Assembly (NCBI RefSeq): GCF_002163875.1
Contig: NZ_CP019333.1
Coordinates: forward strand, 2,052,864 to 2,116,863
Length of the DNA stretch: 64,000 bases
Direction of reading: 5' to 3'
Source: Gilvibacter sp. SZ-19
GTDB taxonomy: Bacteria; Bacteroidota; Bacteroidia; Flavobacteriales; Flavobacteriaceae
The notes under the pieces are model-generated. The model had not been told where the DNA came from, searched no databases, and worked only from the letters and a program-made list of their open reading frames with translations. The position numbers were made by a program, and so were the translations under genes. Numbering within the stretch: the first letter of the stretch is position 1; every line of letters begins with the position of its first letter. Shown here piece after piece: positions 1 through 64,000 of this stretch.

Positions 1-597
1 CATTACCGTTCCGATAGAGCAATAGTTACTGACCTCACCAGGTTCATTGCTCATAGCTAAATCCAGTGCATATTGCAGCCAATCTTTCTTTTTGTATATG
101 CGATCTTCTTGTCCTGCGGAGCTCTTATCGCGGTCGTTACAATCCCAGCCAGGAGACATGGTCAGTAGGTGTCTTATGGTGATCTTTTGTTTTCTAAAGT
201 CCAGATTCTTTTCGGCTTCTAATGGATATAGATACTTTTGAATGGGATCATCAATACTGCCAATAAAACCTTGGTCTATCGCAATACCAATTAGTAGTGA
301 TCGGATACTTTTAGTGGCCGATCTCAAGTCGTGCTGGTTGTCTGCAGATTGATCTGCAAAGTATTCTTCCAATAATAATTCTCCTTTTTGAACAACCAGC
401 AAACTGTGCAATTCATGATTGGCCTCAGGGAGTTTGGCAAACAACTGATAGATCCGACTCGAGTCCAAGCCAACTGCTCTTAGGTCTGCAGTTTGCCAGC
501 CGTCGCCAGTATTTTTAGGAGGTTCATAGGTATAAGACTCCTGTCCGTAAATGTAGGCGGTTACTAAACTCAGAGTAAGGATAAAAAGCTGTCGCAT
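1..597 (-). CDS. Serine hydrolase, beta-lactamase/class C-like (partial, C-terminus outside window)
   Basis: Only the first 199 codons are present; the gene runs off the left edge. The ATG at 597 opens a signal peptide (MRQLFILTLSLVTAYIYGQ). About residue 107 lies SATKS, matching the SxxK nucleophile motif of class C beta-lactamase-like hydrolases, and further on LLTMSPGWDC and SNYCS, the latter in the place of the family YxN motif. It is probably a periplasmic esterase or peptidase; substrate cannot be told. It begins 3 bases after the murF stop, so the two are likely cotranscribed. Confidence 0.8.
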   Translation of the reverse strand, partial: MRQLFILTLSLVTAYIYGQESYTYEPPKNTGDGWQTADLRAVGLDSSRIYQLFAKLPEANHELHSLLVVQKGELLLEEYFADQSADNQHDLRSATKSIRSLLIGIAIDQGFIGSIDDPIQKYLYPLEAEKNLDFRKQKITIRHLLTMSPGWDCNDRDKSSAGQEDRIYKKKDWLQYALDLAMSNEPGEVSNYCSIGTVM

Positions 598-600
598 GGA

Positions 601-1884
601 CTACAAGATATCCAAAATACGCTCTAAAGCCATTCCTCGAGAACCTTTTATAAGCAGTAAGTGTCCTGCTGTGTTTTGTTGCTGCAGCGCGACTACCAGA
701 TCTTCGTATTCGCTGCATTTGATCTGCCCCTGTCTGGCTTCGACCCCATAGAAGTTAGCGCCGACCAAGAATACACGGTCAAAGCCGAGTTTGTGGGCAA
801 GATCAGCTATGGCTTGATGTTCTGCCGCCGCCGTTGGGCCAAGTTCGAACATATCGCCTAAGATCACCGTTTTAGGTGCTTCACTGCTCAAGGCCTTAAA
901 ACTCTCTAGCGTCGCTTCCATACTGCTCGGATTGGCGTTGTAGGCGTCTAATAAGATCTTATTGCGGGCTTTGTTTATCCACTGGGAGCGATTATTCTCC
1001 GGATTGTAGCTTTCTATTCCGGTTTTTATTTGCTGCGGACTCAGTCCAAAATGTAAACCGATACCAATTGCCGCGCGTATATTTTTTGCGTTGTGCTGGC
1101 CTATAAGGTGACTTTCTATAGGCAGCTCGTTTAGCGAAAAGATCACCCGAGGATTCGTAGCCTTAAGGGTCAACTGATATCCGAGCATTGCTGCCCCTAT
1201 TACCACGCGATCTATATTTTCTGTCAGCTCCATTTGTTTTGGGTCGTCGCCATTGACAAAGACCGTCTTTTTTCTAGCGGCTATATTTCTGTAAAGTTCG
1301 GACTTGCCTTTTACTACACCTTCTATTCCGCCAAAGCCTTCTAAATGGGCTTTTCCAAAATTGGTAATAAAGCCGTAATCTGGTTCAGCAATAGCGGAAA
1401 GTTCTGCGATCTCTCCTTGGTGATTGGCGCCCATTTCAACAATGCCAAAATTGTGCTCCGCAGTAAAACTCAATAAGGTCAATGGGACGCCTATATGATT
1501 GTTGAAATTTCCTGCAGTGGCCTTTAGGTTGAACTTTTGAGACAGCACGGCAGCAATCAGTTCCTTGGTAGTTGTTTTTCCGTTGCTCCCGGTCAATGAG
1601 AGTATGGGTAAGCCAAGAGCTCTTCTATGGTGTGTGGCCAGGGCTTGTAGTGCCTTTAAGCAATCGGGAACTAAGAAATACTTGTCGCTTGAAGCATCTT
1701 GATATTCTGACTGATCGATCACCACGGCCAGAGCGCCTTCTTCCAAGGCTTTGGCAGCGAACTTATTGCCGTTGAAATTTGGACCGGACAGTGCAAAGAA
1801 GATCTGCTCAGGTTCCAATTTTCGGGTGTCTGTGCAGACGCCGGCACTTTGACAAAAGATTTGGTATAGCTTCTCTAAATTCAT
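601..1884 (-). CDS. murF: UDP-N-acetylmuramoyl-tripeptide--D-alanyl-D-alanine ligase MurF
   Basis: This enzyme adds D-Ala-D-Ala to UDP-MurNAc-tripeptide with ATP, the last cytoplasmic step of peptidoglycan precursor synthesis. The Mur-ligase P-loop TGSNGKTTTKE sits near residue 99, followed by NNHIGVPLT and EMGANHQGEI, and the ADP-binding DAYNANPSSM later. At about 427 residues it has normal family length. The frame is open from a TTG at 1893, but the ATG at 1884 (MNLEKLYQIF) fits the family better. A TATTTTTG box ends 6 bases before this ATG. A downstream serine hydrolase follows after 3 bases. Confidence 0.93.
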   Translation of the reverse strand: MNLEKLYQIFCQSAGVCTDTRKLEPEQIFFALSGPNFNGNKFAAKALEEGALAVVIDQSEYQDASSDKYFLVPDCLKALQALATHHRRALGLPILSLTGSNGKTTTKELIAAVLSQKFNLKATAGNFNNHIGVPLTLLSFTAEHNFGIVEMGANHQGEIAELSAIAEPDYGFITNFGKAHLEGFGGIEGVVKGKSELYRNIAARKKTVFVNGDDPKQMELTENIDRVVIGAAMLGYQLTLKATNPRVIFSLNELPIESHLIGQHNAKNIRAAIGIGLHFGLSPQQIKTGIESYNPENNRSQWINKARNKILLDAYNANPSSMEATLESFKALSSEAPKTVILGDMFELGPTAAAEHQAIADLAHKLGFDRVFLVGANFYGVEARQGQIKCSEYEDLVVALQQQNTAGHLLLIKGSRGMALERILDIL

Positions 1885-1890
1885 CAGTAA

Positions 1891-1898
1891 CAAAAATA
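1891..1898 (-). promoter_or_regulatory. Candidate -7 box of murF
   Basis: TATTTTTG on the minus strand matches the Bacteroidota TAnnTTTG element. Only 6 bases separate it from the murF ATG, so the transcript would be almost leaderless. No TTG lies at the ideal upstream distance, which makes this weaker than the other promoters listed. The gldJ terminator just upstream means murF needs its own promoter. Confidence 0.45.
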
Positions 1899-1918
1899 CA
1901 GCAAGTGGGAGTCAAAAA

Positions 1919-1948
1919 AAAAGCCCTGTCGTTAAATACAGGGCTTTT
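1919..1948 (-). terminator. Rho-independent terminator of gldJ
   Basis: AAAAGCCCTGT and ACAGGGCTTTT form a perfect 11-base stem with an 8-base loop. On the minus strand it is followed by a run of T, just beyond the gldJ stop at 1966. Confidence 0.85.
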
Positions 1949-1965
1949 ACATTTATTGTGTGTTC

Positions 1966-3633
1966 CTAGTTTCTAGGACGTTTTCTGTCTTTGGATTTAG
2001 ATCCTACACGAGACATCGCACAGCGGAAACCGATATAATCAGTTGCCATATCCTGTGGGAAGAAGCGGCGTTGCGCCGGATCTAACCAGTAGTCGCGATC
2101 TCTCCAAGATCCACCTTTATAAACGCGAACTTCGTTATTGATAAGTGAGGTACGCTTGTTAGATTCGTCGTATTGACGGTCTAAGCCACCTGATTCATCG
2201 TCAGTTCCAACCAAGTGTTTAGGCGAGTTGTACATGCGCTTCTCATCGTCGTATTCTACATCGTCATTAAACGATTCGAAGTAACGCGTAGAACGCTTGT
2301 CACCATCGCGATAGTCGCGGTTGTCACTCTTGTCGAAGTTTGTTCTTAGGTAAGTCTCTTCTTCGTCTACAGGAACCTGAAGGATCTCACCTGGCAAGTT
2401 ACGCGCCACGATCTTTCCGTTGTTCAAAGTATCCCAAACGATAGAGTCTGCAGTTACTATCTTAACTTTTCCGTCTGCATCAATGTAGTTCTTGGTGTAA
2501 ACGTTACCACGGTAGTAGTTAAAGTCATTGAATTCGTCATCTACAATAGGACGATAGATATCTGCAACCCATTCTGCAACATTACCGGCCATGTCGTAAA
2601 GCCCGTAGTCGTTAGGCTCGTAAGACTTAACCTCTGCAGTGATGTCTGCGCCATCGTCTGACCAACCTGCAATTCCTCCGTAGTCACCATCGCCTTGCTT
2701 AAAGTTAGCCAATTGGTCACCACGACTTCTGCGTTGTCCAGAACGAGTGTATTGTCCGTCCCACGGATATTTTTTACGTCCGCGGTATACGTTGTAAGAA
2801 CGTAGACCTACTAAACCAAGAGCAGCATATTCCCACTCAGCTTCAGTTGGTAGGCGGTAGGCTGGCAAAAGTAAGCCATCCTTACGTTGAACATAAAGGT
2901 TTGTACTGTCTGTATTTCTTTTCATTAAAGAAGCAGAGCGCTTACCACCACGCGTAATTGAATCGTTCCCTCCGTAGGCAAGAGATGGAGCGTTCAAATA
3001 TGTTTGGGTGCTGAATGCTTGACCTTCTTCAACGTTTAGCTTGGCGCCGCGAGCCGTAAAGCCTTCTTGCTCCAAGATAAATTCGTTAACACGGTCGGTT
3101 CTCCAGTTGCTGAACTCTGTCGCTTGTACCCAGCTCACACCAACCACAGGATATTCTGCATATGCTGGGTGTCTTAGGTAGTTGTTGGTCATAACTTCGT
3201 TAAAACCAAGACGGTTTCTCCAAACCAAAGTGTCTGGAAGAGCTCCGTTGTAGATCTTTTTGTAATTGTCGTTTTCTGGCGGGAATACACTCTTGATCCA
3301 ATCCAAGTATTCGAGGTACATTAGGTTAGTAACCTCGGTCTCGTCCATGTAGAATGACTGAACGTGTTGTTGGGTTGGAGAGTTGTTCCAGTCGTGCATT
3401 GGGTCGTCTTGAACACGGCCCATGGTAAAGGTACCACCCTCGATAAATACAAGGCCTGGTCCAGTTTCTTGTTCTTTCGCTTTGGGATTGTACTGAAAGC
3501 CACCTTCTTTGGAATTCATCTTCCAACCTGTAGCACGCGAACTGCTTTTGTAGTCGCGGGATTTACTACAGCTAAAGATGATCGTGCTCAGGAATACAAT
3601 AGCTAATAGCTTAAGTATTGTTGGTCGTTTCAT
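1966..3633 (-). CDS. gldJ: Gliding motility / type IX secretion lipoprotein GldJ
   Basis: GldJ is an outer-membrane-associated lipoprotein needed for gliding and for stability of type IX secretion components in Flavobacterium. Here a lipoprotein signal ends at Cys22 (IIFSC). An FGE-sulfatase-like (formylglycine-generating-enzyme) fold follows: FIEGGTFTMG near residue 65, YRLPTEAEWEYAA, DMAGNVAEWVADIY, and KGGSWRD with IGFRCA at the C-terminus. Length 555 fits GldJ. It is divergent from porU, the arrangement known for Flavobacterium. The family has a structural role; no enzymatic function is implied. Confidence 0.92.
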   Translation of the reverse strand: MKRPTILKLLAIVFLSTIIFSCSKSRDYKSSSRATGWKMNSKEGGFQYNPKAKEQETGPGLVFIEGGTFTMGRVQDDPMHDWNNSPTQQHVQSFYMDETEVTNLMYLEYLDWIKSVFPPENDNYKKIYNGALPDTLVWRNRLGFNEVMTNNYLRHPAYAEYPVVGVSWVQATEFSNWRTDRVNEFILEQEGFTARGAKLNVEEGQAFSTQTYLNAPSLAYGGNDSITRGGKRSASLMKRNTDSTNLYVQRKDGLLLPAYRLPTEAEWEYAALGLVGLRSYNVYRGRKKYPWDGQYTRSGQRRSRGDQLANFKQGDGDYGGIAGWSDDGADITAEVKSYEPNDYGLYDMAGNVAEWVADIYRPIVDDEFNDFNYYRGNVYTKNYIDADGKVKIVTADSIVWDTLNNGKIVARNLPGEILQVPVDEEETYLRTNFDKSDNRDYRDGDKRSTRYFESFNDDVEYDDEKRMYNSPKHLVGTDDESGGLDRQYDESNKRTSLINNEVRVYKGGSWRDRDYWLDPAQRRFFPQDMATDYIGFRCAMSRVGSKSKDRKRPRN

Positions 3634-3660
3634 GTTTTAGTTCTGTTAAGAAATGGGTTC

Positions 3661-3690
3661 GCAATATAGTAAATAACGTCATATCTGCAA
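3661..3690 (-). promoter_or_regulatory. Candidate gldJ promoter
   Basis: On the minus strand TTG (3690-3688), a 19-base spacer and TATATTGC (3668-3661) approximate the Bacteroidota TTG-N19-TAnnTTTG promoter, with two mismatches in the -7 box. It lies 28 bases before the gldJ ATG. Confidence 0.5.
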
Positions 3691-3837
3691 CATTATTTCT
3701 TTATCGATACTCGCAATGGCCCGTAGGCCATAGGATAACGCTGTATTTGTAACTTTAGTATACACTGTACAAAAAAAAAGAGTTTGAACCCTTATTTTTG
3801 TAGATACTAATACGTCAATTCCGACGTTTTGAATGTG

Positions 3838-6800
3838 ATGACCAGAAAAATTGCTATTCTTTTAATGGTATTGCCGTTATGGGTATTTGCGCAGCAGCAG
3901 GCTGTGGTCTTGCCTTGGCAATCTCAAAACCAACTCGATCAACCAACCGACTCCAATGCTTTGCTATCTGTAGAGCAGTTGCTAGATACAGATGGATATA
4001 CTTTCTATAAGCAGTGGAAAGACAACGGGATCGTCAATCCGAATTCGCTGCAGATCAGCAATATCAGATATGCGCCTTTGACCGCTACAGAGCGTCGCGG
4101 CCTTATTGCGGCCTATGTGCCCAAAGAAGTGCAGGCCTCTATTACCACTGCAGTTGCGCGTGATGTGCGTTATACAGTGCTTGCCATAAGTCCGGTGGTT
4201 CGTCGTAATGGTCGTCTGGAAAAGGTGGTTTCTTTTGCTGCGGATTTTAATTACCAAGGCAGTGCTGCACCAAAGAGTGTTGCCTTACCGATAACGAATT
4301 CTGTCCTTGCCAGCGGAAGCTGGTACAAGTTTAAGGTTGATAAGACCGGAGTATATCGCATTAGCAAGAGCTTTTTGAGTTCTTTGGGGATGAATACCGA
4401 TGCTATAGACCCAAGCACGATCAAAGTATATGGACACGGCGGGAAACCTCTGCCTTTGCGAAACAACGAGAACGATGCTTATGACCTGCCAGAAGTGGCC
4501 ATTCAAATTATAGGTGGTGACGATGGGAGTTTTGATTCCGGAGACGAGATTCTCTTTTATGGAGTAGGTACGCGCGGATACATTCAAGAGTTAGATACCA
4601 ATATCAATCCGTATTCTGACGATGCCTTCTATTATATTACGGCAAGTCCGGGCCCTGGGCGTCGCATTGCTAACCTAACAGAACCGGACGGACCTCCGAC
4701 TTCCTTGATCAGTCAATTTGACGATTACCAGTTCTTTGAAGAAGATGAATTCAGCATAGTCAATGTTGGGAGACGTTGGTTTGGCAATCCATTCGAGGTA
4801 GAAAGTGAGCAAACCTTCGATTTTGAATTTCCTAATATCGTGGGAGGGACACCTATGAGTGTTACGGTTCGTGCTGCAGCTGCCTCAGAATCGGTCACCA
4901 ACATGGACGTTCAGGTAAATGGGACCTCTCAAGACGTTTTGACCTTTACGGCCATTGGAGATGTTAATTTGGCATCCGGAGACAATTATATAGGTACAGT
5001 AAACGCCAGTGGTGATGAGGTCAGCGTGACCCTTACGTATAACAACGCTGGAAACCCAGCCAGTTTTGCCTTTTTAGATTATATCGGGATCACCGCAAAA
5101 AGACAATTGAGCGGAACAGATACGCAGATCGCTTTTCAGTACAATGATGCCGCGGGCATGTCTGGAATAGGGCAGTATACCTTCAATAACGCGAGCGGCT
5201 ATACCCAGATCTGGGATGTGACCGATCCGAGAAATCCACTGCGCAAAGAAACCCAAGGTGAAGCGACGGTAAATCTAAAGGCCAATTTGGGGCAGATTAG
5301 GCAATATGTGGCCGTTACACCAAACGACTATTTTAGTCCTATCCGCGCTAACGAGACCTTTGTACCCAATCAAAACTTGAAAGGAACCTTGATGCAAGAT
5401 TCCAACGGTAACTTTCAAGACATTGACTATCTGATAGTAGCTCCGCCTTTTATGATGCAGCCTGCACTGCGATTGGCGGCCCATAGAGCAGATCGTGACG
5501 GTTTGCGCGTTAAAGTGGTCTCTACAGATAGGATCTATCAGGAATTCAGCTCTGGCGCACAAGATATTGGGGCCATTCGAAATTTAGTCAAGTATTTATA
5601 TGACAACGCCTCCTCCGCAGACAACCGTATCAAGTATCTCTGCTTGTTTGGGGATACCTCTGTAGATTATAAGGACAGACTCAGCAACAATAATAATATA
5701 GTTCCGACCTATCACGATTTTAATAGCTTCAATACCCTGTCGGGTTATATGTCCGATGATTTTTACGGGATGATGGATCCGGTAGAGGGAAGAATGACCT
5801 CCACAGAACTCTTAGATATTGCAGTTGGTCGTGTCGTGGCCGATGATATCGCTTTGGCCAATGCCATGGTAGACAAACTCATTGCCTATGATGCCAAAGC
5901 GTCTTTTGGAAATTGGCGCAACAACTTTGTTTTGGTGAGCGACGACGTAGACGAGGCTTGGGAATATACCACTTTGGAGGTGAGTCTGGACAATTTGGGA
6001 GACGATATTGCTGCCAATAAACCCTTTGTGAATGTAAAGAAGATCCATACGGATGCCTTTTTACAGGAAACCTCGGCGGGAGGAAACCGCTACCCAGACG
6101 TGAACGAAGAAATTGTCAATGCTTTAGATGTTGGGGCTTTGGTGCTAACGTATTTGGGGCATGGTGGAGAAGACGGTCTGGCTAAAGAATTCATATTTAC
6201 CAAAGACGATGCAGAAGGTTTACAGAACACTAACCGTTATCCTTTGATCGCTACGGTGACCTGTGAATTCTCTCGTTTTGACAACCCCTTAAGACCAACG
6301 GCCGGGGAATTCACTTACTGGAATGAAAATGGAGGTGCAATAGCTTTGATCACCACTACGCGTACCATAAGTGTATCCTTAGGGGTTGAGTTCAACAACA
6401 GATTGGCTCCTTTCTTGTTTGCCTTTGGGAGCGACACTTTCGACGCGCCTGCAGAGGCCTTGCGTAAGGCCAAGAATGTGATCTCTAGCGGTAATCGACG
6501 CGTGGTTTTCTATGTAGGGGACCCAGCGATGAAACTCGCCTTTCCGGAGCAACAGATTCGCTTGCGAACTTTGAACGATCAGCCCATAGCAACGGCCACA
6601 GATACTCTTAAAGCCTTGAGTCGTGTTAAGCTTGGCGGAGAAGTGCTCTCCCCAAGTGGAGCTCCACTGCCGGACTACAACGGGGTGGCACAGATCAAAG
6701 TATTCGACAAGAATGTGCAACGCCAGACCCTTGGTAACGATGGTGTGACCGCTACAGATGGAACCTTGCTTATTCTGGATTACCAGACACTGGGAGCAGG

Positions 6801-7650
6801 ACTCTTTAATGGGCAGGCTACGGTGACCAATGGCCAGTTCGAAGTTGAATTCGTAGTGCCTCGAGATATTTCGCAGCCCGTGGGTAACGGAAGAGTGAGT
6901 CTGTATTCTGAAAAGAATGCCGTCTTTGAAGATCAGACCGGATTTAACGAAGATATCCGGGTGGGAGGTTTGGATGAAAATGCTCCCGATGACAATATTG
7001 GTCCGGAGATCATGCTGTTTATGAACGACGAGAGTTTTGTCAATGGAGGAATTACCAATGATTCTCCTATCCTTATTGCAAAGCTCATGGATGAACACGG
7101 AATCAATACCGCCAGTGGTATTGGTCATGATATGGTCGCTATTTTAGACGGAGATGAGTCTAATCCTATTGTACTGAATGATTATTACCTGGCAGGCGTA
7201 GATGACTTTACGCAAGGTACAGCCAATTATCGCTTAAAGAACTTAGAAGAAGGGCCTCATACCCTTACCTTAAAGGCGTGGGATACCTATAATAATTCCA
7301 GTACAGCCGACATTCAATTTGTGGTGGCTGGCGATGATGAACTCCGATTGGAGCGGGTGTTAAACTATCCGAACCCCTTTGTGAACTATACAGAGTTTTG
7401 GTTCAACCACAACCGACCCTTTGAACCCCTAGAGGTGCAGGTGCAGGTATTTACTGTGAGTGGTAAAGTGGTCTGGACCAAAAACCAAGTGGTCACCACA
7501 GACGGATTCTTGTCTCGAGATATCGTTTGGGACGGGCGCGATGATTTCGGAGATCGCATCGGAAAAGGGGTCTATGTCTATAAACTAACAGTAAAATCAA
7601 CTTTGACCAATCAGCAAGTAGAGAAATACGAAAAACTGGTGGTCCTTTAA
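3838..7650 (+). CDS. porU: Type IX secretion system sortase PorU
   Basis: PorU is the outer-membrane surface protease that removes the C-terminal signal of type IX cargo and attaches cargo to the cell surface. The open frame begins at a TTG (3829), but the ATG at 3838 gives a clean signal peptide (MTRKIAILLMVLPLWVFAQ). A gingipain-type C25 peptidase domain occupies the middle; its His is in YLGHGGEDG (His775) and its Cys in TVTCEFSRF (Cys809). The C-terminus, from about 1175, looks like a type IX sorting domain (YPNPFVN, GKVVW, GKGVYVYKLTV). About 1270 residues is normal. It is divergent from gldJ and is followed by porV. Confidence 0.93.
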   Translation: MTRKIAILLMVLPLWVFAQQQAVVLPWQSQNQLDQPTDSNALLSVEQLLDTDGYTFYKQWKDNGIVNPNSLQISNIRYAPLTATERRGLIAAYVPKEVQASITTAVARDVRYTVLAISPVVRRNGRLEKVVSFAADFNYQGSAAPKSVALPITNSVLASGSWYKFKVDKTGVYRISKSFLSSLGMNTDAIDPSTIKVYGHGGKPLPLRNNENDAYDLPEVAIQIIGGDDGSFDSGDEILFYGVGTRGYIQELDTNINPYSDDAFYYITASPGPGRRIANLTEPDGPPTSLISQFDDYQFFEEDEFSIVNVGRRWFGNPFEVESEQTFDFEFPNIVGGTPMSVTVRAAAASESVTNMDVQVNGTSQDVLTFTAIGDVNLASGDNYIGTVNASGDEVSVTLTYNNAGNPASFAFLDYIGITAKRQLSGTDTQIAFQYNDAAGMSGIGQYTFNNASGYTQIWDVTDPRNPLRKETQGEATVNLKANLGQIRQYVAVTPNDYFSPIRANETFVPNQNLKGTLMQDSNGNFQDIDYLIVAPPFMMQPALRLAAHRADRDGLRVKVVSTDRIYQEFSSGAQDIGAIRNLVKYLYDNASSADNRIKYLCLFGDTSVDYKDRLSNNNNIVPTYHDFNSFNTLSGYMSDDFYGMMDPVEGRMTSTELLDIAVGRVVADDIALANAMVDKLIAYDAKASFGNWRNNFVLVSDDVDEAWEYTTLEVSLDNLGDDIAANKPFVNVKKIHTDAFLQETSAGGNRYPDVNEEIVNALDVGALVLTYLGHGGEDGLAKEFIFTKDDAEGLQNTNRYPLIATVTCEFSRFDNPLRPTAGEFTYWNENGGAIALITTTRTISVSLGVEFNNRLAPFLFAFGSDTFDAPAEALRKAKNVISSGNRRVVFYVGDPAMKLAFPEQQIRLRTLNDQPIATATDTLKALSRVKLGGEVLSPSGAPLPDYNGVAQIKVFDKNVQRQTLGNDGVTATDGTLLILDYQTLGAGLFNGQATVTNGQFEVEFVVPRDISQPVGNGRVSLYSEKNAVFEDQTGFNEDIRVGGLDENAPDDNIGPEIMLFMNDESFVNGGITNDSPILIAKLMDEHGINTASGIGHDMVAILDGDESNPIVLNDYYLAGVDDFTQGTANYRLKNLEEGPHTLTLKAWDTYNNSSTADIQFVVAGDDELRLERVLNYPNPFVNYTEFWFNHNRPFEPLEVQVQVFTVSGKVVWTKNQVVTTDGFLSRDIVWDGRDDFGDRIGKGVYVYKLTVKSTLTNQQVEKYEKLVVL

Positions 7651-7702
7651 ACTCAAACCGTGAAGTCCTTGAAAAAGTTCAAATGACTTCGAAAAATAAA
7701 TT

Positions 7703-7710
7703 TATATTTG
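7703..7710 (+). promoter_or_regulatory. -7 box upstream of porV
   Basis: TATATTTG is an exact TAnnTTTG, 18 bases before the porV ATG. No TTG sits at the optimal distance upstream. It suggests that porV can be transcribed apart from porU. Confidence 0.5.
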
Positions 7711-7728
7711 CTCAAACGACGAAATCTC

Positions 7729-8880
7729 ATGAAGAAAATATGTTTAGCCCTTGTGATGTGTTTTATCGCAGGGAAGTCACTAGCCCAAGAAACTGCTCAG
7801 CAACGGGTTATCACTACAGGAGTTCCTTTTTTATTAATTGGTGCTGATGCACGTGCGGCAGGTCTTGCCGATATGGGTGTAGCTACCGGAGCTGATGTTT
7901 TTTCACAGCAATGGAATCCTGCAAAATATTCCTTTGCCCTTTCTAAGCAAGCCATTGGGGTGACTTATACTCCCTATCTGAGTCAGCTAGTAAACGATAT
8001 CTTTTTGGGTAACGTAACCTATTACAACAGAATCAATGAGCGCTCTGCCATTGGAGCTTCTTTCCGTTACTTCAGCAATGGAGAGATCGAACTGAGAGAA
8101 ACTGCCGGACAAGAGCCATTGATAGTTCGTCCTAACGAATTCGCTTTGGATGTTTCTTATTCATTGCGTTTAAGTGATCGTTTCTCTATGGCAGTTGCCG
8201 GACGTTTTATCAACTCTAACCTGCGTTTTGACCAAGTGAACGACGCGAGTGCGGCAAGTACTTTTGCTGTAGACATTGCTGGTTACTATCAATCTGAAGA
8301 GATTGCTTATAACAGCTTCGACGGACGTTGGAGAGCTGGTTTCAACATTTCTAACATCGGTCCTAAGTTGAGCTACGGAGATGACGCTCCAGATAACAAC
8401 ATTCCGACCAACCTTTCTATTGGTGGTGGATTCGATTTCATTTTAGACGAATACAACCGCATTCAGGTGATGGCAGAAATCGATAAGCTTTTGGTGCCAA
8501 CACCTCGTGACTTTAACGGCGACGGTGTAATAGACCAAGAAGATGCTCAAGAGTACGAAGACATTAGCTTCTTCTCTGGTATTTTTGAGTCCTTTGGAGA
8601 TGCACCAGACGGCTTCTCAGAAGAGCTGAAAGAAATGCAATGGGCATTAGGTGCCGAATACTGGTATCAAGATGTATTTGCTTTTAGAGCTGGATATTTC
8701 AACGAAAGCGAGGATAAAGGTTTCCGTAAGTTCTTTTCTCTAGGAGCCGGATTCAAATACACCTCCTTGGCATTCGATGTGTCATACCTTTTCTCTACCT
8801 CACGTTCGGTAAGTCCGCTAGAAGGAACACTTCGTTTTGGGTTGACATTCAACTTCGGAGATACTTACGACGAGTACTAG
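7729..8880 (+). CDS. porV: Type IX secretion outer-membrane protein PorV
   Basis: PorV (LptO) is a FadL-like beta-barrel that shuttles cargo from the translocon to PorU. The ATG at 7729 starts a signal peptide (MKKICLALVMCFIAGKSLAQ). The mature N-terminus has the family stretch GVPFLLIGADARAAGLADMG, followed by repeated amphipathic strands and a C-terminal LRFGLTFNFG. An upstream TTG at 7708 is in frame, but it overlaps a promoter box. It lies 78 bases after porU, with a strong terminator behind it. Confidence 0.93.
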   Translation: MKKICLALVMCFIAGKSLAQETAQQRVITTGVPFLLIGADARAAGLADMGVATGADVFSQQWNPAKYSFALSKQAIGVTYTPYLSQLVNDIFLGNVTYYNRINERSAIGASFRYFSNGEIELRETAGQEPLIVRPNEFALDVSYSLRLSDRFSMAVAGRFINSNLRFDQVNDASAASTFAVDIAGYYQSEEIAYNSFDGRWRAGFNISNIGPKLSYGDDAPDNNIPTNLSIGGGFDFILDEYNRIQVMAEIDKLLVPTPRDFNGDGVIDQEDAQEYEDISFFSGIFESFGDAPDGFSEELKEMQWALGAEYWYQDVFAFRAGYFNESEDKGFRKFFSLGAGFKYTSLAFDVSYLFSTSRSVSPLEGTLRFGLTFNFGDTYDEY

Positions 8881-8899
8881 AAAAACAAAAACATTCAAA

Positions 8900-8930
8900 A
8901 AGGCTATCCAATGCGGATAGCCTTTTTTGT
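8900..8930 (+). terminator. Rho-independent terminator of porV
   Basis: AAGGCTATCC, loop AATGC, GGATAGCCTT, then a T run. It is a perfect 10-base stem between porV and cdd. Confidence 0.9.
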
Positions 8931-8949
8931 CTCTAAATGATTCAGACCG

Positions 8950-9432
8950 ATGAAGGAACAAAAAATAACTACCACCTATGAGGTTTACCCTAATTTGGAA
9001 GCCTTGCCGGCAGAGGCGCGTTTTCTGATGCAAAAAGCCATTGCCGCTCGCGAGCAGGCTTATGCGCCTTACTCGAAGTTTAAGGTTGGCGCGGCAGTAG
9101 CCCTAGAGAATGGTGTTATTGTTATTGGAAGCAACCAGGAGAATGCGGCCTACCCAACCGGGCTCTGCGCAGAACGTGTTGCAGTCTTTAGTGCAGGGGC
9201 AAATCACCCTGGCGTCACTATTACTCAAATAGCGATCACTGCAGCCGCTTCTGACTACGAACTCAGCGAGCCTGTTACCTCTTGTGGCGCTTGCAGACAA
9301 GCCTTGTTGGAATACGAGCACAATCAGGATTCGCTTATAGAGATTTTCTTTATGGGGGCAAGCGGTACGGTGGTAAAAACCAAGTCCGTAGCCAATCTTT
9401 TGCCATTAAATTTCAACAGTTCTTACCTCTAA
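8950..9432 (+). CDS. cdd: Cytidine deaminase
   Basis: This zinc enzyme deaminates cytidine and deoxycytidine to uridine forms in pyrimidine salvage. The zinc and catalytic motif CAERVA is at Cys73-Glu75, and the second zinc pair is in SCGACRQ (Cys112, Cys115). FKVGAAVALENG with SNQENAAYPTGLCAER is typical of the family. At 160 residues it is the short, tetrameric type. It sits alone between the porV terminator and the pdhA promoter. Confidence 0.95.
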   Translation: MKEQKITTTYEVYPNLEALPAEARFLMQKAIAAREQAYAPYSKFKVGAAVALENGVIVIGSNQENAAYPTGLCAERVAVFSAGANHPGVTITQIAITAAASDYELSEPVTSCGACRQALLEYEHNQDSLIEIFFMGASGTVVKTKSVANLLPLNFNSSYL

Positions 9433-9461
9433 AACGTTTTCGTTACGAAAATTAATTTTCG
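9431..9461. promoter_or_regulatory. Nested palindromes between cdd and pdhA
   Basis: AAAACGTTTT (9431-9440) is a 10-base palindrome, and CGAAAATTAATTTTCG (9446-9461) is a perfect 16-base palindrome. TTTTCG / CGAAAA / TTTTCG alternate, so two mutually exclusive hairpins are possible. Seven bases after the second palindrome begins the pdhA promoter. It may be a cdd terminator (GGGGTTTTTC follows) or an operator for pdhA. Confidence 0.4.
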
Positions 9462-9466
9462 GGGTT

Positions 9467-9496
9467 TTTCTTATCCTTGGGAAAACCGTATTTTTG
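9467..9496 (+). promoter_or_regulatory. Candidate pdhA promoter
   Basis: TTT, a 19-base spacer and TATTTTTG (9489-9496) match the Bacteroidota promoter except for the last base of the TTG element. The leader before the pdhA ATG would be about 40 bases. Confidence 0.5.
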
Positions 9497-9541
9497 TTAC
9501 TCTGTTACTGAAAAATTGTACTGAATAATTCAGAGCGAACA

Positions 9542-10540
9542 ATGAAAAAAATCACCAAAAAAACATACCTCGACTGGTACGAAAACATGCTTTTCTGGAG
9601 AAAGTTCGAGGATAAGCTTGCACAGGTTTACATCCAACAAAAGGTTAGAGGGTTCTTACACCTCTACAACGGTCAAGAGGCTGTTCTCGCGGGAGCGCTT
9701 CACGCCATGGACCTGAGTAAAGATAAAATGATCACTGCTTATCGTAACCACGTGCAGCCTATCGGGATGGGAGAAGATCCTAAACGCGTTATGGCAGAGC
9801 TCTACGGAAAAGCAACAGGAACCTCTCAAGGACTTGGAGGGTCTATGCACATCTTCTCTCCGGACAAAGGTTTCTACGGAGGTCACGGTATTGTGGGAGG
9901 TCAGATTCCATTAGGAGCTGGATTAGCCTTTGCCGAAAAGTATTTCGATAAAGGAGGCGTGGTACTTACCTATATGGGAGACGGCGCAACACGTCAAGGG
10001 TCTTTACACGAGACTTTCAACTTGGCCATGCTTTGGAACCTACCAGTAGTTTTCTGTGTGGAAAATAACGGTTATGCCATGGGAACTTCTGTGGAGCGTA
10101 CCGCCAATCACTCGGAGATCTGGAAACTCGGTTTGGGTTATGAGATGCCTTGTAAAGCGATCGATGGTATGAAGCCAGATGTAGTTGCTCGTGAAATGGA
10201 TGAAGCCATAGAACGTGCACGCAGTGGTGGTGGACCAACTTTCTTGGAGATCAGAACCTATCGTTACCGCGGGCACTCCATGAGTGATGCGCAGCATTAC
10301 CGAACCAAAGAAGAGGTTGCAAAAATGCAAGATCAAGATCCGATAGCATACGTATTGGATATCATCTACAAGAAAAAATACGCCACAGAAGAAGAAGTGG
10401 CTGCAATTGACCAGCGCGTTAAGGATATGGTTGCCGAATGCGAGAAATTCGCAGAAGAATCACCGTATCCGGACAAGAACGTGATGTACGACGTAGTATA
10501 CGAACAAGAAGATTATCCTTTTTTACCGCATAAACTATAA
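9542..10540 (+). CDS. pdhA: Pyruvate dehydrogenase E1 component, alpha subunit
   Basis: With E1 beta this subunit binds thiamine diphosphate and decarboxylates pyruvate, passing acetyl to E2. The ThDP motif runs from GDG (146-148) to NN (175-176), in MGDGATRQGSLHE and CVENNGYAMGTS. The phosphorylation-loop-like region TYRYRGHSMSD is present. Length 332 is normal for the two-subunit E1. It lies 2 bases before the E2 gene, so they form an operon. E1 beta is not encoded next to it, so it must come from elsewhere in the genome. Confidence 0.95.
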   Translation: MKKITKKTYLDWYENMLFWRKFEDKLAQVYIQQKVRGFLHLYNGQEAVLAGALHAMDLSKDKMITAYRNHVQPIGMGEDPKRVMAELYGKATGTSQGLGGSMHIFSPDKGFYGGHGIVGGQIPLGAGLAFAEKYFDKGGVVLTYMGDGATRQGSLHETFNLAMLWNLPVVFCVENNGYAMGTSVERTANHSEIWKLGLGYEMPCKAIDGMKPDVVAREMDEAIERARSGGGPTFLEIRTYRYRGHSMSDAQHYRTKEEVAKMQDQDPIAYVLDIIYKKKYATEEEVAAIDQRVKDMVAECEKFAEESPYPDKNVMYDVVYEQEDYPFLPHKL

Positions 10541-10542
10541 CA

Positions 10543-12171
10543 ATGGCTACAGTAATAAACATGCCCAGATTGAGCGACACCATGGAAGAAGGTGTGGTGG
10601 CAAAATGGTTGAAGCAGGTAGGAGACTCTGTTGCAGAAGGAGATATTCTGGCGGAGATCGAGACCGACAAAGCGACCATGGAGTTTGAGTCTTTCTATGA
10701 AGGGACCTTATTGCATATCGGGATAGAAGAAGGAGAGACTGCTGCGGTAGACACCTTATTGGCTATCATTGGCGAGTCTGGTGAAGATATTTCAGGATTG
10801 CTTAATGGAGCATCTTCTACGGATGATTCCAAAGAGCAGGCCGAAGAAGCGTCTGCATCCGAAGCAAGCCAAGAAGAAGCCCCTGCCAGCGACAATGGAG
10901 GTACTGTGAGTATTCCAGATGGGGTAGAGGTAATTACCATGCCGCGTTTGAGTGATACCATGGAAGAAGGAACTGTAGCGACTTGGCTTAAAAAAGAAGG
11001 AGACGAAGTAGCAGAAGGCGATATCTTGGCCGAGATAGAAACCGACAAGGCCACTATGGAGTTCGAATCCTTTTACGCAGGAACGCTCTTAAAGATTGGA
11101 ATTCAAGAAGGAGGTACTGCTCCTGTAGATGAGGTACTGGCTATCATCGGTCCAAAAGGAACCGATGTAAGCGGAATCCTCGAAAACTATAACAAGTCTG
11201 GTGCTAAACCGGCTGCCAAAGAAGAAAAGAAAGCTGAAGCTCCGGCTCCAAAGCAAGAAGCTAAAGCAGAGGCTCCAAAACCTGCAACAGCTCCTGCGCC
11301 AGCGCCAACTACCAACAATACTGGTGGGCGTTTGTTCGTGTCTCCACTTGCCAAGAAATTGGCAGAAGAGCGCGGAATTAATTTAGCCACAGTACAAGGA
11401 AGCGGCGAGAACGGACGTATCATTAAAAGAGATATTGAGAATTACCAACCGGCTGCAGCTGGAACCCAAGCTTATGTGCCGGTAGGCGAAGAAAGCTTTG
11501 AAGAGGTTAAGAATTCTCAGATGCGCAAGACCATTGCCAAGCGTTTGGGAGAATCCAAGTTTACCGCACCGCACTACTATTTGACCATAGAATTAGACAT
11601 GGATCACGCAATTGCGGCACGTAAGGCTATCAATTCGGATCCGAATGTGAAGATCTCTTTTAACGATATGGTAGTTAAAGCTTGTGCCATGGCGCTTAGA
11701 AAGCATCCGCAAGTCAATACACAATGGGCTGGCGATGTAACGCGTATAGCCAAGCATATCCACATTGGAGTTGCTGTAGCTGTAGACGAAGGCCTGCTTG
11801 TACCGGTATTGAAGTTTGCCGATCAGATGACCTTCTCTCAGATTGGTGCCAATGTTAAAGAGCTTGCTGGCAAGGCCAGAAACAAAAAACTCACTCCACA
11901 GGAAATGGAAGGCAGCACCTTTACAGTTTCTAACTTAGGTATGTTCGGAATTCGAGAATTCACCTCGATCATCAATCAGCCGAACTCTGCTATTCTATCT
12001 GTAGGAGCTATAGTGCAAAAGCCAGTTGTTAAAGACGGAGCTATTGTACCAGGTAATGTAATGACAGTGACACTTGCTTGTGACCACAGAACCGTGGACG
12101 GAGCAACAGGAGCGGCTTTCTTACAGACCCTGAGAACTTATATTGAGAATCCGGTAACGATGTTCGTTTAA
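10543..12171 (+). CDS. pdhC: Pyruvate dehydrogenase E2 (dihydrolipoamide acetyltransferase), two lipoyl domains
   Basis: E2 moves the acetyl group from lipoyl arms to CoA and forms the core of the complex. Two lipoyl domains carry ETDKATMEFES with lipoyl lysines at about 43 and 169. Linkers rich in Ala, Pro, Glu and Lys follow (about 215-258). The peripheral-subunit-binding domain is near 265-300 (VSPLAKKLAEERGI), and the catalytic domain ends with DHRTVDG (His515, Asp519). Length is 542. The two lipoyl domains are near-copies at DNA level. A terminator follows, closing the pdhA-pdhC operon. Confidence 0.95.
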   Translation: MATVINMPRLSDTMEEGVVAKWLKQVGDSVAEGDILAEIETDKATMEFESFYEGTLLHIGIEEGETAAVDTLLAIIGESGEDISGLLNGASSTDDSKEQAEEASASEASQEEAPASDNGGTVSIPDGVEVITMPRLSDTMEEGTVATWLKKEGDEVAEGDILAEIETDKATMEFESFYAGTLLKIGIQEGGTAPVDEVLAIIGPKGTDVSGILENYNKSGAKPAAKEEKKAEAPAPKQEAKAEAPKPATAPAPAPTTNNTGGRLFVSPLAKKLAEERGINLATVQGSGENGRIIKRDIENYQPAAAGTQAYVPVGEESFEEVKNSQMRKTIAKRLGESKFTAPHYYLTIELDMDHAIAARKAINSDPNVKISFNDMVVKACAMALRKHPQVNTQWAGDVTRIAKHIHIGVAVAVDEGLLVPVLKFADQMTFSQIGANVKELAGKARNKKLTPQEMEGSTFTVSNLGMFGIREFTSIINQPNSAILSVGAIVQKPVVKDGAIVPGNVMTVTLACDHRTVDGATGAAFLQTLRTYIENPVTMFV

Positions 12172-12199
12172 GCGCATCAGCACCGAAAAACTATAAATA

Positions 12200-12236
12200 A
12201 ACCTGCTTGTGGCCCCTTGGGTTCGAGCAGGTTTTG
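12200..12236 (+). terminator. Terminator after the pyruvate dehydrogenase operon
   Basis: AACCTGCT (12200-12207) and AGCAGGTT (12226-12233) form a perfect 8-base stem with a long loop, followed by a short T-rich stretch. It lies 29 bases past the E2 stop. Confidence 0.7.
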
Positions 12237-12247
12237 TAATTTAAAGC

Positions 12248-12925
12248 ATGGGAAAAAACGTAATCATAACAGGGACCAGTCGCGGAATCGGTTTTGAATT
12301 GGTAAAGCAGTTTACTGCGGAGGGACACCGTGTTTTCGCCTTGTCTAGAAACGATAAACCTACCGCCGAATTGATGGGTTGTTCTAGTATCTCTTGTGAC
12401 CTTACCTTGGAAGATCAGATCCAAGATGCTGTTAAGCGGATCTTGAGTGAGGTAGACCAGATTGATGTTTTGATAAACAATTCAGGCTATCTGGTGAATA
12501 AGCCATTTACTGAGCTGAGTATGCAAGATTGGTTGCAATCATATAGTGTCAATGTCTTTGGAGTTGCATTGCTTACTAAAACCCTGCTTCCTGCAATGGG
12601 AAAAGATAGTCATGTGGTCAATGTGAGCAGTATGGGTGGCGTAATGGGTAGTGCAAAGTTTCCAGGGCTAACTGCCTATAGTTCTAGTAAAGGAGCACTT
12701 ATTACTATGACAGAGGTACTTGCAGAAGAATACAAAGAGAGTGGTCCTTCGTTCAACGTATTGGCACTTGGTGCTGTGCAAACAGAAATGTTGGCAGCGG
12801 CTTTCCCGGGCTATCAGGCACCCATAACAGCGGCCCAAATGGCCAACTACATCAAAGACTTTGCCCTGAGTGGACATCAGCTTTATAACGGTAAAGTGTT
12901 GCCGGTATCATCGTCTACACCCTAA
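12248..12925 (+). CDS. Short-chain dehydrogenase/reductase
   Basis: A classical SDR of 225 residues. The Rossmann motif TGTSRGIG is at about 8-15, followed by NNSGYL (the NNAG-type motif), a catalytic Ser in VNVSSMGG, and YSSSKGAL with the YxxxK pair. Cofactor preference and substrate cannot be read from the sequence. Its TAA stop shares a base with the ATG of the SprT-like gene, so translation is coupled. Confidence 0.85.
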   Translation: MGKNVIITGTSRGIGFELVKQFTAEGHRVFALSRNDKPTAELMGCSSISCDLTLEDQIQDAVKRILSEVDQIDVLINNSGYLVNKPFTELSMQDWLQSYSVNVFGVALLTKTLLPAMGKDSHVVNVSSMGGVMGSAKFPGLTAYSSSKGALITMTEVLAEEYKESGPSFNVLALGAVQTEMLAAAFPGYQAPITAAQMANYIKDFALSGHQLYNGKVLPVSSSTP

Positions 12926-13521
12926 TGGAAGAGGTACTGGCCAAGTATATACCCCCAGCCGCGGTTCCAACTTGTTTGGAACTGATTAAAAAGAACGACG
13001 TTCATTTAAAGATCGTGAACCAGCGTGTGACCAGGCATGGTGACTATCGGTTACTGCCAGATGGCAGTCATCAGATCACTGTGAATGCCGGTGCGAATCC
13101 GTACAGATTCTTGATCACACTCGTCCACGAAATAGCGCATCTCGTCGCATTTAAAGCATACGGTCGTCGAATCAAACCGCACGGAAAAGAGTGGAAGCGT
13201 ACTTTTACACTGTTGATGCTTCCGTTTATCAACCCGCGGGTGTTCCCGCAGCAACTATTGCCGCTTTTGGCCTTGCATTTTAAGAACCCAAAGGCCAGTA
13301 GTGATACGGATGCAAAATTATCGGTGGCGCTTGGCCAGTACGATCCGCCAACTGATAAAAATTATATTTTTGAGATACCCTTGGGAGGTGTTTTTAGGCT
13401 GTACAATGGAAAGGTCTTTAAACGTGGTCAGAAAAGGGTAAAACGATACGAGTGTGTTGAGTTGGCTACAGGTAGGATCTATCTTTTTAACCCCAATGCA
13501 CAAGTTGAACAGATCAACTAA
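12925..13521 (+). CDS. SprT-like zinc metallopeptidase-like protein
   Basis: The zinc motif HEIAH (His68, Glu69, His72) is followed by a third probable ligand in IKPHGKEW (His86), as in the SprT/Spartan family. A Lys/Arg-rich C-terminal part with KVFKRGQKRVKRYEC suggests nucleic-acid contact. Spartan acts on DNA-protein crosslinks, but the bacterial function is unproven. The ATG overlaps the SDR stop by one base, and manC follows after 6 bases, so 12248-16077 is probably one operon. Confidence 0.85.
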   Translation: MEEVLAKYIPPAAVPTCLELIKKNDVHLKIVNQRVTRHGDYRLLPDGSHQITVNAGANPYRFLITLVHEIAHLVAFKAYGRRIKPHGKEWKRTFTLLMLPFINPRVFPQQLLPLLALHFKNPKASSDTDAKLSVALGQYDPPTDKNYIFEIPLGGVFRLYNGKVFKRGQKRVKRYECVELATGRIYLFNPNAQVEQIN

Positions 13522-13527
13522 GAGATT

Positions 13528-14607
13528 ATGAACAAAGATTATTATGCGGTAATTATGGCCGGCGGAGTGGGATCGCGCTTTTGGCCAGTGAGTACCTCGA
13601 GCTATCCGAAACAATTTCACGATATGCTCGGTACTGGAGATTCCTTGATCCAAAAGACCTTTAAACGTCTTTCTAATTTGGTTCCACAGGAGCAGATCCT
13701 GATCTCAACCAACGACAGTTACAAAGACCTTGTGCAACAACAATTGCCTCAGGTTAGTGATGCGCAACTGGTATTGGAGCCGGTAATGCGCAATACAGCG
13801 CCTTGTATTTTGATGGCTGCACTAAAGATCCACAAAGAGAATCCCAATGCAGTTATGGTGGTTGCGCCATCGGATCATTGGATAGAGGACGAGCAGGCCT
13901 TTACAGCTAATATTAAAACTTGCTTTGAAGCAGCTTCAGAGGAAGATATATTAATGACCTTGGGTATCAACCCTACCTTTCCAAATACTGGTTACGGCTA
14001 TATTCAATACCAAGGCGAGTCAGCATCCGCAGTAAAACCGGTGATCCGCTTTACAGAGAAACCAGATTACGAAACGGCAAAGTCCTTTTTAGAAGAAGGT
14101 AATTACGTGTGGAACTCCGGGATGTTCATTTGGAGTGTTGCAAGCATTGTCAAGGCATTCGAAGAGAAACTACCTGCTATGCATGCCCTTTTTATGCAAG
14201 GGATGGAGGTGTACAACACGCCTGCCGAATTTGAATTCGTTGGGGCTCGATTTGCCGAGGCGGAGAATATCTCCATCGACTACGGTATCATGGAACAAGC
14301 TAATAATGTACGCGTGCTACCAGCAACCTTCGATTGGAATGATTTGGGAGCTTGGGGGGCACTTTATGATAAACTCCCAAAGGACGCTGAAAATAATGTA
14401 GTTGTCCGTGCCAAGACACAGCTCAATAATTCAACTGGAAATATGGTCTATACTGCTTCTGAGAAAGTGGTAGTTCTCGAAGATTTGCACGATTTTATCG
14501 TTGTAGAGAAAAAAGATGTACTCGTAGTAGTTCCAAAGGCTAAAGAACAAGAAATTAAGCGTATCTTAAACCAAGTGAAAGAGAACTTCGGAAACGATTA
14601 CGCATAA
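13528..14607 (+). CDS. manC: Mannose-1-phosphate guanylyltransferase
   Basis: It makes GDP-mannose from mannose-1-phosphate and GTP for glycan synthesis. The nucleotidyltransferase signature AVIMAGGVGSRFWPVS is at the N-terminus, with PKQF shortly after. VVAPSDHWI, FTEKPDYETAKSF, YVWNSGMFIW and FDWNDLGAWGAL are typical of the family. At 359 residues it has only the transferase domain, with no fused isomerase. It lies 3 bases before the DUF389 gene. Confidence 0.93.
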   Translation: MNKDYYAVIMAGGVGSRFWPVSTSSYPKQFHDMLGTGDSLIQKTFKRLSNLVPQEQILISTNDSYKDLVQQQLPQVSDAQLVLEPVMRNTAPCILMAALKIHKENPNAVMVVAPSDHWIEDEQAFTANIKTCFEAASEEDILMTLGINPTFPNTGYGYIQYQGESASAVKPVIRFTEKPDYETAKSFLEEGNYVWNSGMFIWSVASIVKAFEEKLPAMHALFMQGMEVYNTPAEFEFVGARFAEAENISIDYGIMEQANNVRVLPATFDWNDLGAWGALYDKLPKDAENNVVVRAKTQLNNSTGNMVYTASEKVVVLEDLHDFIVVEKKDVLVVVPKAKEQEIKRILNQVKENFGNDYA

Positions 14608-14610
14608 TTT

Positions 14611-16077
14611 ATGGAGCAGCAATCGCAAAGCCCTGACGAGGCAAAAACGCAAGAGCAGAAAGAGCATATCAAAAAAGAAGCAAAGGGCTTATTTAAGAGC
14701 CTCCGCCAGTTTGTGGTGGATATCTTTGACTTTAGAGGAGATACAGATAGAGAGACGACCGTAGAGGCTGTTAAGGCCGACATACCTTTTAAAGGCGCTA
14801 CAGCTTGGATCTTGATCTGTTCCATATTTGTGGCCTCGGTTGGTCTCAACGCCAATTCTACAGCTGTGGTCATTGGAGCCATGCTTATCTCTCCTTTAAT
14901 GGGGCCAATTCTGGGAATTGGGCTTTCCATTGCCATCAATGATATCGATACCCTAAGAAAGTCTTTGATCAACTTCGGAGTGATGGTGGTCTTAAGTGTG
15001 CTCACGGCCTTTTTATTCTTCTGGTTATTTCCTCTGAGAGAGGAGACCTCGGAGCTTTTAGGGCGTACTCGCCCAGATTTTAGAGATGTGCTTATTGCCT
15101 TCTTTGGTGGTTTGGCGCTTATTATAGCCAGGACTAAAAAAGGAACTATTGCCAGTGTGATCTTTGGGGTGGCTATTGCTACAGCCCTGATGCCTCCTTT
15201 GTGTACGGTGGGTTACGGCTTGGCGGAGTTTATTAAGGAGAATCCTAACGGTTTGCCTTTTGCTCTGGGAGCCTTATATCTCTTCAGTATCAATACGATC
15301 TTTATTGCTTTGGCGACCTTTATCGTGGTCAAAGTGCTAGGCTTCCCGATGATACGTTATGCCAATAGTAAGCGTAGAAAACGCATTGCGCGTTTTGCTT
15401 CTGTGGCCGCTCTTGTTGTTATGTTGCCGGCTGGATATACCTTTTATCAGGTGATCAAGGAAAGTCGTTTTAACGAGTCAGCAAAGAATTTCATCAACAC
15501 AGAACTCAACAGTTTATCTAATGCCAATTATATCAAAAGGAATGCTACTTACGATTACACCAATGGTGAGGGCGGAGCAATAACCATTACTACTTTTGGG
15601 CAAGATGTGATACCAGAGAGTACTATCAATGTATTGCGCGGTCGTTTACAAGCATATAACCCCTTAAAGAATGCAACTTTCGATGTAATTCAGTCGCAAT
15701 TCCAAAACGGATTTGAGGACGAGTTGCGCTATATGGAACAATTGCGTACCCGCGATTCCTTGGATTTACTTAGTCAGTCACAAAAGATCCAATATTACGA
15801 GCAGGAGTTGGCAAAATTGCGCTTGTTGGAGCGCGATCTGATCCCTTTCCAAGATATTTGCGATGAGGCGAGAATCAACTACGATGCCTTGACTAGCATT
15901 CAATATGCCAAGACCTATATCAATAATTTTCAGCGCATAGACACTTTGAATGTCTTTGCCATCAAGTGGAACGATTCCTTGCCTTTGGATCAGCGTTCGG
16001 CTTATACCAAGAGGCTCACCAATTGGCTTAAGTTCAAACTCAAAGCAGACACCTTGGTCGTACAAGAAATGCAATAA
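14611..16077 (+). CDS. DUF389 family integral membrane protein
   Basis: An N-terminal cytoplasmic stretch (about 1-60) precedes a hydrophobic region from 65 to 285 with about six membrane segments. It carries NANSTAVVIGAMLISPLMGPILGIG, here only cited in part, which is the mark of the DUF389 (TIGR00341) family. A soluble C-terminal half (290-488) follows, with coiled-coil-like Leu/Gln-rich stretches near 395-430. Function is unknown. It is last in the operon and ends at a shared terminator. Confidence 0.85.
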   Translation: MEQQSQSPDEAKTQEQKEHIKKEAKGLFKSLRQFVVDIFDFRGDTDRETTVEAVKADIPFKGATAWILICSIFVASVGLNANSTAVVIGAMLISPLMGPILGIGLSIAINDIDTLRKSLINFGVMVVLSVLTAFLFFWLFPLREETSELLGRTRPDFRDVLIAFFGGLALIIARTKKGTIASVIFGVAIATALMPPLCTVGYGLAEFIKENPNGLPFALGALYLFSINTIFIALATFIVVKVLGFPMIRYANSKRRKRIARFASVAALVVMLPAGYTFYQVIKESRFNESAKNFINTELNSLSNANYIKRNATYDYTNGEGGAITITTFGQDVIPESTINVLRGRLQAYNPLKNATFDVIQSQFQNGFEDELRYMEQLRTRDSLDLLSQSQKIQYYEQELAKLRLLERDLIPFQDICDEARINYDALTSIQYAKTYINNFQRIDTLNVFAIKWNDSLPLDQRSAYTKRLTNWLKFKLKADTLVVQEMQ

Positions 16078-16080
16078 AAA

Positions 16081-16106
16081 AAAGCGCCTCAAGGGCGCTT
16101 TTTTAT
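16081..16106. terminator. Bidirectional terminator between convergent genes
   Basis: An A run, GCGCC, loop TCAAG, GGCGC and a T run make a symmetrical hairpin between the stop of the DUF389 gene (16077) and the stop of the FG-GAP gene (16120). It can serve both strands. Confidence 0.85.
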
Positions 16107-16119
16107 TTTATGGTCAAGT

Positions 16120-17754
16120 CTATTTCTTAATAAACTGTTGGCTTACCGTTTGGCCTTCTATCTCTAATTGAATGAGATAAACGCCTTTGTTCAATCCAGA
16201 AACATCAAGACTGTTGTTCTGATCTATAGTTCCCAGTAGTACGCGTCTGCCGTTGGTATCGTAAACCGCTACCTCTGTGTCTGTCAAATTACTCAATGAG
16301 AATTTAAGGCTGTTTACCGCAGGGTTTGGATAGAGTTGTAATCCGTTGATCTCAAAATCCGTTACAGCAAGCGGAGAATCGCCCTCGGTGTAAACGTGAG
16401 TTGTATTGATATCTGGGTTCAGATACTCGTCTACGTTCCCGCTTGGCCATTTAATGATCAGTTTGTCAATGCTTGCAGCAGCTCCCAATCCGAAGTGACC
16501 AGTAAGACTGCTCATATGACTAAAACCAGTTCCAGAACGGATCTCACGGATCTGGATACCCCAATCTCCATAGATCTCTATACGGGCTCCTATTCCTTGG
16601 ATATTGCTTTCTACACCTACCAGTTTGGTTTTAACCCAATTGTTGGAGTTTCCGGCATTGATCCAAAGGTCGTTGTTACGAACCACATCTAAGAAACCGT
16701 CGTTGTTCATGTCTCCAATTCCGCCTTCGTCAAAAGGCAGGTCATAACCGGTGAAGGTTCCGTCGCCATTGTTTAAGTAAAGCTCACGAGCCAACTCAGA
16801 AAAGATATCTACAAAACCGTCGTTGTTGAAATCTGCGGCCTGATTTTCCCAAGCTCCTAAGTCGTTCGCGTTTATCCCAGTAGAACCGATAATGTCTACA
16901 AAGTTTCCGTTACCGTCGTTTTGCATAAAACGATTTTGGTCGGTGTGGTTTACGATAAAGGCGTCAAAGTCTCCGTCGTTGTCAAAGTCTTGAAATACTG
17001 TAGACCAACTCTGCGCATTGTCACGCATTCCAATGTCCAGACCGTTTTCGGTAAAAGTACCGTCGCCGTTGTTGGTGTACATGGCGTTATCTCTGTCTGG
17101 ATCTCCTGAACTAGCGCCACCGCGGCATTTGGTCAAGAACATATCGATATCGCCATCGTTGTCGTAGTCTACCCATAACGAAGCATAGTTTCCGGGGCGA
17201 TCTAAAGTCACGATCAGCGATTGATCAATAATTAGGTTTCTACTTCCGTCGTTGCGATACGGATGAGACTCATCCACATCGTGACAAACAAAGGCATCTA
17301 GGTCTCCGTCGTTGTCTATATCGACCACATTAGAGCGTTGCGAGAATATATAAGTCGAGTCGCTATTGTCATAAGTAAAGCCTGAAATATTGGTTCCGTC
17401 TGTGGAATCTGCCCACAAAAAGGACACGCGGTTTCCGTTACCCAGCACTAGGTCGGTAAATCCGTCACCATCCATATCTCCTGCGGCAATACTCCAAGTT
17501 GGAGGCGAGGCTATACTCATAGAAAAGAATTGCGAAGTGAAAGTTCCGTCAGGGTTTTGGAAATCAATCCCAACACCGCCACTAGAAACGCGTACATAGT
17601 CGTCTAAGTGGTCGCCGTTCATATCGACAGCAGTTTCTGTTCCAGAAGTAGGATAAGAACCAATAAGGTGGTCTTCGTTGGTAAAGCTAACCGTTTGGGC
17701 ATGCATGGCAGCAACAGCAAGCAAAGCGGCTGCGCAAAGCGTAATTTTTTTCAT
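16120..17754 (-). CDS. Secreted FG-GAP/ASPIC-UnbV protein with type IX sorting domain
   Basis: A signal peptide (residues 1-20, ending HAQ) is followed by many FG-GAP/VCBS repeats of the form DxDxDGxxD (about 40-370), such as DMDGDGFTDLVLG and DIDNDGDLDAFV, which bind calcium in a beta-propeller. An ASPIC/UnbV domain lies near 385-450 (GIGARIEIYG, GLGAAASIDKLIIKWPSG). The last 75 residues are a type A type IX sorting domain (LQLYPNPAVNSL, GVYLIQLEIEG). It is a predicted cargo of the PorU/PorV system in this window. Ligand unknown. Confidence 0.88.
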   Translation of the reverse strand: MKKITLCAAALLAVAAMHAQTVSFTNEDHLIGSYPTSGTETAVDMNGDHLDDYVRVSSGGVGIDFQNPDGTFTSQFFSMSIASPPTWSIAAGDMDGDGFTDLVLGNGNRVSFLWADSTDGTNISGFTYDNSDSTYIFSQRSNVVDIDNDGDLDAFVCHDVDESHPYRNDGSRNLIIDQSLIVTLDRPGNYASLWVDYDNDGDIDMFLTKCRGGASSGDPDRDNAMYTNNGDGTFTENGLDIGMRDNAQSWSTVFQDFDNDGDFDAFIVNHTDQNRFMQNDGNGNFVDIIGSTGINANDLGAWENQAADFNNDGFVDIFSELARELYLNNGDGTFTGYDLPFDEGGIGDMNNDGFLDVVRNNDLWINAGNSNNWVKTKLVGVESNIQGIGARIEIYGDWGIQIREIRSGTGFSHMSSLTGHFGLGAAASIDKLIIKWPSGNVDEYLNPDINTTHVYTEGDSPLAVTDFEINGLQLYPNPAVNSLKFSLSNLTDTEVAVYDTNGRRVLLGTIDQNNSLDVSGLNKGVYLIQLEIEGQTVSQQFIKK

Positions 17755-17787
17755 CTATTTATTAATTTTTATTGCTGTGATAATCAA

Positions 17788-17806
17788 GCAAATAAAAATT
17801 ATTTGC
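17788..17806. promoter_or_regulatory. Inverted repeat upstream of the FG-GAP gene
   Basis: GCAAATAA-AAA-TTATTTGC is a perfect 8-base inverted repeat, 34 bases upstream of the ATG at 17754 on the minus strand. The position suits an operator overlapping the promoter. No regulator is encoded next to it. Confidence 0.35.
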
Positions 17807-17945
17807 ATAGATCAACCGCGTTGCTTTCGCATAAAAAATTTAATTAAGATATCAAGGACACTAATAATTAAATATGTTTATGCTCATTTCATAAAATTTT
17901 GTTTAGTGGCCTAAATGTACTGTTTTTCTGCAACTTGCCCACAAC

Positions 17946-18719
17946 TTATTTGGGGGCGTTCTCTTGCAGTTGTACTTCACGTATCTTCTTGAAGAGGTTA
18001 GAAGAATACACAAAATCAGTCACATTTTTATTGTCTGTCTTAAAGATCTCTTTATTGGACCCTTGCCATACCAGATTTCCGAACTGCAGAAAGCAGATCT
18101 TTTCCCCAATCTCCATCACAGAGTTCATATCGTGGGAGTTGATCACTGTGGTTATGTCGTATTCTTTAGTGATCTCTTGGATGAGGTTATCTATAAGGAT
18201 TGCTGTTTTTGGGTCGAGCCCGGAGTTGGGTTCGTCGCAGAATAAATACTTCGGATTGTTCACTATTGCGCGAGCAATAGCGACCCGTTTTTGCATTCCA
18301 CCCGAGATCTCAGACGGGAATTTTTTGTTGACGTTTTCCAGATTCACACGCTTTAGTACGGTGTTTACACGTTCTAAGAGTTCGTCTTTCTTTTTGCTGG
18401 TGAACATCCGCAGCGGAAACATGACATTCTCTTCCACGGTCATGGAATCGAAAAGGGCGCTGCCTTGAAAAACCATCCCGATGTCTTCTCTAAGGTCGCG
18501 TTTTTCATCATCGTCCATATCTTGGATGGCCTTATCCTGGAAATAGATCTTGCCTTGCTCTGGTGTGAACAAGCCGAGCAGACATTTTAAGAACACGGTC
18601 TTTCCGGATCCACTGGAGCCGATAATAAGATTCGTCTTACCCTTGTCGAAAGTAGTTGTGATTCCTTTAAGGATCTCTTCGGACCCAAAGCTCTTGTGTA
18701 AATCTTCTACGCGTATCAT
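17946..18719 (-). CDS. mlaF: ABC transporter ATP-binding protein, Mla/MCE type
   Basis: This is the ATPase of an MCE-linked lipid transporter, paired with the MlaE-type permease just upstream. Walker A GSSGSGKT is at 34-41, the signature EISGGMQKRVAIARA is central, and Walker B is LFCDEPNSGLDP. The frame is open to 18779, but the ATG at 18719 (MIRVEDLHKSFG) overlaps the permease stop by one base (TAATG) and starts at the family position. An MCE-domain partner is not in the window. Confidence 0.87.
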   Translation of the reverse strand: MIRVEDLHKSFGSEEILKGITTTFDKGKTNLIIGSSGSGKTVFLKCLLGLFTPEQGKIYFQDKAIQDMDDDEKRDLREDIGMVFQGSALFDSMTVEENVMFPLRMFTSKKKDELLERVNTVLKRVNLENVNKKFPSEISGGMQKRVAIARAIVNNPKYLFCDEPNSGLDPKTAILIDNLIQEITKEYDITTVINSHDMNSVMEIGEKICFLQFGNLVWQGSNKEIFKTDNKNVTDFVYSSNLFKKIREVQLQENAPK

Positions 18720-19465
18720 TAGCTCAGTAGCATTTGGGTGATTAAATAGTTCATAAGGATGATCAAGACAGAGGTCCAAACAAAGGAATTGGTGTTTGCC
18801 TTACCTACCTCCAAAGCTCCACCTTTCATATAATAACCTTGCCAAGACGGTACGGTTGCTAAAATGAAAGAGAATACAAAAGTCTTTATGAATGCATAGG
18901 TGACATGAAAAGGGGTGAAGTCAGATTGAAGCCCTTGGATAAAGGCATCACTGGTGCTGAATCCGCCGTAAACGCCTGCGACCCATCCGCCTAAAATTCC
19001 TATGAACATAGAGATCCCAATGACCAATGGGAAGAACATCAGTGCCACTATTTTTGGAAAGACCAAATAGTTCAAGGAATTGATCCCCATTACCTCCAAA
19101 GCGTCGATCTGTTCGGTTACCCGCATAGATCCTATACTAGAAGTAATTGCGGAACCTACCTTACCTGCCATAATAATAGCCATGAAAGTAGGGGAGAACT
19201 CTAAAATTATAGACTGTCGGGTGGCGAATCCCACCAAGTAATCTGGAATGAGTGGGTTAGATATGTTCAATGCTGTCTGAATGGCAACCACCCCACCCAC
19301 AAAGAACGAAATGAATCCGACGATCCCCAAAGAGTTGATCACTAATTGGTCTACTTCTTTGAAGATAAGGTCGCGAAGCACAGCACCTTTGGTTGGTCTG
19401 CTAAAGGTCTCGCGCAGCATAATGAAATATGAGCCGATGTCTGTTAGGTACTTCTTTGGATTCAT
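18719..19465 (-). CDS. mlaE: MlaE-type ABC transporter permease
   Basis: An inner-membrane permease of the MlaE family, 248 residues with five or six hydrophobic segments. Family stretches include FFVGGVVAIQTALN, GKVGSAITSSIGSMRVTEQIDALEVMGINSL (shown here as key residues only) and FKGGALEVGKANTNSFVWTS near the C-terminus. It works with the overlapping ATPase gene in phospholipid traffic between the membranes; direction is not readable from sequence. Confidence 0.88.
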   Translation of the reverse strand: MNPKKYLTDIGSYFIMLRETFSRPTKGAVLRDLIFKEVDQLVINSLGIVGFISFFVGGVVAIQTALNISNPLIPDYLVGFATRQSIILEFSPTFMAIIMAGKVGSAITSSIGSMRVTEQIDALEVMGINSLNYLVFPKIVALMFFPLVIGISMFIGILGGWVAGVYGGFSTSDAFIQGLQSDFTPFHVTYAFIKTFVFSFILATVPSWQGYYMKGGALEVGKANTNSFVWTSVLIILMNYLITQMLLS

Positions 19466-19505
19466 CTAAACACGAAGGTACTAATTAATTTACGCTTGAT
19501 GGTTG

Positions 19506-20585
19506 CTATTTGAGCAAGCTCATGATCTTGTGAAAGATCTCTGAATTTTCGTAGATCCCACCAAAATTTTCTGAGCCCGGGCCATAAGCCAATACAGGTA
19601 TCATAGTGCCGGAGTGTCCGTCTGTAGAAAAAGTAGGATTAATACTGTTGTAGTTGCCTCGGTCTGAACCTAAGGTAAAGCCACCGGTCTCGTGATCTGC
19701 TGTTACCACAACCAAGGTGTTGCCGTCATTCTTTGCAAACTCTAAGACCGCGCCAAGTGTCTTGTCAAAGTCGAGCATTTCTCCTATAAGGTAGTCAGCG
19801 TCGTTGTCGTGTCCGCCCCAATCGATCTGCGAACCTTCTATCATTAAAAAGAAAGCTTGGTCGTTTTGAGAAAGACAGGTTACGGCTTGTAGACTGGCTT
19901 GACTTAAGAAATCACCACGACCTTCTACAGCTTTTGGCAAAGCGTTATCTGCCACAAAAACTCCCATTTTCTCTGCAAGAGTAGTTGGAATTTTCGCTGT
20001 ATCCAATTGGAACCCTTTCGCTGTCAATTCGCTAAGCAGGTTTAAGGAGTCACTACGTTTGTTAAAGTATTTTAGCCCGCCGCCCGCAAAATAATTGAGG
20101 TTGGAATTTGCCAAGTCCTGCGCTATGGCTTCGTGCATATTTCTAGAGACTTGATGTGCATAAAAACTCGCTGGGGTAGCGTGAGTTATCGTAGAGGTAG
20201 CAACCACGCCACTTACCATATTCTTTTCAAGGAGCAGTTCGGGCAGGTTAGCAACTGCTGTACTGTCGCTAGCAACTCCAATGGCGCCGTTATAAGATTT
20301 TACACCACAAGCAAAAGCGGTAGCCCCTGCCGCCGAATCGGTGATCAGTTGAGCAGAAGACGAGGTCTTTATAAGCCCAACTACAGGAAACTGTTCCAGA
20401 TTTGGAGTACCTTCCCCGTAATACTGGGCAGATGACAATTGGCTTAGACCCATACCGTCTCCAATAAGTAAAATCACATTTTTAGGTGCATCGGTATTGG
20501 TTTGGCTCGCTGCGGATGCTTCTTTGGCCTGATCTTGACAACTCAGAAGGAACAAAGCCGTCAAGGCATAAACGAATAATTTCAT
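19506..20585 (-). CDS. Alkaline phosphatase, lipoprotein
   Basis: A lipoprotein signal ends at Cys16 (LFLLSC). The alkaline phosphatase fold shows the metal Asp43 in LIGDGMGLSQ and the nucleophile Ser84 in TDSAAGATAF. Other ligands are in SQIDWGGHDND and VTADHETGGFTLG, and a last His is in STDGHSGTMIPVLAYGPG. At 359 residues it is on the short side. It probably releases phosphate from organic esters at the cell surface or in the periplasm. Confidence 0.92.
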   Translation of the reverse strand: MKLFVYALTALFLLSCQDQAKEASAASQTNTDAPKNVILLIGDGMGLSQLSSAQYYGEGTPNLEQFPVVGLIKTSSSAQLITDSAAGATAFACGVKSYNGAIGVASDSTAVANLPELLLEKNMVSGVVATSTITHATPASFYAHQVSRNMHEAIAQDLANSNLNYFAGGGLKYFNKRSDSLNLLSELTAKGFQLDTAKIPTTLAEKMGVFVADNALPKAVEGRGDFLSQASLQAVTCLSQNDQAFFLMIEGSQIDWGGHDNDADYLIGEMLDFDKTLGAVLEFAKNDGNTLVVVTADHETGGFTLGSDRGNYNSINPTFSTDGHSGTMIPVLAYGPGSENFGGIYENSEIFHKIMSLLK

Positions 20586-20639
20586 CTATTGAAAATTTTT
20601 ATAAAAGTACGAATCCCCTGCGAGCTAGAACAGCCGCTG

Positions 20640-21491
20640 CTAACCAATTAACTTTTGGATAATACTGCGATAGCGTATTTTACGCATAAATCGCCCTTGG
20701 TCTGGGTTTAAAAGAAAAGAATCTCCGGCCAGCCATGCCTTAAAAAAACCGATCACCGTATTGAAAAAGAATGCGACACTCTTTTTTCTGCTAGCCATTT
20801 TTAAACTGGCAATTAGCGTTAGCAGTAAGCGATAGCGCATGCGGTAAAACGCTTGACCTTGCTTGTAGCGCGCCTTCTTATTATAAGTGTGTCCAGTGGG
20901 TTTGAGGTGTTTTACCTGCAAGGATTCCAAAGGCACTACTTCCCAACCGTGATAGCGCGCCAACAGCTCGTCTATCGTATCCCAGCCCATAGCTTCTTTT
21001 AGTCCGCCGATCTGTTTAAAACAGGTAGCCCTATACGCTTTCAGGGCGCCGCGAATATGGTCTTTCCCCGTCAGGTTTTCTAAGATCCATTGGTCTTGTT
21101 GTAGCACATAGCAAAACCCACCAACTAGTCCTGCTTTGGGGTTGTTTGTAAAGGTTTGTGCGTGCAATTCCAAGTAATTTTCTGGAAAGATAAGGTCTGC
21201 GTCAAATTTGCAGATCACATCTACATCTCCCAAGTGTTGCAGTCCGAACTTAAAGGCTGCTATGACTTTTGAACCTGGAAAATGTCCTGCTTGCTCTGCC
21301 GGTTTTTGCAGCAGTTGTAGCTGCGGATGGGAACTGGCGTAGTTTTTAACTATTGCTGCGGTCTGGTCTGTAGAAGCGTCGTCAACCACAATGATCTGCT
21401 CGGCGGCATGGGTTTGCGCCAAAAGCGAATCCAAGGTTTGCGCTATGTGTTGCGCTTCGTTATGTGCAGGGATAACTATGCCGAATCTCAT
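20640..21491 (-). CDS. Glycosyltransferase family 2
   Basis: A GT-A fold begins with IVIPAHNEAQHIAQTLDSL and IIVVDDASTDQTA, and continues to the metal-binding CKFDADLIFP. The C-terminal part is Arg/Lys-rich with a hydrophobic patch (SVAFFFNTVIGFFKAWLAG) that may bind membrane. Donor and acceptor are unknown. It lies downstream of a methyltransferase and a ketosynthase III on the same strand, with 49 bases between. Confidence 0.87.
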   Translation of the reverse strand: MRFGIVIPAHNEAQHIAQTLDSLLAQTHAAEQIIVVDDASTDQTAAIVKNYASSHPQLQLLQKPAEQAGHFPGSKVIAAFKFGLQHLGDVDVICKFDADLIFPENYLELHAQTFTNNPKAGLVGGFCYVLQQDQWILENLTGKDHIRGALKAYRATCFKQIGGLKEAMGWDTIDELLARYHGWEVVPLESLQVKHLKPTGHTYNKKARYKQGQAFYRMRYRLLLTLIASLKMASRKKSVAFFFNTVIGFFKAWLAGDSFLLNPDQGRFMRKIRYRSIIQKLIG

Positions 21492-21540
21492 CAGTCTAAA
21501 AAATACTGCCTAAGGCGAAAGTAATCAAAAACAAAGAGAC

Positions 21541-22086
21541 CTAATAGTTGCCTACTTGACCTTTAGACGGACGCTGGGCATAAACTAAATAATAACGCGG
21601 GGTAAAACGTCTAAGAAAAGGTCTTATCCCGATCTTTTTGGTAGGATTGGTGAATTTTTTACGTTTTATGATCTGCCAGCCAGCCTTTTCTAAAAGCCAG
21701 TCGAACTGCCAATCTTCGAATTCGTGATAATGTCTATCGCGCTCGTCGGTCTTGCTTTGATAAGCACCGGCAAACCACAGTTTTAAAGGTACGGAGGCCA
21801 CCAAATAATTGGCAGATGATTCCTGAAGCAATGTAAAGGGCGCTACCAAATGCTCCAAGATCTCAAAGGCAGTAAGCACTTCTCGATCTGTATTCTTTAC
21901 TGCGGATACGTCCAGGTCCAGGTCTTCTCCTTGGGTGTTTTGTACGTCATAACCGGCATCGGTCATGTATTTGGTAAAAGGATTGGAAACTCCAAGGTCT
22001 AAAATGGCCTTGTCTGTAGGGACACATTCTTGTAAGAACTCCAGAGTAAGCTGATACCGTTTTTTCGGAATCTTGCCGTCGTACAT
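21541..22086 (-). CDS. Class I SAM-dependent methyltransferase-like protein
   Basis: At 181 residues it has a reduced methyltransferase core. Motif I is AILDLGVSNPFTKYM rather than the usual glycine-rich DxGxGxG. EDLDLD sits at the acidic position, and TAFEILEHL resembles the E-x-LEH region of type 11/12 enzymes. The substrate is unknown, and activity is not certain given the altered motif I. It starts 2 bases after the stop of the ketosynthase gene, so they are cotranscribed. Confidence 0.7.
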   Translation of the reverse strand: MYDGKIPKKRYQLTLEFLQECVPTDKAILDLGVSNPFTKYMTDAGYDVQNTQGEDLDLDVSAVKNTDREVLTAFEILEHLVAPFTLLQESSANYLVASVPLKLWFAGAYQSKTDERDRHYHEFEDWQFDWLLEKAGWQIIKRKKFTNPTKKIGIRPFLRRFTPRYYLVYAQRPSKGQVGNY

Positions 22087-22088
22087 AA

Positions 22089-23150
22089 TTAGTGTTTGTA
22101 AACGATGGCGTTAATATGCATTCCGGCTCCAACACTGGCAAAGATAACCACGTCGCCCTTTTTCACCTCGTGCTCCTCCATGGTTCCTTTGCGAACCATA
22201 TCGTATAGCGTAGGTACTGTCGCTACGGAGCTGTTCCCCAATTTGTGGATGCTCATAGGCATGATTCCTTCTGGGATATCTACTTTGTATAAACGGTAGA
22301 GTCTCTTTAAGATGGCCTCGTCCATTTTTTCATTGGCCTGATGGATAAAGATCTTCTTCACCTCCTCAATGCCAACGCCGGCTTCATCCAAGCACTCCTT
22401 CATGGCATTAGGAACATTGGTCAGGGCGAATTCGTAGATCTTGCGACCGTCCATTTTAATATAACGAGTATCTGGGCAAAGGTCTTTATTGTACGACTTC
22501 CCGAAGTACAGGTAATAGGCTTCATCGTAAGTGAAACTCGCTGTTTTGTGACCTAGGATTCCTCCTTCCGTATCATCGTCTGCTTCTACAATAGCGGCCC
22601 CGGCTCCATCCGAATAGATCATAGAGTCGCGGTCGTGCTTGTCTACTACGCGAGAAAGTGTTTCCGCTCCGATAACCAAACAGCGTTTGGCCATACCTGC
22701 TCTAATAAAGGCCTGCGCCTGAATCACGCCTTCAACCCAACCAGGACAACCAAAAAGAATGTCATAAGCAACACAGTTTGGGTTTTTAATGCGCAAGCTG
22801 TGTTTTACACGAGAGGCTAAACTCGGTAATATATCACTTTGAATAGCGTTGTGCTTCACATCGCCAAAGTTGTGAGCTACAATAACGTAGTCCAAGGTCT
22901 CCGGATCTATTTTAGCGTCTTCAATGGCTTTTTCTGCCGCAAAGAATCCAATGTCCGAAGCGGTCAAATGATGCTTCACATAACGGCGTTCTCCAATTCC
23001 GGTAATACCCTTAAATTTCTCGATGATGACTTCGTTGGGATACGCAAATGGCGTTCCGTTGCTGTCTAGGAACTCGTGTTTATCAAAGTCTTCGTTCTTC
23101 TCAACGCTACTCGGGATGTAGCTTCCTGTACCTGTGATTTTGATGCTCAT
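22089..23150 (-). CDS. 3-oxoacyl-ACP synthase III (FabH-like)
   Basis: A FabH-family condensing enzyme of 353 residues. The catalytic triad is visible: Cys135 in ILFGCPGWVEG, His270 in IFIHQANEKM, and Asn306 in HKLGNSSVA. It is longer than E. coli FabH (317), with an insertion around 205-235 (YDEAYYLYFGKSYNKD). This length is usual for the second KAS III type of Bacteroidota. It may start fatty acid chains or serve a side pathway with the methyltransferase and glycosyltransferase downstream. Confidence 0.88.
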   Translation of the reverse strand: MSIKITGTGSYIPSSVEKNEDFDKHEFLDSNGTPFAYPNEVIIEKFKGITGIGERRYVKHHLTASDIGFFAAEKAIEDAKIDPETLDYVIVAHNFGDVKHNAIQSDILPSLASRVKHSLRIKNPNCVAYDILFGCPGWVEGVIQAQAFIRAGMAKRCLVIGAETLSRVVDKHDRDSMIYSDGAGAAIVEADDDTEGGILGHKTASFTYDEAYYLYFGKSYNKDLCPDTRYIKMDGRKIYEFALTNVPNAMKECLDEAGVGIEEVKKIFIHQANEKMDEAILKRLYRLYKVDIPEGIMPMSIHKLGNSSVATVPTLYDMVRKGTMEEHEVKKGDVVIFASVGAGMHINAIVYKH

Positions 23151-23222
23151 TCTGGTTGTGTTGCGGTTAGCAATTCGGCTAAACTAAAACATATAACGCA
23201 CAATTCCTGAAAATTATGCAGA

Positions 23223-23298
23223 AGGCCGAAATTTTTGCCATAATTGCAAAAAATCGGCCTAGCTCTTGTAAAAATAAGATTTTTTTAAGGAAAAAATC
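23223..23298 (-). terminator. Hairpins downstream of gcvP
   Basis: Two inverted repeats lie between gcvP and the ketosynthase gene. GATTTTTT/AAAAAATC (23278-23298) has a 5-base loop. The stronger one (23223-23260) pairs AGGCCGA...TTTTTGC with GCAAAAA...TCGGCCT around a 7-base loop. Neither has a classical T run behind it on the minus strand, but together they probably end gcvP transcription. Confidence 0.5.
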
Positions 23299-23305
23299 AA
23301 ATTCC

Positions 23306-26155
23306 TTATGCTTCCATAAATTCCTCTATCGGAGCGCAAGTACAGATCAAATTACGGTCTCCGTAGGCATCGTCAACACGGCGCACGGTTGGCCAGAATT
23401 TATTGTCTGTAAGATACTCTAAAGGATATGCGGCTTCTTGTCTGCTGTAAGGGAACTCCCAATTGTCTGAAGTAACCATTTGCAAGGTGTGCGGCGCGTT
23501 CTTTAAAACATTGTTCGCGTCGTCTTTAGAAGCTGCATCTATTTCTTTACGGATAGAGATCATGGCATCGCAGAATCGGTCTAATTCGGCCTTGCTTTCG
23601 CTCTCTGTTGGCTCTATCATGATAGTGCCTGCTACCGGGAACGATACCGTAGGAGCATGGAATCCGTAGTCCATAAGTCGCTTGGCGATATCGGTCACTT
23701 CAATGCCGTGCTCTTTAAAAGGACGACAATCTATGATCATCTCGTGAGCGGCTCTTCCTTGTTCTCCTGTATATAGAGTCTGATAATGTCCGCTTAAACG
23801 CTCTTTGATGTAGTTGGCGTTCAAAATGGCATATTCGGTGGACTTGCGCAGTCCGCTTTCACCTAGCATGGAGATATAAGCGTAACTGATCAAACAGGCC
23901 AAGGCAGAACCCCAAGGTGCTGCAGAGATCGGTGTGATCGCTTCAGTCCCTCCAGTTTCGATTAAGGGGTTACCCGGTAAGAAAGGAACCAATTGTTCTG
24001 CCACACAGATAGGACCCACTCCCGGACCTCCTCCTCCGTGAGGAATCGCAAAGGTCTTGTGCAGGTTCAAGTGGCACACATCGGCACCGATCGCCCCTGG
24101 ATTGGTCAAGGCTACTTGGGCATTCATGTTGGCTCCGTCCATATAGACTTGGCCACCGTACTGGTGAATGATCCCTGTGATCTCGCGTATGGCCGATTCG
24201 TATACGCCGTGCGTTGACGGATAGGTAACCATTAGCGCTGCCAAATTATCTTTGTGAGCAATGGCTTTCTCGCGAAGATCTTCTACGTCTATATTTCCGT
24301 GTTCATCTGCTTTGGTAACCACTACTTTCATCCCAGCCATTACTGCGGATGCCGGATTGGTTCCGTGTGCGGAAGATGGGATCAAACAAATGTCTCTGTG
24401 CTGATCACCGCGCGAATGGTGGTAAGCTCTAATGACCATCAGCCCTGCGAATTCTCCTTGCGCTCCAGAGTTTGGTTGTAGCGAAGTTCCAGCAAAGCCT
24501 GTGATCTCCGTAAGTTGTTCTTCTAACTTTTTAAGTACCAATTGGTAACCCAAAGCTTGCTCCACAGGAACAAATGGGTGAATGTTTACCCAGTTTGGAT
24601 CGCTCAAAGGAAGCATCTCTGAAGCTGCATTGAGTTTCATGGTACAGCTCCCCAATGGGATCATAGAATGGTTCAAGGAAAGGTCCTTGCGTTCCAGCTT
24701 TTTAATGTAGCGCATCAGTTCCGACTCACTGTGGTAGCTGTTAAATACCTCGTGGGTCAAGAATTCTGTGGTGCGTTCCAATGATGTAGCCAAGCCAGAC
24801 TTGTCGAGCAAACGCTCGATCTGTGGAGCCTCCTTAAAGTTGGCCTCCGCAAAGATGGCTACAATGGTGTTCAGATCGTCCAGATTGGCGGTCTCGTTCA
24901 ACGAGATAGAAACTGTTTCTGCATCCGGATAATAGAAATTGAGGTTGTTGGCCTCTGCAATGAGTTTGATATGATTTGCATCTGCCTTCAGGCGAATGGT
25001 ATCAAAGTAACTGTCGTTGAGCTGCTCGTAGCCCAATTCTTTAAGATAGTGCTCCAAGGTTGCCGCAGAACGGTGTACTTTGGTTGCGATGTCCTTCAAA
25101 CCTTCTGGCCCGTGATAAACGGCATACATTCCAGCCATTACGGCTAGGAGTACCTGAGCGGTACAAATGTTCGACGTGGCCTTGTCACGTTTAATGTGCT
25201 GCTCTCTGGTTTGTAGTGCCATTCGCAATGCGCGATTGCCATCGGTATCGCGAGTTACACCAATGATACGTCCGGGGATATGTCTTTTAAAAGCTTCGCG
25301 GGTTGCAAAGTAAGCAGCGTGTGGTCCGCCGTAACCGAGTGGAATCCCAAAGCGCTGAGTTGTGCCGACAACAACATCGGCTCCTAAAGCTCCTGGAGAC
25401 TCGAGTAGCACAAGACTCAACGGATCCGCAGCAACAGCCACTTTAATATTCATGGCGTGAGCACTGCTTATAAAACTTTTATAGTCGAAAGTGATTCCAC
25501 TGGTACCCGGATACTGCAATAGGGCTCCGAAGTAATCCGAAGAGAAATCAAAATCGCGGTGATCGCCAACAACCAATTCAATTCCGATTGGAATAGCTCG
25601 TGTTTCTAAGAGCGAGCGTGTTTGTGGCAATACTTCTTCTGATACAAAGAATTTCACAACCTCGGCTTTCTTTTGTTCTCTTTCTCGAACTGCAAAGAGT
25701 AGGGTCATGGCTTCTGCCGCGGCAGTGGCTTCGTCCAAAAGCGAAGCGTTGGCCAATTCCATTCCTGTAAGGTCGGTAACCATGGTCTGGAAGTTCAAGA
25801 GCGCTTCCAATCGCCCCTGTGCGATCTCTGCCTGATAAGGGGTGTAGGCCGTATACCATCCTGGGTTCTCTAAAATATTACGCTGGATAGGCGCAGGAGT
25901 AGAGGAGCGGTGGTAACCTAGACCAATAAAACTTTTGTAGACCTGATTGTTTTCTGATAAAGCGTTGATGTGATCGGCAAATTCCACCTCGCTCATCGGT
26001 TTGTCCAGATGTAATTTCTGAGCCAATCGAATGTCGTTGGGGATGGTTTCAGAGATCAGTTGTTCCAAGCTGTCAACACCTATGGTGGCTAACATGCTTT
26101 GCAGGTCCGACGGTCTTGGACCAATGTGTCTTAGCGCAAAAGAATCCGTGTTCAT
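23306..26155 (-). CDS. gcvP: Glycine dehydrogenase (decarboxylating), P-protein
   Basis: The PLP enzyme of the glycine cleavage system decarboxylates glycine and loads aminomethyl on the H-protein lipoyl group. It is a single-chain P-protein of about 949 residues. The PLP lysine is in LNLHKTFAIPHGGGGPG, with TNICTAQVLLA and LGSCTMKLNAASEM elsewhere. The frame is open from a TTG at 26179, but the ATG at 26155 (MNTDSFALRHIGP) is the family start. The other glycine cleavage genes are not in the window. Confidence 0.95.
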   Translation of the reverse strand: MNTDSFALRHIGPRPSDLQSMLATIGVDSLEQLISETIPNDIRLAQKLHLDKPMSEVEFADHINALSENNQVYKSFIGLGYHRSSTPAPIQRNILENPGWYTAYTPYQAEIAQGRLEALLNFQTMVTDLTGMELANASLLDEATAAAEAMTLLFAVREREQKKAEVVKFFVSEEVLPQTRSLLETRAIPIGIELVVGDHRDFDFSSDYFGALLQYPGTSGITFDYKSFISSAHAMNIKVAVAADPLSLVLLESPGALGADVVVGTTQRFGIPLGYGGPHAAYFATREAFKRHIPGRIIGVTRDTDGNRALRMALQTREQHIKRDKATSNICTAQVLLAVMAGMYAVYHGPEGLKDIATKVHRSAATLEHYLKELGYEQLNDSYFDTIRLKADANHIKLIAEANNLNFYYPDAETVSISLNETANLDDLNTIVAIFAEANFKEAPQIERLLDKSGLATSLERTTEFLTHEVFNSYHSESELMRYIKKLERKDLSLNHSMIPLGSCTMKLNAASEMLPLSDPNWVNIHPFVPVEQALGYQLVLKKLEEQLTEITGFAGTSLQPNSGAQGEFAGLMVIRAYHHSRGDQHRDICLIPSSAHGTNPASAVMAGMKVVVTKADEHGNIDVEDLREKAIAHKDNLAALMVTYPSTHGVYESAIREITGIIHQYGGQVYMDGANMNAQVALTNPGAIGADVCHLNLHKTFAIPHGGGGPGVGPICVAEQLVPFLPGNPLIETGGTEAITPISAAPWGSALACLISYAYISMLGESGLRKSTEYAILNANYIKERLSGHYQTLYTGEQGRAAHEMIIDCRPFKEHGIEVTDIAKRLMDYGFHAPTVSFPVAGTIMIEPTESESKAELDRFCDAMISIRKEIDAASKDDANNVLKNAPHTLQMVTSDNWEFPYSRQEAAYPLEYLTDNKFWPTVRRVDDAYGDRNLICTCAPIEEFMEA

Positions 26156-26176
26156 TGGGTTGTAAAAATTTGTATA

Positions 26177-26184
26177 CAAAAATA
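26177..26184 (-). promoter_or_regulatory. -7 box of gcvP
   Basis: TATTTTTG on the minus strand, 21 bases before the gcvP ATG. CTG (26206-26204) at 19 bases upstream approximates the TTG element. Confidence 0.5.
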
Positions 26185-26279
26185 CGACATATCCATAATA
26201 AAACAGCAGTTTTGCCAGGAGGGCAAAATTTATTTATTGACAGTTTCTGAGCGAATTGTTCATTAAATTAGCTGCTGTA

Positions 26280-27116
26280 ATGAGCGCCTTGAGAACTTTC
26301 TTCGATTTTTACCTTAAAAGCAGTATCCATGTGGCCGTTGCCGTTTGTAGTTTTCAATGGGCTGCCTGCCGTTTTTTAGAGCTGGCCCCAAGGGTTGAAC
26401 TGTTGGTATTTACCTTTCTAGCTGCAATAAGCGGTTACAATTTTGTCAAGTATGCCGAAAGAGCTCGTTGGTATCACAAAAGTCTGCCTCGAGAGCTCCG
26501 GAATATTCAGCTTTTTTCTTTGGGTTGTTTTATTGCTTTGCTCGGCTGCGGATTCTTGCTTCCGGTAAATACTTTGGCTGGTTTTGGCTTGCTGTCATTA
26601 CTTACGCTGGCTTATGTGATTCCCATGCTGCCTCAGGCCAAGACCTTGCGAACACTGGCAGGCATAAAGATATTTGTGGTGGCCTTGGTTTGGGCGGGAA
26701 CTGCGGTAGCAATTCCCCTTTGGGATGCACAACTATTACCAACAACAGATGCCTGGCTTTTGTTTGCACAGATATTTCTAACAGTTTTTGCGCTCACCAT
26801 TCCCTTTGAGATTCGAGATCTGCAGTTCGATGGAGATCAGCTAAGAACACTACCGCAGATCTTTGGAGTGGCAAAGAGTCGCTATCTCGGAATATTTGCG
26901 GTATTGATAGCCGCCATTTTAGAAGGTTTTAAAGACGAATTCTTGCTGTATTCCAACGGCTACTGGTTGTTGCTTACAGTGTTGACCGTGCTCGGACTTA
27001 TCCGCAGTAAAAAAGAACAACCGCCTTATCTGGCGGCCTTTTGGATAGAGGCGATCCCCATTGTAGGATTGATCTACCTGTATGTCGTGGCGGGTTTACC
27101 CTTATTTGTCGGCTAA
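26280..27116 (+). CDS. UbiA-superfamily-like integral membrane protein
   Basis: About 278 residues with eight or nine hydrophobic segments. EIRDLQFDGDQLRTLPQIFG resembles the second Asp-rich motif of UbiA prenyltransferases (Asp180, Asp184, Asp186). At the place of the first motif (NDxxDxxxD) there is only YNFVKYAERARW, with a single Asn54 and no Asp. Prenyl diphosphate transfer is therefore doubtful. The ATG at 26280 was chosen over an upstream TTG at 26256. Its end overlaps by 15 bases the convergent zinc-finger-like gene. Confidence 0.65.
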   Translation: MSALRTFFDFYLKSSIHVAVAVCSFQWAACRFLELAPRVELLVFTFLAAISGYNFVKYAERARWYHKSLPRELRNIQLFSLGCFIALLGCGFLLPVNTLAGFGLLSLLTLAYVIPMLPQAKTLRTLAGIKIFVVALVWAGTAVAIPLWDAQLLPTTDAWLLFAQIFLTVFALTIPFEIRDLQFDGDQLRTLPQIFGVAKSRYLGIFAVLIAAILEGFKDEFLLYSNGYWLLLTVLTVLGLIRSKKEQPPYLAAFWIEAIPIVGLIYLYVVAGLPLFVG

Positions 27117-27350
27117 TTGCTTGTTGAGTAGCTCTTGTAGTTCTGCTTTCTCTTCTTTGCTTACCGTGTTTACTTTAGGGTTTTTGACCGCTTTGGTCAA
27201 TTTGTTATTGCGAGCAGTATATTTCTGACAAGCGCGACAATAGATCAAATGTATGTTGAGTCGCACCTTTTCCCAAAAGGAAGCTTCTTTGTATTGGCTT
27301 TTATCACAGATGTGATTGGCCTCGTGACATTCTAATTTTAACTTTCCCAT
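27102..27350 (-). CDS. Small Cys/His-rich protein next to an ECF sigma factor (possible anti-sigma)
   Basis: This 82-residue protein carries His and Cys residues in the order C-x-E-x2-H-x2-C (CHEANHIC), then HLIYCRACQKY, which resembles zinc-binding anti-sigma (zf-HC2-like) modules. A Lys/Glu-rich tail follows; no membrane segment is evident. It starts 3 bases after the stop of the sigma factor gene, so the pair is one transcript. A partner or anti-sigma role is inferred from position and metal-ligand pattern. Confidence 0.7.
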   Translation of the reverse strand: MGKLKLECHEANHICDKSQYKEASFWEKVRLNIHLIYCRACQKYTARNNKLTKAVKNPKVNTVSKEEKAELQELLNKQLADK

Positions 27351-27353
27351 TTC

Positions 27354-27905
27354 CTAAAACCAATTGTTTTCAAGGCAATCTGCCATGGCCTTGCGAGCCC
27401 GGTGGATGATCACCCATAAGTTAGACGGTGTAATATCAAAAGCATTACAAATTGCTTCTGTATCAAAATTTTCCATGGTCTTCATGCGGAATATTGTTCG
27501 CTGCTTCTCATTTAGACCATCCAGGCAATCGTAGATCGCGGTTCCTAACTCCTGGTTCTCCAACTGATCTTCTGCAGTGCGATCAAATTTATCTGCCACG
27601 CGCTCTTCTAACCAATCGCCTTCGGTTTCGCTATCGTCGTAATTAATACGCACCTCGGCCTTGCCCTTGTTGGAGTTGATCTTGCGATAATGATCAATGA
27701 TCTTGCGCTTTAAGATCGACACCAACCAAGTTCGCTCTGTAGCATCTCCTTTAAAATTCTCCATAGACTTCAGACCTGCCAAAAAAGTCTCACTAATGAG
27801 GTCTTTAGCCAGGTCTCTGTCGTTTACACGGGCAATGGTGTAATTGAAAAGGTAGTCTGAATACCGAGCCACCCATTGGGTTGCATCTATTTGATTGTCT
27901 GCCAT
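27354..27905 (-). CDS. ECF-type RNA polymerase sigma factor
   Basis: Region 2 is DLAKDLISETFLAGLKSMENF followed by the -10-reading helix ATERTWLVSILKRKIIDHYRK (shortened here). Region 4 is LNEKQRTIFRMKTMENFDTEAICNAFDI with HRARKAMADCLE. About 183 residues is normal for the family. An acidic linker (DDSETEGDWLEERVADK) lies between. The frame is open from a TTG at 27932, but the ATG at 27905 (MADNQIDATQW) follows a near-perfect promoter. Signal and targets are unknown. Confidence 0.88.
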   Translation of the reverse strand: MADNQIDATQWVARYSDYLFNYTIARVNDRDLAKDLISETFLAGLKSMENFKGDATERTWLVSILKRKIIDHYRKINSNKGKAEVRINYDDSETEGDWLEERVADKFDRTAEDQLENQELGTAIYDCLDGLNEKQRTIFRMKTMENFDTEAICNAFDITPSNLWVIIHRARKAMADCLENNWF

Positions 27906-27929
27906 AAAGAGGCCAGTTGTAGATTTTTC

Positions 27930-27958
27930 CAAAAATAAAAAAGTTCTACAACTTTCAA
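27930..27958 (-). promoter_or_regulatory. Promoter of the ECF sigma operon
   Basis: On the minus strand TTG (27958-27956), an 18-base spacer and TATTTTTG (27937-27930) match the Bacteroidota housekeeping promoter. The ATG follows 24 bases after the box. Confidence 0.7.
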
Positions 27959-27997
27959 GGGGTTGTTTTTCCTTTGGTCAAATATCAGCTTTATTAT

Positions 27998-28501
27998 TTA
28001 GGCGGATGCTTGCTCCAGACTTGTGGTTTGAACCTGAAAGGCTGAGAAACTAGTACTTTCGATCTTCTTTTTAAGTTGTTTATTTCTGTGTTCGAGGAAT
28101 CTTGTGAGGTGCTTTTTAAGCAGTAATCTATCTAACAATCGCCCCAAGAACCCATAGGGTACTTTATAAAGTAGTTCGTCTTTCATTATTACATTGTCCC
28201 CAACTTCTTGAAATTCGTGTTTGTGCACAAAATAGGTGAAATGTCCGCTTATCATGAGGTCTACAAAGCAATACGGGCGTTGCAGTTTCACAATTTTTGA
28301 GGTGTGATTTAACCACAATCCGAAGTGCTTCCCTTTCCAGCTCACGGTCTCATTCAAGCCAATAAGTCCAGAGGTGGTTCCTCCAATGGCACGCTCTTGG
28401 GTGTGGCTGGCAGTTTGCATATGAAAGTCGATATCTCGAGACAGATCGAATATGGTGTCTATATCGCCTTTAATTCTTGTGCTGAGTTCTATTCTGGTCA
28501 T
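27998..28501 (-). CDS. SRPBCC-fold (START/Bet v1-like) protein
   Basis: A 167-residue protein with the START/polyketide-cyclase look: an N-terminal strand and helix (STRIKGDIDTIFDLSRDIDFH), then alternating strands (LNETVSWKGKHFGLWLNH, YCFVDLMISGHFTYFVHKHEF) and a long basic C-terminal helix. It probably binds a hydrophobic ligand. It overlaps the upstream TIGR01777-type gene by 4 bases (ATGA) and ends the operon that begins at 30174. Confidence 0.75.
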   Translation of the reverse strand: MTRIELSTRIKGDIDTIFDLSRDIDFHMQTASHTQERAIGGTTSGLIGLNETVSWKGKHFGLWLNHTSKIVKLQRPYCFVDLMISGHFTYFVHKHEFQEVGDNVIMKDELLYKVPYGFLGRLLDRLLLKKHLTRFLEHRNKQLKKKIESTSFSAFQVQTTSLEQASA

Positions 28502-29418
28502 GTTAATAGGTCTTTTAGCGCCAATTCAGGGCTGGTGAATTTGTGTCGGAATCCGGCCTGAAGCAGCCGCTTGGGTTGTACATACCTGCTCTTTAGAAGC
28601 AGTTCGGTCTCTGTCTTGATCAAGGCTGCGCCTAGTTCTAATAATGGTTTGGGTAAGTTTATACCCAGAGGTACATTCAAAATAGCTCGGATCTTCTCCA
28701 TAAAATGTCGGTTGCGAATGGGTAGGGGTGCCGCCAGGTTGAATACACCTTCTTGGTCTGGGTGGGTGATTATAAATGCTACGGCTCTGGCAAAATCCTC
28801 CTCGTGCAGCCAACTGATCTGCTGGTTTCCATTGCCTTGCTGACCGCCAAGACCGAGTTTACTTATGGCCTTGATAGGTTGTAAGGCTCCACCTTTTCTG
28901 CCCAAGACAATTGCTATCCGAATAGCGACTTGGCGCACATCTTTGATATAGAAATCGAAGAAGGTCTTTTCCCAGCGTTTTGCCACTTCTTCGGAGAAGC
29001 TGTTGCCTAAACGGCCATTGTTTTCGTCCATGGGAGTTGATTCCGAATGTTCGTAAATGGTGCCGGTAGAGGCGTTGATCCAAAGTTCTGGCGGGGTTTT
29101 ACAATGGTGCATTGCTACACCTAGAGCCCGTGTGCTGGCAACTCGAGATGCTATGATCGCCTTTTTGTTCTTTGGAGTATAACGACAGTCTACCGACTTT
29201 CCAGACAAATTGATGAGTACCTCACTAGACTCCAAAGCAGCTATCCAAGGACCTTGTGATTCGCCGTCCCAAAGCAAATAGCTTATGTTTTCTGTATTGG
29301 GCCGATAATTCCGACTCAACACGTAAATATGCTTTACGCGAGTCTTGAAATATTCAACGAGCACTTGCCCTAAAAAGCCAGTGCCTCCGGCTATGGTAAT
29401 GGTTTTATTTTTGAGCAT
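28498..29418 (-). CDS. TIGR01777-family NAD(P)-dependent epimerase/oxidoreductase-like protein
   Basis: An atypical SDR of 306 residues. The Rossmann motif ITIAGGTGFLGQVLVEYF is at the N-terminus. INLSGKSVDCRYTPKNKK and ASTGTIYEHSE are hallmarks of the TIGR01777 (YfcH/SDR39U1) family. SWLHEEDFARAVAFI and FNLAAP follow. In this family the active-site Tyr is in the STGTIY stretch. Substrate is unknown. It overlaps the small membrane protein gene upstream by 14 bases and the SRPBCC gene downstream by 4. Confidence 0.85.
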   Translation of the reverse strand: MLKNKTITIAGGTGFLGQVLVEYFKTRVKHIYVLSRNYRPNTENISYLLWDGESQGPWIAALESSEVLINLSGKSVDCRYTPKNKKAIIASRVASTRALGVAMHHCKTPPELWINASTGTIYEHSESTPMDENNGRLGNSFSEEVAKRWEKTFFDFYIKDVRQVAIRIAIVLGRKGGALQPIKAISKLGLGGQQGNGNQQISWLHEEDFARAVAFIITHPDQEGVFNLAAPLPIRNRHFMEKIRAILNVPLGINLPKPLLELGAALIKTETELLLKSRYVQPKRLLQAGFRHKFTSPELALKDLLT

Positions 29419-29746
29419 CGTTGTATTTTTTTTCGATTTGATAAATGATTACCGAGAAGTAAAGCGCTAATATCACTGAACCAAATACCATCATCTGATA
29501 TAGGAATTCATTTCCTGTTATGACTGCACTCAGCACCAAGGGAACAGTAATGGCCGTATAGATATAGAGTTGTATCCTTTGACCGTTTGTGTGGTCTTTT
29601 CTTGTAATCAAATAACCGAGCATACAACTCAATTGAAATGCTGCTAGCAAGAGGTGGAGAATAACACCAGGAAACAGATACAAAAAGTATCCAATTATAG
29701 TTAAGAGTATAAGTGTATTGTTAATGGGAAATATTAGGCTTCTCAT
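29405..29746 (-). CDS. Small four-helix membrane protein, unrecognised
   Basis: I do not recognise this 113-residue protein. It consists almost wholly of four hydrophobic segments (about 6-24, 27-46, 56-75, 80-103), joined by short loops including ITRKDHTNGQR, and ends in a charged tail (YQIEKKYNDAQK). Its ATG overlaps the previous stop by 4 bases and its end overlaps the next gene by 14. Tight coupling implies that it works with the neighbouring membrane protein and the two soluble proteins. Confidence 0.75.
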   Translation of the reverse strand: MRSLIFPINNTLILLTIIGYFLYLFPGVILHLLLAAFQLSCMLGYLITRKDHTNGQRIQLYIYTAITVPLVLSAVITGNEFLYQMMVFGSVILALYFSVIIYQIEKKYNDAQK

Positions 29747-30174
29747 AATAATTGAATTAAATGGTAGCTAATTAGTGCTATATAGCCCAGGGCAAATAAT
29801 ACGAAAAGGCCATTCATGCCATAGCTACCTATTCTGAATAGTCTCGTTTGTGGAATGTTATACATCGGATAGTAAGCAATTTGGGTAATGATTTTGCCAA
29901 TCCAATACGATCCAATGATCAATGATATCCCTAGACTTAATAAAGAAGGGGTGAGCAAAGATTCTATCAATAGAATTGTCAATAGTCCAAAAGAGAAATT
30001 AAGCCCTTGGATATAGTGACCATAGGTTTTTGCAATTTCTTGATTCAAGGGTTTGAGTTGTTTGATATCATTATACCAATCAAAAACCTTGTGTCTGATG
30101 TATGGATAGACCAAGGCTGTAAAGATTTGTCCAATTCCAGCCGCAATTAAAATGTAGTATAAGGTAGTTTTCAT
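29743..30174 (-). CDS. Small four-helix membrane protein, unrecognised; first gene of the GbsR-linked operon
   Basis: This 143-residue protein has four hydrophobic segments (about 4-25, 55-76, 79-98, 120-142). A polar stretch after the first, YIRHKVFDWYNDIKQLKPLNQEIAKTYGHY (key part only), holds many charged residues. Family not recognised. The ATG lies 17 bases downstream of an 18-base palindrome that also occurs in front of the upstream regulator gene. It starts a chain of four overlapping genes. Confidence 0.75.
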   Translation of the reverse strand: MKTTLYYILIAAGIGQIFTALVYPYIRHKVFDWYNDIKQLKPLNQEIAKTYGHYIQGLNFSFGLLTILLIESLLTPSLLSLGISLIIGSYWIGKIITQIAYYPMYNIPQTRLFRIGSYGMNGLFVLFALGYIALISYHLIQLL

Positions 30175-30190
30175 ATTTTTTGTTTTAAAC

Positions 30191-30208
30191 TTTCAATAAA
30201 TATTGAAA
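30191..30208. promoter_or_regulatory. Operator 1: palindrome before the four-gene operon
   Basis: TTTCAATA-AA-TATTGAAA is a perfect inverted repeat with a 2-base centre. The same arms, the same spacing and the same preceding TTTTAAAC occur before the adjacent GbsR-type regulator gene. It lies 16 bases upstream of the ATG at 30174 on the minus strand. Confidence 0.75.
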
Positions 30209-30225
30209 CATATATTAAAAAAAAT

Positions 30226-30729
30226 TTACTTAAAGAGTTTAATGATCGTCTTGGTCACCCAGTTTTGCTCAGTACTTACTATACGGCCTAAAAGGGCATT
30301 GGCGTTCTCGGTTAGTTCGTGCATGGCTTTGGTTTGTTTTATGAATTCTTCATTGGCTGGGCTACCGTTAGAATCAATACTGGATATCTCTTTGAGTACC
30401 TTGATAGTGGGTTCGATCTCACGGCGGCTGCGCTCTTTGGCAATTTGCCTAGCCAATTCGTTTACGTCTTTCTCACTAGCAAAGAACTCACGGCGTTCCC
30501 CGGGTTTGGTGACCTTGTAAACGATTCCCCAATCGATCAGCCCTCTGAGGTTCATACTGGCATTCCCACGAGAAATTTCCAGTTCTTCCATAATCTCTTC
30601 CATAGAGAGTGGCTCCGGAGCAATAAAGAGCAAGGCATGGATCTGAGCCATTGCCTTATTGATTCCCCAAAGCGTTCCTAAGGAACCCCAGGTACTGATA
30701 AATTTCTGCTTTGCTTCTTTAAATTCCAC
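30226..30729 (-). CDS. GbsR/MarR-type transcriptional regulator
   Basis: A 167-residue winged-helix protein. The DNA-binding part is about 35-95, with PLSMEEIMEELEISRGNASMNLRGLIDWGIVYKV (shown only to locate it) and the wing KPGERREFFAS. A C-terminal helical part gives dimerisation. WGSLGTLWGINKAMAQIHALLFI is typical of the GbsR group. The start codon is GTG at 30729, only 4 bases past a perfect promoter box. It probably represses itself and the downstream operon through two identical-arm palindromes. Confidence 0.85.
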   Translation of the reverse strand: MEFKEAKQKFISTWGSLGTLWGINKAMAQIHALLFIAPEPLSMEEIMEELEISRGNASMNLRGLIDWGIVYKVTKPGERREFFASEKDVNELARQIAKERSRREIEPTIKVLKEISSIDSNGSPANEEFIKQTKAMHELTENANALLGRIVSTEQNWVTKTIIKLFK

Positions 30730-30733
30730 AGTC

Positions 30734-30763
30734 CAAAGATATAAAAATATTTTAAACTTTCAA
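30734..30763 (-). promoter_or_regulatory. Promoter of the GbsR-type regulator gene
   Basis: On the minus strand TTG (30763-30761), 19 bases, TATCTTTG (30741-30734) is a perfect Bacteroidota promoter. The TTG element is part of the operator palindrome. Transcription would begin at or within a base or two of the GTG start codon. Confidence 0.75.
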
Positions 30764-30775
30764 TAATTATTGAAA
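30758..30775. promoter_or_regulatory. Operator 2: palindrome over the -33 element of the regulator promoter
   Basis: TTTCAATA-AT-TATTGAAA has the same arms and spacing as operator 1 (30191-30208). Binding here would cover the -33 TTG and block RNA polymerase, which points to negative autoregulation. Confidence 0.75.
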
Positions 30776-30819
30776 ATTAATGTATTTCTAGAAGCACTGC
30801 GGATTCCTATTAGGTGCTT

Positions 30820-32844
30820 TTAAAGTAAACCGGCGCGCTCCAACAGCGCTTTAGGATCTGGTTTCTTGCCGCGGAATTTTACATAGAGTTCCATCGGGTC
30901 TTGAGTGCCACCTTGAGACAGTACAAAGTCCTTGAACTTATCGGCAACGGTTCTGCTAAAGATACCCTCCGACTTAAAGTAACTGAACGCATCAGCGTCC
31001 AATACCTCGGCCCACTTATAGCTGTAATAACCCGCAGAATATCCGCCTTGAAAAATATGGCTGAAAGATGTACTCATACAGGTCTCAGGCGTAGCCGGAT
31101 ACAGTTTTGTAGGAGCAAAAGCGGCTTCTTCAAAAGACTTCACATCTTTTACACTGCTTGGATCTGCTCCATGCCAGGCCATATCTAACATACCAAAGCT
31201 CAGTTGACGCAAGGTTTGCATACCCTCGTTAAAGGTGGCGCTGGCCTTGATCTTTTTAATGAGCTCCATAGGAATATCTGCTCCAGTTTGGTAATGCTTG
31301 GCAAAGAGCGACAAAGCTTCTTGCTCGTAGCACCAGTTTTCCATAAGCTGGCTGGGTAGCTCCACAAAGTCCCATAAAACACTAGTTCCGGACAAACTGC
31401 TGTAGGTGGTGTTGGCCAACATGCCGTGCAGGGCGTGTCCAAATTCGTGGAATAGGGTAGTCACCTCATTGAAAGTCAAAAGTGAAGGCTTGTCTGCTGT
31501 TGAAGGCGTAAAGTTGCACACTATAGACACATGTGGTCTTTCGTTCTTGCCGTTCACGGTTTGCTGCGGACGGTAACTGGTCATCCAAGCACCGCCTCGC
31601 TTACCGGGTCTCGGGTGGAAATCCGCATAGAACAAAGAGATATAATTCCCTTTGCTGTCCGTGACCTTATAGGTTTTTACATCTTTATGATAGACCGGTA
31701 CATCATCGATAGGCTCAAAATTCAGATCGAACAAACGAGAAGCCACCTCAAAAGAACCGGCAATAACCTTGTCTAATTCAAAGTAGGGCTTGAGTTCTTC
31801 CTCGTCAAAGTCAAAGAGTTTTTTCTTGAGCTTTTCGCCGTAATAAGCACCGTCCCATTTTTGTAACTGATCTATACCGTCCAGTTCTTTAGCAAACTGC
31901 TCCAAACGATCGTATTCTGCTTGTGCTGCAGGTTTGGCCTTGTCTTTTAATTCCTCTAAAAAGGCTGTGACCGCTTCTGGGGTTTTGGCCATGCGGTCTT
32001 CTAACACAAAGTGGGCATGAGTGTCATAGCCCAACAATTGTGCTCGCTTATGACGCAGATTAGCTATGTCTAATACCAATTGCTGGTTGTCGTTCTCATT
32101 GCCTTTAAAAGCCTTGGCACCAAAGGCCAAGGATAATTCTTTGCGCAGCTCCCTATTGTCTGCATAGGTCATAAACGGAATATAACTGGGGTACTGTAGG
32201 GTGATCACCCAGCCTTCCTTGCCGCGAGAATTAGCCTCCGCAGCAGCCATGGCCTTAGCTGTTTCTGGCAAACCGCTCAAGTCAGATTCCTCAGTGAGGT
32301 GCAACTCATAAGCGTTCGTCTCTGCCAAAACGTGCTCTCCAAACTTTAAGGTCTTTTGAGCGAGTTCGGCATCTATTTTTCTGAGTTCCTGCTGATCGGC
32401 TTCGTTGAGGTTAGCTCCATTTCTGGCAAAGCCCTGATATTGACGCTCCAAAAGCATGGCATCCTCCGCAGTCAATTCCAACTGCGCTTTATTGTCGTAA
32501 ACTGCTTTTACTCGTGTAAACAAAGCTTTGTTCAGCAGCAGGTCGTTCTTAAAGGCTGATAAGAGTGGAGAGATCTCTTGAGCGATCTTTTGGATCTCTT
32601 CATTGGTTTCTGCACTGTTCAGATTGAAGAAAATAGAACTCACTTTGCCCAATTGCTGACCGGTACGCTCCAGAGCTACCACGGTATTTAAAAAGGTGGG
32701 AGTCTCCGTTTGGTCGGTAATGGCCTTAACCTCCTGATGCGTTTCGGCAATCAAGGTTTTAATGGCTGGGCTAAAATGTTCGGGTTTTATTTTATCAAAA
32801 GGAGCAGCGTCAAAAGGCTGCAACAATGGATTTGCTGTACTCAT
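30820..32844 (-). CDS. M3 family metallopeptidase (oligopeptidase/dipeptidyl carboxypeptidase type)
   Basis: A zinc peptidase of 674 residues. The HExxH motif is in TLFHEFGHALHGML, with the downstream Glu in WDFVELPSQLMENWCYE. N-terminal NPLLQPFDAAPFDKIKPEHF and C-terminal GGYSAGYYSYKWAEVLDAD are typical of the Dcp/OpdA group. There is no signal peptide, so it probably degrades peptides in the cytoplasm. It starts 3 bases after the purE stop, so it is transcribed with purK and purE. Confidence 0.92.
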   Translation of the reverse strand: MSTANPLLQPFDAAPFDKIKPEHFSPAIKTLIAETHQEVKAITDQTETPTFLNTVVALERTGQQLGKVSSIFFNLNSAETNEEIQKIAQEISPLLSAFKNDLLLNKALFTRVKAVYDNKAQLELTAEDAMLLERQYQGFARNGANLNEADQQELRKIDAELAQKTLKFGEHVLAETNAYELHLTEESDLSGLPETAKAMAAAEANSRGKEGWVITLQYPSYIPFMTYADNRELRKELSLAFGAKAFKGNENDNQQLVLDIANLRHKRAQLLGYDTHAHFVLEDRMAKTPEAVTAFLEELKDKAKPAAQAEYDRLEQFAKELDGIDQLQKWDGAYYGEKLKKKLFDFDEEELKPYFELDKVIAGSFEVASRLFDLNFEPIDDVPVYHKDVKTYKVTDSKGNYISLFYADFHPRPGKRGGAWMTSYRPQQTVNGKNERPHVSIVCNFTPSTADKPSLLTFNEVTTLFHEFGHALHGMLANTTYSSLSGTSVLWDFVELPSQLMENWCYEQEALSLFAKHYQTGADIPMELIKKIKASATFNEGMQTLRQLSFGMLDMAWHGADPSSVKDVKSFEEAAFAPTKLYPATPETCMSTSFSHIFQGGYSAGYYSYKWAEVLDADAFSYFKSEGIFSRTVADKFKDFVLSQGGTQDPMELYVKFRGKKPDPKALLERAGLL

Positions 32845-32847
32845 GGA

Positions 32848-33336
32848 TTATTTTTCCTTCAAAGATTTGGCACCTTCTTCTACTTTGATCTTTAGACCTT
32901 CTTTATAGGCAATGATCTTATCCAACACACATTTGTCATGAGCTCCGATGATCTGGGCTGCAAGGATCCCTGCATTTTTGGCACCGTCTAAGGCTACAGT
33001 AGCAACAGGTACGCCGCCGGGCATTTGCAAGATGGATAGCACCGAATCCCAACCGTCAATAGAGTTTCTTGATTTTACAGGTACGCCAATAACTGGTAGT
33101 GGTGATAGGGAAGCGATCATCCCTGGTAAGTGCGCTGCACCTCCAGCTCCGGCAATGATCACTGAAAAGCCGCGCTCGTGCGCATGTTTTCCGTAGTCAA
33201 AAAGTTTGTCTGGTGTTCTGTGTGCGGATACTATGTCCACTTCAACTTGAATGTCAAATCCAGCCAAAATATCAATGGCTTCTTGCATTACCGGCAGGTC
33301 ACTGGTGCTGCCCATTATGATTCCTACTTTACTCAT
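32848..33336 (-). CDS. purE: N5-carboxyaminoimidazole ribonucleotide mutase
   Basis: Class I PurE moves the carboxyl of N5-CAIR to C4 in de novo purine synthesis. GIIMGSTSDLPVM is the N-terminal phosphate-binding motif. SAHRTPDKL carries the catalytic His, and AGAGGAAHLPGMIA and PVIGVPVKS follow. Length 162 is normal. It overlaps the purK gene by 8 bases. Confidence 0.95.
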   Translation of the reverse strand: MSKVGIIMGSTSDLPVMQEAIDILAGFDIQVEVDIVSAHRTPDKLFDYGKHAHERGFSVIIAGAGGAAHLPGMIASLSPLPVIGVPVKSRNSIDGWDSVLSILQMPGGVPVATVALDGAKNAGILAAQIIGAHDKCVLDKIIAYKEGLKIKVEEGAKSLKEK

Positions 33337-34492
33337 GACTGCTTATTACGCGTATTTTTTCTTTTACTTCTTGAGCGATGCGTCTGGCCTCGGCCAGATT
33401 CTCGTTGGTGATGGTCACATGGCCCATCTTTCTAAAAGGGCGGGTCATCTTTTTGCCATAAATATGAGGGGTTACCCCAGGCAATGCCATAATCTCCGCA
33501 ATATTTTCATAGCGTACCTGGCCGGTATGCCCTTCGGCTCCTACCAAGTTAACCATAATTCCGCCAACCTTGCTGTCTGTATTCCCTAATGGCAAACCGA
33601 GCACGGCGCGCAGGTGTTGTTCGAATTGATTGGTAAAGCTCGCCTCTATACTGTAGTGACCACTATTGTGTGGGCGAGGCGCCACTTCGTTGACCAAGAT
33701 CTGATCGTCCTCTGTTTGGAAGAGTTCTACGGCCAAAAGTCCAACATGACCAAAGGCTGCGGATGCTTTTAGAGCGACTTCACGCGCCTTCTTTGCAACG
33801 GCGTCGTCAATACGAGCCGGGCAGATCACATACTCTACCTGATTGGCCTCCGGATGGAATTCCATCTCCACCACAGGGTAGCTCACAGCTTCGCCATTGG
33901 CAGAACGCGCTACGATCACAGCGAGTTCATTTTTGAAAGGAACCATCTTTTCTGCAATACAAGGTACATTGGCCAAAGCGTCCAGATCACTCAATTCACG
34001 AACTATCTTGACTCCCATACCGTCATAACCGCCCACACAGCTTTTCCAAACAAATGGAAGCTCCCAATTGTTGGCAGCTACCCAGCTTTTGGCCTCCTCA
34101 GTAGATTCAAAACGTTTATAGGGCGCTGTTGGAATTTCATGTGCAGCATAAAAGTCTTTTTGTACGCCTTTGTTTTGAATATTTCTTAGCGTTGCGGCCT
34201 GCGGATAGGTTTTAACACCTTCTGATTCTAGCTTTTCCAGAGCGTCCAGATTCACACCTTCTATCTCAATGGTGAGCACGTCCACATCTTTTCCGAAGTT
34301 GTAAACCGTATCAAAATCCATCAGATCGCCTTGAACAAAAGTGTCACAAGAAATGCGGCAAGGCGCCTCAGCGCTAGGGTCCAATACTTTTGTTTTAATG
34401 TCGAATTTGCGGGTGTCATACAGGAGCATTTTACCCAGTTGTCCTCCGCCTAGAATACCTAAAGTGAAGTTTGTAGAGAAATAATCGGTCAT
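33329..34492 (-). CDS. purK: N5-carboxyaminoimidazole ribonucleotide synthase
   Basis: PurK uses ATP and bicarbonate to make N5-CAIR for PurE. It is an ATP-grasp enzyme of 387 residues: GILGGGQLGKML at the N-terminus, FVWKSCVGGYDGMGVKIV as the ATP-binding loop, and NEVAPRPHNSGHYSIEA near the metal site. GLPLGNT and HIYGKKMTRPFRKMGHVT are typical of the C-terminal domain. It leads a purK-purE-peptidase operon and is divergent from the HPRT-Adk gene. Confidence 0.95.
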   Translation of the reverse strand: MTDYFSTNFTLGILGGGQLGKMLLYDTRKFDIKTKVLDPSAEAPCRISCDTFVQGDLMDFDTVYNFGKDVDVLTIEIEGVNLDALEKLESEGVKTYPQAATLRNIQNKGVQKDFYAAHEIPTAPYKRFESTEEAKSWVAANNWELPFVWKSCVGGYDGMGVKIVRELSDLDALANVPCIAEKMVPFKNELAVIVARSANGEAVSYPVVEMEFHPEANQVEYVICPARIDDAVAKKAREVALKASAAFGHVGLLAVELFQTEDDQILVNEVAPRPHNSGHYSIEASFTNQFEQHLRAVLGLPLGNTDSKVGGIMVNLVGAEGHTGQVRYENIAEIMALPGVTPHIYGKKMTRPFRKMGHVTITNENLAEARRIAQEVKEKIRVISSHE

Positions 34493-34511
34493 TACTATAC
34501 CAAATAAGACA

Positions 34512-34519
34512 CAAAAATA
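34512..34519 (-). promoter_or_regulatory. -7 box of purK
   Basis: TATTTTTG on the minus strand, 19 bases before the purK ATG. No TTG is found at the ideal upstream distance. Confidence 0.45.
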
Positions 34520-34580
34520 AGGCTTTTGATTCTAACCCTTATACCGCGGTAAAAAATTTATTACGACCCCAAATTGCTTC

Positions 34581-34655
34581 AAAAACAGCTCGTAACCACA
34601 GTTTTCAATTGAAACGTAGCGCTGCTATGTTCCAATTTCCAAACTGGCTGTTTTT
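34581..34655. repeat. Long imperfect hairpin between purK and the HPRT-Adk gene
   Basis: AAAAACAGC (34581-34589) pairs with GCTGTTTTT (34647-34655). Inside, CAGTTT pairs with AAACTG (34599-34604 with 34641-34646). The inner arms, AATTG and AACGTAGC, pair with CAATT and GCTATGTT around the loop GCT (34621-34623). The element lies between the two predicted promoters and outside both transcripts, so it is either a DNA-level structure, a repeat unit or a separate small RNA. The rest of 34493-34774 holds only the two promoter boxes. Confidence 0.6.
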
Positions 34656-34739
34656 AGTGCACTTTGAGCTCTCACTACAAAGTTTTACAGCTATATAAGG
34701 GTTTTGCTTGGTGTTCTTACGTATAATGCGCTAAAAGCG

Positions 34740-34747
34740 TATCTTTG
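34740..34747 (+). promoter_or_regulatory. -7 box of the HPRT-Adk gene
   Basis: TATCTTTG is an exact TAnnTTTG. TTA (34717-34719) lies 20 bases upstream as a weak -33 element. The TTG start codon is 27 bases downstream. Confidence 0.55.
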
Positions 34748-34774
34748 CCCCGAATTTAAAAGGCCTCAAGCGAT

Positions 34775-35881
34775 TTGATCACTCTAGGAGATAAGCAATT
34801 TGAAAAGTATTTGTCTGCAACGGATGTGCAGCATGCTGTAAACGGTGTGGCGGTGCGAATTGGAGACGATTTTAAAGATAAGAACCCAGTTTTTCTTGTG
34901 GTTTTGAATGGTGCTTTTTTCTTTGCTGCGGATCTAATCCAGCGTTTTACCTATCCTTGTGAGCTCAGCTTTATAAAAGTTGCCAGTTATGAAGGGCTGC
35001 ACAGTTCTGGAGATATCTCTACAGTTATGGGTGCTGAGCCTTCTCTGAAAGGAAGACATGTTATCGTGGTAGAAGACATAGTGGATTCTGGCAACACCAT
35101 TGAGGCAATTATTGAAATACTGAATCAGGAGCAGGTAGCTAGTTATGCTATAGCTTCGCTTTTCTATAAACCCGAAGCTTACTTAAAATCCTTTCCATTG
35201 GATTATGTAGGGATGGAAATAGAGGACCGTTTCATTGTTGGATACGGCTTGGACTACAACGGCTTGGGCAGAAACTTAAAGGACATTTACATTTTAAAAG
35301 CACAACAAATGACAAATCTCGTATTGTTTGGCCCTCCGGGAGCCGGAAAAGGAACACAAGCCGCATTGATCAAAGATCGTTACGAGCTGGTACACATCTC
35401 TACCGGAGACGTATTCCGTTACAATATGAAGAACAATACCGAGCTGGGACAAGCTGCAAAGGCCTATATGGACCGAGGCGACTTGGTACCCGATTCTTTG
35501 ACTATAGATATGCTGCGTGCAGAAGTGGAGAAGAACCCACAGGCTAAAGGCTTTATTTTTGATGGATTCCCAAGAACCGAAGCGCAAGCTGCCGCCTTGG
35601 ATGAGCTTTTGGAAAGCATGAATTCTTCGGTAAGTGGCTGTGTAGCCTTAGAGGTAGACACTGAGATCTTGGTGGAACGTTTGTTGGAACGCGGTAAGAC
35701 CAGCGGTCGTGCAGACGATCAGGATGAATCTAAGATCCGCAACCGTTTTGACGAATACAACGAAAAAACAGCGGTTTTAAAAGACTACTACCGCAAACAA
35801 GATAAGTTCCACGCTGTAGACGGCGTAGGTTCTATCGACGAGATCACCGCACGCTTAACAGCCGTGATCGATCAGTTATAA
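34775..35881 (+). CDS. Fused hypoxanthine phosphoribosyltransferase - adenylate kinase
   Basis: Two complete enzymes in one 368-residue frame. Residues 1 to about 178 are a purine phosphoribosyltransferase, with the PRPP loop VIVVEDIVDSGNTIEAI and the LNGAFFFAADL loop. From Met179 on lies an adenylate kinase: P-loop LFGPPGAGKGTQ, STGDVFRYN, GFPRTEAQA, and LERGKTSGRADDQ with the short lid. The start is TTG at 34775 (MITLGDKQFEKYL); no ATG is in frame before it. The fusion would join base salvage to adenine nucleotide balance. obgE follows after 22 bases. Confidence 0.93.
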   Translation: MITLGDKQFEKYLSATDVQHAVNGVAVRIGDDFKDKNPVFLVVLNGAFFFAADLIQRFTYPCELSFIKVASYEGLHSSGDISTVMGAEPSLKGRHVIVVEDIVDSGNTIEAIIEILNQEQVASYAIASLFYKPEAYLKSFPLDYVGMEIEDRFIVGYGLDYNGLGRNLKDIYILKAQQMTNLVLFGPPGAGKGTQAALIKDRYELVHISTGDVFRYNMKNNTELGQAAKAYMDRGDLVPDSLTIDMLRAEVEKNPQAKGFIFDGFPRTEAQAAALDELLESMNSSVSGCVALEVDTEILVERLLERGKTSGRADDQDESKIRNRFDEYNEKTAVLKDYYRKQDKFHAVDGVGSIDEITARLTAVIDQL

Positions 35882-35903
35882 TCCGCAGTAAAAAACAGGA
35901 GCC

Positions 35904-36917
35904 ATGACAGAAGGCAACTTTGTAGACTATGTGAAGATACACGTTACTTCTGGTAAAGGTGGTAGGGGAAGTGCGCATTTGCACCGCGAAAAATACATTG
36001 CCAAAGGAGGTCCTGACGGCGGTGATGGCGGTAGAGGTGGACACGTGATCATTAGAGCGAACCCGAACTTTTGGACGCTTTATCACCTGAAATTCAAAAG
36101 GCACTTTAGAGCGGAACACGGCGAAAACGGAGGTAAGCAACGTTCTACCGGTGCCAACGGCCAAGACGTCATAATTGAGGTGCCACGCGGTACGGTGATT
36201 CGCAGAACTGAAGATCAGGAGATCTTGCACGAACTCACAGAAGCCAACCAAGAGATCATTATCGCAGAAGGTGGCAAAGGTGGATTGGGCAACTGGCATT
36301 TTAAAAGTGCAACTCGACAAACACCGCGTTATGCCCAGCCTGGTTTAGAAGGCGAGGAGAAGAATATTACCTTGGAGCTTAAAGTTCTAGCCGATGTTGG
36401 TTTGGTAGGCTTCCCCAATGCTGGGAAATCTACTTTGCTTTCTGTGATCACAGCGGCTAAGCCTAAAATTGCCGCTTACGAATTTACCACCCTAAAGCCC
36501 AATCTGGGTATTGTAGAGTACCGTGATTACCAAACCTTTGTAATGGCAGATATCCCAGGTATTATTGAGGGAGCTGCGGAGGGCAAGGGAATAGGCCATC
36601 GCTTTTTACGTCACATAGAGCGCAACTCCGTATTGCTGTTTTTGGTTCCTGCAGATGCAGACGATATCTACAAGCAGTACGAGATCTTGTTGGATGAACT
36701 CCGCAGATACAACCCAGAGCTCTTAGATAAAGAACGTCTGGTCGCCATTTCAAAGTCCGACATGCTTGACGACGAGCTCAAGGCAGAAATGAAGGCCGAA
36801 TTGGATGAGCAGTTCACCGATGTACCTTATCTTTTTATATCTTCGGTAGCACAAACTGGCTTAATGCCGCTTAAGGATGCGCTATGGAAAATGTTGAATA
36901 CTTCGACCGAAGAATAA
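35904..36917 (+). CDS. obgE: GTPase Obg/CgtA
   Basis: Obg binds the large ribosomal subunit and links GTP level to ribosome assembly. The glycine-rich Obg fold is at 1-160 ([28 protein letters not shown]). The G domain has [12 protein letters not shown] (G1), [14 protein letters not shown] (G3) and SKSDMLD (G4 variant of NKxD). At 337 residues it lacks the long C-terminal extension of some homologues. The next gene begins within its last codons. Confidence 0.95.
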
Positions 36918-37423
36918 TACTCCTTTTGTTTTTAGTTTGCATGGTGGTAGGATGCGGCCCGGCTGCCAAATTCGACTACGATCCTGCAACTGACTTTTCG
37001 CAATACAAGACCTATAAATGGTTTCCAACTTTAGAGACCGGAGTCAACGAGTTTGACAATCGCCGTATGATGCGCAGCGTAGATAGCATTTTGCAAAGTA
37101 GAGGCTTTGTAGAAAGCGAGACAGCAGATTTTATGATCAATTTCTATGCGGTGGAAGAGATAGTTCCGCCTAACACCGTAGGGATCGGCATCGGAAGCGG
37201 AGGCGGCGGAATAGCCGTGGGAGGAAGCGGAAGCATACCTGTTGGTGGAAATAAGATCTTACAGACACTTACTTTAGATTTCGTAGATCCTGCTAAGGAC
37301 GAACTCATTTGGCAAGGCGTTGCGGTTAGGAAATACTTTACTACAGCCACTCCGGAGCAAAAAAAGGAACACTATTTGAAAGTAGCTTTAAAATTACTGC
37401 AGTCTTATCCGCCTACCCAATGA
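36884..37423 (+). CDS. DUF4136 lipoprotein
   Basis: A lipoprotein of 179 residues: signal with lipobox VVGC (Cys24), then [19 protein letters not shown], the mark of DUF4136. [11 protein letters not shown] and a Gly-rich loop ([17 protein letters not shown]) follow, and a C-terminal strand [10 protein letters not shown]. Function unknown; such proteins sit on the periplasmic side of the envelope. The ATG lies inside the obgE end (34-base overlap); no later start keeps the signal peptide. Confidence 0.8.
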
Positions 37424-37485
37424 GGCGTTAAAGAGAAGTAAAAAAGACAGTGCGTTTTAAAAACTTGTGATAGATTTGTCGAGCT

Positions 37486-38457
37486 ATGCGAAAGATCGCC
37501 CTCTTAATTTATTTCCTACTTGCTAGCGGCCTATGTTTTGGGCAAGCAGCTTTGCAGCGTGCTCAAAAGCTCATTGAGCAAAAGAACTACGCGCAATCAG
37601 AAATCATTCTTGCAGAATACCTCAAGACCGACCCTAACAATTTAGAAGCTCAAGAACTCTATGGTGACGCCTTGGGTTATCAGGAAAAATGGGACGAGAG
37701 CATAGTGGTTTACGAAAAACTCGCGCTGAAAAGACCACAGAACGCAGAGTACCATTACAAATACGGAGGTGCAATGGGCATGAAGGCGCTCTCTGTTAAC
37801 AAATTCAAAGCCCTTGGAATGTTGAGCGATATCAAGACGGCTTTTATAACTGCTGCGGAGTTGGATCCGAAGCACATCGATGTGCGTTGGGCTTTGGTTG
37901 AATTCTATATGCAATTGCCCGGTATAGTGGGTGGAAGCGAGCGCAAAGCCCAGCAATATGCGAACGAACTTCTTGCTCTTTCGCCAGTAGATGGATGGTT
38001 GTCTAAAGGCTATATCGCTGAGTATAAAAAAGATTTCCAAGAAGCAGAAAAGGCCTATAAGAAGGCCATAGAAGTGGGCGGTTCCGAGCTTACTTACAAC
38101 AAACTCATAGATCTGTACGAGGCTCATGGCGAAGGGAAGAAAGCCCTAGAGACCAGTCAAGCCTGTTTACTGGCTCACAACAATAATCGTTTACACTATC
38201 AGATCGGGAAGATCGCTGCAACCTATAATATCAATCCGGAGCTGGGTATTAACTGTTTGGTGAAATACATAGAGAACTATACGGTAAAAGACGGTGTGCC
38301 CAAGGATTGGGCCTATTATCGCCTGGCACAGATCTACAGAAACCTAGGAGATAAAGACCAAGCCAAGCAATGGATAGACAAGGCTTTGGCCTCGCGAGCT
38401 GATTTTAAAGAAGCCCGCAAAGAAGCCTTGGTGATCGATCAGATGGCTTGCTGCTAA
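37486..38457 (+). CDS. Secreted TPR-repeat protein
   Basis: A signal peptide (1-19, ending CFGQ) precedes TPR-like helical pairs spread across 323 residues, such as LKTDPNNLEAQELYGDALGY and YRLAQIYRNLGDKDQAKQWI. It ends MACC. TPR proteins act as scaffolds; the partner is unknown. It is 62 bases from the upstream lipoprotein gene. Confidence 0.8.
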   Translation: MRKIALLIYFLLASGLCFGQAALQRAQKLIEQKNYAQSEIILAEYLKTDPNNLEAQELYGDALGYQEKWDESIVVYEKLALKRPQNAEYHYKYGGAMGMKALSVNKFKALGMLSDIKTAFITAAELDPKHIDVRWALVEFYMQLPGIVGGSERKAQQYANELLALSPVDGWLSKGYIAEYKKDFQEAEKAYKKAIEVGGSELTYNKLIDLYEAHGEGKKALETSQACLLAHNNNRLHYQIGKIAATYNINPELGINCLVKYIENYTVKDGVPKDWAYYRLAQIYRNLGDKDQAKQWIDKALASRADFKEARKEALVIDQMACC

Positions 38458-38499
38458 TTCTTAGCTGCGGATGCTTATCTTTACCTTTTAATTTGACAA

Positions 38500-39852
38500 A
38501 TGCGCGTACACTTTATTGCCATTGGCGGAAGCGCCATGCACAATCTCGCTTTAGCTTTACATCATCAGGGCGATCAGGTCACTGGTAGCGACGATGAGAT
38601 CTTTGAACCCTCTTATTCCCGCCTGCAAGCTGCTGGCCTCTTGCCAGACAGTTTTGGATGGGATGCAGCTCGGATCACTCCAGATATAGAAGCGATCATT
38701 CTAGGGATGCACGCCAAGGGAGACAATCCGGAACTGTTAAGAGCCAAAGAGTTGGGGATTCCAATTTTTTCCTATCCAGAGTTTCTGTACCAGCAGTCTA
38801 AATACAAGACACGTGTTGTCATTGGAGGTTCCCACGGCAAGACTTCTATTACTTCCATGATCTTACATGTATTGGACTATGTTGAGAAAGATGTGGACTA
38901 TATGGTTGGCGCCCAATTAGAAGGTTTTGATCGGATGGTTTCACTGAACCCTGCCAACGATTTTATGGTCCTAGAAGGAGACGAATACCTTTCGTCTGCC
39001 TTAGACTTGAGGCCTAAGTTTCACCTTTATAAACCCAACATCGCTTTATTGAGCGGTATTGCTTGGGATCATATCAACGTTTTTCCAACCTTTGAGAATT
39101 ACGTGGAACAGTTCGCGATCTTTTTAGAGCAGATCACTCCCGGAGGAGCCATTGTCTATAACGAAGAGGACGAGCAGGTAAAAGCTGTTGTAGAAGCCTG
39201 TACCCAGCCCATTAAAAAGTATCCGTACCGCACGCCAGACTACGAAGTAGAAGACGGAGAAACCCTTTTGCATACACCAGACGGCCCTATGCCCTTACAG
39301 ATATTTGGCAAACACAACTTAAGTAATTTAGAAGGTGCTCGTTGGATCTGTCAACTCATGGGGGTTGATGCAGAAGATTTTTACGAAGCCATTTCCACTT
39401 TTAAAGGAGCTAGCAAACGCTTAGAGCTGGTGGCAAAGTCTAAATCCGCAGTGGCCTATAAAGACTTTGCGCATTCGCCTTCTAAGGTAGAAGCTACCAC
39501 CAAAGCACTCAAAGGGCAATATCCGGACCGAACGCTATTAGCTTGTGTAGAATTGCATACCTACAGCAGCTTGACCCCAGAATTCCTAGCTCAGTACAAA
39601 GGTGCTTTAGATGCTGCGGATGAGGCCGCGGTATTTTATAGCCCACATGCAGTGGAGATCAAGAAATTGGCGCCGGTATCTGCTGCTCAAATTGAAGCGG
39701 CTTTCCAGCGTAGTGATCTTAAAATATTTACAGATCCAGAGGATTTTCAAGAATTTTTATTTGGCCAAGATCTCAGCGCTAAGAATTTATTGCTGATGAG
39801 TTCTGGGAATTATGGAGGCTTAGATTTTGAGCGCCTAAAATCACTTTACTAG
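38500..39852 (+). CDS. mpl: UDP-N-acetylmuramate:L-alanyl-gamma-D-glutamyl-meso-diaminopimelate ligase
   Basis: Mpl rejoins recycled murein tripeptide to UDP-MurNAc. It is a MurC-like ligase of 450 residues. IAIGGSAMHNLALAL is the N-terminal Rossmann start, VIGGSHGKTSITSM the ATP loop, and FGKHNLSNLEGA and DFAHSPSKVEAT are typical of Mpl, where MurC has DYAHHP. It ends immediately before the next gene, whose ATG follows the stop codon directly. Confidence 0.9.
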   Translation: MRVHFIAIGGSAMHNLALALHHQGDQVTGSDDEIFEPSYSRLQAAGLLPDSFGWDAARITPDIEAIILGMHAKGDNPELLRAKELGIPIFSYPEFLYQQSKYKTRVVIGGSHGKTSITSMILHVLDYVEKDVDYMVGAQLEGFDRMVSLNPANDFMVLEGDEYLSSALDLRPKFHLYKPNIALLSGIAWDHINVFPTFENYVEQFAIFLEQITPGGAIVYNEEDEQVKAVVEACTQPIKKYPYRTPDYEVEDGETLLHTPDGPMPLQIFGKHNLSNLEGARWICQLMGVDAEDFYEAISTFKGASKRLELVAKSKSAVAYKDFAHSPSKVEATTKALKGQYPDRTLLACVELHTYSSLTPEFLAQYKGALDAADEAAVFYSPHAVEIKKLAPVSAAQIEAAFQRSDLKIFTDPEDFQEFLFGQDLSAKNLLLMSSGNYGGLDFERLKSLY

Positions 39853-40503
39853 ATGCGACTAATAGGAGCGTTAATTGTTTTCTTGTTGTTCAGTGGGACT
39901 ATCACGGCTCAAGAAGAGCGTGTTTACGAATTCGATTTACTCGCCATTGATTACGTAACACCTATTGCTGCCAAAGGCTATCCTTCTAAGTCTTATATGG
40001 CGATCAATAGTCAAGACAATAGCTATCAGCTCTACCTCCAAATAGATTTAGAGAACGATGAGGTGGTACTCACCATGATAGATAACAAGGAAGGCTGGTA
40101 TAATTACTCCACCATGGCTTGGTCTGCTTTTGATCAGACAGAAGTTACTATTGTTTTAAAACGGCGAAATCTGAGTCGATCACGCAGGTCTAAACAATAT
40201 AAATTCGATTTTACCCCTAGTGGTATTCGCGATACGCTGATCTCCGATAAAACATTCAAAAGTTTTCGCCTGGAGTGGACCAAAAAGAATCGACAGTTGC
40301 AATACTGTTATGTTGTCGATACTACCTACACCGCAGAGGTTCCCAACATGTCTGCTGAGCTATTTTCTAGCAATGTGGAACTGTTGGAGCAAATCCCCAA
40401 GGGTAGGTTCGAGTCTGTTTTGGTGTACAAAGACGGTGACGCGCTCACACGTACAGACAACTTGGATTATGTGCCAATTGCAGTAAAAGTGGTGGTCAAA
40501 TAG
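39853..40503 (+). CDS. Secreted protein of unknown function
   Basis: I do not recognise this 216-residue protein. It has a signal peptide (MRLIGALIVFLLFSGTITAQ) and a beta-rich mature part with many aromatic and charged residues, for example YQLYLQIDLENDEVVLTMIDN and FRLEWTKKNRQLQYCYVVDT. There is no lipobox or sorting domain. It follows mpl with no gap, so they share a transcript. Confidence 0.75.
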   Translation: MRLIGALIVFLLFSGTITAQEERVYEFDLLAIDYVTPIAAKGYPSKSYMAINSQDNSYQLYLQIDLENDEVVLTMIDNKEGWYNYSTMAWSAFDQTEVTIVLKRRNLSRSRRSKQYKFDFTPSGIRDTLISDKTFKSFRLEWTKKNRQLQYCYVVDTTYTAEVPNMSAELFSSNVELLEQIPKGRFESVLVYKDGDALTRTDNLDYVPIAVKVVVK

Positions 40504-40506
40504 GCG

Positions 40507-40947
40507 CTAAACCCCAAAGGACTTCAAATGGTGGTCTAAATGCTTGTACTGCATTTTGCCCCATTGCTCCTGCGTAAAATGTCCGAACATGGGGTGCGGA
40601 TTCCACTCTTGTTGTTCCTTTCTGTTGTGAAAGGCGTCTATAAGTTCGTTTAAGGTCTGCTTTTCGGCGGCAAAATCTTTTTCTTCTAAGACTTTAAATC
40701 GTTTGGGTGTAGGCAGGTTTTTACGCCATGACTTATCGCTGTACATTGATTTTTTGAACAAACGAGCCATTAGCGACACCTTGGGTTTTTGATATTCGCT
40801 TTTAAGCGCTGTTTTAAGTGGGAATTGACAGTGATGCAGCATCTGCGCTGGGTTCATCTTGCCCCATTGGTTAGCAGCTTCTGGTGTTAATTTATCAATT
40901 CGTGTCTTTATCTCTTGATAGGCTTCAGCATCGAACAAAGAATTCAT
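40507..40947 (-). CDS. DUF1569 family (DinB-like) protein
   Basis: A 146-residue helical protein. NQWGKMNPAQMLHHCQFPL near the N-terminus and HPMFGHFTQEQWGKMQYKHLDHHL (positions only) near the C-terminus carry His residues spaced as in DinB-like metal-binding four-helix bundles, and match DUF1569. Role unknown. It converges with the secreted protein gene (3 bases between) and is divergent from radC. Confidence 0.8.
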   Translation of the reverse strand: MNSLFDAEAYQEIKTRIDKLTPEAANQWGKMNPAQMLHHCQFPLKTALKSEYQKPKVSLMARLFKKSMYSDKSWRKNLPTPKRFKVLEEKDFAAEKQTLNELIDAFHNRKEQQEWNPHPMFGHFTQEQWGKMQYKHLDHHLKSFGV

Positions 40948-40961
40948 TAGCTTGCATTTAG

Positions 40962-41690
40962 GTGGTTTCTTCCCACAAGATACCTAAAAGTTTGACATCA
41001 AAACATAGTTTAAGGCGCGTAAAGGATCGTCCGCCAAGCGAGCGACCTCGTGAAAAACTGCAATTGCGTGGGGCGCAAGATTTATCAAATTCCGAACTAC
41101 TGGCGCTACTGCTGCGTTCTGGAACCGCAAGCGGCTCTGCCATACAACTGGCGGCCCAAGTCTTAGATACTACCGCTCATAAATTAGAAAAATTAAGTAG
41201 AGCTAGTGTGGCCGACCTCTGCCAGATCTCTGGTGTGGGAATGGCCAAGGCGGCGGCTGTTGTAGCTGCTTTTGAACTAGGGCGGCGAGCCCGTTTCCCA
41301 TCCGAAGAAAAACCCCTGCGGATCAACAGCAGTGCGGTAGCCTATCATTGTATGGAACCCTTATTAGGGCATTTGGACCATGAGGAATTCTGGGTGCTTT
41401 TTCTAAACAATGCGCATGGGGTACTGTCGCGTTGTAAGATCAGTAGTGGTGGGTATACGGGTACTCTGGTAGACGTGCGTATAATTCTTAAGAAGGCCCT
41501 TTTGGCCAAGGCGGTTGGGATCATCCTGGTTCACAATCATCCCTCCGGGACACTCAAACCCAGTCAAGCCGATATTGCGCTAACACAAAAGATCGTAAAG
41601 GCGGCCAAAAGTATAGACATCACCGTTCTAGACCATCTTATTGTGACCGAAAAAGCGTACTTTAGCTTTGCAGACAAACACCTATTGTAG
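40962..41690 (+). CDS. radC: RadC-family protein (JAMM/MPN+ domain)
   Basis: Helix-hairpin-helix at about 75-100 (LCQISGVGMAKAAAVVAAFELGRR), then the JAMM metal motif: EFWVLFLNN and HNHPSGTLKPSQAD. RadC was once tied to DNA repair; its true role is uncertain. The longest frame begins at GTG 40962, 14 bases from the divergent gene. A TTG at 40992 (MTSKHSLRRVKD) gives an N-terminus closer to the family. The next gene begins 3 bases after the stop. Confidence 0.9.
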   Translation: MVSSHKIPKSLTSKHSLRRVKDRPPSERPREKLQLRGAQDLSNSELLALLLRSGTASGSAIQLAAQVLDTTAHKLEKLSRASVADLCQISGVGMAKAAAVVAAFELGRRARFPSEEKPLRINSSAVAYHCMEPLLGHLDHEEFWVLFLNNAHGVLSRCKISSGGYTGTLVDVRIILKKALLAKAVGIILVHNHPSGTLKPSQADIALTQKIVKAAKSIDITVLDHLIVTEKAYFSFADKHLL

Positions 41691-41693
41691 CCT

Positions 41694-42983
41694 TTGGATT
41701 CACTGCTTATTTATTGTCCTAAAACCAGTCCCAGACTCACGTATATCTTTAAGCATATCTGTACGCGTCTGCTGGGGATGGAGATCTCTTTTACCTCTGA
41801 GATTCCGCCTTTTGTGGCCCATGCCGGCCCCAAGATCTGGTATGGTCCAAGTGGACAAGGCAGCTCTTTTTTTGTAAAAAGTCACGAGCTATTATTTGAG
41901 CAGGGCGTCGCCGATGTGGAGATCAGGGTAAAGCCCTGGGAAGAGACCGTTGGGTTTTTTCCAACTTCCGTAGACAGTAATCTGCCCTTCGATATTTTTG
42001 CGGCCAGTTTTTATTTGTTGAGTCGCTATGAAGAGTATCTGCCTCATGTAAAAGACAGCATGGGACGTTATCCCGCCACAGCAAGTTTGGCAGCTCGCTC
42101 CGAGTTTTTACACCAGCCTGTTGTAGATATTTGGGCACATAAATTCCTAAGGGCACTAATAGAGGTCTTTCCCGACATAAAATACAAACTCCCCGAGTTT
42201 ACAACCGAGAATTTGATAGATGTTCCTATGGCCTTTAAATACAAGGATAAAGGCTTTTTAAGGAGCTTCTTCGGCTATTTTTCTGATCTGTTTCGTCTGC
42301 GTTTTCGCGCTATTGCCCACCGTACGCGGGTGTTGTTGTTGCTAAGCAAGGATCCGCACAATACCTTTCAATGGTTGGCAGAGGAGAGCAAGAAATCTGG
42401 AGCCAGCTATCGCTGCTTTTTTCAGGTCGGAGATTATTCCTTAGACGACTACAACATCTCTCATCACAAAAAGGCCTATCGAAGCCTTATAAAATCCGCA
42501 GCAGATTATGCACCTGTCGGCTTGCGTATCTCGCATCGCGCTTTAGCCGATTTTGCTCAGCTCAAAGAAGAAAAACGGCGTTTGGAAACTATAACGAACC
42601 GGCCAGTGGAATCGAGTATCAATGCCTCCGGGGTATTGAACATTCCAGAAATATTGCGAGCTCTAGTAGATCTGGAGATCACGGCAAATTATTCCATGGG
42701 TTATACCGAGACCCCAGGGTTTCGAGCGGGTACAAGCAGACCATTTTATTTCTACGATTTGGATTTTGAAGTACAAACCCCCTTGCGCTTGGTTCCCTAT
42801 TGTATAGCACACAGCGCTGTGGAGGAGCTCAACCAAGAACAGATAGAGGAGCTGATCCAAAGATACAGTTCGCAATTAGAAGCTGTTGGGGGCCTTTTAA
42901 CAACCCTCTTGCAAAACGATACCTTTGCCCTTAGTTTTGAAAATCGATTTTGGCGCAACATTTATACGCAAAGACTAAGCTGA
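41694..42983 (+). CDS. Polysaccharide deacetylase-like protein, probably degenerate
   Basis: A 429-residue cytoplasmic protein with the layout of the Bacteroidota deacetylase-like family: an N-terminal DUF7033-like part (FDIFAASFYLLSRYEEYLP), then a NodB-like part with YSMGYTETPGFRAGTSRPFYFYDL. At the places where relatives have an HPS-type motif and a second His, this protein reads VGLRISHRA and VESSINASG, so metal ligands seem lost. The start codon is TTG at 41694. Its stop overlaps the next ATG (TGATG). Confidence 0.65.
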   Translation: MDSLLIYCPKTSPRLTYIFKHICTRLLGMEISFTSEIPPFVAHAGPKIWYGPSGQGSSFFVKSHELLFEQGVADVEIRVKPWEETVGFFPTSVDSNLPFDIFAASFYLLSRYEEYLPHVKDSMGRYPATASLAARSEFLHQPVVDIWAHKFLRALIEVFPDIKYKLPEFTTENLIDVPMAFKYKDKGFLRSFFGYFSDLFRLRFRAIAHRTRVLLLLSKDPHNTFQWLAEESKKSGASYRCFFQVGDYSLDDYNISHHKKAYRSLIKSAADYAPVGLRISHRALADFAQLKEEKRRLETITNRPVESSINASGVLNIPEILRALVDLEITANYSMGYTETPGFRAGTSRPFYFYDLDFEVQTPLRLVPYCIAHSAVEELNQEQIEELIQRYSSQLEAVGGLLTTLLQNDTFALSFENRFWRNIYTQRLS

Positions 42984-43672
42984 TGAATAACCGAAATATC
43001 ACTGACATTTTCTTTGATCTGGACCACACCCTTTGGGATTTCGACAAGAACTCAGGGCTGGCTTTTGAGCGTGTTTTCAAAACCTTTGAAATTCCGTTAC
43101 AGCTGGAAGATTTCTTAGCGGTCTATGAGCCCATTAATTTACAGTATTGGAGACTGTATCGCGAAGAACGTATCGAAAAGCAAGCCTTAAGACGCGGTCG
43201 TTTAGGAGATGCCTTTGCGCAGTTCGAGCTCAGCTATCCGTTAAACACAATAGATGCCATGGCGGAGCAATATATAGAGGAACTTCCCAAAGACAATTAT
43301 CTTTTTGATGGCGCCACAGAACTGTTGGAGTATTTGCAGCCCAACTACAGACTGCATCTAATAACTAACGGTTTTCATGGCGTACAACACAGAAAGATCC
43401 AAAATTCTGGTATCGCTCATTTTTTTGAAACAGTGACTACCTCAGAAGACGTGGGGGCTAAAAAGCCGAACCCCAAGGTTTTTGAGCATGCTTTAGCGCT
43501 TGCCGGTGTAACAGCTACTACCTCTATGATGATAGGCGATAGTTTCGAAGCCGATATACTTGGCGCAGAAGCTGTTGGTTTTAAAACCATCTTTTTCAAC
43601 TACAGGAATCAAGACGTAGCGCAAGGGCGAATCGCTGTGAACTCGCTAGATGCTATTAAAAACCATCTCTAA
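42983..43672 (+). CDS. yjjG: HAD-family phosphatase, YjjG type
   Basis: A haloacid dehalogenase of about 229 residues. The nucleophile Asp is in IFFDLDHTLWDF, the second motif is LITNGF, the Lys is in KKPNPKVFEHAL, and the metal Asp is in MIGDSFEADILGA. LWDF with the helical cap fits YjjG, a pyrimidine 5'-nucleotidase that cleans the nucleotide pool. The ATG at 42983 overlaps the previous stop; the upstream in-frame start at 42950 lies in the preceding gene. Confidence 0.85.
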   Translation: MNNRNITDIFFDLDHTLWDFDKNSGLAFERVFKTFEIPLQLEDFLAVYEPINLQYWRLYREERIEKQALRRGRLGDAFAQFELSYPLNTIDAMAEQYIEELPKDNYLFDGATELLEYLQPNYRLHLITNGFHGVQHRKIQNSGIAHFFETVTTSEDVGAKKPNPKVFEHALALAGVTATTSMMIGDSFEADILGAEAVGFKTIFFNYRNQDVAQGRIAVNSLDAIKNHL

Positions 43673-43728
43673 GGCAATACGCTATTCTATAAAGCGTTGT
43701 ATATTTAGGCAACCCCAAACCTACGCCC

Positions 43729-44268
43729 ATGAGACCGAAAATCTTTTTTCTTCTCGTTTTGTGTTGTGTTCTGAGTTCTTGTATTCGAGACACGGACTTT
43801 GAACAAGCAGATCAGATTACCCTGAGTCCGGAATACGAACTGGATTTGGTGTATTTTACTGTAGACACTTCCATGTTTGAAGCAGCTGGCGAATTGGGGG
43901 ACAGCTTTAAGGTTACCGATACCACTAATATTCGGTTTCTTGACGACAGCTTTATAAGAGAATCTTTGGTGCGAGCCGAGGTTTTCTTTAGACTTACTAA
44001 CAGTATCCCCCGCGATTTCGAGCTAGAGGTAGAGTTCATGACCCTGGCTAACGAAGTGCAATACCAATTTGGTATTCCAATAGCGGCCGGTTCTGTAGGC
44101 GCCCCCGTTATCACTGAGCATATCGAAATATTCGAAACCACAGAAGAGCTGCAAGCTTTGACCAATTCTTCTCGTGTGGTGATCAGTGTGTCTAGTCCAG
44201 AATCTGTTGAGGCTCTGGAAGGAACATTGAACCTACAATCTAAATCCGCTTACTTCCTGGAGTATTAG
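43729..44268 (+). CDS. Lipoprotein of unknown function
   Basis: Lipoprotein signal with LSSC (Cys18), then 160 residues rich in Thr, Ser, Glu and hydrophobic beta-strands. FRLTNSIPRDFELEVEFM suggests an immunoglobulin-like strand pattern. Family not recognised. It opens a same-strand set (43729-49874) and is followed after 3 bases by a beta-barrel-like protein. Confidence 0.75.
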   Translation: MRPKIFFLLVLCCVLSSCIRDTDFEQADQITLSPEYELDLVYFTVDTSMFEAAGELGDSFKVTDTTNIRFLDDSFIRESLVRAEVFFRLTNSIPRDFELEVEFMTLANEVQYQFGIPIAAGSVGAPVITEHIEIFETTEELQALTNSSRVVISVSSPESVEALEGTLNLQSKSAYFLEY

Positions 44269-44271
44269 ATC

Positions 44272-45675
44272 ATGCGAAAATTATTGTGTTGTTTATTGTT
44301 CCTGCCGATGGGAGCAGGCTTGGTAGCTCAGAATAAGACCATTGTTTTTGGGTATGAGGATATACCCCAGTCGTTGCTGGTAAATCCCGCTGCCGACATG
44401 CCTCAGGATTTCCATGCCGGAATTCCCCTCTTGTCGCAATTCTATCTGCACGGTGGGTCAAGCGGTGTTTCTGCCTACGATATTTTTCAAGAGTCTTCCA
44501 CAGATATCAATCAGCGCATAACGACCGCTATAAATAATATGGATTTCCGCGATTTCTTTACTGTGAACCAACAGTTAGAAATACTGAGCGCTGGTTGGCG
44601 AAATAAAAAAGGAGATTACCTCTCTGCAGGGCTTTATCAGGAGCTCGATGTTTTGGCTTATTTTCCAGAGGACCTAGCCGTCTTGGCTTGGGAAGGCAAT
44701 CGCAATTATATAGGCCGCAGCTTTGATTTGGGGCAACTCAGTGTTACTTCGGAGGTGCTTATGGTATACCATGTTGGAATCAGCAGGCAGTTTAATAAGA
44801 ACCTCAGGGTTGGAGCGCGTGCAAAATTGTATTCGAACATTGCCCATGTCAGCTCAACTGCAAATCGCGGTAGCTTTTTAACTACAGAGAATCCCGGAAC
44901 GCTCAACATCTATCAGCATATAATTAGTAATGCCGATATAGAAGTAAGAACCTCGGGTATCGATGCTATTTCTGAGGCCGGAAGCCCAGGTCGAGAAGCG
45001 ACCAAAAGGGCTTTGTTGGGTGGAAACTTAGGCCTTGGAGTGGATCTTGGGATCAGTTACGATTGGGACAGAAACTGGACCTTCGATGCCAGTATTCTAG
45101 ATCTAGGATTTGTATATCACAGTAATGATGTAAAACGATATACTGCAGCTGGAGACTATGTGCTGGATGGCGTGGAATTTATATTCCCACCCTTGAGCGA
45201 CGGACAAAGGACCTTGGACTATTATCGGAACCTGACAGACGACCTAGACGCTTCAATTCCTAGAGATACTATATCTAATGGATATATACAACTGCGTCCA
45301 ACAAAGATCAATGCTGCGCTATCCTATGGTTTTGGAACCTTTGGAGAAGGTGAGGAATGTAATTGTCTCAATAAGGGAAGCACCCGCTTTAGAGAGCGAC
45401 TGGGGTTGCAATTCTTTAGTGTGATCAGACCGCGTAGACCACATATGGCGCTTTCTGCTTTCTATTATCGCAGACTTACCGGTTTTTTATCGGCCAAGGT
45501 CGCTTATACGGTCGATGAATATTCAGCCAGCAATTTAGGAGGTGGTTTTGCTGCGGATATTGGCCCCGTTAACTTCTATTTTACAGTCGATAACATTTTG
45601 AGATATGGCAATGTTGCAAGGGCAAAAAATGTATCTTTGCAAGTAGGGCTAAATCTTAAATTATCTTCTGAATGA
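44272..45675 (+). CDS. DUF5723-type outer-membrane beta-barrel protein
   Basis: A signal peptide (1-20) is followed by 445 residues of alternating strands, typical of an outer-membrane barrel: DFRDFFTVNQQLEILSAGWR, VGISRQFNKNLRVGARAKLYSN, GLGVDLGISYDWDRNWTFDAS. It resembles the DUF5723 family of Bacteroidota in length and start (NPAADMPQDFHAGIPLLSQFYL here located only). A CNC motif (EECNCLN) is unusual. Its stop overlaps the next ATG by 4 bases. Confidence 0.75.
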   Translation: MRKLLCCLLFLPMGAGLVAQNKTIVFGYEDIPQSLLVNPAADMPQDFHAGIPLLSQFYLHGGSSGVSAYDIFQESSTDINQRITTAINNMDFRDFFTVNQQLEILSAGWRNKKGDYLSAGLYQELDVLAYFPEDLAVLAWEGNRNYIGRSFDLGQLSVTSEVLMVYHVGISRQFNKNLRVGARAKLYSNIAHVSSTANRGSFLTTENPGTLNIYQHIISNADIEVRTSGIDAISEAGSPGREATKRALLGGNLGLGVDLGISYDWDRNWTFDASILDLGFVYHSNDVKRYTAAGDYVLDGVEFIFPPLSDGQRTLDYYRNLTDDLDASIPRDTISNGYIQLRPTKINAALSYGFGTFGEGEECNCLNKGSTRFRERLGLQFFSVIRPRRPHMALSAFYYRRLTGFLSAKVAYTVDEYSASNLGGGFAADIGPVNFYFTVDNILRYGNVARAKNVSLQVGLNLKLSSE

Positions 45676-46499
45676 AACTACGATTTCTCGTACTGATCGC
45701 GGCAATTCTTTTCAGCTCGCTCAGCAGTGCGCAAAAAAGCATTCACGACTATCATTACATCTTTGTTCCCGATCAGTTTGAATTCCTAAAAGGAAAAGAT
45801 CAATACCAGGTGAATTCCTTGGTGCGATTCTTATTTAAAAAGCACGGCTTTAACGCCTATATCGGAGATGAGCTGCCGCTGGCACTAAAGAAGCAGCCTT
45901 GTAAAGGACTTTATGCCGATGTGCAAGGAATAGAGAATTTTATGCATACCAAGGTGCAGATCAGTATTAAGGATTGCTACGGAGAAGTACTATTCACCTC
46001 CCCAGAAGGGAAGAGCAAGGACAAGAACTATCGCAAGGCCTATCACGGAGCAGTTAGAGAAGCCTTTGAAGCCATCGCGGCCTTGAACGTAAAACAACTG
46101 CCTTTATCTGTGCTAGAAGACACGGTGGAGCAGCCAGACGAGGAGGAAACTGAGGTTGAAACTGAAGAGGCGGCAGAAGTTGAAGTTGAAGTCCAAGAGG
46201 AGGCGCCAGTAGCTATCGAGCTACAAGGTGAGCTTGATGCGGAGGTGATAGAAGCCGTTAAGGTGATTCATTTGGTTTATAAAGACTACGAACTGATCAA
46301 AAAAGGTCGTGTTTATCAGGTGCTGTATAAAGGCGAGCAGATCGGTACGGCAGAACCTACTCAAGAAGCGAACGTTTACAAAGTAAATACAACGCAATTC
46401 ACCGGAATGGGCTACGAAGGCAATAAGGCCTTTAGACTGGAACGAGCCATAGAAGGGCTGGAGCAGACCATCAGCATGTTGTTCAAACCAAAACAGTAG
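45672..46499 (+). CDS. Secreted protein with acidic linker, unknown function
   Basis: A 275-residue protein with a signal peptide (to SSAQ, about residue 20). An N-terminal domain (25-145) includes DYHYIFVPDQFEFLKGKDQY. An acidic Glu/Val linker lies near 155-185. A C-terminal piece (210-275) contains YELIKKGRVYQVLYKGEQIGTAEPTQ, shortened here. Family not recognised. It is coupled to the barrel protein by an ATGA overlap, so the two probably act together at the envelope. Confidence 0.75.
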   Translation: MKLRFLVLIAAILFSSLSSAQKSIHDYHYIFVPDQFEFLKGKDQYQVNSLVRFLFKKHGFNAYIGDELPLALKKQPCKGLYADVQGIENFMHTKVQISIKDCYGEVLFTSPEGKSKDKNYRKAYHGAVREAFEAIAALNVKQLPLSVLEDTVEQPDEEETEVETEEAAEVEVEVQEEAPVAIELQGELDAEVIEAVKVIHLVYKDYELIKKGRVYQVLYKGEQIGTAEPTQEANVYKVNTTQFTGMGYEGNKAFRLERAIEGLEQTISMLFKPKQ

Positions 46500-46502
46500 G
46501 TA

Positions 46503-49500
46503 ATGTCAAAACTCGGAATTATATGTGCAGTTTTTTTGAGTTTCCTTTTTATCGCCTGTGACGAAAAGGATGCCAAGTCAGAAAAAGACACCGCAACATC
46601 GGCAGTAAAAAAAGAGAAAGATCAAGCCAAAGAAGCTAGAAAGGGACTCTTTGAGCTATTGCCCTCAAGTGAAACTGGAATCGACTTTGCCAATACCTTG
46701 GTAGACGATGTATCCACCATGGAGAACCTCTTTAATTTTGACTATTTCTACAATGGGGCAGGAGTGGCTGTCGCCGACTTTGACAACGACGGGCTGCAAG
46801 ATCTTTTCTTTGCCGGAAATCAGCAACCCAATAAGCTCTATAAGAACCTTGGCGGACTAAAGTTTGAAGACCTAAGCGAGAAAGCAGGTATAAACAAAGG
46901 GAAGGTTTGGGCAAACGGAGTTACCGTTGCAGATGTGAATCAAGATGGTCTTTTAGACATTTATGTGAGTCAAGGAGGGCCAAAACAAAGGCAAGATCGT
47001 CAGAATCTACTCTTTATCAACCAAGGAGATTTTAAGTTCCAAGAGTCGGCCGTGGCTTATGGCCTTAACGATAACGGGATCAGCACCCAAGCGGTATTCT
47101 TTGATTACGACAAAGACGGAGACCTAGATTGTGTAGTCTCTAACGAGAATGAATTTTACGGCTTGGATCCGCAGCGATTCTACGCGACCATAGATAAGAG
47201 TAAGGAGAATTTGTATAACAGCAGCACTCACCTATACCGCAACGACGGTGGTAAATTCACAGATGTTAGCGATCGAGCTGGAGTACTGACCGCCTCATTT
47301 GGTTTAGGAGTTAGTGTAAGCGACATCAATCAAGACGGTTGGCTAGATATCTACATTGCCAACGATTATTATGTGCCAGACGCGCTTTATATCAATCAAG
47401 GTAATGGGACCTTTAAAAACCAAGTTAAGGAGACCACCAAGCAGGTATCTTTTTACGGAATGGGGGTTGATATAGACGACCTGAACAACGACGGCCTGAA
47501 GGATATTTTTGTGCTCGATATGGCCTCTAGTGATCATATCCGTTCCAAGACATTGATGGCCTCTATGAACGAGGCGCGTTTTTCACTTTTGGTGGACACT
47601 TACGACATGCCGTATCAGTACATGTACAACAGCGTACAGCTCAATCAGGGCGATGCGAAGTTTATAAACGTGGCCCAGCAAACCAAAATGGCCAAGACCG
47701 ATTGGTCATGGGCAGGGCTTATAACCGATTACGATCTGGATGGTAACAAAGACGTCTATGTGACCAACGGTTACAGACGCTACGCTTTAGACAATGATCT
47801 GCGCAGACAGGTTGCAGAAGTGCAACAGGCCTATGCGGGGCAGGTACCCGTGGAGATCAAGAAACAGCTTTACGATGCTATGCCGTCAGAAAAGCTATCG
47901 AACATCATGTTCTGGAACAAGGGTGAACTGGCCTTTGAGAATCAAGCATACAATTGGGGCTTGGCCAATCCGTCCTTCTCGAACGGTGCTATCTATGCCG
48001 ATCTAGACAACGATGGCGACTTGGAATTGGTGGTGAACAACATCGACGAGACGGCCTTTGTTTATAAGAATACAGCTGTAGAGCGAGGACTGAACAACTT
48101 TATCAGTGTGGAGACCCAAGGGCTGCTCTCTGAGGCTTTCCCTCAGGTGTATCTCACACAGGAAAATGGTAACACGCAACTTATAGAGGCAAAGCGTGTT
48201 CGAGGTTATCTTTCTGCAACAACACAAACGGCGACTTTTGGGATAGGGCAGGACGCTACTGCCGCGGAGGTTAAAGTAGTTTGGCCCAGTGGAAAGCAAG
48301 AGGTTCGCAAAAATGTAGCGGCCAACAGTAAATTGACTTTTAAAGAATCCGAAGCAACAGAAGCTGCAGGGAATATGAAAACCCCGCCAGCCATGATCAA
48401 AGCTTCCGCATCGAATTACGGCCTGGATTTCTCGCATCAAGAGAACGATTATAACGATTTTAGTCTGGAAGTGCTTTTGCCGTATAAGCAATCTACTATG
48501 GGTCCTTTTATAGCTACTGCGGATGTTAACGGCGATGGTTTGGAGGATGTTTTTGTCGGAGGCGCTGCAGGACAGGCGGGCCAACTTTTTAAACAAACTG
48601 CTACAGGTTTTAGTCGTGTACGTGTTCCGGCTTTTACAACCGATGCCGGATCTGAAGACCTCAAGGCGATCTTTTTTGATGCAGACAGCGACCAAGACCT
48701 TGACCTTTATGTGGTCAGCGGAGGCAACGCCTTTGCACAAGGTTCTAAAAGGTATGCAGATCGCTTGTATCTCAACGACGGTAAGGGCGGTTTTTCTAAA
48801 AGTGTAGACTCCGGATTAGATGGATTGACCCACAGCGGGCAAGCTGTTGCTGCATTGGATTATGACAAAGACGGCGATATGGATCTGCTAGTTGGCAACC
48901 GCTTGATGCCACAGCATTATCCGCAAGCGGCTCCGAGTTATTTGCTCAATAATGATGGGGCAGGGCATTTCACCCCTGCAGACAATAGTAGCTTTTCGGC
49001 GGCGGCCGGTCTAGGCTTGGTCAATGATATTCTGGTCACAGATTTCGATGCCGATGGTTGGTCCGATCTGATCATTGCTGTAGAATGGGATGCTGTAAAG
49101 ATGTTTAGAAACAATCAAGGTGTATTTGAACCCTACACTGCTGTAGCAGGTTTGGACCAAAACAAGGGTTGGTGGTTCTCTGTTAGTGAAACAGACATCA
49201 ACGCAGATGGAAAACCAGATTATATCTTGGGTAACCTCGGCGTGAATAGTAAATACAAAGCTACCAACGAGAGCCCGCTAAAAGTATATGGACACGATTT
49301 TGACGATAATGGCACTTTTGATCTGGTTTTGAGTTCCAAGTATAACGGTAGAGACGTACCCGTTCGCGGTAGGGAGTGTTCTTCTCAGCAAATGCCTTTC
49401 ATTGCTCAGAAATTCGAGACCTATGCGTCATTTGCCAATGCGTCCTTGCAGGATATCTACGGTGCTAAGCTTAATGATGCCTATCAGCGAGAGGTGAATC

Positions 49501-49874
49501 AATTTCACTCCATGGTTTTGCTAAGCACGAGTTCTGGAACTTATAAACTTGAAGAATTGCCGGCCTTTGCACAAACTGCTCCAATACTTGGAGGTGTTTC
49601 ACTCGATCTAAACGGTGACGATCAAACGGAATTCATCGCTGTCGGGAATATTTACAATACGGAGGTAGAAACACCGCGTATGGATATGGGAACCGGGCTT
49701 ATCATTCAGTCTCAAAACGGGGCAATGAAAACCTTGGCTGGGCCAGCAGCCTTCTATGTAGAAGGAGATGCTAAATCTATAAAAACGGTGAATCACAAAG
49801 GCAGTGGTAAAACCTTGATCCTGGTAGGGAGAAATAATGCTTCTATGGCGGTTTACGAATATTCAGGATCCTAG
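46503..49874 (+). CDS. Giant FG-GAP/ASPIC-UnbV lipoprotein
   Basis: A lipoprotein (Cys19 in FLFIAC) of 1123 residues. FG-GAP/VCBS repeats with calcium loops (VADFDNDGLQDLFFAG, FDYDKDGDLDCVV, DYDLDGNKDVYVTNGY) fill 75-530. An ASPIC/UnbV domain is near 540-620 (GYLSATTQTATFGIG, KVVWPSGKQEV). A second propeller follows (665-1110; ALDYDKDGDMDLLVGN). It has no type IX sorting domain and is anchored by lipid. Such proteins are often linked to SusCD loci, but here the SusCD operon is 3 kb away. Confidence 0.88.
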   Translation: MSKLGIICAVFLSFLFIACDEKDAKSEKDTATSAVKKEKDQAKEARKGLFELLPSSETGIDFANTLVDDVSTMENLFNFDYFYNGAGVAVADFDNDGLQDLFFAGNQQPNKLYKNLGGLKFEDLSEKAGINKGKVWANGVTVADVNQDGLLDIYVSQGGPKQRQDRQNLLFINQGDFKFQESAVAYGLNDNGISTQAVFFDYDKDGDLDCVVSNENEFYGLDPQRFYATIDKSKENLYNSSTHLYRNDGGKFTDVSDRAGVLTASFGLGVSVSDINQDGWLDIYIANDYYVPDALYINQGNGTFKNQVKETTKQVSFYGMGVDIDDLNNDGLKDIFVLDMASSDHIRSKTLMASMNEARFSLLVDTYDMPYQYMYNSVQLNQGDAKFINVAQQTKMAKTDWSWAGLITDYDLDGNKDVYVTNGYRRYALDNDLRRQVAEVQQAYAGQVPVEIKKQLYDAMPSEKLSNIMFWNKGELAFENQAYNWGLANPSFSNGAIYADLDNDGDLELVVNNIDETAFVYKNTAVERGLNNFISVETQGLLSEAFPQVYLTQENGNTQLIEAKRVRGYLSATTQTATFGIGQDATAAEVKVVWPSGKQEVRKNVAANSKLTFKESEATEAAGNMKTPPAMIKASASNYGLDFSHQENDYNDFSLEVLLPYKQSTMGPFIATADVNGDGLEDVFVGGAAGQAGQLFKQTATGFSRVRVPAFTTDAGSEDLKAIFFDADSDQDLDLYVVSGGNAFAQGSKRYADRLYLNDGKGGFSKSVDSGLDGLTHSGQAVAALDYDKDGDMDLLVGNRLMPQHYPQAAPSYLLNNDGAGHFTPADNSSFSAAAGLGLVNDILVTDFDADGWSDLIIAVEWDAVKMFRNNQGVFEPYTAVAGLDQNKGWWFSVSETDINADGKPDYILGNLGVNSKYKATNESPLKVYGHDFDDNGTFDLVLSSKYNGRDVPVRGRECSSQQMPFIAQKFETYASFANASLQDIYGAKLNDAYQREVNQFHSMVLLSTSSGTYKLEELPAFAQTAPILGGVSLDLNGDDQTEFIAVGNIYNTEVETPRMDMGTGLIIQSQNGAMKTLAGPAAFYVEGDAKSIKTVNHKGSGKTLILVGRNNASMAVYEYSGS

Positions 49875-49875
49875 A

Positions 49876-51153
49876 TCAGAACTCGTATTTGTCTTTCCAC
49901 AATTGACTTAGGTATTCCTTGAGCGCTCTTTCGCGTTTGTTGTTTCCCGGCCTGTAGAAATTGAAGTCGCTAAGTTCTTCTGGTAAGAATTGATGCGGCA
50001 CAAAATTGCCTTCGTAATTATGCGCGTATTGATAACCTTCTGAATACCCTAGTTCTTTCATGAGCTTGGTTGGGGCATTGCGAATAGATAGCGGAACAGA
50101 GAGGTCTCCTTGATTTCTAACAGCTTGTTGTGCTTCATTTATGGCTACATAAGAGGCATTGCTCTTGGCTGAGGTTGCCAAATAGATCGCGCATTGTGAG
50201 AGTATGATACGAGCTTCAGGGTAACCGATCACCGTTACGGCTTGAAATGTATTGTTGGCGACCATCAAAGCCTGAGGATTGGCATTGCCAATATCTTCAG
50301 AAGCTAGGATAAGCATTCTGCGTGCGATGAATTTAACATCCTCACCACCTTCTATCATTCTCGCTAACCAATAGACGGCGGCGTTAGGGTCGCTACCTCT
50401 TATCGATTTAATAAAAGCTGAAACGATGTCGTAATGCTGTTCGCCGGTTTTGTCATAGCGAACTACATTCTGTTGCACCTTTTGGGTTACAAGATCATCG
50501 GTGATCACTATTGGCTCTGTGGTGGCAGTGGCCACGACCAATTCGAGTATGTTGAGTAACTTTCTGGCATCACCTCCAGAAATGCGCATCATAGCCTCTG
50601 TTTCCTGCAGTTTTATCTTTTTTTGACTAAGTATATCGTCTTGAGCTATTGCACGCTTTAAAAGCGCTTCTAAATCGTTTTTAGAGAAAGCATTCAGCAC
50701 ATAGACCTGACAACGCGATAAAAGGGCCGGAATTACTTCGAAACTCGGATTCTCTGTTGTGGCACCAATGAGTGTGACCCATCCTTTCTCCACAGCCTCC
50801 AAAAGTGAATCTTGTTGTGATTTACTGAAACGATGGATCTCGTCTATAAAGAGCAGCGGATTTTTAGTCGTGAATAGGCCGTCTTCTTTTTTTGCTCTTG
50901 CGATTACCTCACGAACATCTTTAACGCCGCTACTTATTGCACTCAGCTTAAAAAAAGGACGTTCAACAGTATTGGCAATTATGGTGGCCAAGGTAGTCTT
51001 TCCAGTTCCGGGTGGTCCCCAAAGGATCAACGATGGTAGCACTCCCTGCTTAATCTGATTGGTCAGCGCCCCATCTGGTCCAACCAAATGTTGCTGACTA
51101 ATATAGTCCTCCAGCGTTCTGGGTCTAATGCGTTCTGCCAAGGGTGCATTCAT
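49876..51153 (-). CDS. rarA: Replication-associated recombination protein RarA (MgsA)
   Basis: An AAA+ ATPase that acts at stalled replication forks. Walker A is WGPPGTGKTTLA, Walker B LLFIDEIHRFSKSQQD, and sensor 1 IGATTENPSFEV. IRPRTLEDYISQQHLVGPDG is the N-terminal mark, and the C-terminal YAHNYEGNFVPHQFLPEEL is typical. Length 425 is normal. It converges with the FG-GAP gene, leaving 1 base between stop codons. Confidence 0.95.
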   Translation of the reverse strand: MNAPLAERIRPRTLEDYISQQHLVGPDGALTNQIKQGVLPSLILWGPPGTGKTTLATIIANTVERPFFKLSAISSGVKDVREVIARAKKEDGLFTTKNPLLFIDEIHRFSKSQQDSLLEAVEKGWVTLIGATTENPSFEVIPALLSRCQVYVLNAFSKNDLEALLKRAIAQDDILSQKKIKLQETEAMMRISGGDARKLLNILELVVATATTEPIVITDDLVTQKVQQNVVRYDKTGEQHYDIVSAFIKSIRGSDPNAAVYWLARMIEGGEDVKFIARRMLILASEDIGNANPQALMVANNTFQAVTVIGYPEARIILSQCAIYLATSAKSNASYVAINEAQQAVRNQGDLSVPLSIRNAPTKLMKELGYSEGYQYAHNYEGNFVPHQFLPEELSDFNFYRPGNNKRERALKEYLSQLWKDKYEF

Positions 51154-51234
51154 GCTTTAAAAATACGTTTTAGTTCAAGAAGTGACAATTTAGCAGCAGG
51201 GAATTCATGGCTAAATTTTTGATACTTTAGGAGT

Positions 51235-51990
51235 ATGCGACAAATAGAGTATCCTTCTGTATTTGAATTCCGGCGGATAGCCATTGCTGTAGGTCTTGTT
51301 ATGCTTTTGTGGATAGCCCTTTGGGCAGACCTGCGCTTTGACTTGAATCTGAGAAGCTTGGGTGTGTACCCAAGAACTGCAGAAGGATTGAAAGGGATCT
51401 TCTTGACACCTTTTATCCATAAAGACCTCAGCCACTTGACCAACAATAGTATTTCGTTGGTAGCACTGCTGTGGTTCTTATTCTATTTCTACCCTAAGGC
51501 TGCATGGAAAGTCTTATTCTGGGGTATTGTACTGTCTGGTTTAGGCACTTGGCTAATAGGGCGCCCTGCATTTCATATAGGGGCGAGCGGTGTAGTGTAT
51601 ATGCTGGTGAGTTTCTTGTTCTTTAAAGGGGTCTTTAGCGGCTACTACAGGCTTATCGCACTTTCTTTGATAGTAGTGTTCTTATATGGTGGATTGTTGT
51701 GGTATGTATTCCCGATCGACCCCAAGATTTCGTGGGAAGGGCATTTGTCTGGATTCTTTGTGGGCTTTGTCTTTGCCGGATTCGTCAAAAGTGGGGTAGT
51801 ACGAGATTATCATTATCCTTGGGAACATCCAGAGTTTGATCCCACTAAGGATCCTTTTATGAGACGCTTTGACGAGCAGGGTAATTTTGTTCCCGATGAA
51901 CCTGAGTCAATAGAAGAGGAGGTAGAAGCTGCTGAAAAGATTCAGGTCAACTACAATTATAAACCATCCGAAGATAAAAGTGCTAATTAG
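51235..51990 (+). CDS. Rhomboid-family intramembrane serine protease
   Basis: Six membrane segments in 200 residues, then a charged tail. The catalytic Ser118 is in FHIGASGVVY and the His170 in SWEGHLSGFFVGF. TPFIHKDLSHLTNNS provides the loop His/Asn residues, and WALW/WADLR occur in the first loop. Substrate unknown. Its last 4 bases overlap the end of rlmB on the other strand. Confidence 0.92.
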   Translation: MRQIEYPSVFEFRRIAIAVGLVMLLWIALWADLRFDLNLRSLGVYPRTAEGLKGIFLTPFIHKDLSHLTNNSISLVALLWFLFYFYPKAAWKVLFWGIVLSGLGTWLIGRPAFHIGASGVVYMLVSFLFFKGVFSGYYRLIALSLIVVFLYGGLLWYVFPIDPKISWEGHLSGFFVGFVFAGFVKSGVVRDYHYPWEHPEFDPTKDPFMRRFDEQGNFVPDEPESIEEEVEAAEKIQVNYNYKPSEDKSAN

Positions 51991-52730
51991 GCCAATCGCT
52001 GTCGTTGCGCTTCGAACAAGATCACTGCGCTAGCTACTGCCACATTGAGTGAATCGACCTCTTCTGCAATAGGGATATGAACTTGCGTGTCTACCATTTT
52101 CAATACAGAGGGGTTGATCCCTTTACCTTCTGATCCCATAATAAGTGCAAAACCACCTTTTAGGTCCGTGTCATACACAGATTGATCTCCTTTCTCGGTA
52201 GCTGCGATGATAGGAATGCCTTCTGCCTGAAAGTGGAAAAGCGCATCTTTTATATGATCTACCTTACAGATTGGAATTTTGAATAAAGTACCTGCAGAGG
52301 TTTTAACAGCGTCAGCATTTACAGGAGCACCTCCCTTTTTCTGGATGACAATTCCATTGACCCCTGCGGCCACTGCAGATCTTATAATAGCGCCAAAATT
52401 ACGAACATCACTGATCTGGTCTAGTAGTAGAAATAGGGGAGCCTTTTCGTTAGAAGTAGCGTTTGCAATCATTGTTTCGAGGCTCACAAAACTCACCGGG
52501 GCAATATTGGCGACTATGCCTTGATGATTACGTCCTTTAGCTAGCTTTTGAAGTTTCTCCATCGGCACGTAAGAAATCGTAGCGCCCTGTTTTGCACATT
52601 CGTTTAGTAGTGCTTTAACTTTTGGATGCTGCTGATTGGATTGTGCGAATACCTTGGCAATGCTCATCTCTGCATTCAAAGCTTCTTCTAAAGCGTGTAT
52701 TCCGTAAATTCTACTGACTTGTTCTTCCAT
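51987..52730 (-). CDS. rlmB: 23S rRNA (guanosine-2'-O)-methyltransferase RlmB
   Basis: A SPOUT/TrmH enzyme of 247 residues that methylates G2251 of 23S rRNA. N-terminal IYGIHALEEALN is the substrate-binding domain. NFGAIIRSAVAAGVNGIVI, LIMGSEGKGI and IPIAEEVDSLNVAVASAVILFE are the three knot motifs. It stands 60 bases downstream of the SusCD-linked lipoprotein gene, with a terminator between. Confidence 0.95.
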   Translation of the reverse strand: MEEQVSRIYGIHALEEALNAEMSIAKVFAQSNQQHPKVKALLNECAKQGATISYVPMEKLQKLAKGRNHQGIVANIAPVSFVSLETMIANATSNEKAPLFLLLDQISDVRNFGAIIRSAVAAGVNGIVIQKKGGAPVNADAVKTSAGTLFKIPICKVDHIKDALFHFQAEGIPIIAATEKGDQSVYDTDLKGGFALIMGSEGKGINPSVLKMVDTQVHIPIAEEVDSLNVAVASAVILFEAQRQRLA

Positions 52731-52742
52731 AGGGCAAAAATA

Positions 52743-52770
52743 AAAAAGCTGCCTCGAAAGGCAGCTTTTT
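52743..52770 (-). terminator. Terminator of the SusC-SusD-lipoprotein operon
   Basis: AAAAAGCTGCCT, loop CGAA, AGGCAGCTTTTT: a perfect 12-base stem with runs of A and T. It lies just past the stop of the lipoprotein gene (52791) on the minus strand. Confidence 0.9.
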
Positions 52771-52790
52771 CTATATAATAAGTGAGAATC

Positions 52791-53768
52791 TTATTGTTTA
52801 GTGAGCGTAGCGAATACTGCTCTAGGAGCTTCACCACAGTCGCTGTCTGAGTTATCAGTAAAGCGGATGATGAATACTGAATCATCTCCAGTAGTGTACT
52901 CTCCTAATGCACCGTCAGGTGATGGTCCAATAGTTAGACCAGAAGAACACTGTAGTCCAGAGTTCTGTCCTGGTGGAATCACAACTGTGTTACAGATGAA
53001 CTGCATTGCGAAATCAACAGGATCCTGACCTACACCAGCGTCTGGAAGGTACACGTAGTCGAAAGCACGATCTACAGAAGTACCACCTTCTGGGAAGTAC
53101 AACTCAACGATTCCACCTTCTTCAAATACGTTGAAGTCAAGTACACCTGGTACACCGTTAGTAATTTGGTATGGTCCAAGGAACTCTTCTTCACCTACAG
53201 GACATACTACAGGAGTAACATACTGGAATGGAGAAGCAAAGAATCCACCAGTGATGATACCACCAGCGTTGTTTACAGAGAATGTACGACCGTCAGTAAG
53301 GTTCAACGCGAAACGAGTAGTGAAAGTATCACCACCGAAAATAGCGTCTGGCTCAAGACCAACAGCAGCTAGCATTTCAGTAAGAGTCAAGGTGTAAGTA
53401 GTTCTTGGAAGTCCAAATGGACCTGGAGAGAACTCACTTGCAGGAATGTTACGGATAAATACTTCCTCGGTAGTTGCAGCAGAAGAATCACCTTCGTCAG
53501 CAGAACCGTCCGCAAAAGTCAAGTATGCGTCAACACTTTCTAAAAGTGCACCACCTTGGTTATCTTGCTCTTCGATTTCAACAGAGAAGACAGCGTCAGT
53601 AGAACCTAAAGGAAGTTCGTTAGACGTAATGGCGATAGTTCTAAGAACCGCACCAGACGTCACACCGTCAAATACCTGATCAATCGTATTGTTTGAGTCT
53701 TGCTCACAAGAAGTTGTACCCATAACGAGTACAGCTCCTAGTGCGGCAAATTTTAATAGATTTTTCAT
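52791..53768 (-). CDS. Lipoprotein of a SusCD operon, unknown function
   Basis: A lipoprotein (TTSC, Cys21) of about 325 residues, beta-rich, with the look of a SusE-like surface protein. An N-terminal strand-rich part (30-190) is followed by a C-terminal part with paired cysteines (VVCPVGEEE, FICN, LQCSSG, SDSDCGEA) that could form disulphides. The frame is open from a TTG at 53777; the ATG at 53768 is the better start. It is third in the SusC-SusD operon. Ligand unknown. Confidence 0.75.
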   Translation of the reverse strand: MKNLLKFAALGAVLVMGTTSCEQDSNNTIDQVFDGVTSGAVLRTIAITSNELPLGSTDAVFSVEIEEQDNQGGALLESVDAYLTFADGSADEGDSSAATTEEVFIRNIPASEFSPGPFGLPRTTYTLTLTEMLAAVGLEPDAIFGGDTFTTRFALNLTDGRTFSVNNAGGIITGGFFASPFQYVTPVVCPVGEEEFLGPYQITNGVPGVLDFNVFEEGGIVELYFPEGGTSVDRAFDYVYLPDAGVGQDPVDFAMQFICNTVVIPPGQNSGLQCSSGLTIGPSPDGALGEYTTGDDSVFIIRFTDNSDSDCGEAPRAVFATLTKQ

Positions 53769-53788
53769 TCTTATCAATTTTTTTTCAA

Positions 53789-55456
53789 TTAGTTAGCAGG
53801 AGGGAAAGCAGGCCCAGCAGGCTGAGTATCCCAGAATACCTGAGTATTGTTGTCTTGTCTCTGCGTAATGTTTGGATTCGCAATAACCTCAACAGATGGA
53901 TACAAGAAAGTTCTTGGGAATACACCTGGGTTTGGATCAAGGTTAGGGAATACAGTAGTTGGATATCCTGTTCTTCTGTAGAAGTTGTAAGAATCCGCAC
54001 CACCACCATACATGGTTACGAAGAATTGCTCAGCTAGAGCGTTCCAAGAATCATCTGAAGTATCAGTGATCAAAGCAGCTTTAGCAGCGATAAAGTCAGA
54101 TACAGTAGTTGCGTCTGGCTCGAAAGAAGTGTCACGAGTAGTATCCAATTCTCCGAAAGACTGAACTTTTGCGATAGACTTAGTAAGACCAGCTTCTACG
54201 AATCCGGCAGCAGCTCCAGGAGAACCACCAGCAAGAGCTACTTCAGCTCTCCAGAAATCTACGTAAGAAGCAAGGATGATAGGCTCGATACCAGCTCCAA
54301 GTCCACCAACATCTTGGTTAAGACCATTGAAACGGTTGTCATCGAATAAACCACCAGCTGGATATACACCTACAGCAGTACGTGTAAAGTTGTCTGGAGG
54401 AGTTCCTTCATCGTTACCGTGAGAACGTCCCCAGTAACCATCTTCTAAGAAACAAGCTGGAATTCCAAGAGCAGCGTATTGTGCTGGAGGAGTCTGAAGA
54501 GAACACTGAAGTGTCTCACCGTTTCCTGCAGGGTCACAAGATGCACCAGGAGTACAATCAACCTGACGGAAGAAGTAGTAACGGATACGTGGATCATCAT
54601 CAGAACCGTCAGTCTTATCAGCTTCTTGCATAGTCCAGATCAACCAGTTTGACTGATAGATGTTGGCACCAGAAGTTGTATAGTCTGCATTATAGTCTGG
54701 GTGACGAGTGTTAGGGTTTAGCAACTGAGTTCCGTACTTGAATTCGAAATCAAGAGAAGAATCGTTGATAAAGTTTCCAGTCGATACGATAGCGTTGAAT
54801 TCAGAAATGTTTCCTGTAGTCAAAGCGTGACGCATGATCAATGTGTTTACCATTGCAACCCAAGCGTCAGTATCTCCTCCGTAGAAGAAATCTGTAGCAG
54901 TACCTACACTAGCTCCAGCGAAGTAAGCTTTAGCCTCATCCAACATAGCGCGAGCAGCAGCGTAAACTGAAGCATCGTCGTCTAGCATTGGGTTAGGGAA
55001 CTCATCTGGATTAAGTGCTTCACTGAAAGGAATATCACCTAAGAAGTCTACTAGCATCATCAAAGTGTGCGCTTGTAGAGCCTTAGAAACACCTAAGTGG
55101 AACTCTAGACCACCACCATCAGCTTCGTTTTGAGCTTCGATGATGTTGATGTTCGCGAAGATGCTACTGTAAGAACGACTCCATACACCGTCAAAGGTAG
55201 AAGAGTTGTAGTTAGCGAAGTAGTCACGTCCGAACATGTAGTCGATACGAGTCAATTCTGCACCACGATCGTTGAAAGTGATAGCATTTGTTACGTAAGC
55301 ACGCTGAATGGTGTTAAGTAACAGATCCGGGTCTGCCTGTTCTGGCGAGATTGCGTTCGGACTTACAAGTTGTTCCAACTCGGTCGTCTCACAAGAGTAG
55401 AACAAGGTCCCACTCGAGATTAACGCAAGTAAAAAGATTTTATAGATTGTTTTCAT
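53789..55456 (-). CDS. SusD/RagB-family outer-membrane lipoprotein
   Basis: SusD proteins are lids on SusC channels that bind the substrate at the surface. A lipoprotein signal ends at Cys22 (FYSC). The helical TPR-like SusD core is visible in SKALQAHTLMMLVDFLGDIPFSEALN (located only), and YVDFWRAEVALAGG and SDDSWNALAEQFFVTMYG match the C-terminal part. Length 555 is normal. Gene order SusC-SusD-lipoprotein with a 21-base gap shows an operon. Confidence 0.92.
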   Translation of the reverse strand: MKTIYKIFLLALISSGTLFYSCETTELEQLVSPNAISPEQADPDLLLNTIQRAYVTNAITFNDRGAELTRIDYMFGRDYFANYNSSTFDGVWSRSYSSIFANINIIEAQNEADGGGLEFHLGVSKALQAHTLMMLVDFLGDIPFSEALNPDEFPNPMLDDDASVYAAARAMLDEAKAYFAGASVGTATDFFYGGDTDAWVAMVNTLIMRHALTTGNISEFNAIVSTGNFINDSSLDFEFKYGTQLLNPNTRHPDYNADYTTSGANIYQSNWLIWTMQEADKTDGSDDDPRIRYYFFRQVDCTPGASCDPAGNGETLQCSLQTPPAQYAALGIPACFLEDGYWGRSHGNDEGTPPDNFTRTAVGVYPAGGLFDDNRFNGLNQDVGGLGAGIEPIILASYVDFWRAEVALAGGSPGAAAGFVEAGLTKSIAKVQSFGELDTTRDTSFEPDATTVSDFIAAKAALITDTSDDSWNALAEQFFVTMYGGGADSYNFYRRTGYPTTVFPNLDPNPGVFPRTFLYPSVEVIANPNITQRQDNNTQVFWDTQPAGPAFPPAN

Positions 55457-55477
55457 AACTAAATTAAGAGATTATAA

Positions 55478-58400
55478 TTAGAATGATGCTTTAATACTCA
55501 AACCGTATCTTCTTGATGAAGGACCGTTGATGTAGTCAAATCCACGTCCGTTACCAATACCAACACCAGCTACGTTAGGATCGAAGTTCGCTCCGTCAGG
55601 TGTGTTGTAAGCATCATACCAAAGGTTGAATCCACTTGCTGTTACTGATAGTGAACCAAATGGTGTTTTTTCTAGCCATTTCTTTGGAACTGAGTATCCG
55701 AAAGAAACTTCTTGCAAACGAATAACAGAAGCATCGTAAACCTGCAGTTCTTTTGGTCCGAACAATACGTTCGAGAAGTAGTACTGCGAGTTGTTGATCT
55801 GGATTTCGTTTGGCTGTCCTGTAGATTGGCTAACACCTGGTAAAATAAAGGTATTTGCACGATCCTCAGTTTCAACGATCAAACCACGTCCAAGCAATAC
55901 TGCGATAGTAGAAGATGCGATATCTCCACCTTTAGTATGGCTGAATTGGAATCCTAGGTTGAAGTTCTTGTAAGACAAGGTGTTGATAAAGTTCATTACG
56001 TAATCCGGGTTCGGGTTACCAATGATAGGAGTAATCTGACGACCGTCGTCAAGTACAACTTGATCTTCAGTTACATAGTTACCAGCACTGTTTACTACGA
56101 AGTTTCCAGCGTCATCACGTAGAATACGAGTACCAACGATCACACCTAATTGCTCTCCGCGGATAGCGGCGTTAGCACCTAGGAAAGCAGCAGTAGAACC
56201 AGCGAAAAGAATTTGATCTTCTTCTTGCTCAGTTACGATTTGCTCACTCTGTGTGAAGTTAACACGAGAATTCCAGTTGAATCCGTCTTCTTTATCACTC
56301 TTAAATAAGTCTACGCTTAAGTCAACTTCCCATCCGTCACCTTCAACTTTACCAATGTTATCCTGAGTCTGAGTAAATCCAGAAGAAGGAGCCAATGGCT
56401 TAAATACGATAAGGTCTTCGGTAGAACGGTCGAAGTATGAAACGTTCAAGTTAACACGGTTGTTCAAGAAACGAGAGTCAAAACCAACTTCGAATTCTGA
56501 GATAAGTTCAGGCTTCAAGTCTGGGTTTGCACGGAATCCGCTGATCGCGTTAGTTGTAACAGGTCCGTTAGCACCACCGTTTACGTTGATGGCAAGGTTC
56601 AAGTTCTGTACTGTTGGGAATCCAGTTGGGAATCCAGCAGAAGTACCAAGACCTGCACGTAACTTCAAGTAGTTAAGTCCCCATTCAGATGAACGAATAG
56701 AAGGGAATGCAGCAGTTGGTAGGAACGATGCAGAGATCGATGGGTAGAACTGATTGTTGTTTTCTGTTGGTAAGTTAGAAACCCAGTCATTACGAGCAGA
56801 AAGCGTTAAGAACGCCCAGTCGCTGTAGTCAAGAGAAGTTTCAGCAAATACACCAACAATGTTTCTGAAAGATGTATTCTGGATTGGAGTCTGAGTCAAG
56901 AAGTTGAAGTGACGAAGAACGCCAAATACAATTTGTCCGTCAGACTGAACACCTTGCTGATCGAAGTTTCTTGAACGGCTAGTTGCACCAGCTGTAAAAG
57001 TAATTCCGATATCGTCAGTGATGTCATAGTCACCACTCAATGTCAAGTAGTGATCCCAGATACGTACGTTGTTGTCCCAAGTGATGTACTGACCAAAGAT
57101 TGCTTGGTTGAAGTTTACACCATTCTTGTTAGAGTACTGTGTGTTACGCTCGTTGTAGAAGTCAACACCAGCACGATATAGTAAGTTCAAGTTGTCGCTA
57201 AAGTCATACTGAAGTTGAGCAGTACCGAATACACGGTTTGTCAACTGAGTAGAACCAGCGTTCTCAACAGTCCAGCGTGGGTTGATGATATCGTTACCGT
57301 TACGGTAGTAGATAGATCCACCGGTTTCTGGAATAGTGTAAGGAAGTCCCATCAAGTCTACAGAACGCGGAGTAAAGAATACGTTCGCGAAAGTAGAGAA
57401 ACCTAAAGTACCGTTACCACGAGAGGCCGCTACTGGAGGAGATGCAACTTGGTTACGAGAGAAATTCAAAGTAGCAGATACTGTGAAGTTGTTAGTAAGC
57501 TGTGCGCGTCCACCAACTGCAAGAGTATTTCTGCGAATGTTGTTTCCTGGTGTAAATCCTGTTTCATCAAGGTGACCGTAGTTAACGTTGTAAGCAAGCT
57601 TACCATCGTCAGAGTTACCACGGATGTTGATAGAAGTATTTACTACATCACCAGTACGGAAGAAGTTCTCAACACTGTTGTAAGGTCTCCACTCGTAACG
57701 TACACCAGCAAAACGATTTCTCAATTCGTTGTCACCACCGTTAAGGTTGTTCAAGAATGCAGAAGAATCGTAAGGGTGACGCAATGTTCCTTGAGCGTCG
57801 ATCAAACCAGCTGGGTCATTCAAGTATCCGTCAACACCATCAGCGTTGAAAGAAGGACCCCAGTTAGAGAAGAACCATCCGAAAGATTGGTCGAAACCGT
57901 TTCCGTATTTGTCTTGGTAATCAGGTAGAGAAGCAATTTCGTTTACGAAGAACGATTGGCTAACTGTGATTTCGGTCTTCTTAGCTGATTTGTTTGCTCC
58001 ACCGCCACCAGACTTGGTAGTAATTACAATTACCCCGTTACGTCCAGCTGTACCGTAAAGTGTTGCTGCTGCAAGACCTTTAAGTACGTTTACGCTTTCG
58101 ATGTTATTTGGATCTAAGTCTAGGAAACGAGAAGAACCGACGTTACCGTTAAGGAAGTTACCTTGGGCGTTAGTATCACTTGAGAATGGTACACCATCTA
58201 CAATGAATAATGCCTGGTTACTACCGGTAATCGAATTGTATCCTCGAATTACTACGTTAGTTGCAGATCCAGAAGTACCACTCTGAGAAGTGATCTGTAC
58301 CCCAGATGCTTTACCAGAAAGCACACGAGCAACGTCACCTTCTGTACGTTGTTCGATATCTGCTGATTCAACAGTACTTACCGCATAACCTAGGGCCTTA

Positions 58401-58747
58401 GCCTCACGCTTGATACCTTGGGCAACTACCAATACTTCTTCAAGCTCGGTCCCTGGTACCATTTGTACGTTTACAGTAGATGTACTTGCAGTTACTGCGA
58501 TTTCCTGTTGAGTAAAACCTACGTAACTGTAGACAAGCGTCTGTCCAACTGATGCTCCGATGCTATAATTACCATCAAAGTCAGATTGAGTTCCAGTCGC
58601 GGTGCCTTTTACAATAATGTTAACCCCAGGTAATGGTAAACCGGTATCATCGGTCACGTTACCCGTGATTGTTTTGTCTTGTGCGAACGTCAGTTGCACT
58701 ACAAACGCCATGAATAGCGTTAAAATTCCACTAAACTTTGTTCTCAT
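55478..58747 (-). CDS. SusC/RagA-family TonB-linked outer-membrane transporter
   Basis: A TonB-dependent channel of 1089 residues. A signal peptide (1-22) is followed by a CarboxypepD-regulatory-like domain (ITGNVTDDTGLPLPGVNIIV), the plug with SusC signature (VQITSQSGTSGSATNVVIRG, YGTAGRNGVIVITTKSG), and a 22-strand barrel ending LSIKASF. No polysaccharide-degrading enzyme or sensor lies near, so the substrate may be peptide or another nutrient. The codon choice looks like that of a strongly expressed gene. Confidence 0.95.
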   Translation of the reverse strand: MRTKFSGILTLFMAFVVQLTFAQDKTITGNVTDDTGLPLPGVNIIVKGTATGTQSDFDGNYSIGASVGQTLVYSYVGFTQQEIAVTASTSTVNVQMVPGTELEEVLVVAQGIKREAKALGYAVSTVESADIEQRTEGDVARVLSGKASGVQITSQSGTSGSATNVVIRGYNSITGSNQALFIVDGVPFSSDTNAQGNFLNGNVGSSRFLDLDPNNIESVNVLKGLAAATLYGTAGRNGVIVITTKSGGGGANKSAKKTEITVSQSFFVNEIASLPDYQDKYGNGFDQSFGWFFSNWGPSFNADGVDGYLNDPAGLIDAQGTLRHPYDSSAFLNNLNGGDNELRNRFAGVRYEWRPYNSVENFFRTGDVVNTSINIRGNSDDGKLAYNVNYGHLDETGFTPGNNIRRNTLAVGGRAQLTNNFTVSATLNFSRNQVASPPVAASRGNGTLGFSTFANVFFTPRSVDLMGLPYTIPETGGSIYYRNGNDIINPRWTVENAGSTQLTNRVFGTAQLQYDFSDNLNLLYRAGVDFYNERNTQYSNKNGVNFNQAIFGQYITWDNNVRIWDHYLTLSGDYDITDDIGITFTAGATSRSRNFDQQGVQSDGQIVFGVLRHFNFLTQTPIQNTSFRNIVGVFAETSLDYSDWAFLTLSARNDWVSNLPTENNNQFYPSISASFLPTAAFPSIRSSEWGLNYLKLRAGLGTSAGFPTGFPTVQNLNLAINVNGGANGPVTTNAISGFRANPDLKPELISEFEVGFDSRFLNNRVNLNVSYFDRSTEDLIVFKPLAPSSGFTQTQDNIGKVEGDGWEVDLSVDLFKSDKEDGFNWNSRVNFTQSEQIVTEQEEDQILFAGSTAAFLGANAAIRGEQLGVIVGTRILRDDAGNFVVNSAGNYVTEDQVVLDDGRQITPIIGNPNPDYVMNFINTLSYKNFNLGFQFSHTKGGDIASSTIAVLLGRGLIVETEDRANTFILPGVSQSTGQPNEIQINNSQYYFSNVLFGPKELQVYDASVIRLQEVSFGYSVPKKWLEKTPFGSLSVTASGFNLWYDAYNTPDGANFDPNVAGVGIGNGRGFDYINGPSSRRYGLSIKASF

Positions 58748-58871
58748 TTTTATAATTTATTTGAATTAGCCAATGCCAAAAATCACAATAAAAAGTTAAT
58801 TACACAAGTTTTTATACTTAAAATTTACTTTTTTTTAAGGTTATTGTTACCCTTGTGTTAAGGGGGTTTTC

Positions 58872-60566
58872 CTAAAAATTTGAGCGTAAACTGAGGTGTA
58901 TTTTCGTGTTCGAAAATGAGAAGGGAAGAGCACCTGTTTTTCCGTTTGCAATATTGATCTTAAAAACCCCTGCTTTAGATAAAAATCCGAGTCCAATTCC
59001 AAAACTTATCAATTCTTCCTGGGTCTGATTGAGCTCATTTTCCAAATATCCAACATCTGCTATGCTGTGAACATAGAGTCCTGGGTTGATTAAATAGCGG
59101 TATTCAGTATTGAGAACCGAATACAGCTGGGCGTCAATGCTGTTCTCGTCAAAGCCTCGTATAGAGGTGATCCCTCCAAAGCGCATGAGTTCGTTGGTGA
59201 GGTAGTTGTCGCTAATAAGGGTCTCTGTGGTATTTCTTATAAATACCGAATTGTTTTCATTGAGTTCAAAGATATAGAAGCCGTCAAAGCTCACCTTGAC
59301 TTGATCACTGGTCATGGCGGCGCTCCTGTTTCCAAATTGACCCTTGAGTTCCCAGCGCGTCTTGTTCGGAAAGAGCAGGCTGGGTTGTGGGATCTGATAT
59401 TGCAGTCCGACCAAAACAAAGTCAGAGGTGTAGTCTGCAATTGTGGCGGCGGTAAGGGAGTCGTCTAGTAAGTTGTTGGATTCGTAATGGGTGTAGCCTG
59501 CAAGTGCTCGTAACCTTGGGTTGATCTGATAGTGTAGTTGTGCTTTCTGTTCAACGGTGACAAAACTTGAATCGCGTTTAAAGATGTAGAGTTCTAAATC
59601 TACTCCCAAGGGCGTCTTGAATAAATAAGGTAAGGAGGTGGCTACTCTAAAGTTCTGCTGATCGCGGCCGTCGCTTTTGTAATTGAGTCTAATCTCCTCT
59701 CCAAAATTCAAGTTGTTGCGAAGTTCCAGGTCTAGGTATCCGTTAAAGATGATCTTGGAGTCTGATTCGCTATTGGCGAAACCTAAGATCCCGTCAAAGC
59801 TATTGCTCGATCTCTTTTTGAGATAAAGGTAAACTTCTGTACTGTCTGGACGGAACAGCACTTCCGGTGCTTTGGAACTAGTCACAAATGGCAAGCTCTC
59901 AATTGCCTCGTAATTCTTGAGGAGTTTTCTCTTGTCAAAGACCCCTCCGGTTTTGATCCCTGCGAAATACTTGAGGTAGGATCTTGGGAATTTCTCATAA
60001 CCCTTGATTACGATCTTGTCTAAAGTTCTGCTTGTGCCGGAGCTGACGCTCAAGGTGCCGGTCATAGTTTGTGGATCTTCCAGATCGAGATCTACCAGTT
60101 GAACAGTTGCAAAGGCATTGCCCAAACTGTTTTGGTAGTCGGTTAGCATTTGCATGCCTGTTTCCAGATCTTCAAAGGCTAGTGTTATCAATGTATCGCT
60201 TACGGCCGGGAAAAGACGTTTGAGATCTTTTATGGGTATGCCAGAAAAGCTGTGGTTTATTTTGAGGGTAGTGATCTGTTCTCCTAAGTTGTAGGTTGCG
60301 ACAAAGATCGAGTCAGTCTTTGCTATAGGGGCTTGGTAGTTTAGATTGATGTAGCCGGATTTTCTGAGATAGCTTGCGGCTGTATCCGCAGCAGAGGACA
60401 TGCTGGCCAAGTCTGGGTAAGTTAACTGGTTGAAGAGGGATTTGACTTGCTCTGTTTCGGGCTCCGGACTGACCTCTAGCTCCAATGTAAAATTCTGGGC
60501 TGTAGCCAATCCGCAGTATAGTATATATATATTAAGGTATAAAGCGCGCTTTAAAAATCGGTTCAA
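58872..60566 (-). CDS. Omp85/BamA-like outer-membrane protein
   Basis: A signal peptide ending in ATAQ (about residue 24) is followed by a POTRA-like region (about 110-215; LKRLFPAVSDTLITLAFEDL, VIKGYEKFPRSYLKYFAG) and a 16-strand barrel from 260 on, with the Omp85 loop motif GGITSIRGFDENS. Total 564 residues, shorter than BamA. The start codon is TTG at 60566; no in-frame ATG gives a signal peptide. Function may be in secretion or membrane-protein insertion. It is divergent from the str operon. Confidence 0.82.
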   Translation of the reverse strand: MNRFLKRALYLNIYILYCGLATAQNFTLELEVSPEPETEQVKSLFNQLTYPDLASMSSAADTAASYLRKSGYINLNYQAPIAKTDSIFVATYNLGEQITTLKINHSFSGIPIKDLKRLFPAVSDTLITLAFEDLETGMQMLTDYQNSLGNAFATVQLVDLDLEDPQTMTGTLSVSSGTSRTLDKIVIKGYEKFPRSYLKYFAGIKTGGVFDKRKLLKNYEAIESLPFVTSSKAPEVLFRPDSTEVYLYLKKRSSNSFDGILGFANSESDSKIIFNGYLDLELRNNLNFGEEIRLNYKSDGRDQQNFRVATSLPYLFKTPLGVDLELYIFKRDSSFVTVEQKAQLHYQINPRLRALAGYTHYESNNLLDDSLTAATIADYTSDFVLVGLQYQIPQPSLLFPNKTRWELKGQFGNRSAAMTSDQVKVSFDGFYIFELNENNSVFIRNTTETLISDNYLTNELMRFGGITSIRGFDENSIDAQLYSVLNTEYRYLINPGLYVHSIADVGYLENELNQTQEELISFGIGLGFLSKAGVFKINIANGKTGALPFSFSNTKIHLSLRSNF

Positions 60567-60666
60567 AATGCCTCGGATTATCTCTGTAAATCTAACGCAA
60601 GTGAAGGTTTTTTCATATAAATAGGGTCGCCAAATTATAAGGATTTGAAAATTACAGAGTATACGT

Positions 60667-60696
60667 TTGAATACTAGAATTTTATTTCTACCTTTG
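60667..60696 (+). promoter_or_regulatory. Promoter of the str operon
   Basis: TTG (60667-60669), 19-base spacer, TACCTTTG (60689-60696): a perfect Bacteroidota promoter. The leader to the rpsL ATG is about 50 bases. Confidence 0.85.
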
Positions 60697-60698
60697 CA

Positions 60699-60719
60699 TG
60701 CCCTTAAAAAGGGCCTTTT
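60699..60719 (+). promoter_or_regulatory. Small hairpin in the rpsL leader
   Basis: GCCCTT-AAA-AAGGGC can form a 6-base stem at the very start of the transcript, and AAAAGGGCCTTTT overlaps it. It could be a 5' stabilising stem or a site for ribosomal protein control. No sequence match to a known S7-type site was tested. Confidence 0.35.
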
Positions 60720-60749
60720 AGATTTTAAAAAAGTATAACAAAGGATTTT

Positions 60750-61124
60750 ATGCCAACAATTTCACAATTAGTACGAAAAGGAAGATCCAAAATAACCAAG
60801 AAGAGCAAATCGGCTGCTTTGGATTCGTGCCCTCAAAGAAGAGGGGTATGTACTCGTGTGTACACTACCACACCTAAGAAACCTAACTCAGCGATGAGAA
60901 AGGTTGCTCGTGTGCGTCTTACCAACGGTAAGGAAGTGAACGCCTACATCCCTGGAGAAGGACACAATCTACAAGAACACTCGATAGTATTGGTTAGAGG
61001 AGGAAGGGTAAAAGATTTGCCGGGAGTTCGTTATCACATTGTACGTGGGGCACTTGACACCGCTGGTGTTGAAGGCCGTCTACAACGTAGATCGAAGTAC
61101 GGAGCGAAACGCCCAAAGAAGTAA
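60750..61124 (+). CDS. rpsL: 30S ribosomal protein S12
   Basis: S12 shapes the decoding centre. The 124 residues start [12 protein letters not shown], with [17 protein letters not shown] and [13 protein letters not shown]. Lys43/Lys44 and Lys88 are present at the sites where streptomycin resistance changes occur, so the protein is of sensitive type. First gene of the operon; rpsG follows after 24 bases. Confidence 0.98.
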
Positions 61125-61148
61125 ATTAACACCCGTTAAAGCGAAGAC

Positions 61149-61625
61149 ATGAGAAAAAGACAAGCAAAAAAACGTCCGCTTTTACCAGATCCAAAGTTTA
61201 ATGATCAATTGGTTACACGTTTTGTGAACAATTTGATGTGGGACGGTAAAAAGTCAGTGGCGTTCAAGATATTCTACGACGCGATCGACATCGTTGACGA
61301 GAAAAAACAAGACGACGAAAAAACGGCTCTTGAGCTTTGGAAGGATGCTCTTTCAAACGTTATGCCTCACGTAGAGGTGCGTAGCCGTCGAGTGGGAGGA
61401 GCTACATTCCAGATCCCAATGCAAATCAGACCAGACCGTAAGGTTTCTACAGCTATGAAGTGGTTGATTCTTTATGCGCGTAAGCGTAATGAGAAGTCAA
61501 TGGCTCAGAAATTGGCTGCAGAGATCCTAGCTGCGGCTAAGGAAGAAGGAGCTGCTGTTAAGAAGCGCGTTGATACGCACAAGATGGCAGAAGCAAACAA
61601 AGCATTCTCACACTTTAGATTCTAA
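61149..61625 (+). CDS. rpsG: 30S ribosomal protein S7
   Basis: S7 starts assembly of the small-subunit head. The 158 residues begin [17 protein letters not shown] and include [17 protein letters not shown] and [20 protein letters not shown]. It has the usual length and lies 8 bases before fusA. Confidence 0.98.
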
Positions 61626-61633
61626 GAAATAAA

Positions 61634-63766
61634 ATGGCAAGAGATTTAAAATTCACTAGAAATATCGGGATCGCCGCTCACATTGATGCGGGTAAAACCA
61701 CTACGACTGAGCGTATCCTATACTATACCGGTGTTAGTCACAAGATTGGTGAGGTACACGATGGTGCTGCAACCATGGACTGGATGGAGCAAGAGCAGGA
61801 GCGTGGTATTACAATTACCTCTGCTGCAACCACTTGTACTTGGAATTTCCCACTTGAGAACGGGAAGCCAACTCCAGATACTAAGGGCTACCACTTCAAC
61901 ATCATCGATACTCCTGGTCACGTTGACTTTACTGTAGAGGTAAACCGTTCTTTACGTGTACTTGACGGCTTGGTATTCTTGTTCTCTGCGGTAGACGGAG
62001 TTGAGCCTCAATCTGAGACCAACTGGCGTTTAGCAGACAACTACAAAGTACCACGTATCGGTTTTGTAAACAAGATGGACCGTCAAGGGTCAAACTTTAT
62101 GGCGGTATGTCAGCAGGTAAAAGACATGTTGAAGTCTAACGCAGTGCCAATTGTAATGAACATTGGTGATGAGGCAGACTTTAAAGGTATCGTTGACCTT
62201 GTAAAGAACCGCGCCATTATCTGGCACGATGAAACACAAGGATCTACTTTTGACGTAGTGGACATTCCAGAAGAATTGAAAGAAGAGGCTGCTATGTTGC
62301 GCGGACAACTTATTGAAGAAGTTGCTGCTTACGACGAGAACCTTTTGGAGAAATTCATGGAAGACGAAAACTCCATTACTGAAGAAGAAGTTCACGCTGC
62401 ACTACGTGCTGCTGTAATGGATATGAGTATCATTCCAATGATCTGTGGATCAGCATTTAAGAACAAAGGTGTTCAGTTCCTATTGGACGCTGTTTGTCGT
62501 TACTTGCCTTCTCCAACAGACAAAGAAGGTATTGTAGGGATGAACCCTGATACTGATAAAGAAGAAATTCGCAAGCCTGATGTTAAGGAGCCGTTTGCGG
62601 CCCTTGCCTTTAAGATCGCTACCGATCCTTTCGTAGGTCGTTTGGCATTCTTTAGAGCTTATTCAGGACGTTTGGATGCAGGTTCTTACGTATTGAACAA
62701 CCGTTCTGGTAAGAAAGAGCGTATCTCTCGTATTTACCAAATGCACTCGAACAAGCAGAACGCTATCGAATATATTGAAGCTGGTGATATTGGAGCAGCT
62801 GTTGGATTTAAGGACATCAAAACTGGTGATACCCTATCTGACGAGAAAAACCCAATCGTACTAGAAAGTATGGACTTCCCAGATCCGGTAATCGGTATCG
62901 CGGTTGAGCCTAAGACTAAGGCAGACGTAGATAAACTAGGTATGGCCTTGTCTAAATTGGCAGAAGAGGATCCGACCTTTACAGTGCGTACTGATGAGGC
63001 TTCAGGTCAAACCATTATCTCTGGTATGGGTGAGCTTCACTTGGATATCATTGTAGATCGTTTGAGACGTGAGTTCAAGGTTGAAGTAAACCAAGGACAG
63101 CCTCAGGTAGAGTACAAAGAAGCTATCACAGCGAAAGCAGATCACAGAGAGGTTTACAAGAAGCAATCTGGTGGTCGTGGTAAGTTCGCAGATATCGTAT
63201 TTACTATGGAGCCTCTTGAGGACGAAACCAAAACTGGTCTTGAGTTTGTTAACGAGATCAAAGGTGGTAACGTACCAAAAGAATACGTTCCAGCTGTAGA
63301 GAAAGGTTTCAGAGAAGCTATGAAGAACGGTCCTTTGGCTGGTTTCGAAATGGATTCGATGAAAGTTACTTTAAAGGATGGATCTTTCCACCCGGTGGAT
63401 TCGGATTCACTTTCTTTCGAATTGGCTGCAAAACTAGGTTACAAAGCTGCTGCTAAGGCTGCACGTGCTGTGATCCTAGAGCCGATCATGAAGTTGGAAG
63501 TAATTACTCCGGAAGAGAACATGGGTGATATTGTTGGAGACTTGAACCGTCGTCGCGGACAAGTAAACAACATGGGAGATCGCGCAGGAGCTAAGGTTGT
63601 TAAGGCCGAGGTGCCACTTTCTGAAATGTTTGGATACGTAACTACTTTGCGTACCCTATCTTCAGGTCGTGCGACTTCTACCATGGAATTCTCTCACTAT
63701 GCAGAAACTCCTTCTAACATCTCAGAAGAAGTGATCGCTGCCGCTAGAGGAACTGCTAACGTATAA
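61634..63766 (+). CDS. fusA: Elongation factor G
   Basis: EF-G moves tRNA and mRNA on the ribosome. The 710 residues show GTP motifs [14 protein letters not shown] (G1), DTPGHVDF (G3) and NKMDR (G4). Domain IV has the tip region of EF-G with [11 protein letters not shown] normal type I EF-G. It is followed after 10 bases by rpsJ; no tuf gene lies between. Confidence 0.98.
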
Positions 63767-63776
63767 TATTCAACAG

Positions 63777-64000
63777 ATGAGTCAGAAAATAAGAATCAAA
63801 CTTAAATCTTACGATCACAATTTGGTAGACAAATCTGCTGAAAAAATCGTAAAGACCGTAAAGAGTACCGGTGCTGTTGTAACTGGACCAATTCCATTAC
63901 CAACACACAAGAAGATCTTTACTGTATTGCGTTCACCACACGTGAACAAGAAGTCACGCGAACAATTCCAATTGAGCTCTTACAAGCGTCTTTTGGACAT
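63777..64000 (+). CDS. rpsJ: 30S ribosomal protein S10 (partial, C-terminus outside window)
   Basis: The first 74 codons: [20 protein letters not shown], then [20 protein letters not shown] and [15 protein letters not shown]. This is the normal S10 sequence. The gene runs off the right edge and probably leads into the S10 ribosomal protein cluster, as is usual in Bacteroidota where the str and S10 operons are joined. Confidence 0.97.

Follow-up and report, generated by a model that had tools for sequence, protein, structure and literature searches.

Organization of the hpt-adk locus

The window, which is the whole 64,000-nucleotide stretch analysed from the genome of Gilvibacter sp. SZ-19 (3.1 Mb, single contig), carries a fused hpt-adk frame on the forward strand (34775-35881; 368 amino acids, no internal stop codons). 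The frame starts with TTG (34775..34777); no in-frame ATG is present upstream, and in 147 of 165 fused relatives the column of this TTG held a start codon, mostly GTG or TTG.

The HPRT-like domain (residues 1-176; 34775..35302, forward strand) was delineated by PF00156, TIGR01203, and a fold match. The Pribosyltran family (PF00156) aligned to residues 18-161 with 88.3 bits (Pfam cut-off of 26.3). Over approximately residues 1-177, this part resembled HPRT/HGPRT (6-oxopurine phosphoribosyltransferase) in sequence and predicted fold, but it has no stop codon at its end, and its score against the NCBIfam equivalog TIGR01203 (147.1 bits) fell 2.9 bits below the cut-off of 150. Because this cut-off was narrowly missed, the domain is named HPRT-like, with the substrate left unspecified. 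The adenylate kinase (Adk) domain (residues 179-368 including the stop codon; 35309..35881, forward strand) was delineated by PF00406, NF001381, and a fold match; the ADK family (PF00406) aligned to residues 184-343 with 168.1 bits (Pfam cut-off of 26.8), and NF001381 passed its NCBIfam cut-off with 234.8 bits against 187. It is a whole bacterial Adk domain with the P-loop GPPGAGKGT, unlike free Adk enzymes in that it forms the C-terminal half of a longer frame and that one residue (Met179) precedes the usual first residue. The solved Adk structures nearest by sequence include 5g3y, 3cm0, and 2cdn. A sequence-only reading of the window had described complete phosphoribosyltransferase and Adk domains in one frame, and both parts indeed scored above the Pfam cut-offs.

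The two parts meet at YILKAQQMTNLVLFG. Residues 173-178 of this joint (ILKAQQ; 35291..35308, forward strand) occupy variable columns and fall between the predicted strands 171-174 and 180-185. Across an alignment of 50 fused proteins, the acidic motif of the HPRT-like part (E100, D101, D104, G106, and T108) was invariant, and the P-loop of the Adk part was complete, with G186 and P188-T194 invariant; we take these residues to be the PRPP-binding motif and the P-loop, respectively. The Adk lid is presumably short, judging from the sequence. An AlphaFold model built from 50 fused proteins had a mean pLDDT of 86.5 and a pTM of 0.58, the latter value making the arrangement of the domains relative to each other unreliable. 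Approximately residues 1-178 of the model matched HPRT chains and 176-368 matched adenylate kinases (Z of 23.3-25.1 among the 50 matches shown), with the best HPRT chain reaching a Z of 25.1 and the Adk domain matching 3adk with a Z of 25.0 over 188 residues at 1.8 A. The fused chain is predicted to be a pair of enzymes, HPRT-like and adenylate kinase.

The octamer TATCTTTG (34740..34747, forward strand) upstream of the fused gene fits the pattern TA..TTTG, which we assume to be the Bacteroidota -7 promoter consensus. The two-part promoter pattern (TTTG 17-23 bases upstream of this element) gave no match, and the element is a candidate only. A sigma-70 promoter scan gave nothing of use for a member of the phylum Bacteroidota.

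The fused gene holds the sole ADK-family (PF00406) match of the genome, and a search for a second adk elsewhere found none at the protein or Pfam level. Seven further places matched the phosphoribosyltransferase family, and the HPRT part as a query matched the fused gene alone. Downstream on the same strand lies a GTPase gene (35904..36917) that we take to be obg. On the reverse strand lie the divergent neighbours purK (33329..34492) and purE (32848..33336), named after the sequence-only reading, which had also pointed out the shared upstream region; 282 bases separate the start of purK (34492) from the TTG of the fused frame. In the family, an obg homologue was downstream on the same strand in 85/86 fused loci, 28/30 loci lacking the HPRT part, and 9/22 loci with adjacent genes, as well as in all 79 of the fused loci picked by likeness; a divergent purK was found in 73/86, 27/30, and 11/22 loci, respectively. 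These counts were taken from loci of 2-4 kb, and misses may lie out of range.

Distribution and history of the fusion

Among 120 genomes sampled from the family, hpt and adk were fused in 82, adjacent but separate in 7, and represented by adk without an adjoining hpt in 29; two genomes had no match. The sample contained 83 full-length matches, one of which has a TAA between its parts (G002/L215). As 82 of the 120 genomes carry the fusion, it is an ordinary architecture of the family, and the proposed single-chain frame with a stop-free joint is real, conserved, and common. Searches of open-licence PMC full text, including one on dual-start genes in general, retrieved nothing on this fused gene as judged largely by title, an absence that is weak evidence.

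The wider comparison covered 250 loci, with Adk in 249 of them (166 fused, 41 adjacent, and 42 without hpt). Eighty loci had been picked for their likeness to the fused protein, and frequencies were therefore taken from the 120-genome sample alone. The 86-locus fused family set consisted of the 82 loci of that sample and four of a second sample; adding 79 loci picked by likeness gave 165 fused family rows. One fused gene (L146), the sole case found outside the family, came from another family of the order and was left out of the family counts. Long open frames at some split loci (e.g., 407-459 amino acids) were rejected as fusions, since those fetched were separate genes read from stop to stop. 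Adk-only loci at which the match seemingly reached into the HPRT tail were inspected by eye, and no recognisable HPRT remnant was present upstream.

In a FastTree phylogeny of Adk plus Obg, which has many weak forks and some rows without Obg (L250 and L151 were left off), all 217 family rows formed one clade. Fused rows occurred in both of the deepest family branches, with adjacent and HPRT-less rows scattered inside. Well-supported branches force at least nine changes of the fused label, a count that gives no direction. In outgroup pairs (L147-L149), hpt and adk are separated by 3 to 9 bases in multiples of three, so that a change in the stop codon could join the pair. The fusion is probably old.

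In one of the 29 genomes having adk without an adjoining hpt, an HPRT match lies on a different contig. The query found no HPRT anywhere in the other 28, some of which are incomplete, and the HPRT salvage enzyme may have been lost repeatedly in the family. An HPRT-less clade beside Gilvibacter on the tree (L112, L116, L117, L118, L120, L121, and L124-L129) carries adk with an in-frame upstream leader of shared pattern, mostly MWxFxxxxF followed by basic residues, which may extend the N-terminus of the protein or mark a second start. One genome that carries the fused gene also has a divergent second Adk-like match (G102:C1:643779-644339, region L250) with 37% identity and one internal stop. Two fused loci, L245 and L246, have stop-to-stop frames of 465 and 432 codons, against 367-405 in the other fused loci of the 86-locus set.

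Another fusion with an Adk domain at the C-terminus was seen in Bacteroidota outside the class of the window, where five loci (L152-L156) encode Adk-Adk tandem proteins of 396-435 amino acids, read from stop to stop. In the four of these that were read by eye, and unlike in the hpt-adk protein, the second domain has a degenerate P-loop (GxPGSGR instead of GPPGAGKG) and lacks Met at the position equivalent to Met179, which is L in three and R in one, with the Asn kept.

Start codon of the fused frame

The start codon of the fused frame is weak. It was GTG or TTG in 60 of the 86 loci, whereas at the same loci purE started with ATG in 61/61 rows (GTG/TTG in 0/61) and obg in 84/85 (GTG/TTG in 1/85). 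The start column of purK could not be aligned (59 of 73 rows had no start codon there), and purK was not used as a control. Separate hpt genes of the family started with ATG in 17 of 22 loci, and one likeness-picked pair has TTG. Among the 60 GTG/TTG loci, an in-frame ATG lies further upstream in seven and nearby downstream in one, and may be the true start there.

Met179 as a putative internal start

The sequence-only reading had also suggested that Met179 (ATG; 35309..35311, forward strand) could give a separate Adk by internal initiation. Across relatives, the frame through the joint is commonly open, residues 176-178 vary, and the ATG is kept. The Met179 codon was ATG in 164 of 165 fused family rows and GTT in one (L220). 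It is conserved beyond its neighbours: a single change was counted on the tree at Met179, against 33, 43, and 38 changes at residues 176, 177, and 178 and 10 at residue 180. As Met246 and Asn181 are equally invariant, the invariance of Met179 alone proves nothing. Of the 52 unfused family rows, 51 have ATG at the corresponding codon (the exception being L235); some of these rows also have an open frame upstream, so that this ATG is their presumed start. In the lineage without Met179, the fused frame starts with ATG, as it does in the neighbours L222, L013, and L025; among the four neighbours examined, only the window lacks an ATG there.

Initiation in Flavobacterium johnsoniae is reported to be promoted by A at -3, -6, -12, and -13 and by low structure (Baez et al. 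2019, PMC6847099). Before Met179, the share of A was 76% at -12 and 86% at -13, compared with 36-68% and 40-60%, respectively, at the obg, purE, and standalone adk starts. The wobble base of codon -5 falls at -13, and 27/29 Leu and 38/40 Lys codons there end in A (the A-ending share elsewhere is 0.48 for Leu and 0.73 for Lys). Position -12 opens a codon, and the residues most often encoded there (N, T, and K) force A; thus, only -13 represents a synonymous signal. At -3 (25%) and -6 (28%), A was not enriched before Met179, whereas it reached 57-71% and 46-70% at the obg, purE, and standalone adk starts; in the window, both positions are C. Of all the results, this missing A weighs most heavily against a strong start at Met179. 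The suggested Adk start is backed by its conservation, by synonymous A, and by low structure, and the lack of A enrichment at -3 and -6 speaks against it.

If only the full-length bifunctional chain were made, Met179 would owe its conservation to packing at the beginning of the first Adk strand, and the A-rich codons would have another role, for example in cotranslational folding at the domain boundary. The equal invariance of Met246 and Asn181, the lack of A enrichment at -3 and -6, and the position of Met179 at the border of predicted strand 180-185 are in keeping with this explanation, which we regard as improbable but worth some weight. The fold itself does not need Met179, because several bacterial Adks begin one residue later: in the fold matches, the first residue of the 1zin, 2oo7, and 5x6j chains aligned with residue 180 of the model. 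The L or R of the four Adk-Adk tandem rows read by eye, in which Asn is kept, likewise argues against a packing role. The distribution of adenines in the hpt tail, described below, also points away from a full-length chain alone and toward initiation at Met179.

Synonymous A excess and low structure upstream of Met179

In 85 genomes, the 20 bases upstream of Met179 had an A fraction of 0.62, compared with 0.43-0.54 upstream of the obg, purE, and standalone adk starts, 0.39 upstream of the fused HPRT start, and 0.31 before other Met codons of the fused genes. Predicted folding of 50 bases around Met179 averaged -3.0 kcal/mol, against -6.7 kcal/mol at other Met codons and -3.2 to -4.0 kcal/mol at standalone adk and obg starts. 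The mRNA at the joint was less structured than its synonymous resamplings in 74 of 85 genomes (147 of 340 for control sites).

Amino-acid make-up does not account for this A richness. In a test of seven-codon windows at 164 loci (79 picked by likeness), with the codon use of each locus as its reference, the 12 of 348 windows that ranked highest for synonymous A excess began without exception at codons -16 to -5. In 84 of 85 genomes, A-ending codons made up a larger share of the 14 codons upstream of Met179 than of the remaining gene. These 14 codons, -14 to -1 (35267..35308, forward strand), form a candidate ribosome landing region. The signal is noisier in single genes: ranked within each gene, the 14-codon joint window came first in 4, among the top ten in 33, and within the top 5% in 43 of 85 genes; in the gene of the window, it ranked 2 of 352 fourteen-codon windows for synonymous A excess. 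Single codons inside Adk also showed an A excess, with codon +20 equal to codon -5. The A excess was the same with ATG and GTG/TTG starts, and a search for a stronger internal A signal at loci with weak fused starts was negative.

The A excess of the hpt tail was 0.243 in fused genes (positive in 80/84), 0.169 in pairs with the adk start within 30 bases (18/22), and 0.056 in pairs with the adk start at least 40 bases away (12/18), the last being drawn largely from other lineages. It was -0.07 in the single lineage that lost the Met (GTT) and -0.019 in an upstream stretch of the fused genes that served as a control (positive in 35/84). As the excess weakens with longer spacers, it tracks the distance to the adk start and not the C-terminus of HPRT, contrary to what a role in the full-length chain alone would require. 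L145 and L209, in which the anchor motif is absent, were left out of this comparison, and L220 (GTT) was left out wherever ATG was required; the P-values treat related genomes as independent.

Separate adjacent genes in the outgroups and in several relatives would also fit start signals that are an unused relic of the unfused ancestor, an explanation that we consider very unlikely. Fused genes compared with one another are close to saturation at fourfold third bases (identity of 0.33 versus 0.28 expected by chance), so a relic signal should have faded, yet 84 of 85 genomes keep the A-ending codons. They are kept even in the seven genomes with a GC3 of at least 0.5 (A-ending codons of 0.75 at the joint versus 0.26 elsewhere). 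A sequencing error hiding a stop codon, by which the fusion would be an artefact, can be set aside with near certainty, as the same uninterrupted frame occurs in two Gilvibacter records of 93-94% identity and in 82 of the 120 family genomes.

Proposed expression of the fused gene and its meaning

The reading that we favour, and hold to be quite likely on the patterns of the sequence, is that the gene has two starts, a weak one for the HPRT-Adk chain and the internal Met179 for free Adk; the gene would then probably make a minor fusion plus free Adk. An old hpt-adk fusion would have arisen, probably via a lost hpt stop codon in a tight tandem, with the start codon of adk retained. The full-length chain would be translated from the weak TTG, whereas ribosomes landing on the 3' end of the hpt part, which is rich in A and weakly structured, would initiate directly at Met179 and produce free Adk. 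The sole Adk, presumably essential as Adk is in other bacteria, would thereby be made in excess of HPRT. The hpt stop codon would become nearly dispensable, which would account for the fused, adjacent, and HPRT-less states among relatives. The sequences themselves show the fusion and its spread, the kept ATG, the signals in synonymous sites and structure, and the weak start codons of the fused frame; in this scheme, we infer the use of the internal start, the ratio of the products, and the direction of the switches between fused and split states. The broader proposition that the fused gene is still in effect an overlapping pair throughout the family, with a weak GTG/TTG frame, most Adk made from the internal ATG, the landing signal written in synonymous hpt codons, and a near-neutral stop codon, is one on which we are evenly divided.

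Some bacterial genes, such as infB, clpB, and cheA, have an internal in-frame start that gives a second, shorter product. The hpt-adk gene would be like these in having two N-termini, here inferred, in a single frame. It would be unlike them in having an entire second enzyme as its short product and in having originated by the fusion of neighbours.

Channelling between the two activities, which the sequence-only reading had entertained, is rejected on pathway grounds. HPRT makes IMP or GMP, and Adk acts on AMP, ADP, and ATP; since neither product is the substrate of the other enzyme, channelling is unlikely. Putative co-regulation of HPRT and Adk by the fusion is plausible.

Gene fusions are commonly taken as a sign that two proteins act as one chain. 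In the conserved fusion described here, the second enzyme seems to have retained a start of its own, and it is this putative internal start with its conserved Met, not the fusion itself, that is of interest. If the separate Adk start is kept, the annotated fused frame would misstate the main product. The locus may also serve as a natural test of start-site determinants in bacteria without Shine-Dalgarno pairing, as its internal site combines A at -12 and -13 with low structure but shows no preference for A at -3 and -6.
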